A stretch of DNA of 64,000 bases from Chloroherpeton thalassium ATCC 35110. Lineage in GTDB: Bacteria > Bacteroidota > Chlorobiia > Chlorobiales > Chloroherpetonaceae. Below the pieces are notes generated by a model that saw only the letters and a list, made by a program, of their open reading frames with translations, searched no databases and was not told where the DNA came from. The position numbers were made by a program, and so were the translations under genes. The DNA lies in NCBI RefSeq assembly GCF_000020525.1, contig NC_011026.1, positions 620,001-684,000 of the forward strand, given 5' to 3'. This document shows positions 1 through 64,000 of the stretch, piece after piece; the first letter of the stretch is position 1, and each line of letters opens with the position of its first letter.

Positions 1-111
1 ATTTTAGAATTTGAAAAATACACAAAGAAGCTTCGGATTGTCTCGCGGCCTGAAATTGCTACGCATTTGCGTAATTTAAAGCGAGAAGTGCTTGAGATTT
101 TGTATAGCTGA
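1..111 (+). CDS. C-terminal end of an unidentified protein (partial)
   Basis: Frame 1 is open from the first base to a TGA at 109-111 and encodes 36 residues ending in LEILYS. The tail is charged (rich in Lys, Arg and Glu) and looks helical, with no motif I recognise. The beginning lies outside the window, so neither length nor family can be judged. It is on the same strand as the YtxH gene 50 bases downstream. Confidence 0.5.
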   Translation: MLEFEKYTKKLRIVSRPEIATHLRNLKREVLEILYS

Positions 112-161
112 TTTCGGGTATTAATTTCCCTATCATTAAACACTAAAAGAGTAGTTGATCT

Positions 162-506
162 ATGGAAAAGGAAAAAGAGGGTATCGGATTCGTAAAAGGC
201 CTTGCAATTGGTGCGCTGTTTGGAGCTGCCGCTGGCACAGTGATCGGGCTTCTTTTTGCGCCACGCAAAGGCACAGAAACGCAGCAAGCCCTTGCGGAAA
301 GCATTTCGGATTTGGTTGAGCAAATTCGGCACGTGCCACAACCGTCACAAACGCACGACACGGCTGCTGATGATGTGGAAAATGATGCCAAAATTCGCGC
401 ACAAGCCATCATCGACGACGCCCGCACCGAAGCGCAGCAACTCATCGACGATGCAAATGTGCTGCTCAAAGAAATTAAGCAGCAAGTCAAACAATCACGA
501 AACTAA
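162..506 (+). CDS. YtxH domain protein
   Basis: A 114-residue protein with a short charged N-terminus, one Gly/Ala-rich hydrophobic segment (about residues 8-31) and the sequence FAPRKG directly after it. This is the signature of YtxH-like (gas-vesicle GvpP-like) membrane-anchored proteins. The rest is acidic and Ala/Gln-rich, with heptad-like spacing suggesting a coiled coil on the cytoplasmic side. The family is linked to envelope or general stress, but no precise activity is known. A purine-rich AAAAGAG lies about 12 bases before the ATG. The hydrolase gene follows after 5 bases and may be cotranscribed. Confidence 0.8.
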   Translation: MEKEKEGIGFVKGLAIGALFGAAAGTVIGLLFAPRKGTETQQALAESISDLVEQIRHVPQPSQTHDTAADDVENDAKIRAQAIIDDARTEAQQLIDDANVLLKEIKQQVKQSRN

Positions 507-511
507 CGCTT

Positions 512-1294
512 ATGCTTTCATACATCGAAAAAAACATCAAGGAGAAAAATGAGCACGCCGTGCTTTTTTGGCATGCTTTTCCGCTCTCTGCCGACATGTG
601 GGAAAAGCAAATAGACGCTGTTACAGCGGCTGGCTATCCGGCCATCGCAACGAACGTTTATGGCGTGAAAGGTTCACAAAAAAAAGAAAATTGGACGTTT
701 AACCACTACGTCGCCGATGTCGCTCAATTGTTAGGGAAACTCCATATCGAGCAAGTGACACTTGTTGGGATATCGATGGGCGGCTATCAAGCATTTGCGA
801 TGCACAAAAAATTTCCCGGCTTGCTTCGTTCTGTGGTTTTGTGCGATACGCGTGCTGAAGCCGATACGGACGGCGCAAGAAAAAATCGATTTGATTTCAT
901 CGATGCGCTTGCCCAAAATGGCAGCCAGGAAGCGGTTTCGCGCATGATTCCGAATTTTTTCGCGAAAAGCACTTATCGCGATAAGCAAGCATTAGTTGAC
1001 TGGACTTCAAAGTTGATTTTTTCGCACGAACCCGAAGCCATTGCTGACCAACTTCGCGCTTTGGCTTCACGCGATGATTCCACAGACCATTTGCCAAAAA
1101 TGAATTGCCCTGTTACAATTATCGTTGGCGACAAAGATAAACTCGCGCCGCCAGAGATTGCCAAATCTATGCAGTCGCAAATTCCCAACGCAAAGTTGGA
1201 AATTTTGGCTGATTCTGGGCATTTGCCAAATTTGGAACATCCCGACGTATTTAATCAGGTGCTTTTGAATCACTTGGCTGCTCTCGATGGCTAA
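512..1294 (+). CDS. alpha/beta-fold hydrolase
   Basis: A 260-residue protein of the alpha/beta hydrolase fold. The nucleophile elbow GISMGG places the catalytic Ser near residue 88. GDKDKLAPP near residues 206-214 supplies the acid and SGHLPN the His at about 237, so the triad is complete. FWHAFPLS near residue 20 is the usual oxyanion-hole HGFP-type loop. The substrate cannot be read from the sequence; relatives include esterases, 3-oxoadipate enol-lactonases and BioH-like carboxylesterases. It lies 5 bases after the YtxH gene. A perfect 10-bp hairpin just downstream probably ends the transcript. Confidence 0.85.
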   Translation: MLSYIEKNIKEKNEHAVLFWHAFPLSADMWEKQIDAVTAAGYPAIATNVYGVKGSQKKENWTFNHYVADVAQLLGKLHIEQVTLVGISMGGYQAFAMHKKFPGLLRSVVLCDTRAEADTDGARKNRFDFIDALAQNGSQEAVSRMIPNFFAKSTYRDKQALVDWTSKLIFSHEPEAIADQLRALASRDDSTDHLPKMNCPVTIIVGDKDKLAPPEIAKSMQSQIPNAKLEILADSGHLPNLEHPDVFNQVLLNHLAALDG

Positions 1295-1300
1295 TCAAAA

Positions 1301-1331
1301 CTCCCTGAAGGAGACAGGCTTCTTCAGGGAG
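1301..1331. terminator. hairpin after the hydrolase gene
   Basis: CTCCCTGAAG (1301-1310) and CTTCAGGGAG (1322-1331) form a perfect 10-bp stem with an 11-base loop. There is no T run on the plus-strand side. On the minus strand it is followed by TTTTGATT, so it fits a terminator for either converging gene. Confidence 0.6.
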
Positions 1332-1375
1332 AAATCGCACGCAACTAAGACGCCAACACACAGAAATTTCTTGAA

Positions 1376-2197
1376 TTATCCATAAACCGTCTGGTCAATT
1401 TTCTTGAACATTTTTCTGAATGGATAGCTGAACAGGAGCATCCGCGATCGGGATTTGCTCAGCGCGTTCAGAAAAAGCCCGGTTTTGCTATCGCTCCAAC
1501 TGCTGGCCATTTTCACGGCCATGTCGGCAGCGACCGTTGGCGGCTGTGCGAAAATATCTTGTACCTTCAAAAACGTATCCATGCGCTTCTGAAGCTCCGG
1601 CGTTGGATTGTGCACTGAAAGAATTTCCGTTCTGACCAAACCCGGATTGAGCAGCATGATTTCAATGCCGGTATTTTTATACTCCTCCGCAAGCGCAAAA
1701 GTCATGCGGTAAATCGCGGCTTTGGACGAGCCATAGGCGCTAAAATACGGGGTGTTATTTTGCTCCGTTCCCGCGCCAGCCATGTTGATAAGCTTCCCTT
1801 TGCCCTGCTTCAAAAAATAGATGAGCGCTGCCCGTGAGCCATGATAAGTTCCTTTAACATTGATGTCGATCGGTTTATACCACGCATCGAGCGAGGCATC
1901 TACAATTCGCTTAAACGGCTCGGCAACGCCGGCGTTGTTAATCATCACATCCAATTTGCCAAAATGCGCAACGGTTTTTTCAATCAGTTGCTCGACCTCC
2001 TCATAGTTGGTGACATCACACGCCACGCCCAAGATTTTATCCGCTGGAAATTCCTTGACCGCTTTTTGCACATTCGTTTCATTGCTCGATGTGATCACCA
2101 CTTTTGCACCTTGTTCAATGAACTTTTTTGCAATCGATTTGCCAATCCCTTTTGTTGAACCGGTTATGATGGCAATTTTATCTTGAAGTACACCCAT
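1376..2197 (-). CDS. short-chain dehydrogenase/reductase (SDR)
   Basis: A 273-residue classical SDR. The dinucleotide-binding motif TGSTKGIG is at residues 12-19, NNAG at 87-90, and the catalytic YxxxK is Y155-K159 in YGSSK. The Ser that normally stands about 13 residues before the Tyr appears to be Ala here (the segment INMAGAG), which is unusual for an active SDR. The C-terminal 40 residues are basic and hydrophobic, perhaps membrane-associated. It would be a soluble NAD(P)H oxidoreductase of unknown substrate. It converges with the hydrolase gene and is transcribed in the same direction as the nucleotidyltransferase, but separated from it by a terminator. Confidence 0.85.
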   Translation of the reverse strand: MGVLQDKIAIITGSTKGIGKSIAKKFIEQGAKVVITSSNETNVQKAVKEFPADKILGVACDVTNYEEVEQLIEKTVAHFGKLDVMINNAGVAEPFKRIVDASLDAWYKPIDINVKGTYHGSRAALIYFLKQGKGKLINMAGAGTEQNNTPYFSAYGSSKAAIYRMTFALAEEYKNTGIEIMLLNPGLVRTEILSVHNPTPELQKRMDTFLKVQDIFAQPPTVAADMAVKMASSWSDSKTGLFLNALSKSRSRMLLFSYPFRKMFKKIDQTVYG

Positions 2198-2255
2198 TTC
2201 AACTCATCTCCTCGTTTTTTTTTCGGGGGATTTTGTTTTGGTTTTCATAAAAAGT

Positions 2256-2300
2256 AAGAAGGAAGCACAATTGCATCGTTGATGAATTGGCTTCCTTCTT
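2256..2300 (-). terminator. terminator of the nucleotidyltransferase gene
   Basis: AAGAAGGAAGC (2256-2266) pairs perfectly with GCTTCCTTCTT (2290-2300), an 11-bp stem. On the minus strand it is followed by ACTTTTTATG. It lies 40 bases after the stop codon of the gene ending at 2341. Confidence 0.7.
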
Positions 2301-2340
2301 GAAGTTAACTTATCCGAAATGAATGTGATCCATGCGGAAA

Positions 2341-4884
2341 TTATTCACGGACCCAGGTGTTCAGCTTTTGTTCAAATTCAGAAACAAGCATGGTCGCTCT
2401 GCTCTTAGATTTTGACTCAGCATCCACGTGGAAAATATCGCGCGCTCTATCTGGCAAAAGTAAAAGCGACGTGTCGTCGTCATAAATCACTTTAACGCCA
2501 TCAATCAAGATGCGCTCGTTTTCCGCCGTATCTTCCATGATTTTTCTCATCACTTTGCCTTTCACATCTCTTGGACAAGTCACATTGCGCTTGACGAGAA
2601 AATAACGCTGCGGATATTTCAGGTTCAAATCGCCGATGCGCGTATTGGCTTTAGCGATGAGTTCCAAAATTTTCACGGTTGAGAACATCGCATCGCAAGC
2701 GAAAAGAAATCCTGGGAAAATAAATCCAGCTTTCGTGCCGCCGGCAAAAGCAATTTCCGAGTCGGAAGTTACCGCGCGCATCATATCGAGATGGCTGTCG
2801 CCAGTTCTAATGACTTTCACATTGCGTTCTTTGCAAAGTTCTTCAACTTCTTGAGAAGCGGTAATCGGCAACACAATTTTCTTCGTTTCTGGATTGACAT
2901 CCAAGAAAAGTCGAGTGACGATGGTCAGCAAGCGCTGATTTTCTAAGAAAGTCCCTTTTTCATCCGAAACGAAAACCCGTTCAGCGCCAGCGTCCATCAT
3001 AAAGCCGATGTCGCAACCCAGCGACACCACGACTTCGGAAAGCCGATCGGAAGCTTCATAAAATTCATCAGCAGTGCGAGTGCCTTTTTTCGGATCGATA
3101 AACGCATTGAGCGAAACCACATCAACACCTAATTCACCTAAAATGCTTGGAGAAATGGTTGTTGCAGCGCCATGTGCGTAGTCAATGGCAATTCTGAGGC
3201 GCGCTTTTTTGATAATTTCTGTATCGATTTGGCTGAGAAAATCTTCCGTGTAGCCTTCGATGGCGCGTTCAGGGAAGGAAATCGTACCGATGTTTTCAAA
3301 ATCGGCGCGTTTGTAATCTTCGCCAAAGAAGTTTCTCTCGATGGTTTTTGTCTTTGCGTTCGGAATGTCTTTTCCGTCTTTATCCAAAAAGATGATATCG
3401 AGCAGTTTCTGATTAAACGGCGATTTGCGAATATGCAGTCCGCCCACTTCCGAACCGTTTTTTAAACGATGTCGGGCAATGGAAATCGGGACAATTTGCA
3501 AATCATTTACAGAAACACCGGCTGAAAGCAATCCGGCAATAATAGCACGGTTAATCATTCGCGAGCTTTTATCAACATCGCGGCTAACCAAAACTGTTGA
3601 GTTTGGCCCCAGAATAGAACCGAACGAAGCGCCCAATTTGGCAGCAAAATCAGGGCTGATTTCAATGTTTGAAATGCCCGTCACGCGCGAGCCAGTAAAT
3701 AATTCCCGCGACCATTTGGATTCCCAAACCAAACTTTTGGTGACAATGGCACCTGCTTCAATTTCCTTTTCCGGCCAAAGCTTCACGCCAGAGCGAATAT
3801 TAGCCTCTTTGCCAATTTGGCATTTATCTGCAATGAAAGTTTGCTCTTCGATCTTTGCGTGCGCCCCAACTTCAACATCGTCCGTTATCACAGACAAATA
3901 AATATCAGCGCCGCTGTCGATTTTTGTGTTTCTCCAAATAACAGTTTTTTTCAAGTGGCAGCCTTCGCCAACGCTCGAACCATCACCGATTACGGAATCT
4001 TCCACAATCGCGTTTTTGCCAATGCTGCATTCTTTACCGATATAAACTTTTCCGCTAAACTTCACTGAATTCAAATCCACTTTTGCAGATTTATGTGCAT
4101 ACACATCGTCTGCAATTTTTTCATAATCGTAGGTAAAATCGAGGTTTACTTTTCCGTTCAAGCAGTCGATGTGAGCTTCTTGATACTCGGTTAAAGTACC
4201 GACATCGCGCCAATAGCCGTTAGAAATGTAGCCATAAAGCGGCATGTTTTCTTTCAGCATTTTTGGGAATAAGTCCTTAGAAAAATCGTAGTCCTCTTTG
4301 TAAGGAATCAAATCCATGACTTCTTTTTCGAGGATGTAAATACCGGTGTTAATCGTATCGCTAAAAACTTCCCCCCAAGTTGGCTTTTCCAAAAATCGCG
4401 TGATTCGCCCGTCCTTATCGGTGATCACCACGCCAAACTGCAACGGATTCTTGACATGAGTGAGAACCATTGTAGCAAGAGCGCCTCTTTTCACATGGAA
4501 CTCAATGGCTTTTGATAGATCAAAATCGGTTAATACATCACCGCTGATGACAACAAAACGACCGTCTACAAAATCATAGGCATTTCGGACACTTCCCGCT
4601 GTTCCATAGTCAGCATCAGAAAGAATGTAGTGCATCTTATACCCAAACTTCTTTCCATCGCCAAAATACTCCCTGATAGACTCAGGCTGATAATACAGCA
4701 TTGAGGTGATTTCCTTAACGCCATATTTCTTGAGCAGTTCAGCAATGTGATGCATCATCGGACGCTGCATCATCGGAACAAGCGGCTTAGGAATGTTCAT
4801 TGTGAGAGGTCTGAGTCGTGTTCCAAAACCTCCGGCCATAATAATGGCCTTCTCAATTGTATAAAGATTGGAATTTTCCGGCAT
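2341..4884 (-). CDS. mannose-1-phosphate guanylyltransferase / phosphomannomutase-like fusion
   Basis: An 847-residue three-part protein. Residues about 12-245 form a sugar-nucleotide transferase with the motif GGFGTRLRPLT and the acidic SGDVLTDFD. About 255-375 carry left-handed beta-helix hexapeptide repeats (GKECSIGKNA, GDGSSVGEG). The rest has the alpha-D-phosphohexomutase fold. The usual mutase phosphoserine loop TASHNP is replaced by VSRDVDKSSR, so mutase activity is doubtful, as in many large actinobacterial homologues. It should make GDP-mannose or another NDP-sugar for envelope polysaccharide. It is transcribed alone, divergently from recX, with a terminator downstream. The substrate specificity is inferred from the family only. 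Confidence 0.85.
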   Translation of the reverse strand: MPENSNLYTIEKAIIMAGGFGTRLRPLTMNIPKPLVPMMQRPMMHHIAELLKKYGVKEITSMLYYQPESIREYFGDGKKFGYKMHYILSDADYGTAGSVRNAYDFVDGRFVVISGDVLTDFDLSKAIEFHVKRGALATMVLTHVKNPLQFGVVITDKDGRITRFLEKPTWGEVFSDTINTGIYILEKEVMDLIPYKEDYDFSKDLFPKMLKENMPLYGYISNGYWRDVGTLTEYQEAHIDCLNGKVNLDFTYDYEKIADDVYAHKSAKVDLNSVKFSGKVYIGKECSIGKNAIVEDSVIGDGSSVGEGCHLKKTVIWRNTKIDSGADIYLSVITDDVEVGAHAKIEEQTFIADKCQIGKEANIRSGVKLWPEKEIEAGAIVTKSLVWESKWSRELFTGSRVTGISNIEISPDFAAKLGASFGSILGPNSTVLVSRDVDKSSRMINRAIIAGLLSAGVSVNDLQIVPISIARHRLKNGSEVGGLHIRKSPFNQKLLDIIFLDKDGKDIPNAKTKTIERNFFGEDYKRADFENIGTISFPERAIEGYTEDFLSQIDTEIIKKARLRIAIDYAHGAATTISPSILGELGVDVVSLNAFIDPKKGTRTADEFYEASDRLSEVVVSLGCDIGFMMDAGAERVFVSDEKGTFLENQRLLTIVTRLFLDVNPETKKIVLPITASQEVEELCKERNVKVIRTGDSHLDMMRAVTSDSEIAFAGGTKAGFIFPGFLFACDAMFSTVKILELIAKANTRIGDLNLKYPQRYFLVKRNVTCPRDVKGKVMRKIMEDTAENERILIDGVKVIYDDDTSLLLLPDRARDIFHVDAESKSKSRATMLVSEFEQKLNTWVRE

Positions 4885-5117
4885 GCTTAATATGGTATTT
4901 TAAATTTGCGGTTCCTTAATAGACTTGACACACATCCAACCTATTAACTTACCAGCTTATAGCAGTCATTTCCTGCCCCTGAAATTATATTGCTCTCGCT
5001 TAATAATCAAGCTATATTCCAATATCCTGGTTAAATAATTCTTTAAATCACGATTAACAATTCGACCGAAACTATCCGTTATTTTTTCACCTTAACTTTT
5101 CGTAAAACACCTGCGCC

Positions 5118-5735
5118 ATGCTCGTTTTGGATGTACGCCGAAAACCCAAATCTGATGAACTTGTCCTCATTCAATTCGACTCCGATTTCATTTTAGAAAC
5201 CACTTATGAGTTGGCTTTGAAATTCGGTCTAAAAAAAGGGCTTTCCATTAGCAGCGAAAAGTTTCAGCAGGTCAAACTGGCTTCAGAAATGGCGCTGGCT
5301 CTTAGGCAAGCCTTGTCTTATCTTTCCAGAAGAATTCACACGCAAAAAGAACTTTCCATAAAACTTCAGAAAAAAGGATTTTCTACCGAGGCGATTGAAG
5401 CAACCACCAAACAGCTGCACGCTCGCGGAATTCTTAATGAAACCGCGTACGCGGAAACATTTATCGAAAGTAGAAAACGCAAGCTGCTTGGAACAAAAAA
5501 GCTCAGCTACGAACTCAAGCAAAGAGGAGTTGCGCCAGAAGCCATCGCCACAGCGCTTCGCTCAACCGACTACGAGGAACCGACGCTTTGCCGCCAAGCT
5601 GCCGAGAAAAAGTTTCGCTTGCTCCAACATGTTGAAGACAAACAGAAATTAAAGCAAAAACTTTGCGCCCACTTGATGAGAAAAGGGTTTGCGTGGGAAC
5701 ACATTGCTGAAGCACTTGCCGAACTCGGCGTCTGA
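5118..5735 (+). CDS. recX: RecX family regulatory protein
   Basis: A 205-residue protein with the three-helix repeats of RecX. Helpful segments are SYLSRRIHTQKEL near residue 70, ARGILNETAYAETF near 105 and RKGFAWEHIAEAL at the C-terminus. RecX binds inside RecA filaments and limits their growth. The first 60 residues are divergent, as usual in the family. No recA is in the window, so this copy is not in a recA-recX operon. It is transcribed divergently from the nucleotidyltransferase gene and ends before a strong hairpin. Confidence 0.85.
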   Translation: MLVLDVRRKPKSDELVLIQFDSDFILETTYELALKFGLKKGLSISSEKFQQVKLASEMALALRQALSYLSRRIHTQKELSIKLQKKGFSTEAIEATTKQLHARGILNETAYAETFIESRKRKLLGTKKLSYELKQRGVAPEAIATALRSTDYEEPTLCRQAAEKKFRLLQHVEDKQKLKQKLCAHLMRKGFAWEHIAEALAELGV

Positions 5736-5767
5736 ATTACGTTATCCCGCCTGACTTAAACAGAAAA

Positions 5768-5795
5768 AGCGGTTGAGCAAAACTGCTTAACCGCT
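5768..5795 (+). terminator. recX terminator
   Basis: AGCGGTTGAGCA (5768-5779) pairs with TGCTTAACCGCT (5784-5795) through 12 bp with one G-T wobble and a 4-base loop, followed by GATTTTCT. Confidence 0.65.
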
Positions 5796-5892
5796 GATTT
5801 TCTAAGAGACCATTTTGTAACGGTATTTTGCATACCAACTCGTTTTCCTCATTCACCTTGCCGCTTGGACGAACGGAAAACACGAAATTTGT

Positions 5893-5912
5893 AACTCAAT
5901 GCGAATTGAGTT
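5893..5912 (-). terminator. possible pyrH terminator hairpin
   Basis: AACTCAAT (5893-5900) and ATTGAGTT (5905-5912) form a perfect 8-bp stem with the loop GCGA, 11 bases beyond the pyrH stop codon. The following bases are only moderately T-rich, so it may simply be a 3' stabilising hairpin. Confidence 0.4.
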
Positions 5913-5923
5913 CATCAAAAACC

Positions 5924-6634
5924 TCAAACGCTCACCAGCGTGCCAATTTGCTCACCCAAAATAAGCCGCTCCAAATTTCCAGGAATATTCATATTCATCA
6001 CGACTATCGGCAATGAATTTTCACGGCATAAAGTAATAGCGGTCAAATCCATCACGCGCAAGTTCTTCTTTAGAATGTCTATATAGGAAATGTGAGGAAA
6101 CAGTATTGCTGCGGGATTTTTTTCAGGATCTGCATCGTAAATGCCATCAACTCTTGTTCCTTTGATAATAATATCAGCTTCAATCTCAATTGCTCTTAAC
6201 GATGCCGCGGTATCGGTCGTAAAGTAAGGGTTTCCTGTTCCCGCTCCGAAAATGACGACGCGCCCTTTTTCCAAATGCCTGATCGCTCTACGACGAATAA
6301 ACGGCTCGGCAATTTGCTCCATTTTAATAGCCGTTAGCAATCGGGTAAAAATTCCTTTTCGCTCGAGTGCATCCTGCATCGCTAATGAATTAATCACCGT
6401 CGCGAGCATTCCCATATGATCAGCTTGAACCCGATCCATATTTTCCGAAGCTTTTGATACACCACGAAAAATATTTCCCCCGCCAATTACAATAGCAATT
6501 TCCGTGCCAAGTTCTTTGCATTGTTGCACTTCCATGGCAAACCGCTCCAAAACATCTCCATCAATTCCATAACCTTGACCGCCCATGAGTGATTCACCAC
6601 TCAACTTTAGCAAAATACGTTTGTATTTGAGCAT
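5924..6634 (-). CDS. pyrH: UMP kinase
   Basis: A 236-residue amino-acid-kinase-fold enzyme that phosphorylates UMP to UDP in pyrimidine synthesis. LLKLSGESL near the N-terminus is the phosphate-binding segment, and [10 protein letters not shown] and [10 protein letters not shown] are UMP- and ATP-site motifs. The ATG at 6634 (protein starting MLKYKRILL) is chosen. An in-frame ATG nine codons upstream would add MFNFNSFKR, which is outside the conserved family start. The rpsB-tsf-pyrH order is conserved across bacteria. A strong hairpin with a U run sits between tsf and pyrH, so much of the upstream transcript may stop before pyrH. Confidence 0.93.
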
Positions 6635-6703
6635 TCTTTTAAAAGAATTAAAATTAAACAAGTAACATGGGTGAAAATGAAGTTATCCTGAAACGTCATC
6701 AAC

Positions 6704-6729
6704 AAAAAAAAGGCCTCTTAAAAGAGGCC
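6704..6729 (-). terminator. terminator between tsf and pyrH
   Basis: GGCCTCTT (6712-6719) and AAGAGGCC (6722-6729) form a perfect 8-bp stem with a 2-base AA spacer, so the tip pairs probably open. On the minus strand it is followed by eight T residues (6704-6711). This is a textbook intrinsic terminator placed about 13 bases after the tsf stop and 70 bases before the pyrH start. Confidence 0.8.
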
Positions 6730-6742
6730 AAAATAAAAATAG

Positions 6743-7612
6743 TTACTTCTCACCAAGCTGATATCGTAAAAAACACCTTATTTCTATGGTTTTATTTAAC
6801 CGTTTTGAAGTTTCTTTTACGACATCAGAAACGGTTTTAGAGCTATCTTTAATAAAGGCTTGCTCCAATAAAACAACGTCTTGGTAATACTTTTCTATTC
6901 TTCCTGTGACAATCTTCTCGACAAATTTTTCAGGCTTTCCTTCTCTAAGAGCTTGTTGCTTGTAAATTTCAGCTTCTTGGGCAAGTTTTTCCTGAGGAAC
7001 GGCTGAGCGATCAACAACGAGCGGCGCTGCTGCTGCAATTTGCATCGCCACATCTTTAGAAAGGTCTTCCACTTCATCAGTCGATGCTGGACCAATTTCA
7101 ACCAGTGTCGCTAACTTTGCACCTGGATGAACATAGGCAGTCACAACACTATCATTAGATGTGATGACCCCAACTTTGCTGATCTCAATTTTTTCGCCAA
7201 TTTTGCCGGTCATTGCCTCAATTGCTTGCTCAACTGTCTGACCTTGATAATCATCTCCCATAGACAAAGCAAGCAAAGCTTCTTTATTTTCAGGAAAATT
7301 TGCTAAGGCAATTTCTGAAATAGCTTCCGCAAATTTGGTAAAATCTTCGCCTCTTGCGACAAAATCTGTTTCACAATTCACTTCAACAATAACGCCATTC
7401 CTTGAATCTTCTGTAGTTTTAACAGCAATGACGCCTTCTTTTGCCTCGCGGTCAGCACGCTTTGCAGCCATGGCTGCACCTCTTTTTCTTAGAAACTCAA
7501 CCGCTTTTTCCATATCTCCGTCGGTTTCTTGAAGTGCTTTTTTACACTCCATCATACCAACGCCGGTTTTATCTCTTAAATCCTTAACCGCTTTAGCAGA
7601 TATTTCAGCCAT
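6743..7612 (-). CDS. tsf: translation elongation factor Ts
   Basis: A 289-residue guanine-nucleotide exchange factor for EF-Tu. The N-terminal UBA-like domain carries VKDLRDKTGVGMMECKKAL, and the conserved TDFVAR stretch (CETDFVARGEDF) lies near residue 80 at the EF-Tu contact. The length is typical of the family. It follows rpsB after 29 bases in the usual ribosomal order and is followed by a strong terminator. Confidence 0.97.
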   Translation of the reverse strand: MAEISAKAVKDLRDKTGVGMMECKKALQETDGDMEKAVEFLRKRGAAMAAKRADREAKEGVIAVKTTEDSRNGVIVEVNCETDFVARGEDFTKFAEAISEIALANFPENKEALLALSMGDDYQGQTVEQAIEAMTGKIGEKIEISKVGVITSNDSVVTAYVHPGAKLATLVEIGPASTDEVEDLSKDVAMQIAAAAPLVVDRSAVPQEKLAQEAEIYKQQALREGKPEKFVEKIVTGRIEKYYQDVVLLEQAFIKDSSKTVSDVVKETSKRLNKTIEIRCFLRYQLGEK

Positions 7613-7641
7613 TTTACTTTGTTTTTTCTGTATGTTTAGTT

Positions 7642-8394
7642 TTATGCTTCGCTTTTTTCATCTTGCGCTTCACTTGCAAGGTTTGTTGCTGCTGCATCCT
7701 CATCATCCTTTTGAACTGCAGTAGCATCAATAATAGCGTCAGCAACTGACGACGTAATCAATTCAATTGAACGAATTGCATCGTCATTAGCAGGAATCAC
7801 ATAATCAATGAACTCAGGATCACAATTTGTATCAACAATAGCAAAAATCGGAATGCCCAGTGAATAAGCTTCTCGTACTGCGATGTGCTCTTTTTTCACA
7901 TCAATTAAGAAGATAGCAGCTGGAAGACGCGTCATTTTTGAAATACCGCCAAGTACTCTTACCAGCTTTTCTTTTTCGCGCATCAACATGAGGCGCTCTT
8001 TCTTGGTAATCATGTCAAAAGTTCCATCAATTTCCATTCTTTCAATTGAATTCAACCGACGGATACTTTGACGAATCGTCGAAAAGTTGGTCAGCATACC
8101 GCCAAGCCATCTTTCCGCAACATAAGGCATTCCTGCTCTTTCGGCTTGCTCGGCCACAATAGCTTTTGCTTGTTTTTTTGTACCAACAAATAAAATTTCT
8201 TTACCTGTTGAAGCAATTGCACCGACTGCATTTAAGGCATCATCAGCTAAAGATACCGTTTTTTTCAAGTCAATAATATGAATCCCATTCTTCTCCATGA
8301 AGATATAGGGTTTCATCTTTGGGCACCATCTACGTGTTAAGTGCCCAAAATGCGCACCTGACTTAAGCAGGTCTTCAAGTTTTAACTGAGCCAT
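7642..8394 (-). CDS. rpsB: 30S ribosomal protein S2
   Basis: A 250-residue S2 protein with the typical start [18 protein letters not shown] and the central segments [15 protein letters not shown] and [13 protein letters not shown]. An acidic tail of about 30 residues (rich in Asp, Glu and Ala) extends past the core. A fair ribosome-binding site, AAAGGAAA, precedes the ATG. The roughly 120-base leader can fold into two stacked stems and may be the site of S2 autoregulation. Confidence 0.97.
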
Positions 8395-8429
8395 CTTTTT
8401 TCCTTTGAGTTATTCCGCTACACCGGCTT

Positions 8430-8471
8430 CCGTGCACAACTTTACGTTATCCGTAAAGCACTCGCACACGG
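8430..8471 (-). promoter_or_regulatory. structured leader of rpsB
   Basis: In the minus-strand leader the stem CTTTACG / CGTAAAG (8452-8458 with 8440-8446) sits inside an outer stem CCGTG / CACGG (8467-8471 with 8430-8434). The start codon is about 35 bases further. S2 is known to autoregulate the rpsB-tsf mRNA in other bacteria. That this element is an S2 site is inference from position and fold. Confidence 0.45.
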
Positions 8472-8513
8472 CCCTTAAGCAATCGCCGATGTATGAGTTG
8501 TTGAAATAAAAAA

Positions 8514-8906
8514 TTAACGCTTTGAGAACTGGAAGCGCTTACGAGCTTTCTTCTGTCCATATTTTTTGCGCTCAACCATTCTTGGATCGCGAGTTAATAA
8601 CCGCTCTGGTCTTAATGCCACACGATTAGCTTCATCGTATTCCACAATGGCACGAGCAATCGCCAAGCTGACAGCACCCACTTGACCGCTCAACCCACCA
8701 CCATAAACAGAAACTTTTACATCAAACTTTTCTAAAGAATCTGTTAGCATAAGTGGTCTTACTGCGTTATCGCTATAACGCTTTTCCGCAAAATATTCTT
8801 TAACGTCTTTGCCATTAACCAACACCCGACCGGTTCCCGGGCGAACAAACGCACGAGCTACTGAAGTTTTTCGTCTTCCTGTCGCGCTTATCATTTCGTC
8901 ATTCAT
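8514..8906 (-). CDS. rpsI: 30S ribosomal protein S9
   Basis: A 130-residue S9 protein with the family segments [19 protein letters not shown] near the start and [17 protein letters not shown] in the middle, ending in the basic tail [12 protein letters not shown] whose last Arg reaches the ribosomal P site. It follows rplM after 28 bases, the standard L13-S9 pair. Confidence 0.97.
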
Positions 8907-8934
8907 TAGACGCTATACCCTTTACTTTTAAAAA

Positions 8935-9387
8935 TTAAGATACTTTTAATTCAGCTGGCTGCTGTGCTGTATGAGGATGAAGATCCCCAACATACACCTT
9001 TAGCTTTTTAAACTGTTGGCGACCGAGGTTGTTATGAGGCAGCATGCCCCATACGGCTCGCTCAATAATTTTCTCAGGATGCTTTGCCATGACTTCACGA
9101 TATTTTTCAAAACGCTCTCCGCCTGGATAGGCTGAATAGCTATAATATTGTTTTTTCAATGCTTTCGCACCTGTAACTGATACTTTTTCTGCATTGGTTA
9201 CGACGACAAAATCACCCGTATCAATATGTCTGGTGAATTGCGGCTTATGTTTTCCCCTTAAAACCCTTGCAATCTCAGAAGCCAAATGGCCAAGCGTTTT
9301 GCCTTCCGCATCTACAACAAACCACTTACGCTCAACTTCTCCTTTTTTTGCCGAGTAAGTACGAAAACTTTGAGTATCGACTTTCAT
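8935..9387 (-). CDS. rplM: 50S ribosomal protein L13
   Basis: A 150-residue L13 protein. [35 protein letters not shown] and [13 protein letters not shown] are family hallmarks. It is the first gene of the minus-strand block rplM-rpsI-rpsB-tsf-pyrH. The 265-base spacer to mreB should hold promoters for both directions. Confidence 0.97.
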
Positions 9388-9652
9388 TATCTTCAGGAAT
9401 TATCGTTAAAAATGAAGGTCATTAAAGTTAGCGCTTTTCTGTTAAACCTGCAAGAATCGTATTAATAATTCGCTATATTATTTTGATGATTTCTCTCATG
9501 AAGATTCCGTAGGCGTATTAAGGCTACAGTTAAACTTTTAAACATAGCCAAGCGCGTATCTTGTCAGAACCTGAATTTTTATGTAGATTTGTGTTTTTAG
9601 AACAGGCCGCAACTGCCGGACTTCGGCGCAGAATTTTTCAAAAGTAACTCTA

Positions 9653-10681
9653 ATGGGTTTTCTGGATTTTTTTTCAAAAGATGTTGCCATTGATTTAGGA
9701 ACTGCAAATACCCTTATTTTCATACGAGGTAAAGGGATTGTCTTAAATGAACCTTCAATTGTTGCTCTCGACAGAAACTCGCGTAAAGTTGTGGCGATTG
9801 GAAGCGAAGCCCGGCAAATGCATGAAAAAACCCATCGCGACATTATCACAATTAAACCGCTGGGCGGTGGCGTTATCGCTGATTATGAGGCGGCAGAAGA
9901 ACTCATCCGTGGCCTCATTAAAAAGACGCAAAAGGACTTTTCAGGCTCAATTCGTCGTATGGTTATTGGCATTCCCTCTGGCATTACTGAAGTTGAGAAA
10001 AGAGCTGTTAGAGATTCAGCTGAGCACGTTGGCGCAAAAGAGGTTTACCTTGTTGCAGAGCCAATGGCTGCCGCTATTGGTATTGGCTTGGATGTTGAAG
10101 CCCCGTTTGGAAACATGATTGTCGATATTGGCGGCGGAACAACGGAAATTGCCGTCATTTCGCTTTCAGGGTTAGCTGCTGGCGAGTCTATTCGCGTGGC
10201 GGGAACAGAAATCACCAACGCGATTCTTCAACATTTTCGCAAAACGTATAACCTCGCAATCGGCGAACGCACAGCAGAAGAAATTAAAATAAAAATTGGC
10301 TCGGCTTATGAGCTTGAAGAAGAATTGATCGCGACGGTCAAAGGTCGAAATTTGGTGACCAGCCTTCCAGAACAACGCGATGTTAGCTCCCCAGAAATTC
10401 GTGAAGCGATTGCTGAACCAATTGGCCAAATTGTTAATGCAGTTCGGCGCTGCCTTGAAACCACGCCACCTGAACTTTCTGCCGACATTCTCGATAGAGG
10501 AATTTTGCTCACCGGAGGCGGCGCACTAATTAAAGGATTAGATAAACGACTGAGCGACGAAACAAAACTTCCCGTCCATGTTGGAGAAGATCCTTTGACA
10601 GCTGTGGTTAGAGGAACTGGCAAAGTTCTTGAAAACCTTGAAAAATATCAAAAAGTGCTCATGCAAACCAAGCGTATTTAA
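9653..10681 (+). CDS. mreB: rod shape-determining protein MreB
   Basis: A 342-residue bacterial actin. The ATP-binding motifs are clear: phosphate-1 DLGTANTLIF near residue 14, phosphate-2 DIGGGTTEIAV near residue 160 and the adenosine motif ILLTGGGALIKGL near residue 285. It forms membrane-bound filaments that guide cell-wall synthesis. The partners mreC, mreD and rodA are not downstream; instead two tiny opposing ORFs follow. The N-terminus MGFLDFFSKD is amphipathic and fits the membrane-binding segment of the family. Confidence 0.96.
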   Translation: MGFLDFFSKDVAIDLGTANTLIFIRGKGIVLNEPSIVALDRNSRKVVAIGSEARQMHEKTHRDIITIKPLGGGVIADYEAAEELIRGLIKKTQKDFSGSIRRMVIGIPSGITEVEKRAVRDSAEHVGAKEVYLVAEPMAAAIGIGLDVEAPFGNMIVDIGGGTTEIAVISLSGLAAGESIRVAGTEITNAILQHFRKTYNLAIGERTAEEIKIKIGSAYELEEELIATVKGRNLVTSLPEQRDVSSPEIREAIAEPIGQIVNAVRRCLETTPPELSADILDRGILLTGGGALIKGLDKRLSDETKLPVHVGEDPLTAVVRGTGKVLENLEKYQKVLMQTKRI

Positions 10682-10731
10682 CGCAGCAACGTGATCATTT
10701 TTATCAAGCTTACTGCTCTTTTCTTCTGCAA

Positions 10732-10851
10732 TTACCGCGAGAAAAACAACGCCATTGCTGCAAGCATAATCAGAACGACCTCTACAAGATCTTCACGCAG
10801 TTGCTGATTTACAACCAGGCTGTGAATTTTAGCATTTAACCGAGCGCGCAT
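10732..10851 (-). CDS. possible 39-residue single-pass membrane protein
   Basis: An ATG-started reading frame of 39 codons plus TAA. The product has a basic N-terminal half (MRARLNAKIH), the sequence LREDLVEVV and a C-terminal hydrophobic run ending LFFSR. No good ribosome-binding site is visible, and the frame is also open upstream of the ATG. It resembles the neighbouring 40-residue ORF in layout and in the segment (R)xDhVE before the hydrophobic run. That segment also recalls the (G)xDhhEY junction of Flp-type pilins, though the Gly and Tyr are absent. The coding status is uncertain. Confidence 0.4.
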   Translation of the reverse strand: MRARLNAKIHSLVVNQQLREDLVEVVLIMLAAMALFFSR

Positions 10852-10937
10852 AATGATACGTATAAAATTATGGTGGTTAGCTCCGGCTATATAGAAAAAT
10901 TCTGAGTGTTTTTTACCTGGCCTATTTTAAAAAACAA

Positions 10938-11060
10938 TTAATTCATTCCAATGAAGCAGCTGGTTAAAATTATGGCGAGAAGAATGGTGCACTCTACAAT
11001 GTCCCTCGTCTTAACTGAAGAAATAATTCTAAACGATGCTTTTTTTGCTAACTGATTCAT
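10938..11060 (-). CDS. possible 40-residue single-pass membrane protein
   Basis: An ATG-started frame of 40 codons with a good ribosome-binding site, GGGGGAG, five bases before the ATG. The product has a basic first half (MNQLAKKASFRI), then KTRDIVEC and a hydrophobic segment ending CFIGMN. Its layout matches the ORF at 10732-10851, so the two may be tandem paralogues. A TATATAAT-like box lies about 45 bases upstream on the same strand. No family is recognised. Flp-pilin-like peptide, small hydrophobic toxin or membrane-complex subunit are all possible. Confidence 0.5.
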   Translation of the reverse strand: MNQLAKKASFRIISSVKTRDIVECTILLAIILTSCFIGMN

Positions 11061-11176
11061 AACTCCCCCAGATTTTTATAATCGCTGTAACTTCTAAATC
11101 ATTTAAATTATATAAATTAGTTAATGCTTCATATGGAGGAAAAGTTCCTATGATATGTGGGGTTCTCTGCTATTAT

Positions 11177-12319
11177 CTATGAGCACTTGGTTAGCATCTT
11201 TGCATAAAAAGCCTCATACAACGACACGATATCATCTGTGTCATAAGTCTCCGCTTTAGCTCGCGCATTTTTGGCAAAGCGCTGATGAACTTCTTGGTTT
11301 TGCAATATAGATATGGCACAATCAGCCATTTGCTCAACATTTTCTAAAGGTTGAAGACAACCATCAACACCATTTTGAATTAACTCAGGTAAACCGCCGA
11401 CTGCCGTCGCCAAAACGGGAACCCCACAGGCCATTGCTTCAAGTGCTGCGAGTCCAAAAGATTCAGATTCGCTTGGCATAATCATTAAATCAGAAATAGA
11501 TAACAAGGCAACCAGCGCTTCCTGGCGTCCCAGAAATTTTACCTTATCGGCTATATCTAATTTTCGCGATAGCATTTCGGCATCCATTCGTTCCGGGCCG
11601 TCGCCAATTAGCAACATCCTACAAGGAATCGCTTTATTAATGTGGTAAAATATTTTTATGACTTCTTTTACCCTTTTTACCGGACGAAAATTGGAGATGT
11701 GTATTAAAACTTTCTCCTCCGGTAAGGCAAACACATTTCGAAACTGTGCACATTCATCGCGAATAAATTCCTTTGTATCAATAAAATTTGGGATAACTTC
11801 GATGTGCTTTTTTGTTTCAAAATTAGAAATGGTCTGTTGCCGTAAAAAATCAGATACCGTCGTGACCCCATCTGATCGATTTACACCTAACCGAACCGCT
11901 TCCGCCATGCTTGGATCTTTGCCTACGATGGTTATATCCGTTCCATGTAGAGTCGTAACCAGCTTAAAGTTCTGATGGCGATCCTCTTTTTCTTTGAGCA
12001 TTTCTTTTGCAAGCAAGGCACTCATCGCATGAGGAATTGCGTAATGCACATGCAGCAATTCTAATGACTCAAAACTGATGATATCGGCCATTTTTGATGC
12101 GAGTGCAATTGAATATGGCGGGTACTCAAAAAGCGGATAATTGGTAACATCCACTTCGTGATAGAATATGTTGCTGGAGAATTCTTTCAAACGAAATGGA
12201 AGCGCATAGCTAATGAAGTGAACCACGTGTCCTCTGGCTGCGAGGGCTTTTCCAAGCTCAGTTGCAATCACCCCACTTCCGCCATAAGTTGGGTAACAGG
12301 TAATACCAATTCTCATCAC
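11177..12319 (-). CDS. bshA: N-acetyl-alpha-D-glucosaminyl L-malate synthase
   Basis: A 380-residue GT-B glycosyltransferase of family 4 that joins GlcNAc from UDP-GlcNAc to L-malate, the first step of bacillithiol synthesis. The start RIGITCYPTYGGSGVIATELG, HVHYAIPHA near residue 100 and the C-terminal SESFGLAALEAMACGVPV (ExxxxxxxE) are characteristic of BshA. The gene starts ATG ATG; the second codon may be the true start. Green sulfur bacteria are known to use a methylated bacillithiol. No bshB or bshC is nearby. It is the last gene of the polysaccharide-type run. Confidence 0.9.
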   Translation of the reverse strand: MMRIGITCYPTYGGSGVIATELGKALAARGHVVHFISYALPFRLKEFSSNIFYHEVDVTNYPLFEYPPYSIALASKMADIISFESLELLHVHYAIPHAMSALLAKEMLKEKEDRHQNFKLVTTLHGTDITIVGKDPSMAEAVRLGVNRSDGVTTVSDFLRQQTISNFETKKHIEVIPNFIDTKEFIRDECAQFRNVFALPEEKVLIHISNFRPVKRVKEVIKIFYHINKAIPCRMLLIGDGPERMDAEMLSRKLDIADKVKFLGRQEALVALLSISDLMIMPSESESFGLAALEAMACGVPVLATAVGGLPELIQNGVDGCLQPLENVEQMADCAISILQNQEVHQRFAKNARAKAETYDTDDIVSLYEAFYAKMLTKCS

Positions 12320-12382
12320 TTGCTTTTAAATTATTAATCTAACGCGCAAAAACGCTTTTTTGCCTCAAGCTCTATGACCTTT

Positions 12383-13786
12383 TTAATGAGGAACAAGCTG
12401 TGGATTTACAAGCACAAACGCTTCATCTTCGTCATAGTCCTCTTCCATAGCTTGATCTTGATAGATATAATACATTGGTGGTTTTAGGGCAAATCCGGCT
12501 AAAAACCAGAATGGCCATGAAAAACCAGGCCATCGGGACGCATAAGTCACAATATTTAGCAAGTAAAATGCAAACATGGCGCCCCATGCCAAATATTTTA
12601 GAGAAAGGCTATTATTGATTGAGAAGGCATAAACTTGTTTTAAAATTCTACTATAGTAAATAAATACAGCAAGTATTAACGAGAAATAAATACTTACCCC
12701 AATTATTCCTGTATCATGGATGTACTCATACAAATCTGAATGCCCTTTATTATGACCGCTAGTCTCGACATTTAAAAAGACGTCCAAAACATCCGAGTGA
12801 CTATAAAGCCCTTTTCCAACAAATTTTTCTATAACACTCCCTTGATAAAACGACTCCATTATCGATTTCCACATGCCATCTCGTCCGGTCATACCTTTTA
12901 TTTCACCTGCTTCTACGGACTGAATAACATCATTGAAAAAACTAGCCAGAAAAGGACTCGAAAAAAGAGCGATCATACTAACAGATAACATAGCCACAAA
13001 TACACCATAGCGCTTGTTTAAAAATAGCCATGCGGCTATTTGAATAAAACCAGATAGCCACCCACTTCTTGAAAAGCCGTAATAAATGATCATCCAACTC
13101 AATAATATAAAAATGTAGTAAATTAGTTTCTTTCTATTCTCAGGGTTATTTACCATATAGAAGCACAGAGGAACAACTGTAAACGTATATATCGCTTGAG
13201 TTAGGGCATCATTATAAAATCCGGGATAGCGAAAACTCTGTCCTTCAACGCCATAGTTTGACGCCAATTGCTGTCCAACACCGATATCACCAAGTTCAAA
13301 AATTCCGAATAGTTGTAGGAAAAATCCTATAAACGGAATGATATATGAAAAAATATAAACTTTTGCGAAGTGCTCGAATTTTTCTTGACTATCAAAGTAG
13401 AACCAACCTGTTGCAAAGATCACGTAAGAACCAGCCACTTTAAAGAAATCTGGCAAGGCAACACTAATGTATGGAGAACGAATGATCGCAAGCAATATCC
13501 AAGTTGAAAAAACGATCATTACCGTTATCAACGGCATAGAAAAAGGAATCTTTTTTTTCTGCGATTCATTTATGACAACAAGAAATAACGCTATCGGTAG
13601 TACTGTATAAACAACTCGTTGAATACTTAGCTCGAAACCCCCAACGGTTATTTTTACAAACCAAAATATGTCAATAATTTTCTGGAACGCGACAATATAC
13701 ATGGCCATTTGAAGTGGCGAATTTATAAAGCTGAAAACAATAACCACAACACCAATAAAAACAATTACAAAATTAATTGGATCCAT
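12383..13786 (-). CDS. O-antigen ligase/polymerase-like membrane protein
   Basis: A 467-residue integral membrane protein with about ten to twelve hydrophobic segments. The central YGFSRSGWLSG and the large periplasmic loop before HSDLYEYIHDTGIIG match the Wzy_C/WaaL family signature. Such proteins polymerise or ligate undecaprenyl-linked glycans outside the inner membrane. The acidic C-terminal tail faces the cytoplasm by prediction. It begins two bases after the adjacent glycosyltransferase, so the two are coupled. Base composition is AT-richer than the neighbouring genes, as is common for surface-polysaccharide loci. Whether it acts as ligase or polymerase cannot be decided. Confidence 0.8.
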   Translation of the reverse strand: MDPINFVIVFIGVVVIVFSFINSPLQMAMYIVAFQKIIDIFWFVKITVGGFELSIQRVVYTVLPIALFLVVINESQKKKIPFSMPLITVMIVFSTWILLAIIRSPYISVALPDFFKVAGSYVIFATGWFYFDSQEKFEHFAKVYIFSYIIPFIGFFLQLFGIFELGDIGVGQQLASNYGVEGQSFRYPGFYNDALTQAIYTFTVVPLCFYMVNNPENRKKLIYYIFILLSWMIIYYGFSRSGWLSGFIQIAAWLFLNKRYGVFVAMLSVSMIALFSSPFLASFFNDVIQSVEAGEIKGMTGRDGMWKSIMESFYQGSVIEKFVGKGLYSHSDVLDVFLNVETSGHNKGHSDLYEYIHDTGIIGVSIYFSLILAVFIYYSRILKQVYAFSINNSLSLKYLAWGAMFAFYLLNIVTYASRWPGFSWPFWFLAGFALKPPMYYIYQDQAMEEDYDEDEAFVLVNPQLVPH

Positions 13787-13788
13787 CG

Positions 13789-15008
13789 TTACTTTGCTGT
13801 TTGAAGGATTGTATTGTATGCTTTCGCTATTTTTGAATAATAATTATCCCAAGTAAACTGCTTGACGTATTCAATGCCTTCTTGTCCCATCTCCTTCGCA
13901 CGCTTTTGATTGTTATATAAAAACAGAATCTTTTCTTTCAATGCTTCAATATTTCTTATTGGCACCACAAACCCTTCGACACCATCTTGGCATGTCATAC
14001 CACAGTTTTCACTTACAATAACCGGCACGCCACAGGCCATCGCCTCGGCTGTTGCCATCCCAAAACTTTCCACAATCGAAGGCAAAACAAAAACCGAAGC
14101 ATTATTCAAATAACGATTTAGCTCTTGTTGACTTACCCCATTTATATGTGTGACAATGTCTTTATACTTGTTAAAAATGGGTTGAAAATCTTCATCAATT
14201 GGGCTAATCAAAATGAATTCAGCATTTTTTAGCTTAAGCTGCTTAAAAGCTTCTAAGATATAATACGCCCCTTTTCTCACGCCTATGATTCCGACGAAAA
14301 CAATTCTAAATGTGCTATCCTCTTTTTTTCCAGGTCGGAATCGCTCCAAATTGCACCCATAAGGAATCACAAAAATAGACTCGGGCGTTCGCTTTTCATG
14401 CTTGATGAAATCCTTTTTGATTTTTTCTGAGCCTACAAACACATAATCGGAAACCTTAAATTCCAAATATTTCCGCTTGATTGTCAAGTCGCCTTTCTCT
14501 ACCCATTTTGGCATATTTAATGCCAAAAGCTGGTATTCATCCCGAAACAGCTGAATCGTCTCCGAAATATGATAAGTTGCCTCATCCAGTACCGTGATAG
14601 CACCTCTTTTTTTTGCGGCTCTCATAGAATAAAGCGAACAACCTTCAAAACCGTGAAAAACATCGCAGTCCAAATCAGCGCCAGAAACGCGCAAGTCAAA
14701 AAGACTATTGACTAAGTGATAAACATTATACTGGCCAATTGATTTGACCACAAATGGAAGGCGATGCAAAATTTCAGGAAAAAAATAAGACTCGATCAAT
14801 GACTCATCAAGATGCGGGTGAATCCGGTTACTTATTTTTTTTTTAAGGACTCTGGAAGAAGTGAAGTTAGAAGCGCTTGAGCAGGTGTTTTTTGAACTTT
14901 GTCGTAAAAAGAAGAATATAATTTTTTTAAATGCCCAGCTTGTTGAAGCGCGTACGCTGCCTCATAAGCATGATGCTTCCAAGAATTCGATACAATTACT
15001 TTTGCCAT
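13789..15008 (-). CDS. glycosyltransferase family 4, split by a frameshift at an A10 tract
   Basis: The gene is read in two frames. ATG at 15006-15008 opens 58 codons (MAKVIVSNSWKHHAYEAAYA and on) that stop at 14832 directly after ten A residues. The protein then continues in the next frame, ISNRIHPHLDESLIESYFFPE, to the stop at 13789. A TTG at 14797-14799 could start the second part but would remove the N-terminal Rossmann core. Joined, the product is about 405 residues, normal for GT4. The C-terminal half has the donor-site SFGMATAEAMACGVPV. One added A in the tract (A11) restores the frame. Phase variation, transcriptional slippage, decay or sequencing error are all possible. Confidence 0.75.
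14835..14844 (-). repeat. A10 homopolymer at a frameshift
   Basis: Ten T residues on the plus strand (A10 in the coding strand), exactly where the reading frame of the glycosyltransferase changes. With ten A the upstream frame ends at TAA; with eleven it runs into the downstream frame. Confidence 0.9.
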
Positions 15009-15060
15009 TTGCGTAAGCTTGTTTCAAAATAAAAATCCCTCGCGATAGGAAAACCCATTT

Positions 15061-16126
15061 TCAATTCGTCACCTTTTTGATCGTTTGGCAAAGCCCTTCG
15101 GAAAAACTTTGAACTTTATATTTTTCTGCAGTTTTTCTTGCATTTGCCGCCATTTGCTTTTGCAATGTTGGATTATTTGAAATACGAGTAATTTTTTCAA
15201 CCCAATCCTCTACATCGCCTTCTTTTACCCAAAAGCCGCTGCCTTCTCGCTCAATGTCAATATCGATACACGGGCTTTCCGTCATAATCACTGGCACGCC
15301 CGCGGCAAAAGCCTCCATCATGTTTGTGATGCCGTTTGAACGATGTAAGCGATTTTCATCAAGCGGAATGGCAACAATGGTAGTTTTTCTCAAAATAGGT
15401 AAAAAATCACCTGGCATAAACCCATCCTGAAAATTAGCATGAGGATTTTTCCTGTAGACGGTCACCTCAATGTTTTTGCCGTAATCCGACGAGAGCTGCG
15501 ATTCGGGAATAATAAACTTTGCTTTAATGCCAGCCTTTGTCACCGCTTGAAACAAGGTCGAATAATCTCGCCATGACTGACCGTTGCTAAATAGAAACGG
15601 CTCGGTGCGCTCTTCTCTTGAATAATCGGGGTAAAATTCAATATCCGACCACCAGTTCATTAAGGTAATTTTTTCATCCGGCAAATTGTAGCGCGATTTG
15701 ATTCGCTCGTAGGTCACGCGATTCGTGGCAATCACATGGTCGGCACCTTGATAACTTATTTTGAACGATGGGTGATCATAGGGTGGCAAGCCATGCGCCA
15801 AAACGATTATCGGCGTTTTTAAAAGTCCCGCTTTTCTTAAAAAACACAGCCCCACGATGGGGCCGTTAATCATTGCATAAATTGCATCATATCTGCTGAG
15901 AAGGCTCAAAGCGCGAAGTTGCTGGTCTAAATCACCAGTGATGGTTTTGCTGAGTTTTTTCAACCAAAGAAATTTCTTAAATGGCAAGATGTCCATCTGA
16001 ACGCTGAACGCATGGGCATGCTTTTGCCCATACAAGTGCCAGGCTGGAAATTTTTTTTTGCTGATTTAAACGCTGAATTTCATCCAATGGATAATCAGCA
16101 ATCATCAAAACCTTTGGCTCTTTCAC
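15061..16126 (-). CDS. glycosyltransferase family 4, split by a frameshift at an A9 tract
   Basis: The long frame (to 16035, nominal TTG start) begins inside the N-terminal domain and has an in-frame TAA upstream with no ATG between. In another frame, a GTG at 16124-16126 starts VKEPKVLMIADYPLDEIQRL and reaches A9 at 16051-16059. After the tract the sense continues as FPAWHLYGQKHAHAFSVQ. Joined, the protein is about 354 residues. Removing one A (A8) restores the frame. MIADYPLDE is the first beta strand of a GT-B fold, and EAFAAGVPVIMTESPC is the donor-site region. It overlaps the end of no gene but starts close to the tpiA stop. The cause of the break is unknown. Confidence 0.72.
16051..16059 (-). 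repeat. A9 homopolymer at a frameshift
   Basis: Nine T residues on the plus strand (A9 in the coding strand), at the point where the second glycosyltransferase changes frame. Eight A residues would join the two parts. Confidence 0.9.
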
Positions 16127-16163
16127 AGATCGATTTTTGTAATTATGCGCTCGTTCAACAGGA

Positions 16164-16922
16164 TTATTCTGCAGACTTGATAATTTCTACAAAATCTTCC
16201 GCGTTTAAGCTCGCGCCACCAATTAGACCACCATCAATATCCGGCATACCGAAAAGCTCTTTGGCATTGCTTGTTTTCACGCTTCCGCCATATTGAATGC
16301 GAAGCTCATTGGCAACTTCTTCACCGAACATATCCTTGACGATTCCGCGGATAAACGCATGTACTTCCTGCGCTTGCTCGGGTGTTGCGGTTTTACCTGT
16401 GCCAATTGCCCAAACCGGCTCATAAGCGATGACAACGCTTTTCATATCCTCAGCCGTGAGATCTTTTAAACCGCCGCGAACTTGCGTTTCTACCACCGAT
16501 TTTGTCACGCCGCTTTCGCGTTGCTCGAGCGTTTCGCCAACACACATAATCACGTCCAACTCAACTGAAAGTGCATTTTTGACTTTTTTATTGACGATTT
16601 CATCCGTCTCATTAAAATATTGCCGACGCTCCGAGTGTCCCAAGATGACATACTCGCAGCCGGAATTTCTGAGCATGGCTGCTGAAATTTCGCCCGTGTA
16701 TGCGCCTTGATCTTCATAAAAGCAATTTTGCGCGGCAAGCTTAATTGCGGACTCATCAATCACCTGAAAAACCGCTTGTTGACATAAAAAAGTTGGCGCA
16801 ATGGCCACTTCACAGGTAGGCGCTTCATCACCAAGAAGTTGTAGAATCTCTGTGGCTAAGGAAACTGCTCCAAGCAAATCCTTATTCATTTTCCAGTTTC
16901 CGGCAACAAACTTTTTTCTCAT
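16164..16922 (-). CDS. tpiA: triosephosphate isomerase
   Basis: A 252-residue TIM-barrel enzyme interconverting dihydroxyacetone phosphate and glyceraldehyde 3-phosphate. GNWKMN near residue 10 holds the substrate Lys, GHSERRQYF the electrophilic His (near 95), and [14 protein letters not shown] the catalytic Glu and mobile loop (near 167). The length is standard. In a green sulfur bacterium it serves gluconeogenesis from the reductive TCA cycle. The 73-residue protein precedes it by 15 bases on the same strand, suggesting one transcript with greA. Confidence 0.96.
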
Positions 16923-16937
16923 GGCTTTTTAGATTTT

Positions 16938-17159
16938 TTAATAATCGGTGACTCTGTCGAGGTATAATTTTTCAACTTCCGAAAGGCTTAAAGTGTGCAC
17001 CTTAAAGCGTGTGTCACGAAGTTTCACGTCTGAACCCGTCACTTCCTGAACATAGCCGTGCCAAACGACCCCATTTTTCATGAGCACATTGACCTCATCA
17101 CCCGAAAAACTATATCCAGGTATTTTTTCCGCGTTTAGGATAATCTGTCTTTTACCCAT
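16938..17159 (-). CDS. small protein with an Sm/Hfq-like sequence pattern
   Basis: A 73-residue protein I cannot assign to a named family. Its middle, EVNVLMKNGVVWHGYVQEV, followed by VKLRDTRFKVHTLSLSEVEKLYL, has the alternating hydrophobic pattern of a small five-stranded barrel, like the Sm1 and Sm2 regions of Hfq or LSm proteins. It lacks the Hfq YKHA motif, having KVHTLSL instead. It is packed between greA (4 bases away) and tpiA (15 bases), so it is very probably a real gene. An RNA-binding role is inference. Confidence 0.7.
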   Translation of the reverse strand: MGKRQIILNAEKIPGYSFSGDEVNVLMKNGVVWHGYVQEVTGSDVKLRDTRFKVHTLSLSEVEKLYLDRVTDY

Positions 17160-17163
17160 TTTT

Positions 17164-17640
17164 CTATTTTACCTTAATATTTAAAACTTCATATCTCATG
17201 ATTCCCTTAGGCACTTTAATTTCGACAATTTCGCCGACAGATTTGCCCAAAAGATTTTTCCCAATCGGTGATTTTACAGAAATTTTACCGTTTTCGCTAT
17301 CTGCTTCTTCAGAAGAAACCAAAGTATACTCAACTTCTTCGTCTCTATCCAAATCTTTGAGCAGCACCGTTGTTAAAATATAAACTTTATCGGTTTTAAT
17401 GTCCTTTTCGTCCAAAATGGTTGCTGTTGATAAAACCCGCTCCAACGTGCTAATTCGACTTTCGACCTGCGCTTGCTCTTCTTTAGCTGCTTCATACTCT
17501 GCATTTTCGCTTAAATCTCCATGCGATTTGGCTTCTGTGATTTTCTCAAGCACTTGTTGGCGAACGTTTGTCTTTAGATCATCAAGTTCATCTTTTAACT
17601 TGTTGTAGCCACCCTTCGTCAAATATGTTTTATCGGACAT
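17164..17640 (-). CDS. greA: transcription elongation factor GreA
   Basis: A 158-residue Gre factor. The N-terminal coiled coil has [17 protein letters not shown] and the acidic tip [16 protein letters not shown], which carries the residues (D and E) that reach the RNA polymerase active site. The C-terminal globular domain ends [13 protein letters not shown]. It stimulates cleavage of backtracked RNA. A hairpin with a U-rich tail lies in its own leader about 70 bases upstream and may attenuate the transcript. Confidence 0.95.
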
Positions 17641-17701
17641 GATGTAAAATTTAAGTTTCGGTTTGTTTCAGCTAACCGGTTCAGTTTATTTTCGCTTACA
17701 T

Positions 17702-17741
17702 TAAAAATAAAAGCCAGCCCTTTTCCTATTAGAGCTGACTT
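17702..17741 (-). promoter_or_regulatory. terminator-like hairpin in the greA leader
   Basis: On the minus strand AAGTCAGC (17741-17734) pairs with GCTGGCTT (17718-17711), 8 bp with one G-U pair, followed by TTATTTTTAA. No minus-strand gene lies between it and the divergent PEBP gene, so it would act inside the greA leader. E. coli greA has a leader terminator that releases the sRNA GraL; equivalence here is only by analogy. Confidence 0.4.
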
Positions 17742-17890
17742 ATCCATTTGATTGTAATTGCTTAAGTTAACACGTTTTCTTTTTACATCAAAGCCGTGTT
17801 TTTTTTGAATCTGCAAAATTCACAATAACGCCTCACTTGCGGCGTGCATGGCTGAGCCTATCATTTTTGAACCCAAAACCCATCGTTGAT

Positions 17891-18520
17891 ATGCAACTTA
17901 CCGTCCACGGATTTGAAAACGGCGCGCCGATTCCACCGCAATACGCATTCTGCGCGCCGGCCAGTCAAGGCATTGTTTCTCTGGCAAAAAACAGAAATCC
18001 TGCGCTTAGCTGGTCTGATGTGCCAGAAGCAACCCAATCGTTCGCGCTGATTTTTCACGACCGTGATGTGCCTTCAAAACCGGACGATGTCAATCAAGAA
18101 GACCGGCTCGTTCCTGCCGATTTGCCGCGCGTAGACTTTTTCCATTGGGTATTAATTGATATGCCTGCCTCGCTTCGCGCCATCGCAGAAGCAGTTGACG
18201 CCGACGGCGTTGCCGCTCGTGGAAAAGCGCCGGGCAAAACGGAACTCGGGGTTCGCGGCATCAACGACTACACCAATTGGTTTAAGGGCGATGAAAACAT
18301 GGAAGGCATTTATGCTGGATACGATGGCCCTTGTCCTCCATGGAACGACGCCATTGTGCACAATTATTTTTTCACCTTGTATGCACTCGACATTGAAAGT
18401 TTATCCCTTTCGGGAAATTTCACCGGGCAGGATGCCCGGCAGGCCATGCAAGGCCACATTTTGGCGGAAGCAACTTGGCATGGCACTTACACGGTTACCC
18501 CATCTTTGTTAAAAAAATAA
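17891..18520 (+). CDS. YbhB/YbcL (PEBP) family protein
   Basis: A 209-residue phosphatidylethanolamine-binding-protein homologue (Raf-kinase-inhibitor-like). Family marks are PALSWSDVPEATQSFALIFHDRDVP near residue 40, VDFFHWVLIDMP, then YDGPCPP and HNYFFTLYALD in the second half, which line the ligand pocket. The ATG at 17891 (MQLTVHG) fits the family start; the frame is open for 18 codons upstream. The bacterial role is unclear. A strong terminator follows. Confidence 0.88.
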   Translation: MQLTVHGFENGAPIPPQYAFCAPASQGIVSLAKNRNPALSWSDVPEATQSFALIFHDRDVPSKPDDVNQEDRLVPADLPRVDFFHWVLIDMPASLRAIAEAVDADGVAARGKAPGKTELGVRGINDYTNWFKGDENMEGIYAGYDGPCPPWNDAIVHNYFFTLYALDIESLSLSGNFTGQDARQAMQGHILAEATWHGTYTVTPSLLKK

Positions 18521-18535
18521 AATCACCTGCAGCGT

Positions 18536-18568
18536 GTAGAGGCAAAAGTGTGTTGCCTCTACCGTTTT
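18536..18568 (+). terminator. terminator after the PEBP gene
   Basis: GTAGAGGCAA (18536-18545) and TTGCCTCTAC (18553-18562) form a perfect 10-bp stem with a 7-base loop, followed by CGTTTTTC. Confidence 0.8.
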
Positions 18569-18727
18569 TCTTGCATTCCGCGTTGCTTATCTTTCGGTTA
18601 AACAAATGGGCTTTTTTGCCACTGCAAAATAATTTTCTTATGATATTGGCTCAGCGCACATGATGAATAATACTTTGTGCTGGCGTTAAAAAGCCTGAGA
18701 GTCACACTAAAAACTGGAAATTTACGC

Positions 18728-19612
18728 ATGATTATCAAAGACCTTTTACAACCCGATAAAACCCAATTTAGCTTTGAGTTTTATCCACCGAAAAAAGATG
18801 AGGAGTGGGAAAAGCTCTTCTTTCACATATCGGAATTAATGCCGATGAATCCTGCGTATGTCAGCGTCACATACGGAGCAGGAGGCTCTACGCGAGACAA
18901 AACCCACAACTTGGTTGTTCGAATTTCCAAAGAAACCAACATCCCTGTTGTCTCTCATTTGACTTGCGTTGGCTCGAGCAAAAGCGAAATTCACACCATC
19001 CTTGAACGCTATGCTGAAAACGGCATTACCAATATTTTAGCCTTGCGCGGCGATCCGCCAAAAGGATCTACCACTTTTGAAAAACCAGCCGATGGCTTCG
19101 CTTATGCAAATGAGTTGGTGGCGTTTATCAAAAAAAATTTCCCGCAAATAGGCGTTGGCGTGGCCGGTTTTCCTGAAGGCCATCCTGAAACCCTCAATCG
19201 ATTGACAGAAATCGACCATCTTAAAGAAAAAGTCGATGCCGGTGCGGACTACATTGTCACCCAGCTTTTCTTTGAGAATCGTGACTTTTATGATTTCCGA
19301 GAACGCTGCGAAATCGCAGGGATTCATGTGCCGATTTGCGCTGGCATTATGCCAATCACAACCGACAAAGGCATGCAAAGAATGGCAGAGCTTTCACCTG
19401 GCACACGATTCCCGGCGCCACTGCTTCGTGAAATATCCAAGGCTCAAAATGATGAGGAAGTTTCAGCTATTGGACTCAATTGGGCGATTGCGCAAGTGCG
19501 CGACCTCATTGAAAATAAAACGCCAAATATTCATCTTTACACGCTCAATCATTCAAGGCCAACATTGAAAATTTTCGAGGCGCTCTCCGAGAAAAACCCC
19601 ATCTCTTCGTAG
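18728..19612 (+). CDS. metF: 5,10-methylenetetrahydrofolate reductase
   Basis: A 294-residue flavin TIM-barrel enzyme reducing methylene-THF to methyl-THF for methionine synthesis. The N-terminal FSFEFYPPKKDEEWEKLF contains the conserved Glu. LALRGDPPKG near residue 105 and DYIVTQLFFE near 190 are the FAD and folate segments. The ATG at 18728 (MIIKDLLQP) matches the family start; the frame is open upstream for 17 codons. It is transcribed alone, with terminators on both sides. Confidence 0.93.
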   Translation: MIIKDLLQPDKTQFSFEFYPPKKDEEWEKLFFHISELMPMNPAYVSVTYGAGGSTRDKTHNLVVRISKETNIPVVSHLTCVGSSKSEIHTILERYAENGITNILALRGDPPKGSTTFEKPADGFAYANELVAFIKKNFPQIGVGVAGFPEGHPETLNRLTEIDHLKEKVDAGADYIVTQLFFENRDFYDFRERCEIAGIHVPICAGIMPITTDKGMQRMAELSPGTRFPAPLLREISKAQNDEEVSAIGLNWAIAQVRDLIENKTPNIHLYTLNHSRPTLKIFEALSEKNPISS

Positions 19613-19639
19613 CAAACCTCCGGTTGAAATCCATTTCTA

Positions 19640-19676
19640 AAAAACCTTCTTATCTGTTTATAAGAAGGTTTTTTCT
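19640..19676 (+). terminator. metF terminator
   Basis: AAAACCTTCTTAT and ATAAGAAGGTTTT pair perfectly around a short loop (CTGTTT), followed by more T residues to 19674. It lies about 30 bases after the metF stop and is nearly symmetric, so it could also work in reverse. Confidence 0.85.
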
Positions 19677-20069
19677 TTCCACCCTAATCGCAATCAGCAT
19701 TTCCGCCATTACCATAAAATCTTCAAATTCTAAATTTATCTTTGTATTAAATCAAGCAAATAGCCGATAGGATTTGAAGCGGCGCGCGGTTTTCGTTCTT
19801 GTTTTATAAATCGCCTTAACTATATTTACTTTTTCGTTGATAAAGTTAAGATTGATTTTAACGACTTCTTCCATCGGGATTATTTTCATTTTTAGTGACG
19901 CTTGCCAGGAATCAAAACTCAGTTTAGTGCGAATATTGCATTAAAACGTTCTGTCTGTTGTTACTCAGTTTGTAGTTTTAGAAGACATGTAATTTTTGCT
20001 GTTTGAAAAATAGATAGCGCGTTATCGATGCAATGAGCTTATTAACTTTAAAACAGAAACTGTGACGAT
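19677..20069. other. AT-rich spacer before the amylase gene
   Basis: I see no open frame with coding character and no RNA gene here. It presumably contains the amylase promoter. No clear operator or repeat is visible. Confidence 0.5.
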
Positions 20070-21530
20070 ATGAGTAACGCAGTAAAATATCCACTCGTAT
20101 TCGAGGTTAATGCGCACGTATGGCTTCGGGAACTTTCCCACAAAACAGGCTCACCAGTAAGTTTATCCACCATTCCTCACTCCGAAATTCAAAAATGGGC
20201 AGACCAAAATATCAATGCTGTTTGGCTAATGGGCGTATGGACACGAAGCCCAAAAGGCAAAGAAGTTGCACTTCATCATGATGGACTTCACTTTGATTAC
20301 ACCAAAGCACTGCCAGGCTGGACAGAAAACGATATTGACGCCTCGCCATATTCCATTGTTGATTACAAAGTCTCGCCTGAGTTTGGTGGAGAAAGTGCCT
20401 TGGCGCGGCTTCGCGAGCGACTTGCGGAATACAATATCAAATTGATTTTGGATTTTGTTCCAAATCATACAGCGCTCGATCATCCTTGGATTGCAAGCAA
20501 ACCCGAATATTATGTTCAGGTTTCAAAAGAAGCCTATGAAAAAGCACCGGATTTATTTTTTAGCCCAAACGAAAATCAATTCCTTGCCTACGGACGCGAC
20601 CCTTATTTTCCACCTTGGACAGACACCGCGCAGCTGAACTACGCCAATTCGGACTGCCGGAGTGCCATGCTTGCCACGCTCAAAGAGATTGCGTCGCAAT
20701 GCGATGGCGTTCGCTGCGATATGGCGATGCTGATGCTCAAAGAAATTTATAATGGCATTTGGGGGAACTTAACGGGAAAAATGCAAGAAGAATTTTGGGA
20801 GCTGGCCATCCGCGAGATCAAAAGTCAATATCCGAATTTCCTGTTTATTGCTGAGGCTTATTGGGATAAAGAATGGGAGCTTCAGCAACTTGGCTTTGAC
20901 TTTATTTACGATAAGCGATTTTATGACCGATTAAAGTCGGGCGACATTCAAGGGCTGAAAACGCACCTCAATGCAGACATGGCCTTTCAACAAAAACTGG
21001 TTCGTTTTATTGAAAATCACGACGAAGAACGCGCTGCAGTTAGCTTAAAAAATAATCACAAAGTGGCTGCCATGGTCACATTAACTTCGCCAGGAATGAG
21101 GCTCGTCCATCAAGGACAACAGGAAGGATTTAAAACTAAATTGCCCGTACAACTTGCCAATCCAAAGCAAGAACCGCAAAATGCTGACATTTACGGCTTC
21201 TATGAGCGATTGTTTAGGGTCATGCGGCAAACGCCCGTTACTCGCGGCGAATTTCATTTGATCGATTTAAAAGAACACGACAACCCTGACGTGATCGCAT
21301 TTGAACGCCGAAATGGTGTGAAAACCCGGCATTTCATCACAGTTGCAAACTTCAGCGATCGCCCAACCACGCTTAGCTTCAACACGGACGCATTCAGTAA
21401 TATTTTTAGTTATGAGCATATTGAAGTTGTCAGCACAGAGCTGCTTTGCAGCCCGCAGTTTGATATTTCTCCAGACAGTCTAACGGTTAGGCTTCGGCCA
21501 CATGAAGGATTGCTTTTTGTAACCCATTAA
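20070..21530 (+). CDS. alpha-amylase family (GH13) glycosidase
   Basis: A 486-residue GH13 TIM-barrel enzyme. The four conserved regions are present: DFVPNHTALDHPW near residue 130, GVRCDMAM with the nucleophile Asp near 214, FIAEAYWDKEW with the acid Glu near 261, and FIENHDEERA with the transition-state Asp near 318. A C-terminal beta domain ends the protein. No signal peptide is seen, so it probably acts in the cytoplasm on glycogen or a related alpha-glucan, possibly as hydrolase or transglycosylase. It is a monocistronic gene by spacing, with a strong terminator. Confidence 0.9.
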   Translation: MSNAVKYPLVFEVNAHVWLRELSHKTGSPVSLSTIPHSEIQKWADQNINAVWLMGVWTRSPKGKEVALHHDGLHFDYTKALPGWTENDIDASPYSIVDYKVSPEFGGESALARLRERLAEYNIKLILDFVPNHTALDHPWIASKPEYYVQVSKEAYEKAPDLFFSPNENQFLAYGRDPYFPPWTDTAQLNYANSDCRSAMLATLKEIASQCDGVRCDMAMLMLKEIYNGIWGNLTGKMQEEFWELAIREIKSQYPNFLFIAEAYWDKEWELQQLGFDFIYDKRFYDRLKSGDIQGLKTHLNADMAFQQKLVRFIENHDEERAAVSLKNNHKVAAMVTLTSPGMRLVHQGQQEGFKTKLPVQLANPKQEPQNADIYGFYERLFRVMRQTPVTRGEFHLIDLKEHDNPDVIAFERRNGVKTRHFITVANFSDRPTTLSFNTDAFSNIFSYEHIEVVSTELLCSPQFDISPDSLTVRLRPHEGLLFVTH

Positions 21531-21561
21531 AAATGGGTGTGGCAAAAATATTTAAAAATTA

Positions 21562-21600
21562 CCGGCGCAAAACGATGACATTGCGCCGGATTTTCTTTTA
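21562..21600 (+). terminator. terminator of the GH13 gene
   Basis: CCGGCGCAA (21562-21570... in the ACCGGCGCAA block) pairs perfectly with TTGCGCCGG (21581-21589) across a 10-base loop, followed by ATTTTCTTTT. Confidence 0.85.
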
Positions 21601-21724
21601 AATCCCGATAGTTTATTGGGTTATAAAAAGAGCGAATGACTCACTTGAAAGCTTAATTTTTTTGCTTAAATACAGTCGATGGCTTACGTTTAGAGGTTAT
21701 GTAAACTTTGGAAAAAACGCATGT

Positions 21725-22555
21725 ATGTTCAAATCGCGGTTAAACCAACTTATTGAGTCAAAAAACTCGCTTCTTTGTGTCGGCTTGGACGCAGACCCTG
21801 ACAAAATTCCATCAGTTTTTCACCAACACGACAGTCCCGTTGTCGCATTTAACGCGGCCATCATTGAGGCCACATCAGAATTGGCTATTGCTTATAAGCC
21901 AAACATTGCATTTTATGAATCGCGTGGCATCCGCGGTTTCAAAGATTTGGAGGAAACCCTGCTACTCATTCCTAAGACTTGCTTGACCATCGCGGATGGC
22001 AAGCGTGGCGATATTGGAAATACAAGCCAAATGTATGCAAAAGCGTTTTATGAGCATTGGAATTTTGACGCATCTACCGTTGCGCCTTACATGGGACACG
22101 ACTCTCTTTTGCCATTTTTTGAGTATCAGGAAAAGCTCACTTTTGTTTTATGCTTGACTTCTAATAACGGTTCTGCTGACTTCGAAGAGCAACGGCTCGC
22201 AAATGGGAAAAAGCTATATGAAGCGGTGCTTGAAAAGGTTTTAGCATGGAATAAAGCAGGAAACATCGGCATCGTTGTTGGCGCAACGAAGCCTGAACAG
22301 CTTGCAGAAATTCGCCAAAAAGCACCTGAGATTGTCATTCTCATTCCAGGCATTGGTGCCCAAGGTGGATCGTTAGAGGAAACCATTCGCTATGGCACGG
22401 ATAAAAACCAGGAATCAGCCATTGTGGTTTCCGGCAGAAAAATTATTTACCCTGACGGTAAATTCACGTCCATCGATGAATTTCAGCGCGCTGTGAATGA
22501 GAGAGCAAAAGCAACGGTTTTGGAAATGAGACAATACCTAAAAACTAACCTTTAG
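21725..22555 (+). CDS. pyrF: orotidine 5'-phosphate decarboxylase (subfamily 2)
   Basis: A 276-residue TIM-barrel enzyme of the longer PyrF type, making UMP from OMP. LLCVGLDADPDKIP near residue 17 and LTIADGKRGDIGNTS near residue 87 carry the Asp-Lys-Asp catalytic array. IPGIGAQGG near residue 205 is the phosphate-binding loop. The ATG at 21725 (MFKSRLNQL) suits the family start; a TTG 21 codons upstream is less likely. With pyrH it is one of two pyrimidine genes in the window, but they are not linked. Confidence 0.93.
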   Translation: MFKSRLNQLIESKNSLLCVGLDADPDKIPSVFHQHDSPVVAFNAAIIEATSELAIAYKPNIAFYESRGIRGFKDLEETLLLIPKTCLTIADGKRGDIGNTSQMYAKAFYEHWNFDASTVAPYMGHDSLLPFFEYQEKLTFVLCLTSNNGSADFEEQRLANGKKLYEAVLEKVLAWNKAGNIGIVVGATKPEQLAEIRQKAPEIVILIPGIGAQGGSLEETIRYGTDKNQESAIVVSGRKIIYPDGKFTSIDEFQRAVNERAKATVLEMRQYLKTNL

Positions 22556-22696
22556 AAGAAGGCCTTTTTAGTACCTTACATGAGTGGATGACTAAAGTCA
22601 CAACTCTTCCCCCAAAAAAAATTAAATTCATCAGGCAAGAGTGCTTTCACTCGTATCTGAACTCACTCATACCTGTAAATTCTAAATGATATTAAT

Positions 22697-24529
22697 ATGT
22701 GTGGTATAGTTGGCTATATCGGTAAAAAAAATGCCTCGCCTATTTTGATTGACGGCTTAAAACGGCTGGAATATCGTGGATATGACTCCGCTGGAATTGC
22801 GCTTTTAAATGGCACGCTGCACATACATAAGAAAAAAGGAAAAGTTGCCGATCTTGAGCAAATTCTTCCTGAATTTTCCGATAGCCTTACAATTGGAATC
22901 GGGCATACCCGCTGGGCAACTCATGGAGAACCCAATGACGTAAATGCCCATCCTCATACAAATGAAGCAGGCGATATTGCCGTTATTCATAACGGGATTA
23001 TTGAAAATTATGGCGCAATTCGTGCAGAATTACAGCGAAAAGGCCACAAATTTAAGGGCGATACGGACACCGAAGTTCTGGCTCACTTGATCGATGAAAT
23101 CTGGAACGAAGCCGACTGCGATTTTGAAACGGCTATTCGTTTAGCATTAAAAGAAGTGGATGGAACCTATGGCCTTTGCGCAATTACATCCCGCGAGCCC
23201 GACAAAATTGTAACGGCACGCAATGGGAGCCCTCTCATTATCGGTGTTGGCGAAGATGAATTTCTTATTGGCTCGGATGCCAGTCCGATTGTCTCTCATA
23301 CGCGGAAAGTCATTTACCTAAACGACGGCGAAATGGCGATACTTACGCGTGATAGCTACACGATAAAGACGATTGAAAATGTCACGATGCCCAAGGCCAT
23401 TGACGAACTCACTTTCGGCATTGCTGAGATTGAAAAAGCAGGGTTTGACCATTTCATGCTTAAGGAAATTTTCGAACAGCCGGAAGCCATTGAAAATTCA
23501 ATGCGTGGCCGCGCGCTGCCTAATGAAGGACAAGTGCGTCTTGGCGGCATTCGCGAACACATTGATCGATTGAGAAATGCTAAGCGAATTATCATTTGCG
23601 CTTGTGGCACAAGCTGGCATTCAGGTCTGGTAGGTGAATATCTGATAGAAGAATATGCGCGCATCCCGGTTGAAGTTGAATATGCTTCCGAGTTTCGCTA
23701 CCGACATCCGATTTTGAGCAAAGATGATGTTGTGATTGCTATTTCCCAATCTGGAGAAACGGCTGATACCTTGGCTGCAATTCGTGAGGCAAAAGCAAAA
23801 GGGGCCCTTGTTTTGGGCATTTGTAATGTAGTCGGCTCATCCATTGCAAGAGAAACAGATTGCGGTATTTACACTCACGCTGGTCCTGAAATTGGCGTTG
23901 CATCCACAAAAGCCTTCACTGCGCAGGTCACCGTTTTGGTGCTGCTTGCTCTTGCGTTAAGCCAAAAACGGACGCTTTCGGACGAGCAAACCAAGGATAT
24001 TATTCAAGACCTGTATCAACTTCCAAAAAAAGTACAGGAAATATTAAACTTAAATGAAGAGATTTTCGAAATGGCCAAAGTCTTTAAAGATGCACGGAAC
24101 TTCCTGTATCTTGGCCGCGGCTTCAATTTCCCTGTTGCTTTAGAAGGCGCGCTAAAACTCAAGGAAATTTCTTACATCCATGCAGAAGGCTATCCTGCCG
24201 CTGAAATGAAACACGGCCCAATTGCTCTCATCGATGAAAATATGCCGGTTGTTTTCATTGCGAACAAAGATAGTTCCTATCAAAAAATCATTAGCAATAT
24301 TGAAGAAGTCCGCAGCAGAAAAGGACGCGTTATTGTGATTGCTTCTGAAGGCGACAATGACATCGATAAACTTGCGGAGTTTGTCATCCACATTCCAGAT
24401 GCAATGATGCCACTTATGCCACTTTTAACAGTTATTCCGCTTCAGCTTTTGGCCTATCATATCGCTGTGCTTCGCGGTTGCGATGTTGATCAGCCAAGAA
24501 ATTTAGCGAAATCGGTAACTGTGGAGTAA
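22697..24529 (+). CDS. glmS: glutamine--fructose-6-phosphate aminotransferase (isomerizing)
   Basis: A 610-residue enzyme making glucosamine 6-phosphate for peptidoglycan and lipid A. The N-terminal glutaminase starts MCGIVGYIG with Cys2 as nucleophile and continues with GHTRWATHGEPN. Two SIS domains follow, with CGTSWHSG near residue 304 and SQSGETADT near 352. The C-terminus DQPRNLAKSVTVE is universal in GlmS. No glmS ribozyme-like leader is apparent in the 140 bases upstream. Confidence 0.97.
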   Translation: MCGIVGYIGKKNASPILIDGLKRLEYRGYDSAGIALLNGTLHIHKKKGKVADLEQILPEFSDSLTIGIGHTRWATHGEPNDVNAHPHTNEAGDIAVIHNGIIENYGAIRAELQRKGHKFKGDTDTEVLAHLIDEIWNEADCDFETAIRLALKEVDGTYGLCAITSREPDKIVTARNGSPLIIGVGEDEFLIGSDASPIVSHTRKVIYLNDGEMAILTRDSYTIKTIENVTMPKAIDELTFGIAEIEKAGFDHFMLKEIFEQPEAIENSMRGRALPNEGQVRLGGIREHIDRLRNAKRIIICACGTSWHSGLVGEYLIEEYARIPVEVEYASEFRYRHPILSKDDVVIAISQSGETADTLAAIREAKAKGALVLGICNVVGSSIARETDCGIYTHAGPEIGVASTKAFTAQVTVLVLLALALSQKRTLSDEQTKDIIQDLYQLPKKVQEILNLNEEIFEMAKVFKDARNFLYLGRGFNFPVALEGALKLKEISYIHAEGYPAAEMKHGPIALIDENMPVVFIANKDSSYQKIISNIEEVRSRKGRVIVIASEGDNDIDKLAEFVIHIPDAMMPLMPLLTVIPLQLLAYHIAVLRGCDVDQPRNLAKSVTVE

Positions 24530-24570
24530 AAATTGCTGTTTTGCGTGCTGCGCAAAATTGAAATTTATAG

Positions 24571-24600
24571 AAAAAGGCTGTTGAAAAAGCAGCCTTTTTT
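24571..24600 (+). terminator. glmS terminator
   Basis: AAAAAGGCTG (24571-24580) pairs with CAGCCTTTTT (24590-24599) across a 9-base loop, ending in a run of six T residues. Confidence 0.85.
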
Positions 24601-24715
24601 CATTGCATCATCACGCGTCATGACTGTAATTCCGCCTTGTTCAAAAAAAATCAACGCATTATAAAGAGTCTTTTTTTTATTTTTTCCCAATTTTGTTGAA
24701 TAAAACCCCCTAGAT

Positions 24716-25426
24716 ATGACGCGATTTTTAGATCGTTGCCTGCGCGAAGCGCTTCATCTTATTTATCCTCATGTTTGTATTTGCTGCCACACACTTCTTG
24801 AAGAAAGTGAGAACTATGTCTGCAAAACCTGTTACGAGCAGTTAGATAAGTTTTTACTCCCAGGAGAATCAGCAACAGAAATTTCCGCCAGGCTCGCCAA
24901 ACATTTTCCATTTCAAACATCTATAAAAGAAGGGCTCGCCCTATATCGTTTTCACAAATCAGGTCTACTTCAAGAGATCATTCACAGCATCAAGTATGGT
25001 GGATTGCAAAATCTTGCTGTTGAACTCGGAATGATGCTTGGGAAGCATATTTTAAGCGAAAAACCCTTTTCTACTTGGGAGGCAATTATTCCTGTACCAC
25101 TTCACCATGTAAAACACATTGAACGCGGGTACAATCAGGCAGAGGCATTAGCAAATGGGGTAAGCCGGGCTATAGGAATACCTGTAGTGCGAAACGCAGT
25201 TATGAGATCAAGATACACAGAATCACAAACAAAACTTGCTGCAGAAAAACGCCGAGCAAATATATCCGGCGTGTTTCAAATCCGTCAGCCCGTTCAGTTC
25301 AAACAAATTTTATTAATCGATGATGTTTTTACAACAGGAGCTACTTTAGTTGAACTCAGCCATGAGCTCAAAAAATATGGCGCCATTGAAATCACAATAG
25401 CAGCTCTTGCCGTAACAAGCACCTAA
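24716..25426 (+). CDS. ComF family protein
   Basis: A 236-residue protein with the N-terminal four-Cys zinc-finger pattern CxxC...CxxC (CICC and CKTC near residues 22-41). A phosphoribosyltransferase-like domain follows, in which LLIDDVFTTGATL (near residue 200) is the PRPP-binding loop. ERGYNQAEALA near residue 140 is the ComF signature. Homologues take part in DNA uptake for natural transformation or have unknown roles. No other competence gene is nearby. Confidence 0.88.
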   Translation: MTRFLDRCLREALHLIYPHVCICCHTLLEESENYVCKTCYEQLDKFLLPGESATEISARLAKHFPFQTSIKEGLALYRFHKSGLLQEIIHSIKYGGLQNLAVELGMMLGKHILSEKPFSTWEAIIPVPLHHVKHIERGYNQAEALANGVSRAIGIPVVRNAVMRSRYTESQTKLAAEKRRANISGVFQIRQPVQFKQILLIDDVFTTGATLVELSHELKKYGAIEITIAALAVTST

Positions 25427-25542
25427 ACATCCTTTTGAATGAATTTTTCAATAGGATTTATTCAAGCTATCCGAATAAACCGGCCAGAAGGCGAAATTGC
25501 ATCGTGGCAAATTCGGAACTAATGACCGGCTTTCTTTAAAAC

Positions 25543-25929
25543 TCAAACCCCTTGTGCAGCTATTTCTGCATACTTTCTTAAAACCGTGCGGGCAATTGCA
25601 AGGTTGGTATGTTTTGTGCTAACTGCAAGAAACAGAAAATAGCCATGCCCAATAAGTTTTAGTAAATGCAACTGTTCGCCAAGCGTGACCAAAATGTCCT
25701 CAATCTTTTCATGCTCAAGCTGCAATGCACTTAAAGCTTTTTGCTGCTGCTTGATAACTTCTGCGTTATACGCGCTCGCTGTATCCGGGTCAAAGCTTGG
25801 TGAAGTTGAATGACTTCCAAGACTCATCCCTGAATTCAAATCCACCACAGAAACTGCTATTGTTCCTGGAACATTAGCTAAAATCCCTTCGATGGCTTGA
25901 CCGATTTTTGAATCTTTAATGTATGACAT
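25543..25929 (-). CDS. roadblock/LC7-like protein
   Basis: A 128-residue protein matching the C-terminal domain of the response regulator across the intergenic region. Both share LxxxPGxxxxxxxD near the start, a helix with QQKKAL/QKKKVL-like spacing, and the ending FLAVSTKHTNLAIARTVLRKY versus YLAVSKQTANLSLVRLIIERY. The pattern fits roadblock/MglB-like dimers that regulate small GTPases. It is transcribed away from the GTPase cluster and begins 749 bases from the response regulator. Its partner is unknown but is probably the GTPase at 28655. The family call rests on pattern, not on a database match. Confidence 0.65.
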   Translation of the reverse strand: MSYIKDSKIGQAIEGILANVPGTIAVSVVDLNSGMSLGSHSTSPSFDPDTASAYNAEVIKQQQKALSALQLEHEKIEDILVTLGEQLHLLKLIGHGYFLFLAVSTKHTNLAIARTVLRKYAEIAAQGV

Positions 25930-26678
25930 GTTTGTATATGAAAGTTTTCGGTTCAGCTCAAACTTGTTGGCCGTTGAAAATTACTGTGACTTTTATTGTG
26001 AACGCTTAAAAGCTTAACTTAATAAAAACACAATAATCCTCAAACAAACCTGGTTGTAACGTAAAGAAAATAGATTTTGATTCCCGCATTTTTTTTAACA
26101 ACGCTTCTTTTTTCGCATTATGTTTTTTCTTCTTTTCAGTTTAGAAAATTGTATTTCACAGTTTATTAACGTAGCTTCAGGTTAATTTTATAGAGGTAGG
26201 TAGTGCCCGTGTCCCCTTAGTTTTCGCAGTTAAGAAGGGAAACTTTATGAGCTTGATAATTTTAGCGCATGCACGCATTTGTTTGGTTCATATTTGATAT
26301 TTTGCTAAAGTTATAAGAAAAATCCTGAGTTACAACATAAAGCGAGTATTCCTTTTTAGTTAGTTCAATTAGAAAACAGACATTAACATTATATATTTGT
26401 AAGTTTCGCAGTAGTTTATTCCTCTCTATCTATTTGTTCTTCCTAAATCACCTTACTCAGTAGCTTTTGTTGTCAAGACGCTACATGGAGGGAACTGTGA
26501 AAAGTTTTGACAGGTGGCTCCACTGAAAAAATTCTTGGGTGAAGCTTATGCGAATTTTCGGAGCTGATAAAACGGAATTTTGTATTTTCATAAACCACCT
26601 TGGTTTTCCTGAACTATGAAGTGCTCACTTTTTAGTTGTTAGGAAGTTATAACTGAGAACAAGTTTTTCTAGATAGAT
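25930..26678. other. 749-base spacer between divergent signalling genes
   Basis: No convincing gene is present. Two short frames on the plus strand stand out: 26485-26526, starting ATG GAG GGA (13 codons), and 26549-26620, starting ATG CGA ATT (23 codons); both are too short to support. ATATATTTG near 26391 resembles the Bacteroidetes-type promoter element TAnnTTTG. The spacer must hold promoters for both directions and is unusually long for this genome. Confidence 0.45.
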
Positions 26679-27500
26679 ATGAACGTATTGATTGTTGATG
26701 ATGAGCCCGATATTTTGGCCGCACTTGAATATTTACTTAAAGACAATAAATGTTCACCCGTGTCGGTGGATGATGGGGAGAAAGCAAAGTCTCTGTTGAA
26801 AAGCGGCAAGTTTGATATGGTCATCAGTGACTTTATTATGCCAAACCTTGATGGATATGAATTGCTTTCCTGGTTGCGAAAAGAAGGCCATAACACATTT
26901 TTTGTATTAATGTCAGGCTACTACAACAACAGCTTTTCCGACGGGTTCAAAAAACTACAAGTAGATGCAATTCTTCCGAAACCATTTACAAGGCAATCAA
27001 TTCAAGATATTGTATCAAAGTGCGCGCGCCGCAAACCAGTCGAGTTTATAAATGAAGAAGGAATCAATAAACCCCAAGCACAGCCGATTGCACAACAGCC
27101 TTTAGGCGAAGCGTTATCAACGGAAAAATCGAATAAAGCGGTCTTCCTGGATAAGCTGGTTAAAGACTTGCCTGGCATCGTGATGATTGCAATAATGGAT
27201 TCAGCTTCAAATTATGCAATCCGCCAGACATCAACGATAAAGATATTTCCAAAGGCGTTCTACGGTTATATTCAATCGATCATAGAACAGAAGAAAAAAG
27301 TTTTAAACGCGCTACACTTAACCGAGCAGATGCCTCGAGATATTACAGTGAATACTTCCGAACTACTGCATTTCATTAAGCCAATTAATAATGAAGGCAG
27401 AATTGTTTATTTGGCAGTTTCTAAGCAAACGGCCAATTTAAGCCTTGTTAGGCTCATTATTGAACGATATGTAGAGCAAATGCAAAATGTAGCGTTGTAA
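26679..27500 (+). CDS. response regulator with C-terminal roadblock-like domain
   Basis: A 273-residue two-domain protein. Residues 1-115 form a CheY-like receiver with the acidic pair D7-D8, phosphoacceptor D51 (ISDFIMPNLDG), S79 and K101 (PKPF), all in place. A linker of about 35 residues rich in Gln, Pro and Ala leads to residues 150-273, which resemble the protein encoded divergently at 25543-25929. There is no DNA-binding domain, so output is likely by protein contact, for instance by controlling the GTPase downstream. No histidine kinase lies in the window. The receiver-roadblock fusion links phosphorelay signalling to a GTPase switch (inference). Confidence 0.8.
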   Translation: MNVLIVDDEPDILAALEYLLKDNKCSPVSVDDGEKAKSLLKSGKFDMVISDFIMPNLDGYELLSWLRKEGHNTFFVLMSGYYNNSFSDGFKKLQVDAILPKPFTRQSIQDIVSKCARRKPVEFINEEGINKPQAQPIAQQPLGEALSTEKSNKAVFLDKLVKDLPGIVMIAIMDSASNYAIRQTSTIKIFPKAFYGYIQSIIEQKKKVLNALHLTEQMPRDITVNTSELLHFIKPINNEGRIVYLAVSKQTANLSLVRLIIERYVEQMQNVAL

Positions 27501-27540
27501 CAACCTTTCATTCAATTTGTAAAATACGCAGCCATAGTAT

Positions 27541-27930
27541 ATGCCAGTTATAGAAAACACAATCGTAGCCGAGCGATTAAAAGAAATTTTCAAACAATTA
27601 AAGAACGACGTGCCCGGAGTTAACGGAATTGCTATTGTCAGTTCTGATGGAAGAATATTAGCTCACGATTGGCATGCAAAGGATTTAGAACCGGATAAAT
27701 TGGGTGCAATAGGTTCTACACTTTTAGGTTTTGGAAGAAAAACGATCGAAATCTTATCAACCGGTCATTTCTTGCAAGTATTATTACAATCAACAGATGG
27801 CACCGTAGGGGTGTATAGCGCTGGCCCTAAAATGGTATTAATGGTAAGTATGGGAAAGGATTCCAATCTTGGCATTCTCAATCATCAATCTCGCCGTCGT
27901 GCACAAGAAATTGCCGACTTGTTTGGCTAA
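27541..27930 (+). CDS. roadblock/LC7 domain protein
   Basis: A 129-residue protein with a classical roadblock layout. A helix (ERLKEIFKQLKNDVPGVNG) is followed by the strand IAIVSSDGRILAHDW, a central helix (GAIGSTLLGFGRKTIEIL), the strands LQVLLQSTDGTVGVYSAG and LMVSMG, and a last helix. MglB and Streptomyces CvnB have the same order and act as GTPase-activating or scaffold partners. It sits 40 bases after the response regulator and 23 bases before the next gene, so the four plus-strand genes probably form one operon. Confidence 0.85.
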   Translation: MPVIENTIVAERLKEIFKQLKNDVPGVNGIAIVSSDGRILAHDWHAKDLEPDKLGAIGSTLLGFGRKTIEILSTGHFLQVLLQSTDGTVGVYSAGPKMVLMVSMGKDSNLGILNHQSRRRAQEIADLFG

Positions 27931-27953
27931 TCTGAAAAATTAAGGAGAGTCTT

Positions 27954-28655
27954 ATGGTCATTGAACGTGTACAACAAATCAACGAAATCTCCGATTTAGT
28001 CCTGGCAGGGAAACCCTCTATCTTAAGATTCATCTATAAGAAGAAATCTGCAGTTGAAGCGTTGACGCAATCTGAATATATGGTGTACAACGACACCATT
28101 TACTACAATAGTCAAATTAAGCTTTTCGACCGCCATTTGTTAAAATTTTTGCAAGGGTATGTCGAAATAGAAATTGTCCCAACAAATGCGTCATTTCCAC
28201 CCACGCCACTTTCCATTAATTTTCACCAATTAATTTGGAACAGCGTTAAAAAACTTAGCGAATATGAAGCTGAAGGACTTTTTGTTGGCCAAGATGAACT
28301 GCTCGCCAGCCGAGATAAAAACAAATCGAGTTTACTCAGCTTGCCGTCACATGATCAATCGGACAACATCGTTTTCTATTATTTCTATTATAAGCCAAAG
28401 TCAATCCGTGGCTTTTATGATGAATACCCGTTTGGTAACCAAATCTCATTTTATCGCAGCTTATTAAGCCTTGCCGTAGCTGGATATTTAAAGCTTGGCG
28501 AAGCGTTCCCTATGTATTCAAAAGGGGACATGCTTCATAGCATTCAATCCGCTACATCTGAAAGCAAACATGCAGAACAGTCAGACACAGCCAAGTCTGG
28601 AAAAATTAATGGACTCAGAAAAATTCTTAATGCAATTAAAAGCCAAAGAACCTAA
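27954..28655 (+). CDS. hypothetical protein of the GTPase cassette
   Basis: A 233-residue protein I do not recognise. A good ribosome-binding site (AAGGAG, 27943-27948) precedes the ATG. The first 100 residues are a mixed alpha/beta region with several Tyr (MVYNDTIYYNS). The middle repeats Tyr and Phe (VFYYFYYKP), and the last 40 residues are polar and basic, likely flexible. No membrane segment or signal peptide is seen. Its TAA overlaps the ATG of the GTPase gene (TAATG), which implies translational coupling and a shared function. It may be the effector or adaptor of the GTPase. Confidence 0.8.
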   Translation: MVIERVQQINEISDLVLAGKPSILRFIYKKKSAVEALTQSEYMVYNDTIYYNSQIKLFDRHLLKFLQGYVEIEIVPTNASFPPTPLSINFHQLIWNSVKKLSEYEAEGLFVGQDELLASRDKNKSSLLSLPSHDQSDNIVFYYFYYKPKSIRGFYDEYPFGNQISFYRSLLSLAVAGYLKLGEAFPMYSKGDMLHSIQSATSESKHAEQSDTAKSGKINGLRKILNAIKSQRT

Positions 28656-29191
28656 TGTCGGAGTATTATAAGCTTGTTGTGACTGGAGCTGTTAATTCTG
28701 GAAAAACGACTTTTGTACGAACGATCAGCGAAATAGACCCTATCACAACGGATGAATTAGTTACAGAAGAAGAGGTAAAAGAACTAAAAACATACACAAC
28801 GGTAGCCATGGATTATGGTCGCCGGACAATAGAAGAAGACCTCACTTTGCATATTTATGGAACGCCTGGCCAAGAACGGTTTTATTTTGCTTGGGATGTA
28901 TTAGTTGAAGGGGCTTTCGGTGTGATTTTTTTAGCTGATAGTACCAGCCCCACAAGCATTCGAACTACCAAAAATATTATCAACTACTTCCACGCTCGCT
29001 ACGATCTGCCATATCTACTTTGCGTCACAAAGTTGGATATGCCTAATTCGATTGGCTATACGGAAGTATTGAAGATTATCAATCGCCCTGACCTTTTTGC
29101 CATGCAATGCAAAGCAACGGAGCCTGACGAGGTGCGCAAAGCCTTGATTACCCTTCTAACCCTTGCTATAGACAAAGAACAGGAAGTTTAA
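28655..29191 (+). CDS. small Ras-like GTPase (CvnD/COG2229-like)
   Basis: A 178-residue GTPase. The P-loop GAVNSGKTT is at residues 11-19, the switch region TTVAMDYGR at 48-56, the G3 motif appears as GTPGQERF at 69-76 in place of DTAGQ, and the G4 motif TKLD is at 125-128. The sequence TVAMDYGR followed by GTPGQERF is typical of the Streptomyces conservon GTPases CvnD and differs from MglA. It lacks a lipid-anchor motif. With the roadblock protein and the response regulator it forms a switch module. It ends before a bidirectional terminator. Confidence 0.88.
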   Translation: MSEYYKLVVTGAVNSGKTTFVRTISEIDPITTDELVTEEEVKELKTYTTVAMDYGRRTIEEDLTLHIYGTPGQERFYFAWDVLVEGAFGVIFLADSTSPTSIRTTKNIINYFHARYDLPYLLCVTKLDMPNSIGYTEVLKIINRPDLFAMQCKATEPDEVRKALITLLTLAIDKEQEV

Positions 29192-29241
29192 GAATCAAGT
29201 ATTACTTGTTAGGGAGCAAAACTGAATATAAACTGCTTGAT

Positions 29242-29272
29242 AAAAAAAGCCGGTATAAACCGGCTTTTTTTA
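29242..29272. terminator. bidirectional terminator
   Basis: GCCGGT (29249-29254) and ACCGGC (29259-29264) pair around ATAA, flanked by seven A residues on the left and seven T residues on the right. It serves the GTPase operon and the convergent ferredoxin gene. Confidence 0.88.
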
Positions 29273-29293
29273 TTTCAAACAAGAAATGAGGTG

Positions 29294-30165
<872 letters not shown>

Positions 30166-32811
30166 ATGGCGACTTCGAAAGGGAAAGGCAACTTGGAAAG
30201 CATCACGCTTTCGGTGGCGGGCATGAGTTGTATGAATTGTGTGCGAAGCGTTGCTTCAGCCCTCAACAACCTCGCAGGCGTTCAAAACGCAAAAGTCAGC
30301 CTTGAAGAACATTCGGCCACCGTTGAATATTTTTCCGACTTGGTTTCTGTTGACGATTTAAAAACAGCTGTCCGAAATGCCGGCTTTTCCGCTGAAAAGC
30401 AGGAGGCCGGGTTAAAGAAGCCAATAGAAGCTCCGCTCGCATTTGCCCTCGAGCTGCCTGTTTTTTCGGCAGAAACAACGATGAAACAAGCGGCCATAGC
30501 CAAAATCGAAACCGCAGAAAAAAATGCGGAACCAAGCGACGGAAAATCCGCAACGGAATCGCTTACCCTTTTAATTGGCGGGATGCACTGCGCTGCCTGC
30601 GTTGGGAAAGTTGAAACAGCGTTGCAACGCACAAATGGCGTGCGGCGCGCTGCTGTGAATTTGGCGATGGAAACAGCCACCGTTGAATTTTTTCCCGATC
30701 AATGCACACCTGAAGCACTCCTCGAAACGATTACAGGCGCAGGCTACGAAGCCACTTTGCCCGACACCAACTCCGCCGCAGAAGCTGCCGAAGCAGACGA
30801 GCGAGAAAAAGAAGCAGCGTTTGAGCGTCACAAAAAGCTCACAATTTTTTCGGCTGTTTTGACTGCTGTCATTATGGCCATCTCCATGTCGATGATGCTG
30901 CCTGCGATTGGCAAAACACTGAATGCGCAAGTTGCCAATTACCTACTTTTCTTTTTAACCCTGCCAGTTGTGGCTTGGTGCGGTCGCCAATTTTTTATTT
31001 CTGCATGGAAAAATCTCTTGCATTTTTCGGCCAGCATGGACACGCTGATTGCCGTTGGCACGGGTTCGGCGTTTCTTTATAGCACGGCGGTGACTTTTTT
31101 CCCCGACCTTTTCTCCAACATCGGACGCGCCGGGCACGTGTATTTTGACACATCCGCAACGATCATCACGCTGATCCTTTTCGGGCGACTTTTAGAACAA
31201 CGCGCTAAAACGCGGGCATCGGAAGCCGTTAAAAAACTGGCTAAGCTCAGTGCAAAAACCGCGCGCGTGGTGCGAAACGGCATAGAGCACGAACTCCCAA
31301 TTGCGCAAGTGATGAAAGGCGATACGCTCATTGTGCGCCCAGGCGAAAAAATTGCGACGGATGGAAAAATCATCGACGGCGCATCGTCCGTTGATGAATC
31401 CATGATGACTGGCGAAAGTTTGCCTGCTGAAAAAACAGCGGACGATGAAGTCATTGGCGGCACGCTGAATAAAAATGGCAGTTTTCGCTTTCGAGCCACG
31501 AAAGTTGGCAAAGACACGATGCTGGCACAAATGATTCGCTTGGTCGGCGAGGCACAAGGTTCAAAAGCCCCGATTCAGCGGCTGGCAGACACCGTCAGCG
31601 CGTATTTTGTCCCAACCGTTGTGCTGATTGCGCTTGCCACGTTCGGCATTTGGTTTTTCGCTGCCGCGCCCGAAATTCGGCTCAGCATGGCGCTCGTCAA
31701 TTTCGTTTCCGTCTTGATCATCGCTTGTCCCTGCGCGCTTGGGCTGGCGACGCCCGCCGCTGTGACGGTTGCCGCCGGACGCGGCGCTGAGCTTGGCATT
31801 TTGTTTAAAAATGCGGAAAGCCTTGAGACGGCGGAGAAAATTCAAACCGTTGTTTTGGACAAAACCGGTACGATCACTGAAGGCAAACCGCGTGTCATCG
31901 ATTTTGAAGTCGCCCACGAAAATGAATCCGGGATCAACGAATTGCTCTCCCTGCTTTTGGCGATCGAATCGCGCTCCGAGCATCCGCTTGCCGACGCCAT
32001 TCGGACTTATGCCGAATCGCAAAATGCGAAGCCACTTTTGCTTGAACACTTTCAGGCGATTGAAGGAAAAGGCGCAAAAGGCAGCGTTTCGGGAAAATCG
32101 GTTGCGGTCGGAAACGCAGCATTGATGGCCGATGAGAAAATTCAGATTCCATTCGAGCTTGCCGAAAAAGCATCGCGCTTTGCAAAAGATGGCAAAAGCG
32201 TGGTGTTCATGGGCATAAACGGAAAAGCTGCTGCCGTAATGTCGCTTGCCGACGCGCTTAAGCCAGATTCGAAACAGGCCGTAACAATGCTCAAGTCGTT
32301 GGGGATGAAGGTTATCATGCTCACCGGCGACGGAAAAGAAACGGCAGCAAAAATTGCACACGAGGCTGGCATTTCCGAATTCCGAGCTGAAGTATTGCCT
32401 GCTGAAAAAGTTGAGATGGTCAAATCGCTGCAAGCAAAAGATCAACGCGTCGCTATGATTGGTGACGGCATTAACGACGCCCCCGCGCTGGCGCAGGCCG
32501 ATGTCGGCATTGCGATTGGCACGGGAACAGATATTGCAATTTCCGCCGCCGATGTCACCTTGGTAAAAGGCAGCTTATTAACAGCAGCTGAAACCTTCCG
32601 ACTTTCGCGGCGCACGATGCACACGATTCGCCAAAATCTTTTTTTTGCTTTTATTTATAATACATTTGGAATTCCAATTGCTGCGGGCGTTCTTTATCCA
32701 TTTGCAGGAATTTTACTCTCGCCAATCTTTGCGGCAATGGCAATGGCAATGGCAATGAGTTCCGTCTCGGTGCTCGGCAACTCACTTCGGCTCAAAAAGT
32801 ATCAACCTTGA
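30166..32811 (+). CDS. copA: heavy-metal P-type ATPase, copper type
   Basis: An 881-residue P1B ATPase. Two N-terminal HMA domains carry GMSCMNC (Cys22, Cys25) and GMHCAAC (near 142-145), joined by an unusually long linker. The core has TGES near 414, the ion-site CPC near 520, DKTGT near 564 with the phosphorylated Asp, HP near 605 and GDGIND near 765. The CPC and the following class 1B-1 type C-terminal helices (ending [15 protein letters not shown]) indicate Cu(I) export. The C-terminus contains a short GCAATG direct repeat (Ala-Met). crcB begins 40 bases later. Confidence 0.93.
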
Positions 32812-32851
32812 AGACATTAGCGCCGTGTGCAACAAGCAAGTTTTCTAATCA

Positions 32852-33235
32852 ATGCAAAGTTTAACGCCCTATCTGCTCGTGGGAATTGGGGGCATGGCTG
32901 GCGCTGTTTTGCGCTACGCAGTCTCACTGGCAGGGCAATTTATCACAACAGGCTTTCCGTTTGCGACCCTAACTGTCAATATTTTAGGCAGCTTTTTGAT
33001 TGGCCTTTTTGCTGAACTTAGCGCCACAACGACTCTGATTTCCCCAGAAATGCGATTACTGCTCGCCACTGGCCTTTGTGGCGGCTTTACAACATTTTCT
33101 TCGTTCATGTACGAAATTCATGGCCTTTTGCAGGACGGACAGATTTTCTACGCTTCGCTCTACATTGGCTTGAGCGCAGTTGGCGGCTTTTTGGCACTTT
33201 ACTGCGGAATTCTTTTCTCGAAAATTTGGAGTTAA
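32852..33235 (+). CDS. crcB: fluoride channel CrcB/Fluc
   Basis: A 127-residue protein with four hydrophobic segments. GGMAGAVLRY near residue 10, TLTVNILGSFLIG near 42 (the Asn of the pore) and GLCGGFTTFSSF near 77 (the Phe-box and Na+ site) are the family marks. It forms dual-topology dimers that export fluoride passively. It lies 40 bases after copA and 13 bases before the DUF190 gene; CrcB-DUF190 pairing is common. No fluoride riboswitch can fit between copA and crcB. Confidence 0.93.
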   Translation: MQSLTPYLLVGIGGMAGAVLRYAVSLAGQFITTGFPFATLTVNILGSFLIGLFAELSATTTLISPEMRLLLATGLCGGFTTFSSFMYEIHGLLQDGQIFYASLYIGLSAVGGFLALYCGILFSKIWS

Positions 33236-33248
33236 ACAAGGAGAGCCT

Positions 33249-33605
33249 ATGGCGCTTAAAGGACAAGCACAACTTTTGCGAATCTTTATCGGGGAGCAAG
33301 ATAAATACGGTCATAAGCCACTTTATGAAGTGATTGTACAAATGGCAAAGGACTCTGGGCTGGCTGGCGCAAGTGCGTTCAAAGGTGTTCTTTCTTATGG
33401 GGCAAGCAGCGTGACACATACCTCAAAAATCTTTGAGCTTTCACAAGATCTGCCAATGGTTATCGAAATTGTAGATTTGGAGGATAAAATGTATCCATTT
33501 TTGCAAAAGTTAGACCAGATTCTTGACAATTCAGGTTGCGGCGGATTGGTAACAATGGAAAAAGTGCAAATTCTAAAGTATTCGCCGAAAAAAAACAATC
33601 ATTGA
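33249..33605 (+). CDS. DUF190 family protein
   Basis: A 118-residue protein with a ferredoxin-like, PII-like sequence pattern: LLRIFIGEQDKYGHKPLYEVIV at the start, GLAGASAFKGVLSYG in the middle and a C-terminal basic tail. DUF190 proteins are frequent neighbours of crcB and probably regulate it. The ATG at 33249 is supported by GGAGAG just upstream; the frame is open for 23 further codons that overlap crcB and are unlikely to be used. Confidence 0.9.
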   Translation: MALKGQAQLLRIFIGEQDKYGHKPLYEVIVQMAKDSGLAGASAFKGVLSYGASSVTHTSKIFELSQDLPMVIEIVDLEDKMYPFLQKLDQILDNSGCGGLVTMEKVQILKYSPKKNNH

Positions 33606-33975
33606 CTTCATTTGAAGTTAGAATTATCATTCAGCTCGTTTTTTTATTTCTTTGATGATGATTGTTTTCTCAAATAAGCCATCACGAAAAAAAAGCTATC
33701 TTGGATAAAACCTTAACAACGCACGGAAACAACGCTTTTGGACGTTGATATTTTTGTGATAAAAATCTTTTAAATACACACCGCATTCACTGATTTTTTT
33801 CAGAGAAATCAATATTTCGCTAAACTGACAGTCGATAATTCGTGTTATATTAGCTGTTGTTTTAAAGTCAAAACGATGCAGGAAAGCGTAAAAACACCAG
33901 CCATACGCGCCTGACGAAATACTTTTTAATGTTCAAGTTTAAATTTTACTTCTCTAATCACACTGGTTCTTTATC
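33606..33975. other. AT-rich spacer before nusB
   Basis: I find no open frame with coding character, RNA gene or repeat. A nusB promoter is expected near the right end. Confidence 0.5.
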
Positions 33976-34611
33976 ATGATTATTAGCCGTCGCCAAATAC
34001 GAGAACTTGCTATGCAGGTGCTTTATGCCTATGAAGTCCGCAAAGAAAAAGTAGATAAGGTCGCTAAAGGAATTATTCCTGAGGATGTTGTTGCAGATAT
34101 TAAAGCGAAGGATTTCATCTTTAAGATTATCAACAGCGTCATCCAAAATATTCAGGACATCGACACGCACATCGCAAAACATGCGGACAATTGGGAATTG
34201 AACCGAATGGCCATTATTGATAAAAATTTGATGCGGATTGCCATTGCTGAAATGCTGTATCTTGACGACGTTCCGCCAAAAGTTTCCATCAATGAAGCCA
34301 TTGAAATTGCCAAACGCTACAGCACAGATAAAAGCAGCAAGTTTGTAAATGGCATTCTCGACGCAACTTACAATGAAGTTAAATCAAAAGGAGTTTTGCA
34401 TAAGTCGGGTCGTGGCTTAGTTGATTTACCCGCTAAAAAAGAGCGCGTCGCCAATCCGTTTCCATCAACACCACCGAAAAAGCCGGAAAATGTACCAAAC
34501 CCATTTTCTACACCGTTCAAAAAAAATTCATCTGAGCCGATAAGAAACCCTTTTGAAGGGAACAAGTCACCGCAACCACCACAAAAAACGCTCAGGCGCA
34601 AAAAAAAGTAA
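33976..34611 (+). CDS. nusB: transcription antitermination factor NusB with a proline-rich tail
   Basis: A 211-residue protein. Residues 1-145 are NusB: SRRQIRELAMQVLYAYE at the start, IDKNLMRIAIAEMLYLDDVPPKVSINEAIEIAKRYS and FVNGILD. It binds boxA RNA with NusE (S10) in rRNA antitermination. Beyond residue 150 an extension of about 60 residues is rich in Pro and Lys and repeats the tripeptide NPF three times (ANPFPSTP, PNPFSTPF, RNPFEGN), ending in RRKKK. This tail is absent from typical NusB and should be disordered; its role is unknown. Confidence 0.92.
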   Translation: MIISRRQIRELAMQVLYAYEVRKEKVDKVAKGIIPEDVVADIKAKDFIFKIINSVIQNIQDIDTHIAKHADNWELNRMAIIDKNLMRIAIAEMLYLDDVPPKVSINEAIEIAKRYSTDKSSKFVNGILDATYNEVKSKGVLHKSGRGLVDLPAKKERVANPFPSTPPKKPENVPNPFSTPFKKNSSEPIRNPFEGNKSPQPPQKTLRRKKK

Positions 34612-34615
34612 TTCC

Positions 34616-35320
34616 ATGCCTCAAGATGAAACGGGCACGAAAAACATCATCGCTATTGGCGATATTCACGGTTGTATTCTTTCCTTGAAAGCACTAATCC
34701 AGAAACTTGATCTTTCAGAAAAACCGCAACTTGTATTTTTAGGTGATTATGTTGATCGTGGCCCGAACTCAAAAGGTGTCATTGATTTTTTAATCGAATT
34801 AAACGATTCGTATCCTTGCGTTTTTCTGAAAGGCAATCACGAAGTGATGATGCAGGATTATTTAATCGGCGACTGCATTTTTGACAATTGGAAATACAAC
34901 GGCGGAACAGAAACCCTGGCTTCTTATCAGGAAAACGGACATCTTTCCATTCCAAGTTCGCATCTTAAATTTTTGGCGCAGTGCCGCTATACTTACGAAA
35001 CCGATGATTATGTTTTCGTGCATGGTGGCCTGAAGCCCGAATTTTCCATTCGGGAAAATTTGGAGAATGGCAGCAACGAAAGTATGGTCTGGGAACGCAC
35101 CCATTTATCCAAAGAGGCTATTTCCACAGAACACCCCAATTGGGAAAAAACGGTAATTTGTGGACACACGCCGCAGCACTCGCCGCTTCTGCTCAAAAGA
35201 CTGATTTGCATCGACACGGGCTGCGTATATTATTCAACTCGCCCTGGGTTTGGAAGATTAACGGCCATTGAACTTCCATCGCGAAAAATTACACAGGTTG
35301 AAAATCAAGATTTACCTTAA
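34616..35320 (+). CDS. serine/threonine-type metallophosphatase
   Basis: A 234-residue calcineurin-like phosphatase of the PPP kind. The three metal motifs are IGDIHGC near residue 17, GDYVDRG near 45 and GNHE near 77; CGHTPQ and the later DTGCVYY complete the site. The ATG at 34616 (MPQDETG) lies 4 bases after the nusB stop, indicating one transcript. Substrates could be phosphoproteins or dinucleotide polyphosphates. No kinase is adjacent. Confidence 0.88.
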   Translation: MPQDETGTKNIIAIGDIHGCILSLKALIQKLDLSEKPQLVFLGDYVDRGPNSKGVIDFLIELNDSYPCVFLKGNHEVMMQDYLIGDCIFDNWKYNGGTETLASYQENGHLSIPSSHLKFLAQCRYTYETDDYVFVHGGLKPEFSIRENLENGSNESMVWERTHLSKEAISTEHPNWEKTVICGHTPQHSPLLLKRLICIDTGCVYYSTRPGFGRLTAIELPSRKITQVENQDLP

Positions 35321-35349
35321 ACCTGTCTCTAAAATTTTTATCGAACAAA

Positions 35350-35991
35350 ATGACACGAGACGAAAAACTTGAACTGGTAGCTAAAATTCTTGGGGCAAAA
35401 CATCCTGCACCAAAAACAGAACTCAACTACGAAACGCCTTTTCAACTTTTGGTCGCAACCATTTTAGCCGCACAATGCACCGACAAACGCGTTAATCTCG
35501 TAACCGCAGCACTTTTCCAGCGCTATCCTGATGCAAAATCTATGAGCGAGCTTTCGTTTGAAGCACTTCGCGAGGAAATCAAATCCATTAATTTTTTGAA
35601 CAATAAGGCCAAAAATATTCTCGACTCGAGCAAGGCGCTTGTTGAAAAATACAACGGAGAAGTACCTGATACGCTCGATGCCTTAACCGCATTGCCTGGC
35701 GTTGGTAGAAAAACAGCCCACGTGGTGATGAGCAACGCATTTGGCAAACCGGTATTGGCAGTCGATACACATGTGCATCGCGTTGCCAATCGGCTTGGGT
35801 TGGCCAATTCCAAAAATGTGCGCGACACAGAAAATCAGCTCATGGAGATTTTGCCGGAATCCCTCGTCAGCGATTTTCACCATTACCTGATTTTGCATGG
35901 ACGCTACACTTGCAAAGCGCGCTCACCTCAATGTATGAATTGCGAATTAACACATATTTGCAACTATTTCCACTCAAAAACGAACGATTAG
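35350..35991 (+). CDS. nth: endonuclease III
   Basis: A 213-residue DNA glycosylase/AP lyase. AAQCTDKRVN is near residue 40, and the helix-hairpin-helix LPGVGRKTAHVV near residue 115 is followed by VDTHVHRVANRLGL with the catalytic Asp. The C-terminal CKARSPQCMNCELTHIC provides the C-x6-C-x2-C-x5-C iron-sulfur cluster. The lyase Lys lies in the helix-hairpin-helix loop. It excises oxidised pyrimidines. It is 29 bases after the phosphatase gene. Confidence 0.94.
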   Translation: MTRDEKLELVAKILGAKHPAPKTELNYETPFQLLVATILAAQCTDKRVNLVTAALFQRYPDAKSMSELSFEALREEIKSINFLNNKAKNILDSSKALVEKYNGEVPDTLDALTALPGVGRKTAHVVMSNAFGKPVLAVDTHVHRVANRLGLANSKNVRDTENQLMEILPESLVSDFHHYLILHGRYTCKARSPQCMNCELTHICNYFHSKTND

Positions 35992-36263
35992 TTTGGGTGT
36001 GTTTTTTGACTAAGTTTAGAGTTTTTCTAACTTTCTCATTCTTTTTCAAGTCCTGGATAATTGTCGTTTTCTTGTTTAGTAACGCCTGTTTTCTTCCTGA
36101 TTCTCTTCATGCAATTTTCCGGGACTTTTTCTTTCACTTCAGCCTTCACTTCTTTTTCACACGCTTAAAACCCAAAAAGCAGTTTTATCCTGTGAAAATT
36201 TTTTTTTCGTATCTTCATCATCTGTTTACATTTTGCCTTAACCCAAAATCTATAAAAGTCAAT

Positions 36264-36761
36264 ATGTCATCAACGTTTTCTTTCGATGTGGTTTCGAAAT
36301 TAGATATGCAAGAATTTGACAACGCTCTTAATCAAGCCAAAAAAGAACTGCAACAGCGCTACGATTTAAAAAACACAAATTCAAGCATCGAGTTTAATCA
36401 GAAAGATATGCAGCTCACCTTGGAATCAGCTGATGAGTTTTCGCTCAAAAGTGTTGTGGATATCATTGAATCCAAAATGATTAAGCGCGGCATTTCTATT
36501 AAGAGCCTTGATTTTGGAAAAGTTGAACCCGCTTCGCAAAAAAGTGTTCGTCAAAAAATTTCGCTCAAAGAGGGCATCGATAAAGAAAATGCAAAGAAAA
36601 TCACGAATGCGGTAAAGGATATGAAGCTGAAAGTCCAAGCGTCGGTGCAGGGCGAAGAAGTGCGTATCAGCGGGAAATCAAAAGACGAGTTGCAAACGGT
36701 TATGAGCGCTTTGAAGGAAATGGATTTGCCTGTGCCGCTTCAATTCACCAACTACCGCTAA
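36264..36761 (+). CDS. YajQ family nucleotide-binding protein
   Basis: A 165-residue protein of the UPF0234/YajQ family. It starts STFSFDVVSKLDMQEFDNAL and continues with RYDLKNTNSSIEF, then ends LPVPLQFTNYR, the universal C-terminus. Two ferredoxin-like domains are expected. Homologues bind cyclic di-GMP in Xanthomonas, or tRNA/GTP in other reports. The ATG at 36264 is chosen; the frame is open for over 100 codons upstream but this part is hydrophobic Phe-rich sequence unlike the family and overlaps nth. Confidence 0.9.
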   Translation: MSSTFSFDVVSKLDMQEFDNALNQAKKELQQRYDLKNTNSSIEFNQKDMQLTLESADEFSLKSVVDIIESKMIKRGISIKSLDFGKVEPASQKSVRQKISLKEGIDKENAKKITNAVKDMKLKVQASVQGEEVRISGKSKDELQTVMSALKEMDLPVPLQFTNYR

Positions 36762-36930
36762 CCATTTCTTGGCATTCAGGCCTGGCTGACTGTGAAAAAG
36801 ATGAGCGAACGCCTTCGTTTATATTTGAAATAAACTTTCGCTTGTCACTTAGTCATTTTGTTTAGAACGCTGTGCTTTTGCAAAAAAGCGATGACCCTTT
36901 TATCAAAATAAAGCGAATTTCAGGTGCGGC

Positions 36931-38850
36931 ATGAAGTTATCTTTTAGGAATAGAACGAAGCGTGTTGGGCTTCTGGCGATGCTCTTTTTCTTTACACTAA
37001 ATGCGAAAGCACAGCTAAACGAACCCGCATTGAATCGGCCTGCCGTCGCCGATAGCCTTCACATCATCACGCCACTGCAGAAAGAACAGCAAGCTCATCT
37101 CAGCCTATTTTTAAAAAAATGGGCTTGGGCTGATTCGATTTTGGCGACCATGACGCTCGAAGAAAAAGTCGGGCAAATGCTTGTCGCATCCAGCTCATCG
37201 TACTATCAAAGCACGGACGACAAATCGTATCAGGAGCTGTCAGAATTGGTGAAAAATGATCTTGTCGGCGGCATCATGTTTTCGCGAGGCGATGTGTATG
37301 AATTGGCCATGTTGGCGAATCGCTACCAATCGCTGGCAAAATATCCGTTGCTGATCAGCGCCGACATGGAATGGGGCGTGGCCATGCGCGTGAAGCGGAC
37401 AACGGAGTTTCCGAACAACATGGGCGTGGCCGCCACATGGAATCCCATGTATGCCTACGAAATGGGACGCGCCATTGCCGAAGAAGCTCGCGCGCTTGGC
37501 ATTCATCAAAACTACGCGCCGGCTGTCGATTTGAATAACAATCCCGAAAACCCTGTCATCAATACGCGCGCATTCAGCGAAAATGTTCAGCTAACAAATG
37601 CCATGGCCAAAGCCTTTGTGATGGGCTCGCAGTCGGCACGAGTGATTGCTACCGCGAAGCATTTTCCAGGACATGGCGACACTGAAATCGATAGTCATCG
37701 CGATTTGCCCGTTTTGCCTTTTACGCGAAATCGGCTTGATTCCTTGGAATTCCGACCGTTTAAATATGCGATCACAAACGGGGTTATGAGTGTCATGGTC
37801 GGACACCTTGCCCTGCCAAATTTGGTATCATCTGAGCAAGTCCCCGCAACACTTTCGCCAGGCATCATCAGTCGGATTTTGCGAAAAGAATTTGCCTTTG
37901 ATGGCCTGATTGTCACCGACGCCATGACCATGTACGGCATTCGGAAAAATTATTCCGTTGGCGAAGCGGCAGTTAAAGCCGTGCTCGCAGGAAACGATAT
38001 TTTGCTTATGCCACCCGATGTGGCAGTTGCTCACGAAGCCATTGTGAAAGCAGTGGAAAAAGCCGACATTCCGCTTTCTCACATAGATGAATCTGTGCGC
38101 CGCATTTTAATCGTGAAAGAATGGCTGCGGCTTCACCGCTCGCGTTTGGTCGACATGAACGCGATAGCAAGTAAAGTAGGAACACTGCCTCACCAAATGC
38201 TTGCGCAGGAAATTGCCGATCATTCCATCACGCTGCTTCGCAACAAAGGCAATGAATTGCCGCTTCGGGTGAAAACAACGCGCAAGAGAAAATTGCTGAA
38301 TGTGATGATTCAAAACATGAACAGTTTTCGTGTAGGAAGCACGTTTCGCCGTGCTATGAAAGATAGATTCCAAGTCGATCATTTTCGGATTTTCCCCGAA
38401 AGCAACACGCTCAATTACACGGATGTGATGAAAGCTGCGCGAAAAGCATCGGGCATTGTGGTGTCTTGTTTTGTGGAAGTCCGTTCATGGTCAAAGGAAT
38501 TCGGGCTGGACGCCAAGCAAACCAAGCTGCTCAGAGACCTAAATAGCATCGCAAGAAAACGAAATATTCCGCTGGTTGTGGTTTCGTTTGGCAGCCCATA
38601 CATCATCATGGGGCATTCAAAAGTGCCTGCATACCTTTGCGCCTATTCCAGCGCCGATGCCGCACAAATGAGCGTTGCAAAAATTCTTTATGGGGAAATC
38701 GAACCACAAGGTCGCTTGCCCATTACAATTCCAGGTGAATTCGAATTTGGTGAAGGCATGAGTTTTCGCGGCGAACTGCCAAAAGAGTTTAAGTTCGTCG
38801 ATTACGAATTTTCTCCCGAAACCGCTAATGGCAATGCCACTACAAATTAG
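36931..38850 (+). CDS. exported glycoside hydrolase family 3 (beta-N-acetylhexosaminidase-like)
   Basis: A 639-residue protein with a signal peptide (basic MKLSFRNRTKR, hydrophobic LLAMLFFFTL, cleavage after AKA near residue 27). The GH3 barrel includes the NagZ motif KHFPGHGDTEIDSH near residue 232 and VTDAMTMYGI near 328 with the nucleophile Asp. A C-terminal alpha/beta sandwich domain (residues about 440-620) is larger than in cytoplasmic NagZ. It probably trims peptidoglycan or other amino sugars in the periplasm. It stands alone on the plus strand. Confidence 0.88.
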   Translation: MKLSFRNRTKRVGLLAMLFFFTLNAKAQLNEPALNRPAVADSLHIITPLQKEQQAHLSLFLKKWAWADSILATMTLEEKVGQMLVASSSSYYQSTDDKSYQELSELVKNDLVGGIMFSRGDVYELAMLANRYQSLAKYPLLISADMEWGVAMRVKRTTEFPNNMGVAATWNPMYAYEMGRAIAEEARALGIHQNYAPAVDLNNNPENPVINTRAFSENVQLTNAMAKAFVMGSQSARVIATAKHFPGHGDTEIDSHRDLPVLPFTRNRLDSLEFRPFKYAITNGVMSVMVGHLALPNLVSSEQVPATLSPGIISRILRKEFAFDGLIVTDAMTMYGIRKNYSVGEAAVKAVLAGNDILLMPPDVAVAHEAIVKAVEKADIPLSHIDESVRRILIVKEWLRLHRSRLVDMNAIASKVGTLPHQMLAQEIADHSITLLRNKGNELPLRVKTTRKRKLLNVMIQNMNSFRVGSTFRRAMKDRFQVDHFRIFPESNTLNYTDVMKAARKASGIVVSCFVEVRSWSKEFGLDAKQTKLLRDLNSIARKRNIPLVVVSFGSPYIIMGHSKVPAYLCAYSSADAAQMSVAKILYGEIEPQGRLPITIPGEFEFGEGMSFRGELPKEFKFVDYEFSPETANGNATTN

Positions 38851-38861
38851 CAAGCGGAATA

Positions 38862-38907
38862 TGCTTTTGAAATGGGGGGAAAGCTTGTTTTCAAAAAGCA
38901 ATTTTTA
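38862..38907 (+). terminator. likely terminator of the GH3 gene
   Basis: TGCTTTTGAAA (38862-38872) pairs with TTTCAAAAAGCA (38888-38900 region) with one bulged base, followed by ATTTTTAA. Confidence 0.5.
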
Positions 38908-38920
38908 AGTTAAAAAGCAC

Positions 38921-39751
38921 TTACTGAACTTCTTTTTTGGCTTGATCCCAAAACACATCCAGTTCTTCCAGCGAATAGGCTTGCCAACTTTTGCCAGAAG
39001 CCGCCACCTGCGTCTCAACTTTCAGAAACCGCGCCATAAACTTTTCGGTTGATTTTCGAAGCGCGTCTTCAGGGTTGGTTTTTAGAAAGCGACTGTAGTT
39101 AACAATGGAAAAAAGCAGGTCGCCCAACTCGTCTTCCTTTTCTTTCGGAGTTTTCGCAGCTTTGAGTTCGTCCAATTCCTCCAGCACTTTTGCCCAAACG
39201 CCTTCGGCATTATCCCAATCGAACCCGACGCCAGCAGCTTTTTCCTGAACACGATATGAACGCAAAAGCTCCGGCATCGCATTTGGCACGCCACCCAAAA
39301 CAGATTTGCGACCTTCTTTCATTTTCAGCTTTTCCCAACTTTTTTTCACAGCCTCTTCCGTTTCAGCCTGAGCAGTTCCAAAAACATGCGGATGGCGGAA
39401 AATCAGCTTTTCGGCAATCGCATCCAGCACGTCGCCGATGTTGAACGCCTTTCGCTCATTGCCAAGCAGCGCCTGAAAACAAATGTGCAATAAAATATCG
39501 CCCAGTTCTTTTTTCATCTCAACATCATCGCCTGCATCTACTGCATGAGCGAGCTCATAAGTTTCCTCAAGTGTGAGCGGCACAAGCGACTCGGGCGTTT
39601 GCTTTTTATCCCAAGGACACTCTTCACGAAGCACACCAATAATGCTCACCAACCGCTCAAATTTTTCACCGGTCGCTTTTGGCACATGATGCTGCAATTT
39701 TTCTTTTAACTCGATGTTCTTTTCGTTTGGCTGAGCGTTGCTATCAGGCAT
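38921..39751 (-). CDS. mazG: nucleoside triphosphate pyrophosphohydrolase MazG
   Basis: A 276-residue all-helical NTP pyrophosphohydrolase. The first MazG domain has LREECPWDKKQTPESLVPLTLEET and ELGDILLHICFQA (the EExxE...ExxD metal motif). A second, shorter domain has ELDELKAAKTPKEKEDELGDLLFSIVNYSR. It removes abnormal or excess NTPs. It is transcribed from the minus strand, 12 bases after the Uma2-type gene. Confidence 0.94.
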   Translation of the reverse strand: MPDSNAQPNEKNIELKEKLQHHVPKATGEKFERLVSIIGVLREECPWDKKQTPESLVPLTLEETYELAHAVDAGDDVEMKKELGDILLHICFQALLGNERKAFNIGDVLDAIAEKLIFRHPHVFGTAQAETEEAVKKSWEKLKMKEGRKSVLGGVPNAMPELLRSYRVQEKAAGVGFDWDNAEGVWAKVLEELDELKAAKTPKEKEDELGDLLFSIVNYSRFLKTNPEDALRKSTEKFMARFLKVETQVAASGKSWQAYSLEELDVFWDQAKKEVQ

Positions 39752-39763
39752 AAATACTTAAAA

Positions 39764-40366
39764 TTATAAATTTGTGTTTTTGTCTGTACTTTCAGAAAGC
39801 CTATCCACCTTTTCATACAAATCGCGAATAGGCAGCGTCACATCAACGCTTTCCAGCACCAGATTTTCTTCCAACGAGCATATGTCCATGAACAACCATT
39901 TTCCATCCGATTGCTTATGAAAATGCTCGACATGCACTTTGTCCTGATGAATGAGCACATAATCTTCCAGCGAAGGCAAGGCTCGGTAAAGTTCAAACTT
40001 TTGCCCTCTGTCATAATCTTTTGTGGATTTGGAAAGGACTTCCACAATCAAGCACGGATTTGTGACGGTGTCGTTGCGGCCTTCAGCAAACTTGATTTCG
40101 CCGCAAATCGCCGAAACATCGGGATACGTGTAAAGCCCATTTTCCTGAACCAGAACCCGCATGTCACCATTAAACACTTCGCAGTTTCGCTTTCTGAATG
40201 CCACATTTAAGCCGGTTTGCACATTGATAGCAATTCGGCAATGATTTACCGAACCGCCCGACATGGCAAAAATTTCGCCTTGATAATATTCGCTTTTGTA
40301 CTCGGCTTTTTCTTCAAGCTCGAGATACTCTTCCGGTGTGAAATATTTTTTTTCTTGTGCCAACAT
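39764..40366 (-). CDS. Uma2 family (DUF820) protein
   Basis: A 200-residue protein with a restriction-endonuclease-like fold. FTPEEYLELEEKAEYKSEYYQGEIFAMSGGS at the start, YPDVSAICGE near residue 95 and LIVEVLSKSTKDYDRGQKFELYR form the PD-(D/E)xK-like core of the family. Uma2 proteins are very numerous in cyanobacteria and Chlorobi; their substrate is unknown. The closeness to mazG suggests a shared transcript. Confidence 0.88.
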   Translation of the reverse strand: MLAQEKKYFTPEEYLELEEKAEYKSEYYQGEIFAMSGGSVNHCRIAINVQTGLNVAFRKRNCEVFNGDMRVLVQENGLYTYPDVSAICGEIKFAEGRNDTVTNPCLIVEVLSKSTKDYDRGQKFELYRALPSLEDYVLIHQDKVHVEHFHKQSDGKWLFMDICSLEENLVLESVDVTLPIRDLYEKVDRLSESTDKNTNL

Positions 40367-40439
40367 GATTTGTCTCGGTTAAAGCTTGGCTTTGATGATT
40401 GAATTTGACCGGTTAATCAAAAGATACATCAATAATTCT

Positions 40440-41723
40440 TTACCCAATCACCTCGCAGCCCATGTATTTTTGCAGCACTTTCGGCACTTGGATTTTGCCA
40501 TCCGGCGTTTGATAATTTTCCATGAGCGAGACCATCAGGCGCGAAGTTGCAAGTCCCGAGCCGTTCAGCGTATGCACGAATTCCGGTTTAGCTTTCGGCT
40601 GGCGACGGAAACGAATCTGGGCGCGGCGTGCTTGATAATCCTCAAAGTTCGAGCAGCTCGAGGCTTCCAAAAACTTCTCTTCGGCAGGCGACCAAACCTC
40701 AATGTCGTAACATTTTGCGGCATTCGCGCTGATGTCGCCGCTGCACAACAAGAGCACGCGATACGGAATTTCCAACGCTTTCAGCACATCTTCCGCGTCG
40801 CCGAGCAAAGCTTCCAGCTCGTCGTAAGAGGTTTCGGGCAAAACGAATTTCACCATTTCCACCTTGTTGAACTGATGCACGCGCAAAAAGCCCTTTGTGT
40901 CCTTGCCGTAGCTACCAGCTTCGCGTCGGAAACAGGCCGAATACGCCGCGTATTTTATCGGCAACTCTTTGGACTGAAGCATTTCGTCGCGGTGCATATT
41001 TGTGACCGGCACTTCGGCGGTCGGAATGGCGTAAATGTCGTCGTCGTTCATGTAATAGACTTGATCGGCAAACTTCGGCCATTGCCCCGTGCCGCGCAGC
41101 GAATCACGATTGACGAAAAACGGCGGAAAAACTTCCTTGTAACCGTGCTTTTCCAAATGTAAATCGAGCATGAAGTTAATCAACGCTCGCTCGAGCGACG
41201 CACCCTTGCCGATGTAGAGCGGAAATCCCGCGCCCGCAATTTTCGCTCCGCGCTCAAAGTCCAGCATGCCGAGCGATTTGCCAAGCTCGATGTGATCTTT
41301 CGGCTTGAAATCAAACTCGCGCTTACAGTCCATGACCTCTTTATACACCACATTATCCGCCGCCGATTTGCCTTCGGGCACGCTCTCGTGCAAGATGTTC
41401 GGAACAGCCAAAAGCAGTTCCTCCTGCTTGGTTTCTATTTCGCGAAGCTCGGCGTCGATTTCGGAAATTCTATCGGAGACGATTTTCATCTCGGCGATTA
41501 GCTCATCTGCCGAGCCGGTTTTTTCGCGCTTAATTTTGGCAATTTCCTGCGTCACGCTGTTTCGCATTGCCTTCAATGTGTCGCTTTCAGTGACTTTGGC
41601 TTTGCGCTCGCTATCGTAGCGAATGAGTTCATCTATTTTTTTGCTCTCACTTGCGAGAAGCCGCATTTCGAGCATTTTTTTGACCGCATCGGGATTTTCA
41701 CGAACGTATTTTATATCAAGCAT
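40440..41723 (-). CDS. serS: serine--tRNA ligase
   Basis: A 427-residue class II synthetase. An N-terminal antiparallel coiled coil (residues about 25-105) reaches the long variable arm of tRNA-Ser. The core has motif 2 ([21 protein letters not shown], here split) and motif 3 ([17 protein letters not shown]). [10 protein letters not shown] is the serine-binding TxE loop. The length is normal. It is downstream of the acetyltransferase gene by 26 bases on the same strand. Confidence 0.96.
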
Positions 41724-41749
41724 TTGAAAATGGATTTTTTGTTTTTGTT

Positions 41750-42349
41750 TTAAAATCGAATTTTCGGATATGCGCCGTCCAAAACGGTTTGGAATAGCTG
41801 GCGGCGCGAGCGTTTATAGTCTTCCGCCAAAAGGGCGTAGAGGTTCAAATTTTTCCATCGGCCTTGAATTCTGGCCGCATCCAGCAAAACACCTTCGAAG
41901 CGAAAGCCGAGCTTGCAAAGCAGGCGCTCGCTTGCCAAATTTTCCGGCGTAAATGAGGCCGTTATGCGGTGCAGCTTACATTCCATCAATAAAAATTCCA
42001 GCATCAAAAGCGAGGCTTCCGTCGCCAAACCCTGCCGGGTAAAGGCCGACGCCACCCAATAACCGATTTCCGTTTTCTCGTTTTTCCAATCGATGGCGTG
42101 GGTATTAACGAGGCCGATCAACTCGTTTTCATCTTTTAAAATGATTCCGTAAAAAAACGCCTCGTTCGAGAGCATTTTTCGCACCGCAAAATCGACAAAT
42201 ACTTGCTGCTCCTTCAGCGTGGTCGGGCGATGTAAGAAGACTTGCGTTTTTAAAAAATCTTGAATGGAAGCGTTGATGGCCGATTTGAGCTTCGGCGCGT
42301 CCGTTTCCTCAATCGGGCGCAGGCAAATTCGTTTTCCTTCAATGGTCAT
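41750..42349 (-). CDS. GNAT family N-acetyltransferase (RimJ/RimL-like)
   Basis: A 199-residue GNAT protein. [24 protein letters not shown] carries the acetyl-CoA-binding Q/RxxGxA-type loop near residue 110, and [26 protein letters not shown] is the typical motif B region of RimJ/RimL-type enzymes. It may acetylate a ribosomal protein N-terminus or a small molecule. The substrate is not predictable. Confidence 0.88.
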
Positions 42350-42504
42350 AAAAATAAAATTCCGTGCTGCCAGTTAATTGGCAAACACGGATGAATCACA
42401 TCAGATTTTGTTGAATAAATTGCATCATCAATCCCTGTCAATTTGAACCGGTAATTTCTCCGTAGCGGAAAAATGAAATGCACTTTTATATCGTGCAAGT
42501 AGCG

Positions 42505-42528
42505 GGGGCAGACACGTAGGTCTGCCCC
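42505..42528. repeat. GGGGCAGAC palindrome
   Basis: GGGGCAGAC (42505-42513) and GTCTGCCCC (42520-42528) form a perfect 9-bp stem around ACGTAG, in a GC-rich patch (GGGGCAGAC...CTACA) of otherwise AT-rich spacer. This resembles interspersed palindromes common in bacterial genomes. Only one copy is seen in the window. Confidence 0.6.
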
Positions 42529-42588
42529 TACATCGGTTGTCGGCTTCTAAAAATCGCACTTCGTCGCTGCTCAGCGCGACACAAAAGA

Positions 42589-43044
42589 TTATCCCAATTT
42601 TTCTTTGGCGATTTGCTGAATCAAGTTGCCGTCGGCTTTGCCTTTAAGGGCTTTCATGGCCGCACCCATGACTTTTCCGAAGTCTTTGGCGGAAGCGGCG
42701 CCAACTTCAGCAATGATTTTTTCAACCGTCTCGCGAATTTCATCTTCCGAAAGCTGCTTCGGCAAATAGATTTCCAAAACGGCCAGTTCGGCAGCTTCTT
42801 GTTCTACCAAATCTTCACGGCCTGCCGATTTGAATTGCTCAATGGAATCCTTACGGCGTTTGGCAAGCGACATCAACACTTCCATTTCTTGTTCAGCTGT
42901 TAGTTCTCCTTGGCCGCCAACGCGAATGGAAACTTCTTTCTCAAGCAGCGCCGCGCGAATTGAGCGAACCGCATTGATGCGGTTTTGCTCTTTGCTTTTC
43001 ATCGCGGACTTGAGATCTTCATTAATTTGTTGTTTGAGTGACAT
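42589..43044 (-). CDS. GatB/YqeY domain-containing protein
   Basis: A 151-residue helical protein. SLKQQINEDLKSAMKSKEQNRINAVRSI at the start, AAELAVLEIYLPKQLSEDEI in the middle and DFGKVMGAAMKALKGKADG near the end are YqeY hallmarks. The domain matches the tRNA-binding tail of the amidotransferase subunit GatB; the stand-alone function is unknown. The ATG at 43044 (MSLKQQ) is preferred; an ATG five codons upstream is possible. Confidence 0.9.
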   Translation of the reverse strand: MSLKQQINEDLKSAMKSKEQNRINAVRSIRAALLEKEVSIRVGGQGELTAEQEMEVLMSLAKRRKDSIEQFKSAGREDLVEQEAAELAVLEIYLPKQLSEDEIRETVEKIIAEVGAASAKDFGKVMGAAMKALKGKADGNLIQQIAKEKLG

Positions 43045-43400
43045 CGTTGTTTTATCCAATCAATTATCTTGAAAAATGATAGCTTTTTTGATGCGCTCAA
43101 AATACACAAAAGCCGATACGATTTCAAGCAGTCGCCTTCGCTCTGAAGAATTGCAACTTGTCATGCAGAGCCTTCCTCTGGCGAAGCATTCATCCGATTA
43201 CGTTGGATTCCTCAGCGAAGAAGCCTCAGAATGACATCGGTCCTTTTTCGTCATTGGCAGAGGAATGCGGCGAAGGCATTTTTCAAAAAGAAAAAACGAG
43301 TTTAAAAACGAAGACTCTTTCGGTTGGAAAAATAGATTTGAGCAATAGGGCGACCCCGTGCAGATTCGCCCTTTGATTTTTCATTGGAAAAATACGCTCG
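43045..43400. other. spacer with a degraded long palindrome
   Basis: TGTCATGCAGAG (43159-43170) and CTCAGAATGACA (43225-43236) pair at 10 of 12 positions and enclose further imperfectly matching GCGAAG-containing arms. This 78-base element looks like the TGTCATTCTGAG-type interspersed repeats of Bacteroidetes and Chlorobi. No gene is supported here. Confidence 0.55.
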
Positions 43401-43874
43401 TTAAATCTTCTCAATCAGGCAAACGGCGTGGGCGAGCGCGCCTTCGCCTCTGCCAACATAGCCGATTTTTTCGTTGGTCGTGGCTTTCACGGAAATCGCA
43501 TCCACATCGACTTCCAAACACGCGGCGATGTTTTCGCGCATTTTCTGAACATGCGGCGCAATTTTCGGTTTTTCGAGCAAGAGCATCGAATCTACATTAA
43601 CGGGCTTGTAGCCATGCGTTTCAAGCAATTTTCGAACATGCTTGAGCAAGAGTTGGCTGTCGATGCCTTTATAGGCAGGGTCGGTGTCGGGAAAATGTTT
43701 GCCGATGTCGCCGAGCGCCGCCGCGCCGAGCAGCGCATCGCTGATGGCGTGAAGCAACACGTCGGCGTCGCTGTGGCCTTTCAAGCCTTTTTCATAAGGA
43801 ATTTCCACGCCGCCGATAATCAACTTGCGGCCTTCTACCAATTGATGAATATCTATTCCGATTCCAATTCGCAT
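43401..43874 (-). CDS. ispF: 2-C-methyl-D-erythritol 2,4-cyclodiphosphate synthase
   Basis: A 157-residue trimeric enzyme of the non-mevalonate isoprenoid pathway. [12 protein letters not shown] with the metal Asp and His, [20 protein letters not shown] with the second His, and [10 protein letters not shown] follow the family order. It supplies precursors for the bacteriochlorophyll tail, carotenoids and quinones. The start ATG gives the usual length. Confidence 0.96.
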
Positions 43875-43960
43875 AGAAACGATTTTTTGATTGATTAAGA
43901 AACCTGTTTAAAACGAGCTGCTGCGCGATTGAAGCGCCTCACAAATCCAACACGCGTTGC

Positions 43961-44317
43961 CTACTCTTTGGCAGTGCTTGCGCGAAAGCTGCCATCAATG
44001 CGGTCTGAAATTTTTTCAAGATATTTTTCAATGCGAGAAACCCGATCGAAGCTATCGGCTTTTACTCTATTGAAAGTTTGCAAATACGCACGCTTGCGCT
44101 CTTCATGAAACTGGTTCAGCACTTCTTGATATACGCCCAGCGCATCATCCAACGACTGATTTTCCTTTTTATGAAATTCCGGACGGCTTTTATCCCAAAT
44201 TCGATCGCTTTCTCTTGCGACAAGCTCAGTGTATTTCAACGTAATATCGAAGAGTTCTTGAATTTGGCTTCGCAAATCATGCCATTCGCTATCTGAAAGG
44301 ATTGTGCTTGTTTTCAT
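43961..44317 (-). CDS. hypothetical helical protein
   Basis: A 118-residue, highly charged protein without membrane segments. It is predicted to be almost all helix, with heptad-like stretches such as LRSQIQELFDITLKYTELV and ALGVYQEVLNQFHEERK, so a coiled coil is likely. I recognise no family. It lies 43 bases after ftsE on the same strand, at the end of the DUF4293-pdxA-ftsE group. Confidence 0.7.
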   Translation of the reverse strand: MKTSTILSDSEWHDLRSQIQELFDITLKYTELVARESDRIWDKSRPEFHKKENQSLDDALGVYQEVLNQFHEERKRAYLQTFNRVKADSFDRVSRIEKYLEKISDRIDGSFRASTAKE

Positions 44318-44360
44318 TATTCTGGGTGTTAAGGATTGGGTGTTGTATCAAACCGGACAA

Positions 44361-45053
44361 TTACCTTTTTACTGGCTCGTTTTTCTTAAACTGAACATCA
44401 AAAATCTTTCCATCTTTTATTTGTAAAATCCTTGCCGGAATCTTTTTGACGAGATTGTAATCGTGAGTCACGGTTAAAACCGTAATGCCGCGCAGGTTGA
44501 TTTTTTTGATCAGCGACATGATTTCAACGGCCACATCCGGGTCTAAATTCCCGGTCGGTTCATCGGCCAGCAGCACATACGGCTCGCTGACAATCGCACG
44601 GGCAATCACAACACGCTGCTGTTCGCCACCGGAAAGATGCACGGGCAGTTCATTTCGCTTTTGGCTTAACCCCACTTCGGAAAGCGCATCGGAGACTTTT
44701 TTTGCAATCAACTTTCGTTTTACGCCTGTGACTTCCAAAACGAATGCGACATTTTCAAAAACAGATCGGTCGTCAAAAAGTTTGAAATCCTGAAACACGA
44801 TGCCCAAATGACGGCGCAAGTACGGAATTTCACTTCGCTTGATGAGCGTGCTATTGAATTCGCCGACTTGCACGGAGCCGCTATCAGGCTGTAAATCCAT
44901 GTAGAGCATACGAAGTAGCGAGCTTTTGCCAGCGCCACTTCCACCTACAATATAAACCAGCTCGCCGCGTTCTATTTGCAAATCAACATGGTCAAAAACT
45001 TGGTTACGCCCTAATTGCAGAGACACATCCGATAAGGTGATCATCGCTTCCAA
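44361..45053 (-). CDS. ftsE: ABC transporter ATP-binding protein, FtsE type
   Basis: A 230-residue ABC ATPase with Walker A GGSGAGKSS near residue 38, the signature LSGGEQQRV near 140, Walker B VLLADEPTGNLD near 160 and the switch His in TVTHD. The closeness to FtsE of Bacteroidetes/Chlorobi (LGRNQVFDHVDLQIERGELVY at the start) favours cell-division FtsE over LolD. No ftsX is adjacent. It starts 6 bases after pdxA. Confidence 0.8.
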   Translation of the reverse strand: MEAMITLSDVSLQLGRNQVFDHVDLQIERGELVYIVGGSGAGKSSLLRMLYMDLQPDSGSVQVGEFNSTLIKRSEIPYLRRHLGIVFQDFKLFDDRSVFENVAFVLEVTGVKRKLIAKKVSDALSEVGLSQKRNELPVHLSGGEQQRVVIARAIVSEPYVLLADEPTGNLDPDVAVEIMSLIKKINLRGITVLTVTHDYNLVKKIPARILQIKDGKIFDVQFKKNEPVKR

Positions 45054-45059
45054 CGCTTT

Positions 45060-46070
45060 TTATTGCCCTTCCTCATTTTGCATTTGGCGCGCGCGCGCGA
45101 TCTCGCAAGCCATTAAAGTCGCTTCGATAAAGCTTGCCTCGCTGGCAATGCCTTTTCCTGCTATATCAAACGCGGTTCCATGATCTGGAGAAGTTCGCAC
45201 AATTGGCAACCCCATTGTGACATTCACACCCGTTTCAAATGCCAGCATCTTGAAAGGAATCAGGCCTTGATCATGATACATCGCCAGCACAGCGTCAAAG
45301 GCATTGTAAGACGCTGTTCCAAAAAATCCATCTGATGCAAATGGCCCTTCAACACGGTAATTTTTCTGAAGCTTTTTAATTTGCGGCTCGAGCGTAAGTT
45401 GCTCTTCATTTCCGATCACGCCGCCGTCAGACGCATGTGGATTGAGCGCCAGCACCGCAATGCGAGGATCTTGAACCGCAAAATCTTTTGCAAGCGATTC
45501 GGCCATCGCCACAATGCTCTTCTCAATGCCATCTTGGCGAACAAGCGCCGACACCTTTGAAACGGGCACATGCACCGTAGCCAAAACGACTTTCAGTTTG
45601 CTTTGCCGATCGCAGAGCATCATTTGGGAAAAATCTGAACCGCAAAGGTAAGTGATGTAATCGGTGTGGCCGCTAAATGAATAGCCTGCTTTAGAAATCG
45701 CTTCCTTGTGAATCGGTGCTGTTACCATCGCATCGGCGCGTTTCATCAAGCAAAGCGTTGTTGCACGCTCGATGGCCATCATGGCCAATTCTCCAGCTGA
45801 AGCGCTGACTTTTCCCTGCGTCAGTCGAATGCTTTTGCCAACATCCAGCACCGGCAGCACCTTTTGAGCCGCGTCCATCGTGCTAATCGCTTCAATGTTT
45901 TTGATTCTTTTTAGCTGAACCGGCAGCGATAGCACGTCCACATAGTGCTGCAAAACTTTAAATGAACCAACTACCACAAACTGCTCGCCGCGCTCGAGCT
46001 TCATAAAAGACTTGAGGATAATTTCCGGCCCAATTCCGTTAATGTCCCCAATTGTCCAAAGAATAGTCAT
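45060..46070 (-). CDS. pdxA: 4-hydroxythreonine-4-phosphate dehydrogenase
   Basis: A 336-residue dehydrogenase of the DXP-dependent pyridoxal phosphate pathway. TIGDINGIGPEIILK at the start, VTAPIHKEAI and GHTDYITYLCG in the middle with a metal His, and AMYHDQGLIPFKML with another are the PdxA marks, and VRTSPDHGTAFDIAGKG is near the C-terminus. It begins 4 bases after the DUF4293 gene. Confidence 0.95.
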   Translation of the reverse strand: MTILWTIGDINGIGPEIILKSFMKLERGEQFVVVGSFKVLQHYVDVLSLPVQLKRIKNIEAISTMDAAQKVLPVLDVGKSIRLTQGKVSASAGELAMMAIERATTLCLMKRADAMVTAPIHKEAISKAGYSFSGHTDYITYLCGSDFSQMMLCDRQSKLKVVLATVHVPVSKVSALVRQDGIEKSIVAMAESLAKDFAVQDPRIAVLALNPHASDGGVIGNEEQLTLEPQIKKLQKNYRVEGPFASDGFFGTASYNAFDAVLAMYHDQGLIPFKMLAFETGVNVTMGLPIVRTSPDHGTAFDIAGKGIASEASFIEATLMACEIARARQMQNEEGQ

Positions 46071-46073
46071 AAA

Positions 46074-46556
46074 TTAAAGTCTTTTATAAGCATTTGCGAC
46101 TTGGTCGTCCTTATTGATTGCGCCCACTGCGAGCCATTGAAGCACCAAGCAAAGCAGAAGTAAGTAGAACCCAATTCCAGGAAGGCCGGAGGCCTCATAC
46201 TGCCCCATTTTGTCTATGAAGGTAATCGAAGCAGCCACGCCCAATGCAATGGTAACCAGCGTTGCAATGCCTGAAGAGCTCACCAACTTGACTTGAATTT
46301 TCCGGTTGCTAAACAGAAATATTCCAATCGCGGCAAGCATCATTGCGGTCAGTAGGAACACATTAAATCCCCACACCATTACAACCACATCGCTGCTTGT
46401 TCCAAATTCGGTAATGCCAACAAGCACAAGATGTTTCGCCATTTCCACATTTTCAGCGGATTTCAAATCGAATAACCAGAACGGCAAGATTTGAAGATTG
46501 AGTCCGGTGAAGATAACCACCAGCAAGAGGTAAAGTGATTGAATTCGTGCAAGCAT
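46074..46556 (-). CDS. DUF4293 membrane protein
   Basis: A 160-residue integral membrane protein with four predicted helices. The start MLARIQSLYLLLVVIF is typical of DUF4293, a family largely limited to Bacteroidetes and Chlorobi. No activity is known. Together with pdxA and ftsE it appears to be one transcript. Confidence 0.8.
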   Translation of the reverse strand: MLARIQSLYLLLVVIFTGLNLQILPFWLFDLKSAENVEMAKHLVLVGITEFGTSSDVVVMVWGFNVFLLTAMMLAAIGIFLFSNRKIQVKLVSSSGIATLVTIALGVAASITFIDKMGQYEASGLPGIGFYLLLLCLVLQWLAVGAINKDDQVANAYKRL

Positions 46557-46926
46557 ATCTATATTTGGCTATGATGAAGTCGTTTTCCAGCTCATGTTTT
46601 TATGTGGGGCGTTATCTGCATTCGTTGAAAAATACATAACCTAATCTCGATTCTCAAACCAAATACTTCCTATGCTTAAAAAGAAACTGTTTTTTAGCGG
46701 ATTTTCTACCAGAAACAGTTGGAGAACTTTAGGCAGGAAGAAGCGGATGCTCTATTTCTAAATTTTTCGGGTGCTTTTCGCACTCGATTTTGCAGTCTAT
46801 AATATTTTCGTTCAACGCGCCACAGCTTGCCGCATCGGTTGAATTCAACCACGGCACGGCAAGCTGACCATTCATTTTCATTCACCAGAGAGAGTTGCAA
46901 GCCGATTTATTTTCAGCATCATCGAA
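46557..46926. other. 370-base spacer
   Basis: It separates the end of the aminotransferase gene from the start of the DUF4293 gene. A 64-codon frame on the minus strand (46706-46900) has no family resemblance and is not supported. I see no RNA gene or clear terminator. Confidence 0.5.
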
Positions 46927-48042
46927 TTAGCGTTTCCCAACAAACGCGATGATCTTTTCGCAGACAAAAGCCACTTCAGCTTCCGTTAGTTCCGTGTGCA
47001 TTGGCAATGAAAGCACGCGCTCAGCAACAGATTCGGCCACGGGAAGAGACCCTTTCGGATATTTTTCATCTGCAAATGCTGGCTGCAGATGCGTTGGCAC
47101 GGGATAATGCACCGCGCTTGGCACACCTTGTTCTTTGAGAAACTGCTGAAGCGCATCGCGCTGACCTGGATTTTCTACCAAAATGGTGTATTGATGATAA
47201 ATATGAGAGCCCGCTTTATCGCGCTGCGGCGTTTGCAAATTTGCATCGGCAAGAAACGCATCGTACCAAGCCGCCGCTTTTTGGCGCGCTGCGTTAAAGT
47301 CATTGAGATAGTTCAACTTTACTTTTAAAACGGCAGCTTGCAAAGTATCGAGTCGCGAGTTCAATCCCAGCACTTCGTGATGATACCGCAATTTTGAGCC
47401 ATGCTGCGCAATCATTTTCATTTTCTGATACAGCGCTTCATCGTTGGTGAAAATGCCGCCCGCATCGCCAAATGCGCCAAGATTTTTCGCAGGAAAAAAG
47501 CTCGTTGCGCTTGCATGACCAAAAGTGCCCAATTTCTTTTCACCATAAGATGCACCAAACGCCTGCGCGTTATCTTCAAGCACGAAAAGATGATGCTTGG
47601 CGGCAAAAGCCATAATAGCTGTCATGTTGCAGCCTTGCCCGTAAAGGTGAACCGGCAAAATAGCTTTGGTTTTTGGCGTAATGGCACTTTCAAGCTTGAG
47701 CGTATCGAGATTGAGCGTTTTCGGGTCGATATCCGCATAAATGGGCGTTGCGCCAACAAGCAGAATAGCTTCGATGGTTGCCGCAAAGGTAAACGGGGTG
47801 GTCAGCACTTCGTCGCCTGCTTGAATACCCAAACCACGCAAGGCCACGACCAGAGCATCCGTGCCGCTTGCACAGCCGATGGCGTATTTCACATCCAAGT
47901 AATCGGCAAGGGCGGCTTCCAACTCGCCGACTGTCGGGCCATTGATAAAAGCCGATGTCGCAAATACTTTTTCAAGCTCTGCATCAATTTCGGGCTTTAA
48001 CCGATTGTGCAAAGTAACGAGATCAACAAGTTTAATATCCAT
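46927..48042 (-). CDS. DegT/DnrJ/EryC1/StrS aminotransferase
   Basis: A 371-residue PLP enzyme. ASGTDALVVALRGLGI near residue 60, FTFAATIEAILLVGATPIYADID near 95, EDNAQAFGA near 155 with the conserved Asp, and FPAKNLGAFGDAGG near 185 with the PLP Lys. It probably aminates a sugar nucleotide or keto-sugar for surface glycans. It is downstream (48 bases) of a glycosyltransferase on the same strand. Exact substrate unknown. Confidence 0.92.
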   Translation of the reverse strand: MDIKLVDLVTLHNRLKPEIDAELEKVFATSAFINGPTVGELEAALADYLDVKYAIGCASGTDALVVALRGLGIQAGDEVLTTPFTFAATIEAILLVGATPIYADIDPKTLNLDTLKLESAITPKTKAILPVHLYGQGCNMTAIMAFAAKHHLFVLEDNAQAFGASYGEKKLGTFGHASATSFFPAKNLGAFGDAGGIFTNDEALYQKMKMIAQHGSKLRYHHEVLGLNSRLDTLQAAVLKVKLNYLNDFNAARQKAAAWYDAFLADANLQTPQRDKAGSHIYHQYTILVENPGQRDALQQFLKEQGVPSAVHYPVPTHLQPAFADEKYPKGSLPVAESVAERVLSLPMHTELTEAEVAFVCEKIIAFVGKR

Positions 48043-48090
48043 GATACGGCACGGTATGAAGTGAAGAGAAAACGAACTTATCGGCGTAAG

Positions 48091-49383
48091 TTAATCCAGC
48101 GAAACCTGTTCTTCAAATTCTTTTGCGAGCATTCCCGTTAGGACTTCTCGGTTGTATTTTTCCACGACGTCAGGCGCTGGAACGGGCAATTGATTTTTTT
48201 CCCAAAGAGCGGCTATTTCCAAAATTTTCTGCCCGATTTCCTCAATATTATCAGGCGAAGCCACCAACCCATTTGCTTCCAAAATAAAATTTCGAGATGC
48301 GCCTTGCGGCATGATGCCAAAGAGCGTTTTGCCGCAAGCCACATACTCAAAAATTTTCCCGCAGCTAATGGCATGATTATTTGGGACATTGCCTAACAAA
48401 GCCCAAAGCACATCGGCCTTCATGTTTTCATCAATTGTTTCGCGATGGTTTTTGTGACCACGCACCTCAACGATATCGCGCAAACCGAACGACTCAGCTT
48501 GCTTGATAAACTCTTTCTGACAAATGCCAACAAACCGCACCTCAATTTTCTCTTTGAGTTCAGGCCTTTTTTCAAGCGCGTATTTCAAACCTCTGAAAAA
48601 CGGTTTGGGCAAATTTTGATTGCGGAAAATACCGGAATGCACAAATCGCAGCTTTTTATCGCCTCGTGTAATGGCATTCATGGCGTTAAAGTCTGTTGGG
48701 TCGAATCCGTGAGGGATAATGGTGATGTCATAGTGCGTGAGTCGCTCGTAATATTTGCGCAAAAAAATTTCCTTGATCTCCCTATTCGGCGTAATGATTT
48801 TATCGGCGGAGCGAATCACGAGTTCCTCAAGCGTATTTTGGCGACGCTTATGGAACGGTGTTAAATAAAAATTTGAAGGATTTTCAACCCAAGGCTCACG
48901 AAAGTCAAGCACAATGGGAAGTTGATATTTTCGCCGCAGTTCTTCCGCGACCAGATGCGCCGTGTAGGGCGGCGCTGTTGAGAAAATGACTTTAATATCG
49001 GGATGCTTTTTAAAAATCTCATCCGCCATTAACAGCGCTGGCTTTTTCCAACTGATCTTTCCATCTGGAATGCGAAACACTTGGCTTATCATACTCATGG
49101 CGCGCTCGATAGACGCTGATGAGAGCTTGGCTTCCCGCTTTTTTTTGCCAATCGCATTCATGCGGGTGACCTTTTTGGTGCTTGTGCGAAACACCTCCAC
49201 CGCAAGCGGTTTTAGATCATCGACAAGGGTTTCGTCATAAGCATAATACGCATGAGGTTCGATGGTTAAAACGATGGGCTTCCAGCCATACTTTGGCAAG
49301 TATTTCACAAACTTTGCCGTTCGTTGCACACCGGAAATCCCCATTGGGGGAAAGTAATATGAAATAATTAAAGCTTTTTTCAA
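48091..49383 (-). CDS. glycosyltransferase family 4
   Basis: A 430-residue GT-B protein. The start KALIISYYFPPMGISGVQRTAKFVKYL is the usual GT4 acceptor-domain beginning. IFSTAPPYTAHLVAEELRRKY near residue 135 and a C-terminal donor domain (ISCGKIFEYVACGKTLFGI) follow. It is intact, in contrast to the two broken glycosyltransferases at 13-16 kb. Its pairing with a DegT aminotransferase suggests assembly of an amino-sugar glycan. Confidence 0.88.
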   Translation of the reverse strand: MKKALIISYYFPPMGISGVQRTAKFVKYLPKYGWKPIVLTIEPHAYYAYDETLVDDLKPLAVEVFRTSTKKVTRMNAIGKKKREAKLSSASIERAMSMISQVFRIPDGKISWKKPALLMADEIFKKHPDIKVIFSTAPPYTAHLVAEELRRKYQLPIVLDFREPWVENPSNFYLTPFHKRRQNTLEELVIRSADKIITPNREIKEIFLRKYYERLTHYDITIIPHGFDPTDFNAMNAITRGDKKLRFVHSGIFRNQNLPKPFFRGLKYALEKRPELKEKIEVRFVGICQKEFIKQAESFGLRDIVEVRGHKNHRETIDENMKADVLWALLGNVPNNHAISCGKIFEYVACGKTLFGIMPQGASRNFILEANGLVASPDNIEEIGQKILEIAALWEKNQLPVPAPDVVEKYNREVLTGMLAKEFEEQVSLD

Positions 49384-49743
49384 TGTACACTCGTCTGAGA
49401 CATGCGTTTTTGATGGACGTCATCGAAGCCTGAAGATTTCATTCGTTCTTACACAACAAGAACGCCGGCTTTATCGTCACAATATACTGACTTTTTTTGA
49501 GCCATGAAGCCCTCATTCAAAGGAACTTTTTGCCCCACGCTGCGAAATTTTCAGCGCGCTGCCCGCAAGCTTTTTCTGACTTTCGCTACGCATTAAACCG
49601 CTTCGTTGACGCTCGAAATTAAATTTTTACAAGTTGCGACTTTTTTTGATTTAGGCGTTATCTTTATCGCAAAATTTGCCACCGTATGAAACGGTTAGGT
49701 TTCTACCAGGAATTTTTATTTCAAGTTAAAGGAGTTTGCAAAG
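49384..49743. other. divergent spacer before kdsA
   Basis: The spacer contains no supported gene. Near its right end, AAAGGAG (49728-49734) is a strong ribosome-binding site for the TTG start of kdsA. Promoters for both directions are expected. Confidence 0.6.
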
Positions 49744-50583
49744 TTGCGTACCGCTCAATTTGAAATTGCCGGCATTCCAGTCGGGACAAAGGAAAAGCTG
49801 CTTGTTTTTGCAGGCCCGTGTGTCGTTGAAAATCGGGAGATGCTTTTCTCAACAGCGGAAGGGCTCAAAAAGGCCGCTGAAACGATCGGCTTTGATTTGA
49901 TTTTCAAGGCATCTTATAAAAAAGCCAATCGCTCTTCGTCGGGTTCATTTACGGGAATCGGCGACGAGGCCGCGCTGGCATTGCTTGCAGAAGTGCGCCA
50001 AACCTTCGACTTGCCGATCGTCACCGATATTCATCATCCAGAAGAAGCTGCACTGGCGTCAAAGTTTGTGGACGTCTTGCAAATTCCCGCGTTTTTATGT
50101 CGCCAAACGGAGCTTTTGGAAGCTGCCGGAAAAACCGGACTTGCGGTTAATATTAAAAAAGGTCAGTTTATGGCGCCAGGTGATATGCGCTTGGCTGCGG
50201 AAAAAGTCGCGGCAACGGGGAATACAAAAATCTTGCTCACCGAACGCGGCACAAGCTTTGGCTATCACAACCTTGTGGTGGATTTTCGCGGGTTGCCGCA
50301 AATGTCGGCGCTTGGCTATCCGGTCATTTTTGACGCCACGCATAGCGTGCAACTTCCGAGCGCCGGTCAAGGCATTTCATCTGGCGAGCGCCAATATATT
50401 CAGCCGCTGGCTCGCGCTGCGGTGGCTGTGGGCGTTACAGGACTTTTCTTTGAAGTGCATCCCACGCCGGAAAAAGCGCTTTCTGATTCGGCCACACAGC
50501 TTCCGCTTTCCAAAGCAGAACCGCTGCTGCGCGAACTTCAAGAAATATTTGAGATAACAAAAAAAATTCAACCATTAATCTAA
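49744..50583 (+). CDS. kdsA: 3-deoxy-8-phosphooctulonate synthase
   Basis: A 279-residue TIM-barrel enzyme condensing PEP with arabinose 5-phosphate to Kdo-8-phosphate for lipopolysaccharide. [13 protein letters not shown] near residue 22 contains the metal Cys of the class II type, and [33 protein letters not shown] and [10 protein letters not shown] follow. The start is TTG, supported by AAAGGAG nine bases upstream. kdsC follows after 18 bases. Confidence 0.95.
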
Positions 50584-50601
50584 GACAGAGGATAGAGAAA
50601 A

Positions 50602-51153
50602 TTGGAAATATTCGGCGTTTCAGTTTCGTCAGAAGATCCGACTTCCCGCTTGCGGCAGCTGCTCGGCGAGATCAAGGTGATTATCTTTACAATCGACGGT
50701 GTTTTCACCGATGGCCAAATTAGTTATAGCGAATCCGGCGAGGAAGTTCGGACTTTTCATGCTCGCGACGGATTTGCTATTCAGGAAGCACTTGCAAAAG
50801 GCATGAACATTGCCGTGGTTTCCGAGCGCGAATCTAAAGCGGCTCGCAAACGCCTTGAAGAAATCGGCGTTACCGACATCACGATGGGCGTCAAAGATAA
50901 AATGCCGACCTACGAAGCCATCAAAGCGCGTTATGGCGTTAGCGACGCGGAATGCGTCTACATCGGCGACGATGTGATGGATCTTCCCTTGTTTGAGAAA
51001 GTCGGCGTATCCATTACGCCACTGAACGGCGTGGAATATCTTCGCAATCGGGTTTACTATGTTTCCGGCTACGAAGGCGGAAAAGGCTGCGTGCGCGATG
51101 TGATCGAAATGGTGCTCGCCATTCAAGGCAAATGGAAATACTACGAAATGTAG
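50602..51153 (+). CDS. kdsC: Kdo-8-phosphate phosphatase-like HAD protein lacking the nucleophile
   Basis: A 183-residue HAD-family protein of KdsC type. Motif I reads FTIDGVFTDG instead of FDxDGVxTDG: the nucleophilic Asp is Thr30 (codon ACA), while the acid/base Asp32 remains. Motif II SERES, the Lys of GVKDK and motif IV YIGDDVMDLP are intact. It starts at TTG 50602, with AGAGGATAGAG just upstream, and is coupled to kdsA, which argues for a Kdo role. Whether it is catalytically active is questionable, so another phosphatase may supply the step. Confidence 0.88.
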   Translation: MEIFGVSVSSEDPTSRLRQLLGEIKVIIFTIDGVFTDGQISYSESGEEVRTFHARDGFAIQEALAKGMNIAVVSERESKAARKRLEEIGVTDITMGVKDKMPTYEAIKARYGVSDAECVYIGDDVMDLPLFEKVGVSITPLNGVEYLRNRVYYVSGYEGGKGCVRDVIEMVLAIQGKWKYYEM

Positions 51154-51160
51154 ATTTTTA

Positions 51161-51215
51161 GGCAAATGCTTCCCCCGAAAAATCTAACTTCAAACAGGAA
51201 GCATTTGCCGCTTTT
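51161..51215 (+). terminator. kdsAC terminator
   Basis: GGCAAATGCTTCC (51161-51173) and GGAAGCATTTGCC (51197-51209) form a perfect 13-bp stem with a 23-base loop, followed by GCTTTTT. Confidence 0.8.
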
Positions 51216-51262
51216 TATGCCGCTCTACGCCGGAAATCTTTTCTCACTTTATCAGCAAAGCC

Positions 51263-51682
51263 ATGCCTGTTCCAAAAGAATATCAAAGTGCAACGGACGA
51301 TTTTTATAAATTTTTGGTCGACGCACGCGAAATTTCGGAATTGGGAAGCACCCACCAAACTTACACGATGGCTCAAGGCGTTTTGCAAACGTTTCGCCGC
51401 CGCTTGACCGTTAAAGAAGCGCTTCTTTTTGCAAGCGTGCTGCCGCCTATTTTGCGCGCCATTTTCATCGCAGACTGGAATATTGACGATCCCATCCGTC
51501 CATTCGAAGACCGCATCACGATGACTAAAGAGGTTCAATCTTTACGCAAAACGCATAATTTTGCACCCGAATCGTCTATTCGAACTGTGGCAAAAGCATT
51601 GAGAAAAAATGTAGATGAACTCGCGTTTGATAAAATTCTCGCAAAGTTGCCAGAAGGCGCAGTGGACTTCTGGACACCTTAA
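51263..51682 (+). CDS. DUF2267 domain protein
   Basis: A 139-residue helical protein. TYTMAQGVLQTFRRRLTVKEALLFASVLPPILRAIF is the DUF2267 core pattern, in which an amphipathic pair of helices is separated by LPP. No activity is known; the domain occurs alone and with stress-related domains. It is single, between the kdsAC terminator and the phosphodiesterase gene. Confidence 0.82.
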   Translation: MPVPKEYQSATDDFYKFLVDAREISELGSTHQTYTMAQGVLQTFRRRLTVKEALLFASVLPPILRAIFIADWNIDDPIRPFEDRITMTKEVQSLRKTHNFAPESSIRTVAKALRKNVDELAFDKILAKLPEGAVDFWTP

Positions 51683-51762
51683 TGCTCAGCTGCATGTTTC
51701 GTAAGCTTTGAAAATGCCCACGCTGATTTAAACACACTGAAAAGCAAACCAAACCAATCGCC

Positions 51763-52710
51763 ATGTTTGAAATCGATTTTTCTCTGCCAATTCTTTCACT
51801 GCTTACTGGCTCTGCGCTTCTTTTTGCGGGCTGCCATTCCGCGCCCAAATCAGAACTTCGCACGGATAAAAATTCACGACTTGCCACTTTTTTCGATATT
51901 CAAGGCCATCGCGGCGCGCGCGGCCTTTTGCCCGAAAACACAATTCCTGCATTTTTAAAAGCGTTAGAACTTGGCGTCACTACGCTGGAGCTTGATCTTG
52001 CCGTGAGCAACGATCGAAAACTGGTGGTGTCGCACGAACCTTGGTTTTCCAGCGAAATCTGCTCGAAACCCAATGGCGAACCGATTGCGCCAGCCGATGA
52101 GCGCGCGCACTTGATTTATCAGATGAACTACTCGGAAATTTCAGCGTATGACTGCGGCAGACGCGGTCATCCACGTTTTCCAACGCAGAAACCAATGCAA
52201 GTTTGCAAGCCGCTGTTTCAAGATGTGGTAAAAGCGGCGGAAGCGTATGTTCAAGAAAAAAATTTGCCGGCGATTTTCTACAATATCGAGACGAAATGTA
52301 CGCCCGAAGGCGACAATCGTTTGCATCCTGCACCAGCCGAATTTGTAGAAATTTTGCTTCGCGAAATTCGCCTGCTAAAAATTGAATCGCGCACGATTGT
52401 GCAATCGTTTGATGTCAGAACGCTTCAAGAAATGCGTCGGCTCGCACCGAACATTCGACTTGCGCTCCTGGTTGAAAACAACGACACCTTGGAGAAAAAT
52501 CTTGAGAAGCTTGGCTTCGTACCCGAAATTTATAGCCCTGATGCTGCACTTGTAAATGCGGCGCTTATCTCAGCGGCGCACGAAAAAAAGATGCTCGTGA
52601 TTCCTTGGACGGTTAATGAGCCAGACACCATGACACATCTTGCAGAGCTCGGCGCAGACGGCATCATTACGGATTATCCCGATCGTGCTCATTTTTTATT
52701 GGAAAAGTAG
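51763..52710 (+). CDS. glycerophosphodiester phosphodiesterase, lipoprotein-like
   Basis: A 315-residue [26 protein letters not shown] near residue 46 holds the catalytic His-Arg and the metal Glu, [20 protein letters not shown] the Glu/Asp pair and second His, and [13 protein letters not shown] is the C-terminal signature. The first 24 residues end in a lipobox, LFAGC, but the n-region is acidic (MFEIDF) and has no Lys or Arg, unusual for an export signal. It should hydrolyse glycerophosphodiesters in the periplasm. A long insertion near residues 90-150 (proline-rich, with two Cys) is characteristic of the bacterial GlpQ group. Confidence 0.88.
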
Positions 52711-52778
52711 TTTTTTATGTCCAATTCCGTTTGATGGCCAACTTGCATCTAAAAATCCAGAAATGTTTATCTGCTAAC

Positions 52779-53315
52779 ATGAATCAACTTATGACAAAAA
52801 TCGCTTTTCAACAGATCTTAATCATCAGTATTTGCTTGCTAACCGTAACCGCGTGTACTTCCACCGTTCGCTATGCCACCAAATCATCGGCTACGCGCCC
52901 GTCCAGCGCCACGAGTTCTCAAAAAGCGCACCGTAGCGCGGCCACTACGAATACATCACAAAAAAAAGCCACTGCAACCGAGACCTCGTCGTCGCAAAAG
53001 CTTACACAAACCGAATCGGGAAAAATTCTTGGTGAAGGGGAAGCCTCCTATTACGCCAACAAATTTCATGGAAAAACAACGGCAAGCGGCGAGCCTTACG
53101 ACATGTACAGCTTCACTGCAGCACATCGGACGCTGCCGTTTGGAACGGTGCTGCGCGTGACCAACTTGGAAAATCAGAAAAGCGTGGTGGTTCGGGTGAC
53201 TGATCGCGGCCCATGGAAAGCGCACCGAATTATCGATTTATCATTCATGGCAGCCAAATCGCTCGATATGCTGGGATCGGGGACAGCACAAGTCCGCATC
53301 GAAAAATTGAATTAA
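52779..53315 (+). CDS. rlpA: RlpA-like lipoprotein
   Basis: A 178-residue protein from ATG 52779. The signal peptide has a lipobox TVTAC, Cys near residue 26. A low-complexity Ser/Thr/Lys/Ala stretch follows, and the C-terminal double-psi beta-barrel has [30 protein letters not shown] and VRVTDRGPW. RlpA-type proteins are outer-membrane lytic transglycosylases; the C-terminal SPOR domain of the E. coli protein is absent. An ATG at 52731 would add 16 residues, less likely. Confidence 0.88.
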
Positions 53316-53442
53316 GCAACATGTTCTGAGAAATGAAAAATTCGGATTTTTTTTCAAAATCATTTTGGATAATTCGATTTACACGCCTATATTTGCAGCT
53401 CACTTCGGATTTGAATGCCGTAAGTCATGTTTTTGAACATAA

Positions 53443-53514
53443 TCCACGATAGCTCAACGGTAGAGCATGCGGCTGTTAACCGCAGGGTTGCAGGTTCGAA
53501 TCCTGCTCGTGGAG
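53443..53514 (+). tRNA. tRNA-Asn (anticodon GTT)
   Basis: A full cloverleaf: acceptor TCCACGA (53443-53449) pairs with TCGTGGA (53507-53513), D arm GCTCAACGGTAGAGC, anticodon stem TGCGG/CCGCA with the loop CTGTTAA, and T arm GCAGG-TTCGAAT-CCTGC. The anticodon GTT reads AAC/AAT. CCA is not encoded. The D loop has the usual GG. Confidence 0.97.
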
Positions 53515-53517
53515 CAC

Positions 53518-53562
53518 AAAAAAAAGCCTGTAATTAAATTTTAGTTACAGGCTTTTTTTTAT
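53518..53562 (+). terminator. terminator after tRNA-Asn
   Basis: AAAAAGCCTGTAA and TTACAGGCTTTTT pair across a loop of about 11 bases, followed by eight T residues. It is nearly symmetric and directly follows the tRNA. Confidence 0.9.
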
Positions 53563-53696
53563 TCTCAATTTTTTGAACGCGAGAAAATCATCGGCTGCTT
53601 GCGACCTTCCTTCATTTATGCAAAAACACGGCTCATTTTTTGAGGAAGATTTGTTTTAACACAAACAATCCATTCGAATCTCCCCAAAAAAAAGCC

Positions 53697-54839
53697 TTAC
53701 GCCGATTTTGAAAAATCATAACGCCGGCCTTTCCAAAGCGCGCCTTTGCCGGTTTTAATCCAGCGCACGGAATTCACGGAGATGACCAAAAACATCAAAA
53801 TGGAAAGTCCGTGCAAAAACGACTCGCCAATCGAGAGTCGATAACGAACCGCTATAAGCCCGCGCATCAAAACACCCAAAATAATGTGCAACAAGGGCAG
53901 CCAAAACCACTCGATCGTGAAAAGCGAACTTATTAGCGCGTAGCCGAGAAAACCGAATGGCAATAGATACGCCGCGAAACTGATGATTCCGACCATTGAA
54001 ATGCCAAACAAACTATATCCCAAGCCGGCAAAAAGATTCTTAGAAAAACCGTGAATAATTTCCTCCAAATTTTGATACATCCGGCAGCGCACAGCCTCAA
54101 TGCCGCTGAAAACTACAGGCCGCCCGCCAGCTGATTTCACCGTTTTGCAGAGCCAAACATCTTCGACAAGCGCTTTTCGCACGGACTCGTGGCCACCAAT
54201 GTGCTCGTACATGTCGCGAGAAAACAGCATAAACTGCCCGTTCGCAAACGCAAACGCCGTATTCCGATTTTCCCAAACAAACTTTACGGGTAAGTAGCAG
54301 AGCACGCTGAAATGCACGAGCGGCACAATCACACGCTCCCAAAAAGATCCGAGCGTTTGGTCAGGAATCAGCGTGAGCAGGTCGGCGCGGCTCTGCTGAA
54401 ACGCGGCAACCGCGCGGCGCAGACTTTCAGGCGCGTGCCAAGTATCAGCGTCTGTGAAAAGCAGCAGGCTGCCTGTTGCCTGGCGCGAAAGCTGATGACA
54501 CGCCCAGCATTTTCCCAGCCAATTTTCGGGAAGCTGCGAGCCGTGGAGCACTTTCAACTTATTTGAATTTTTTGCCAGTGCCTGGAGCAAGTCGCCTGTA
54601 CCGTCGTCGGAATTGTCGTCCAAAACGATCAACTCAAAATTTGGATAGTCTTGCGCCAATAGTGATTGAACACACGATTCAATATTGCGCGCTTCATTTC
54701 GCGCCGGCACCAGAATGGAAACAAATGGAAAGGCCTTGGGAGAATGCGCCGGCAAACGCTCCACATCAAAAAGATTCTTGATAAGAATCCCCAAAAAAAC
54801 GAGTAAGCATCCCAGAATGAATAGTTGATATATCAACAT
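53697..54839 (-). CDS. membrane glycosyltransferase family 2
   Basis: A 380-residue protein with an N-terminal membrane helix, a GT2 catalytic domain (VSILVPARNEARNIESC near residue 42, VLDDNSDDGT near 75, LLFTDADTWH near 128 for the DxD site, then VEDVWLCKTVKSAG) and three or four C-terminal helices. The layout is like CrtQ carotenoid glycosyltransferase and the GSB chlorobactene glucosyltransferase CruC, so a carotenoid acceptor is possible. Similar proteins glycosylate hopanoids or other lipids. The acceptor is undecided. Confidence 0.82.
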   Translation of the reverse strand: MLIYQLFILGCLLVFLGILIKNLFDVERLPAHSPKAFPFVSILVPARNEARNIESCVQSLLAQDYPNFELIVLDDNSDDGTGDLLQALAKNSNKLKVLHGSQLPENWLGKCWACHQLSRQATGSLLLFTDADTWHAPESLRRAVAAFQQSRADLLTLIPDQTLGSFWERVIVPLVHFSVLCYLPVKFVWENRNTAFAFANGQFMLFSRDMYEHIGGHESVRKALVEDVWLCKTVKSAGGRPVVFSGIEAVRCRMYQNLEEIIHGFSKNLFAGLGYSLFGISMVGIISFAAYLLPFGFLGYALISSLFTIEWFWLPLLHIILGVLMRGLIAVRYRLSIGESFLHGLSILMFLVISVNSVRWIKTGKGALWKGRRYDFSKSA

Positions 54840-54859
54840 AAGCTCTCATCGATATAAAA

Positions 54860-54888
54860 AAGGCTTACTCCACAAGAGAGTAAGCCTT
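54860..54888 (-). terminator. terminator of the ArsA-like gene
   Basis: AAGGCTTACTC (54860-54870) pairs perfectly with GAGTAAGCCTT (54878-54888) around a 7-base loop. On the minus strand it continues TTTTTATATC. Confidence 0.85.
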
Positions 54889-54924
54889 GAAATATTAAAA
54901 TATAGATGGCTCGACGAAATGCTT

Positions 54925-56142
54925 TTAGACAGTTGCATGTGATTTTTTACCAACCTCAGAAGGCTGTTTGAAGTCGATGCAAAGCCATTTGTCAATGAAG
55001 CGAGCGTCGTCAGACTGCATACCAGCCAAGAAGATTGGCAAGGTAATGGTCTTTTGGTTGTCGCCAAGACGAACAGTCAAATCGTCACCTTGTTGCAAGA
55101 CTTTGATGTCCATACCGGTGTCAGCCAAGAATGGCAATTTCAGTCTGAGCTGGAAGCTGTGATCGCTCATCTTCTTAATTTCTACTGGATTTTCTCTAAA
55201 GAAGATTTGAGTTGGATCTTCTTCGCCATACACATGAGTCGACATTTTGCGAAGCATCTCTTGTCCGACCACTTCACCGGCAAACATCGGTGCTTTTGAA
55301 ATTGGAATGGGCTCAAAAGACTTTTCAATTTCGTCGACGTACTTATGCTGAATTTTTTTCCATTCGTTGAGGAAGCCGCTGTCTTCTGCTTCCGGCAGCA
55401 AACGGTTGATGGTGACGCGATCAACGGTGATGCCATAAAGGTTCAAGTAAGTCAATGCACGCATGGACTCTTTGATGACCATTTTCTCAGGGTTCATGAC
55501 CAAACGAACGGAGGTTTTCTTATTGTCCGCAAGAATATCGATGATCCCATCGGTTGCAGAAAAGAGGTTTTCAACGGCTTCAAAAACCTCGGAAGGAGCA
55601 ACCATTTTATCGATCTTGTTGGACATTTTGGACATTGGGCGAATCAAAGGTTTTACCGCATATTTTTCAATATTGCGAATTAATTTGAGCACCCATCCAA
55701 AAGTTTCCGGCAAGGAAAGCAAGCGAAGGGTTTCGCCTGTTGGTGCACAGTCTACTACCAGCAAGTCATACTCACTTGAGTTATTATACTGCTTGATATA
55801 GGAGAGAGAAAAGAGCTCTTCCATACCGGGCAGTATACCGATTTCCTCCGCATAGACGTCATCGATGCCTTTGTTGTGCATCAAATCTGCGAAATGGGCA
55901 CGTACAACTTCCCAATTGTGGTTCAAATCGTTATATACGCTAACTTCTTGACCCCATAAATTATCGGCAACTTTTATTGGTGACGGACCAAGTTCTACAT
56001 CCAAAGAATCTCCAAGGCTATGTGCAGGGTCAGTTGACATGATCAAGGTTTTATATCCCATTTCCGCGGCTTTCAAAGCCGTGCTTGCCGCAACCGAGGT
56101 TTTACCTACCCCACCTTTGCCTGTAAAAACAATAATTCTCAT
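54925..56142 (-). CDS. ArsA/Get3-like ATPase
   Basis: A 405-residue SIMIBI-class ATPase. The deviant Walker [10 protein letters not shown] is at residues 8-16, DPAHSLGDS near 38, and [18 protein letters not shown] near 130. The C-terminal 100 residues look like the small HSP20-type domain found at the end of ArsA proteins of phototrophs. There is a single ATPase domain, not the tandem E. coli ArsA form, and no arsenical resistance gene is nearby. The arsenite-binding Cys of E. coli ArsA are not obvious, and this group may insert or chaperone membrane proteins. Confidence 0.9.
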
Positions 56143-56239
56143 AACTTGACGACGTCCTTTCTCTGAAAAAGAGGAACTGTTGAAAATATAAGTGACTATT
56201 AAATTTTGAACCGCAGAATTTAAAGAATCTTACTTAACA

Positions 56240-56282
56240 AAAAAAAACACTTTTTTAAGGAACGCTGCCATTAAAAAAAGTG
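56240..56282 (-). terminator. terminator of the moaB-like gene
   Basis: On the minus strand CACTTTTTTTAA (near 56271-56282) pairs with TTAAAAAAGTG (56248-56258) across a 12-base loop, followed by nine T residues. Confidence 0.75.
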
Positions 56283-56292
56283 CCTACGAGCA

Positions 56293-56913
56293 TTAAGTCG
56301 GTTTTCTAAATCTTGGTGTTTTTGAAGAGCCTACGCTTGCACTTCGCCCGCTTCCTGCGTTTCCCGTCCATTGACGTTTTTTCCGCGGCTTTTGTGTTTG
56401 AAGCGTTTTGATGCAATTCGGAATGCTCCCCACAATCGTTTCAATCGCTATTCGTGCGCCTTCAGGATTTCCTGGCAAATTGACAATCAAGGAATCGTTG
56501 CGAACGCCGCTCATGCCCCTTGAATAAATCATTTTTGGGTAATTTTGCCAATTTGCGATTCGAATCACATCTGAAATTCCTGGCACTTCTTTCTCGATGA
56601 CTTTTGCCGTGGCGTCCGGTGTCACATCTCGCGACGAACAACCTGAACCGCCAACTGTCACAATCACGTCCGCATGTTCTTCATCCGAACAGCGAATCAA
56701 TTCATTCATAATACCGTTGAGTTCATCCGCCACAATCGTTTTGGATATAATGTCATAGACGTCTTCAGGAAACACATTGGCAACAATTGGCCCTGATTCA
56801 TCTTTGTATATTCCCTCAAACGCCAAGTCACTGACGGTAATAATGGCAACCGTTATTTTCCTGTTGATGCCCTGGCCTTGGCGCGCGCGACCTATAGGTT
56901 TGTTTTCAGTCAT
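56293..56913 (-). CDS. MoaB/MogA family molybdenum cofactor protein
   Basis: A 206-residue protein with the MoCF_biosynth domain: VAIITVSDLAFEGIYKDESGP near residue 22, TVGGSGCSSRDVTPDATAKVI near 88 (the GGxGxxxRDxT motif) and LIVNLPGNPEGARIAIE near 145. It should adenylylate molybdopterin. The last 40 residues are basic and low in complexity (rich in Lys, Arg, Ser and Thr), an extension not found in E. coli MogA. No other molybdenum gene is present in the window. Confidence 0.88.
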   Translation of the reverse strand: MTENKPIGRARQGQGINRKITVAIITVSDLAFEGIYKDESGPIVANVFPEDVYDIISKTIVADELNGIMNELIRCSDEEHADVIVTVGGSGCSSRDVTPDATAKVIEKEVPGISDVIRIANWQNYPKMIYSRGMSGVRNDSLIVNLPGNPEGARIAIETIVGSIPNCIKTLQTQKPRKKRQWTGNAGSGRSASVGSSKTPRFRKPT

Positions 56914-57101
56914 GGAGCACCTATTTGTTTTTTTTCAATTATGCAAAAAGCCCTTCGTATATAAATCAACAGGAAGCTTCCGTAGGATATACAAAGAGTA
57001 GGGATAAACCTAAAATGTTTTTTCAAAAGAAAAAATGTTTCTTCCGCCTTATTCCTCAGACTTACGCCCCCTCGCAAAATGAACCTTCATGTTTAGGCTC
57101 A

Positions 57102-57123
57102 GAGGAACTGCTTCGAGTTCCTC
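57102..57123 (-). other. hairpin downstream of hisG
   Basis: GAGGAACT (57102-57109) and AGTTCCTC (57116-57123) form a perfect 8-bp stem with the loop GCTTCG, 13 bases from the hisG stop. There is no T run, so it may protect the mRNA end or be a weak terminator. Confidence 0.45.
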
Positions 57124-57135
57124 CTGCTAAGTAAT

Positions 57136-58023
57136 TTAATATATTAATTTATTAATCTCGTATTCGAAAATTCCCTCTGCTCCAGCGCGCTTTAAGTCGG
57201 GAATTAATCGTCTGACTTGCTTTTCGTCAACAATCGACTCTACGGCTACCCAGCCAGTTTCAACCAAATGAGCGATGGTTGGATTGCGAAGTGAAGGAAT
57301 TTTATCCACAATGCTTTTTAGATTTTCTTCCTTAATGTTGAACTTCAAGCCCACTTTGCCGGTTGCCACAATCGCACCTTCAAGCAGCATGGCGAGGTTT
57401 TCAATTTTTTCGCGCTTCCACGGGTCGTTCCAAGCAGCCTCGTTGGCAATCAGCTTAGTGTTTGACTCAAGAATCGTTTCTACAATGCGCAGCTTGTTTG
57501 CACGCAGCGAATTGCCTGTTTCTGTTACCTCGACAATTGCGTCAGCCAAATCTGGCGGTTTGACTTCCGTTGCGCCCCAGCTAAATTCCACTTCAGCACT
57601 GACATTATTTTTCTGAAGATAATTTTTGGTAATATTGACCACTTCCGTCGCAATATGTTTGCCTTCCAAATCTTTCACCGATTGAATATCGGATTTTTCT
57701 GGAACGGCCAGCACCCAACGAACTGGACGCATCGATGCTTTCGAGTAGATCAAATCGGCCACTTCCACAACTTTTGCGCCGGTTTCAATAATCCAATCTT
57801 TTCCGGTTAACCCCACATCAAACGCGCCGGACTCAATATATTTTGCCATTTCTTGAGCGCGAATTAAGATCGCTTGAATTTCGTCATCATCTATTGATGG
57901 AAAGTATGAACGGCTGGAAACTGAAAAATGAAATCCTGCTTTGGCAAATAATTCCAGCGTTGAATCTTGCAAGCTGCCCTTTGGCAACCCAATCTTGAGA
58001 ACTTTGTTTGTACTATCAGACAT
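57136..58023 (-). CDS. hisG: ATP phosphoribosyltransferase (long form)
   Basis: A 295-residue HisG, the first enzyme of histidine synthesis. [22 protein letters not shown] at the start, [15 protein letters not shown] near residue 62 and [19 protein letters not shown] near 165 (PRPP loop) are typical. The C-terminal regulatory domain (residues about 220-295, histidine-binding, PII-like) is present, so it is the long type that does not need HisZ. No other his gene is near. Confidence 0.95.
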
Positions 58024-58091
58024 TGATTTTCCCCGTTTTTGAAAACAGTTATTGGATGATACTTTTATTTCATTCCTTTACTTAATGTCAA

Positions 58092-58901
58092 TTAAGCTTT
58101 CGGATTTGCACTCACAGCTTTACCGTGTTTTGCATTTTCGGAAAATACAACCGCGTGTGTTTCAGCTGATCGTATCGCCATCGCCGTGCCATCAAAAACG
58201 CCATAAGTTGGCGTTTCATCGATCCAAGTTCCCAAGTTTACATAGAAACTCTGCTGATTTTTTAGACGATGAATTTTTGGAACATGACGATGCCCGCAGA
58301 CAAAATACGAAAATGATGTTTTTTCCGTCAGTTCATTTGCATAAATAATCAGTCGCTCTTTTTCGCCGTAGTCTGTCGGTGAGTAAGTGTGCCGGCGACT
58401 CAACCGCGAAAGATAACTCATTAAGCCAACGCCCCAATCAGGATGAATCCACCGGAACAGGCGAAGATTAAAATTATTTCTCACCACACTGCGAAAAAAC
58501 TTATAGCCCAAGTCGCCTCGCCCGATGCCATCGCCATGCGCCATCAGAAATAATTTACCGTGAAGCTGGGCTTCAATTTGCCCGTACTGCGTTTCTATGC
58601 CAAACGACTCCTGAAAATAACGCCCAAGGTAAAAGTCATGATTTCCGGCCAAATAGGTGACCTTCACGCCGCTAAGAACCAGATTTTCAAGTGCTGCAAA
58701 AAACCGCACATGACCTTTTGGGACCACATGTCGGTATTCCATCCAAAAGTCTAAAATATCACCGACAAGAAAAAGCCGCTCGCCGTCTTCTTGAATTCTT
58801 TCAAGTAGCGAGAGCATGGCATTCAGCTTCGCACTTTCTTTCTCCTTTTCTTGCAATCCAAAATGCACATCGCTAATAAAGTAGCTTTTCCGCATTCGCA
58901 T
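58092..58901 (-). CDS. lpxH: UDP-2,3-diacylglucosamine pyrophosphatase-like (LpxH)
   Basis: A 269-residue calcineurin-like metallophosphoesterase. SDVHFG near residue 10, GDILDFW near 47, LAGNHDFYLG near 79, MAHGDGIGRGD near 120 and CGHRHVPK near 204 supply the metal ligands. This fits LpxH, which produces lipid X in lipid A synthesis, with the FW near the GDxxD motif. Homologues of LpxH in Bacteroidetes and Chlorobi have the same length. Confidence 0.85.
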   Translation of the reverse strand: MRMRKSYFISDVHFGLQEKEKESAKLNAMLSLLERIQEDGERLFLVGDILDFWMEYRHVVPKGHVRFFAALENLVLSGVKVTYLAGNHDFYLGRYFQESFGIETQYGQIEAQLHGKLFLMAHGDGIGRGDLGYKFFRSVVRNNFNLRLFRWIHPDWGVGLMSYLSRLSRRHTYSPTDYGEKERLIIYANELTEKTSFSYFVCGHRHVPKIHRLKNQQSFYVNLGTWIDETPTYGVFDGTAMAIRSAETHAVVFSENAKHGKAVSANPKA

Positions 58902-59052
58902 TCCTTCGTCTCATTATGAATAAAATAGGCGGGCACTTTTCTGCTAAAACGAAAAACGGCCACGACCACATTATGCAACTAACGGATCGTGACCGAAAAC
59001 TGAAAAGTAGCCTGTTATGGGAGGTGTTTTCCTCAAAACGCAGCCATTCACA

Positions 59053-60069
59053 TTAATAAGTCGAAAGCATATAGGAGGCCGCAAAAACATTGATTAAATA
59101 CAAACCGTTATTGACTATCAAGTACCTCAAAAACGATTTATGTTCCTTTACATCGCTTTTGCCAACGAAACTCTCAAATCCCATCCCTTTTACGCTGGCG
59201 TCCAGAGCTTTTGCACCATCTTTCGGATCGAAGTACAATACCATCTGCATGACGAAAATGATGACCAGCGATACGGCTGAAAAATAGAACATAAACGTAA
59301 AGCCCCATTGGTGCATCAGATAAATGAACCAAATAAAAGGTAGGTCTACAAAGAAGAATGAAACCACATAGGTGTTGCGAGGGCCAATCATCACGGGAAG
59401 CGATTTCAAGCCGCCGGCGCGGTCGCCTTCAACCGATTTGAAATCATTGAGGAAAATTAAGCCAATGGTCATCAACGCATTAATCAAAGCCATATACACC
59501 ACTTCAATGCGAATATCGGCATATAAGGCGTTTCCTGATAGCCAAGTAATTAAGCTATAACTAATACCAACTGCCGGTGCAGACGTGAGCACATTTCGCT
59601 TGAGTTTAAATGGAGGCGCGGAATAAATATAACCCATAATTAAACCGACAATAATCGAAGCGATAATCACAAACCGACGCTCGCCCTCAAATTGAAGCCC
59701 AAGCCAAACGCCTAATGAAACGGAAAGAATTCCTACGATCACCCAATTCCACACGGCCTCTTTCTCACTGATTCTTCCCGATGGGATCGGTCGGGTTGGC
59801 TCGTTGACTTTGTCAAGAAAGCGATCGTAATAATCATTAATGGATTGGCTAAATCCTGTGCCAAGCGGCCCATAAAGCATAATCAACGCGACAAGCAACC
59901 CTACGTGCTCAAAAGAAAGTTGCATTTCGCCCGACGCAATCGCGCCGCAAAGAAGACCCTGAACGGCACTAATCCACGTTACAGGATCAAGTAGCTCAAT
60001 ATGAGCTTTAATTTTGTCCTTTAGTGTTAGGTCTGCTCTTACAGGGAAACTGGTTTCATAGCTGCTCAT
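59053..60069 (-). CDS. chlorophyll/bacteriochlorophyll synthase (UbiA family)
   Basis: A 338-residue polyprenyltransferase with about eight or nine membrane helices. The motif NDYYDRFLDKVNEPTRPIPSG (residues 78-98, first Asp-rich site) and NDFKSVEGDRAGGLKSLPV (second site) are those of ChlG/BchG. It attaches the isoprenoid tail to (bacterio)chlorophyllide. Green sulfur bacteria have three paralogues (BchG, ChlG and BchK for the chlorosome pigment); I cannot tell which this is. A hydrophilic loop of about 30 residues lies near the C-terminus. This gene is the strongest phototrophy evidence in the window. Confidence 0.92.
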   Translation of the reverse strand: MSSYETSFPVRADLTLKDKIKAHIELLDPVTWISAVQGLLCGAIASGEMQLSFEHVGLLVALIMLYGPLGTGFSQSINDYYDRFLDKVNEPTRPIPSGRISEKEAVWNWVIVGILSVSLGVWLGLQFEGERRFVIIASIIVGLIMGYIYSAPPFKLKRNVLTSAPAVGISYSLITWLSGNALYADIRIEVVYMALINALMTIGLIFLNDFKSVEGDRAGGLKSLPVMIGPRNTYVVSFFFVDLPFIWFIYLMHQWGFTFMFYFSAVSLVIIFVMQMVLYFDPKDGAKALDASVKGMGFESFVGKSDVKEHKSFLRYLIVNNGLYLINVFAASYMLSTY

Positions 60070-60445
60070 TTTTTAGCGGTACATTTTTTTTAATGTATAG
60101 TAAAATTTTTTGCCACCTCTTTTTTTTCAGACATGTGATCTTCTCTCAACAGCCATTACTGACAAACAAAAAAAAGCTCGGCCTGTCCTGCTTTCGGCAA
60201 GTGCGAAGATAATAGACTTTTGAAAGAAGCCCAACATAAGAAGTTAGACATTTTCTCTTTTTTTGACGCCTTACTGCCTGCCTGAAATTACAAACAGTGA
60301 TTCAAAATTAAAACACTTTCATCGCTTAAAGTTATACCCATAAAAGATTTATTGCTTATGGCTTGCGAGTAAATTTACCTTTATAACGGCGGGATTTTTC
60401 ATGCAAAAAAAAAATGCCGCAACGGCTTGATTGCGGCATCGAATT
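60070..60445. other. spacer between miaB and the synthase gene
   Basis: It contains the miaB terminator near its right end and presumably the chlorophyll synthase promoter at its left. AT-rich runs occur at 60091-60119. I see no RNA gene. Confidence 0.5.
60405..60439 (-). terminator. miaB terminator
   Basis: ATGCCGCAA (60414-60422) and TTGCGGCAT (60431-60439) form a perfect 9-bp stem; on the minus strand nine T residues follow. It starts 7 bases past the miaB stop codon. Confidence 0.9.
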
Positions 60446-61801
60446 TTATAGCGCGTTGCCAATTAGTGTGGCGGAAGTGGCATCGGTAATTTTTACATTC
60501 ACAAAATCGCCAACTTGTGCCCCGTTTTTAGGAAAAACCACCACACGGTTGTTTCTGGCTCGTCCCATCCACATGTCGGATGAGCGCTTGCTTTCGCCCT
60601 CAATCAACACCTCGTGCGTGTTTCCAATATCGTTCCGATAAAGCTCCGCCGAAATTTTTTGCTGAAGCGCAATGACTTCCGAAAGTCGGCGTTGTTTCAC
60701 ATCATCCGGCACGTCATCGTTGAGCCGTGTGGCGGCGGGCGTGTTTGGCCGGACGGAATACACAAAAGTGAAGGCGTAATCGTAGCGAACCTCACGAAGC
60801 AACGAAAGCGTCGCCGCGTGATCAGCTTCTGTTTCCGTGCAGAAGCCCGAAATCATGTCGGTTGAAATCGAGCAGTTGGGAATTTTAGATTTGATCAGCG
60901 CAATTTTTTCGAGATAATCTTCGCGCGTGTGTCCGCGATTCATCAATTCAAGCATTCGCGACGAACCCGACTGAACCGGCAAATGAATGAACTCACAAAG
61001 ATTTTTGCGCTCGGCAATGACATCGATGAGTTCAGAAGAAATATCTTTCGGATGCGATGTGGTAAAACGAATGCGCATGTTTGGATTCACAAGGCTGGCT
61101 TTATCCATCAGGTTAGCAAACCTTGTACCGGAATTTTCATCGTAATACGAATTGACATTTTGCCCCAAAAGCGTCACCTCGCGCGTGCCTTCATCCGAGA
61201 GCTGTTTTAACTCATCCAAAATCGAAGTCATCGGGCGACTGCGCTCGCGACCGCGCGTGTACGGCACAATGCAAAAGGCGCACATGTTGTCGCAACCGCG
61301 CATGATGGCCAAAAATGCGCTGTGGCCGTTTTTGCGAAGTGGATTAATATCGGCGTAAGTTTCCTCGAGCGAGAGCATCACATTGGCTGCTTTTTCGCCA
61401 GATTCGGCCAGATCGAGCAAATTGGGCAACGTTCGATACGCATCTGGGCCGGCGATCAAATCCACGATTTTTTCTTCCTGAAAAAGTTTTTCGCGCAGCC
61501 GTTCGGCCATGCAGCCCAAAACGCCCACAATTAACTTTGGATTTTGCTTCTTGAGCGGACGCAAATTTTGCAAACGATTGCGAATGCGCTGCTCGGCATT
61601 TTCGCGCACGGCGCAGGTGTTCAAAAAAATAATATCCGCGACTTGCTCCGACTCCGCAATCGCGTAGCCCGCATCGGAGAGAATGGAAGAGATAATTTCC
61701 GTATCGGAAAAGTTCATTTGGCAGCCGTAAGTTTCCAGATATACACGAGCTTTTTGATTACAAGCGTGACTTTGAACTTCTGCCATCTTGTCTTGTTTCA
61801 T
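60446..61801 (-). CDS. miaB: tRNA-2-methylthio-N6-dimethylallyladenosine synthase
   Basis: A 451-residue radical SAM enzyme (from ATG 61801). The N-terminal UPF0004 domain starts VYLETYGCQMNFSDTEI with three Cys for the auxiliary cluster. RGCDNMCAFCIVPYTRGRERSRP is the radical SAM motif (CxxxCxxC), and a TRAM domain ends the protein. It methylthiolates i6A37 in tRNA. An ATG at 61852 would add 17 residues with a basic N-terminus and is less likely; ATG 61786 is another option. Confidence 0.95.
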   Translation of the reverse strand: MKQDKMAEVQSHACNQKARVYLETYGCQMNFSDTEIISSILSDAGYAIAESEQVADIIFLNTCAVRENAEQRIRNRLQNLRPLKKQNPKLIVGVLGCMAERLREKLFQEEKIVDLIAGPDAYRTLPNLLDLAESGEKAANVMLSLEETYADINPLRKNGHSAFLAIMRGCDNMCAFCIVPYTRGRERSRPMTSILDELKQLSDEGTREVTLLGQNVNSYYDENSGTRFANLMDKASLVNPNMRIRFTTSHPKDISSELIDVIAERKNLCEFIHLPVQSGSSRMLELMNRGHTREDYLEKIALIKSKIPNCSISTDMISGFCTETEADHAATLSLLREVRYDYAFTFVYSVRPNTPAATRLNDDVPDDVKQRRLSEVIALQQKISAELYRNDIGNTHEVLIEGESKRSSDMWMGRARNNRVVVFPKNGAQVGDFVNVKITDATSATLIGNAL

Positions 61802-61974
61802 ATTCAAGTTGTCGTACAACCGTTTTTTAAAATTAATCGCGATAGCTCGCAAAATCTGAAAGCTAAGATTTCTTGCGATGCAACAAAAAAAACGAGCGTG
61901 AATTTTTTAGGGGAATTCTACAAACATAAAAAATGCGAGCGCTGCTTTTTTTCAACCCAGCAATTGTAGCAAGA

Positions 61975-63201
61975 TTATTCAAACCTGAGCGCCTCAACCG
62001 GCTTGAGCGAAGCGGCTTTGTAGGCCGGATAAAGACCAAAGCCGATGCCAATTGCTGAGCAAACTGCCAGGCCAATAAAAGCCCAATCCCAAGGAAAAAT
62101 AAACGGCGCGCTAACTTGTCTCGCGAAAAAGTTGCCGCCAATCACACCGATAAAAATCCCAAACACGCCGCCGGTTTCCGAAAGAAAAATCGCTTCGATC
62201 AGAAACTGTGTTAAAATATGTGTCTTTTTTGCCCCGATGGATTTTCGAATCCCGATTTCTTTTGTGCGCTCGGTAACGCTCACCAGCATAATGTTCATAA
62301 TCCCAATGCCTGCGGTAATTAGCGCAATCACGCTGATGATAAACGCTCCGATTTGAATTGTTCCAGCAACTTCTTGAAACGATTCAATGAGCGCCTCGTT
62401 CGTGACAATCTCAAAATCGTTTTTTTCTTCAGGCGAAAGACCGCGCACCACACGCATCACGCCAATGGCTCTATCCATTGTGGCTTGATAAACTGCTTGC
62501 GAGTTGGCTTGAATTGTTATGTGCAAACTGCGCTTTTGCCCATAGTTTGCCAAAAATCGCGTGATGGGAATCAGCGCCAAATCATCTTGGCTTTCGCCAA
62601 ATCCCGATCCTTTGGAGTCAAAAACGCCGACAATGAAATACGTTTTTCCGGCCAGCTTGAGCGTTTTGTGCAAAGGCGATTCCGATGGAAAAAGCTTTTC
62701 CTGAACGCCAAACCCAATCACCACCACATTTCTTGCGTAAAGCACATCTTCGTTGGTGAGATTTCGCCCGTAGGCGATATCGTAGCTGTTGGCGGCTGTG
62801 AAATTCATATCTCCGCCAACCACATCGATGTTCGGGTTAGTTTTGCGCCCGGCATAGGCGGCTTGCTCGCCGGTGTCGTGCACCTCGATTCCAACGGCAC
62901 GAGCGCTGCCACTCATAATCTTTTGAAAACGCGACGCTTCACGATAAGTAATATCCTTGCGATTTCTCTCCGGCATGTTGTGCCTGCGAAATAGCAATTC
63001 CGGGGTTTTTTGAATTTCAAACGTGCTCGCGCCCAAATCTGAAAGGCCTTCTTCTACGGAACTCTCGACGGCCTTAATCGCCGTCATCACACCAATCACG
63101 GAAAACACGCCAACCGTGATGCCAATCATCGTCAGCAAGCTGCGCAATCGATTCGCGCTCAGCGACTCGATGGCCATGATGAAAATATCTCTGAATAGCA
63201 T
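61975..63201 (-). CDS. MacB-type ABC transporter permease
   Basis: A 408-residue permease from ATG 63201 (MLFRDIFIMAIESL; the frame is open upstream). MacB_PCD is the periplasmic part (about residues 75-275), preceded by one membrane helix, and the FtsX domain has three C-terminal helices with VTERTKEIGIRKSIGAKKTHIL and the ending LKPVEALRFE. It probably works with a MacB or LolD-like ATPase and a membrane-fusion protein. The second permease lies 150 bases upstream on the same strand. Confidence 0.88.
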   Translation of the reverse strand: MLFRDIFIMAIESLSANRLRSLLTMIGITVGVFSVIGVMTAIKAVESSVEEGLSDLGASTFEIQKTPELLFRRHNMPERNRKDITYREASRFQKIMSGSARAVGIEVHDTGEQAAYAGRKTNPNIDVVGGDMNFTAANSYDIAYGRNLTNEDVLYARNVVVIGFGVQEKLFPSESPLHKTLKLAGKTYFIVGVFDSKGSGFGESQDDLALIPITRFLANYGQKRSLHITIQANSQAVYQATMDRAIGVMRVVRGLSPEEKNDFEIVTNEALIESFQEVAGTIQIGAFIISVIALITAGIGIMNIMLVSVTERTKEIGIRKSIGAKKTHILTQFLIEAIFLSETGGVFGIFIGVIGGNFFARQVSAPFIFPWDWAFIGLAVCSAIGIGFGLYPAYKAASLKPVEALRFE

Positions 63202-63351
63202 CAAATAGAATATTTTGGTTGAGTAAGCCGCGCCACCAATCTGTGCCAGGCGGAGCAAAGGAAAAACGGCTCTTTCTGAAAAAGTCGCATTTCGCCGCCG
63301 CTCATTACGGGCGCTATCTTCGGTCGCCAATTTTGAATTGATCTTCGCATT

Positions 63352-64000
63352 TTATTCATAACGAAGCGCTGTTGCGGGCTCTAATTTTGAGGCGCTATAC
63401 GCCGGCGCAAATCCAGAGAAAACGCCGGTTAAAATTGAAACCAACATGCCATTCAGCACCAAGCTCATGGAAAAACTGACCGGAAAAGATGGAAAAAATG
63501 CTTCGACTGCCACCGTCATCAAATAAGAAAGCATTAAGCCAACAAGACCGCCAATCAAGCAAATCACAACGGCTTCAATCATAAACTGCATTAAAATAGT
63601 CCGACGCTTTGCGCCAAGCGCTTTGCGCGTGCCAATTTCTTTTGTGCGCTCCTTGACGCTCACAAAAGTGATATTCATAATTCCAATAGCGCCCACAAAA
63701 AGCGAAAGGCCTGTAATGAACAATCCCGCTATGGCAATACCGGCTTTGATTGGATCAAGCGTGCTTTTGAAAGCTTTTTGTTCGTTGATGGAAAAATTAT
63801 CTCTCTCGCCAAATTTCAAGCCGCGAATGCGCCGCATAATGCCCGTCACTTCGTCTTTTGCTTCTTCAAGCCGCGCTTCATCCTTGATTTTCACACGCAG
63901 CGTGATGCGTCGCCCGCACCCAAACACTTTTTTGAACGATTCCAGCGGAATAACCACTTGCGTATCGAGGCTAAATAAACCAAGAAATTTTCCTTGCTTC
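63352..64000 (-). CDS. MacB-type ABC transporter permease (partial, N-terminus missing)
   Basis: The frame is open to the window edge, so the beginning is missing. The visible 215 residues hold the end of the periplasmic domain ([20 protein letters not shown]), the FtsX domain with [22 protein letters not shown] and the ending [10 protein letters not shown]. The nominal GTG at 63957 is not the start, as the sequence before it continues the family pattern. It is clearly a paralogue of the permease at 61975-63201. Confidence 0.88.

Follow-up and report, generated by a model that had tools for sequence, protein, structure and literature searches.

A glycosyltransferase gene of Chloroherpeton thalassium that is off frame at a ten-adenine tract, and is probably slippage-dependent and switchable rather than dead

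Whether a gene that changes reading frame at a run of ten adenines is dead, wrongly sequenced or still partly expressed is the question raised by a putative surface-polysaccharide locus of Chloroherpeton thalassium. The genome of this organism is a single contig of 3,293,456 bases, of which we analysed bases 620001-684000 (64,000 bases, hereafter the window). The gene, here called GT-A, lies with its neighbors on the minus strand (Table 1). Its zero frame, MAKVIVSNSWKHHAYEAAYALQQAGHLKKLYSSFYDKVQKTPAQALLTSLLPESLKKK, comprises 58 codons (15008-14835); this N-terminal frame runs from the ATG at 15008 (MAKVIVSNSWKHHAYEAAYA...LLPESLKKK) to a TAA (14834-14832) that abuts the A10, and the second frame (ISNRIHPHLDESLIESYFF...) is free of stops as far as 13789. 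The original prediction had described a 58-codon glycosyltransferase frame ending in TAA right after ten A residues (14835-14844), which is correct in every detail, and it was equally right that the sense of the protein resumes in the next frame. The identity it gave to the gene is likewise borne out: the downstream half matches the GT4 domain Glycos_transf_1 (PF00534) at 95.1 bits against a cut-off of 26.4, and the two halves match one intact orthologue. Joining the two frames is required for a complete two-domain enzyme, of which residues 3-402 match that single orthologue, and the closest solved structures are GT4 enzymes of the MshA and PimA types. GT-A is predicted to encode a single GT4 glycosyltransferase, 406 residues long, that belongs to a surface-polysaccharide locus. 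A separate start for the downstream half (TTG at 14799) was judged unlikely because it would shorten the N-terminal domain by about 70 residues. The frame is set by the length of the homopolymer, A10 in the DNA and A11 in the open register, as it is in phase-variable genes, and the tract is as long as the A/T runs (about nine or more) that characterize transcriptional-slippage genes. The sole other A10 of the window (60405-60414, plus strand) is probably intergenic, since no open frame of at least 40 codons leads into it.

Table 1. Features of the locus, with positions counted from the first base of the window
Feature	Position	Strand	Remarks
GT-B upstream frame: GTG (16126), 49 codons, crosses A9 in the zero frame, then stop	15977..16126	-	
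A9 tract	16051..16059	-	Frame-transition site in GT-B; gap-free register A8 against G003
GT-B downstream frame, GT4-type glycosyltransferase	15061..16056	-	PF00534 (41.6 bits), PF13439; 54% identity to G003 L067 2855-3817
GT-A upstream part: ATG, 58 codons, TAA abutting the tract	14832..15008	-	53.6% identity, gapless, to L067 7717-7884
A10 tract (T10 on the plus strand)	14835..14844	-	Frame-transition site in GT-A
GT-A downstream part: 348 codons of the next frame, GT4 catalytic half	13789..14835	-	PF00534; 52.6% identity to L067 7885-8913
Wzy / O-antigen-ligase-like membrane protein, directly 3' of GT-A	12383..13786	-	PF04932 (24.8 bits, under the 31.7 cut-off)
bshA, where the gene-order comparison ends	11177..12319	-	TIGR03999 (551 bits); 63% identity to L067 13890-15017

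How intact the gene is apart from this break can be read from its relatives. Intact GT-A orthologues in four genomes (G019, G003, G009 and G002) are 48-54% identical to it across about 400 residues; the gene was found in only 6 of the 98 genomes of the class at the stringency used, and a search for a close strain in GTDB contigs and across the class and phylum returned none. Against the orthologue of G003 (locus L067), the halves align to 7717-7884 and 7885-8913, in one frame and abutting to the base, which argues that the break is not a chance coincidence of frames; a single one-residue gap lies away from the junction, with no further damage. Across the break site the orthologues read SLARKLGNR, SLNSKSSNR and SLQRKVGNR, and SLKKKISNR of the window fits them without a gap only when the tract is read as A11. 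The original prediction had named additional stops or damage in either half as speaking against it; these were looked for and not found, and against intact orthologues the junction is gap-free in the A11 register. Decay with many lesions was rejected, as both halves align cleanly. As far as the alignments indicate, GT-A is one A short of its open register in the A10 and is otherwise an undamaged gene.

The order of transcription at the locus is tpiA, GT-B, GT-A, the Wzy/O-antigen-ligase-like gene and bshA. Orthologues of GT-B, GT-A, Wzy and BshA stand in the same order on a contig of G003, with additional genes in between, and Wzy-like orthologues come after GT-A in G003, G007 and G002. GT-B, the upstream neighbor of GT-A, changes frame as well, at an A9 (VKEPKVLMIADYPLDEIQRLNQQKK to FPAWHLYGQKHAHAF...); the intact G003 orthologue reads ...LWRQGKYPAWHLYGQ..., and the window fits it gap-free at A8. 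GT-B would accordingly be put in frame by the loss of one A (or the gain of two), the opposite sense to GT-A. Two neighboring glycosyltransferases off frame is what would be expected if the polysaccharide were no longer needed, and GT-A might then be a young, functionless pseudogene, the product of a recent one-base slip in the tract in nature or in laboratory culture, with any slipped product incidental. Homopolymer slips are indeed the commonest indels, the poly-A tract of inlA varying at a frequency about 1,000-fold that of an average point mutation (PMC2831843). We nevertheless consider such recent inactivation unlikely. Neither the several disabling mutations nor the relaxed conservation by which a pseudogene is recognized was found: there is a single break, and the halves, at ~53%, stand above the neighboring Wzy, the identities to G003 being 53% for GT-A, 54% for GT-B, 45% for Wzy and 63% for BshA. 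Moreover, an A10 should still leak full GT-A product, and in a further genome, G007, GT-A is off frame at another A10.

G007 belongs to another family of the order, and its GT-A orthologue is syntenic, preceding the same Wzy gene. This orthologue is open where the window gene breaks, and has its own break about 180 codons later, at a different A10 (GFNAERFKVKKK to TDNIFRILFVGIIGLRKG), where it is likewise one A short. The G007 genome holds only five A/T runs of at least 10, and the tract in GT-A is the sole one that clearly breaks a gene. By our arithmetic, five tracts scattered over 3.1 Mb would place one in this 1.2-kb gene with a probability of about 0.2%, or about 1% once the choice among several relatives is counted. 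A broader proposition, that polysaccharide glycosyltransferase genes upstream of this Wzy-like gene have repeatedly and independently come under poly-A slippage control in the Chlorobiales, is a conjecture that we put forward as doubtful. If it were true, these free-living relatives of the green sulfur bacteria would govern their surface sugars by a contingency system that is tunable and in part transcriptional, one that includes paired off-frame tracts in neighboring glycosyltransferase genes.

A more mundane explanation is that the sequence is wrong, the true tracts being A11 in GT-A and A8 in GT-B and both genes plainly open. Homopolymers are a typical site of error for some older methods, and a single poor stretch could account for two errors that lie 1.2 kb from each other. 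We therefore inspected 149 distinct A/T tracts of at least nine bases with their flanks, the surroundings of these tracts being the part of the genome covered. A codon-score survey overlooked tracts near gene starts, including that of GT-A, and these were re-inspected by eye, so the counts of in-frame and off-frame tracts are approximate. The 39 overlapping matches to ten A represent about 30 tracts, most of which lie outside genes or in frame. Among the 149 tracts as a whole, most are outside genes; about 20 coding-strand A tracts are in frame, for instance in genes that by eye resemble rpsK, mutS2 and glgA, as are about a dozen T tracts. Off-frame A tracts were seen in dnaX (A9 at 166101), GT-A, GT-B and, with less certainty, in two further genes (tracts at 2726168 and 2727854), and no off-frame T tract was recognized among the surveyed intragenic tracts of T9 or longer; with so few cases, we estimate that A and T tracts do not differ significantly. 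With most intragenic A9-A10 tracts and every recognized T9+ tract in frame, we set aside a genome-wide, random homopolymer error as unlikely. The same observation weighs against a local error at GT-A and GT-B, as does the fact that the G007 break stems from a separate assembly, and we regard sequencing or assembly error as a distinctly improbable account. The two less certain genes (L170, own genome 2725300-2728700) carry A9 tracts only 1.7 kb apart: at 2727854 a predicted lipoprotein gene passes from LATGCGSSKESQQPAARQEFVQPKTQAVPAWFKVAQ to another frame, KKAKKQDEYLALKAPES..., and at 2726168 a protein that by eye resembles PD-(D/E)XK transposases is cut off from its C-terminal tail, rich in alanine and glutamate, which lies in another frame. 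Neither candidate had a match in Pfam or NCBIfam. The longest apparently intragenic tract seen was a T12 at 2467007 (L058), in frame within a long open frame.

The dnaX gene of C. thalassium (L087, 165300-167000) provides a published case from the same genome, its A9 (166101-166109) marking a frame transition, ETEIKKKTSR* to KKKDFQIIDDEPP..., for which transcriptional realignment is the likely mechanism (PMC3711429). A stable stem-loop lies about 20 bases 3' of this tract (z -2.9), and for this reason ribosomal frameshifting may contribute at dnaX in addition to the published realignment. Ribosomes could in principle also be responsible at GT-A, by -1 frameshifting that would make the same full product: the zero-frame TTA AAA AAA AAA TAA holds an in-phase A_AAA_AAA with a stop codon directly after it. 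However, there is no stable RNA structure 3' of the GT-A tract (z +0.65, against -2.9 at dnaX) and, by eye, no purine-rich Shine-Dalgarno-like element upstream of it; GT-B would require the opposite direction; and transcription is known to slip at runs of nine A (PMC5009743). We hold a ribosomal mechanism in place of RNA polymerase slippage to be very unlikely.

Taken with the off-frame GT-B and the A9 transition of dnaX, the recurrence in G007 favors slippage over decay or error, and we infer that GT-A is probably partly expressed and switchable via its poly-A tract, rather than dead. The original prediction of ON/OFF or partial expression by slippage is supported on these three counts and by the lack of extra damage and the gap-free A11 junction. 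RNA polymerase slippage at the A10 would produce a mixed pool of mRNAs, of which the A11 fraction would give the full enzyme and the rest a useless 58-residue peptide. In bacteria, transcript slippage at A/T runs is dominated by insertions and grows exponentially with run length, deletions being rarer (PMC5574713), and the A10 of GT-A is expected to give A11 in a minority of its transcripts and enzyme at a low level. Replication slippage from A10 to A11 would open GT-A fully, and cells could alternate between a low (A10) and a fully open (A11) state because tracts of A10-A11 are hypermutable in replication. As a rough apportionment, we would give transcript slippage about two-thirds as the main actor and replication switching about one-third, the two being compatible. 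GT-B, off frame at its A9, would share the same kind of control, with a presumably weaker rescue, since it needs -1 or +2 A and transcript deletions are rarer than insertions. Against the slippage reading we count this weaker rescue of GT-B, the resampling and orthologue results given below, and a transcriptome study of Buchnera in which no restored reading frame was seen.

Partial expression through the tract is a separate matter from whether the tract itself has been selected or programmed. When the GT-A protein was resampled synonymously with the codon usage of the window, an A run of at least 10 arose in 38% of cases, so the tract is less surprising than its appearance suggests. Long A runs are absent from the orthologues of G003, G002, G009 and G019, all four of which are intact, and thus there is no conserved recoding site; nor is the position of the poly-A shared among orthologues, as programmed use would have it, G007 breaking at another site. 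An examination of downstream RNA structure and of the A runs of orthologues found no conserved recoding signal at GT-A. In light of the resampling figure and the four orthologues without long runs, we do not claim selection or programming; selection for the tract is unsupported, protein sequence and codon usage alone giving so long a run as often as stated.

Among the closest precedents to GT-A are the poly-A contingency loci wbeL/wbeL* and manA of Vibrio cholerae O1 (PMC3441752). Like GT-A, wbeL is a gene of O-antigen biosynthesis with a poly-A near its 5' end, and a change of one A truncates its product to 42 residues, compared with 58 in GT-A. The off-frame A7 allele wbeL* still makes some product via its poly-A tract (PMC3441752), and this residual function by non-standard decoding has been demonstrated experimentally, whereas for GT-A it is inferred. 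The tracts also differ (A8/A7 in wbeL, A10 in GT-A), wbeL serves tetronate synthesis rather than encoding such a GT4 enzyme, and the sequenced wild-type wbeL is ON whereas the sequenced GT-A is off frame. In tssM1 of Citrobacter rodentium the break likewise comes just after a long A run, an A11, and the frame is restored by A added in the mRNA, where the run varies from 10 to 15 A and frameshifting amounts to about 20% (PMC4256274); however, tssM1 is a secretion-system gene that needs both forms of its protein, and the 58-residue fragment of GT-A is unlikely to be functional. The dnaX transition shares the +1-A sense of GT-A, and transcriptional realignment is predicted for it (PMC3711429), but it gives two useful products and is part of a conserved cluster, whereas the tract of GT-A is not conserved among orthologues. 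In Buchnera and Blochmannia (PMC5009743), off-frame genes are otherwise intact and polymerase slippage is the proposed rescue, as here, though theirs are AT-rich endosymbiont genomes and that of C. thalassium is of free-living size (3.29 Mb) with few such cases.

Annotation would probably label GT-A and GT-B as pseudogenes or split them, and so hide a polysaccharide enzyme that is likely live. If slippage control is real, free-living organisms related to the green sulfur bacteria would join the pathogens and endosymbionts from which poly-A contingency loci are mainly known; the recurrence in G007 and the paired tracts of GT-A and GT-B lift the case above the routine. Elsewhere among the orthologous loci, G019 presents a region (L068, C79:130000-149999) in which GT-A occurs four times in tandem, as complete or partial copies, together with two fragmented copies of Wzy and runs of N; this polysaccharide locus is either dynamic or poorly assembled.
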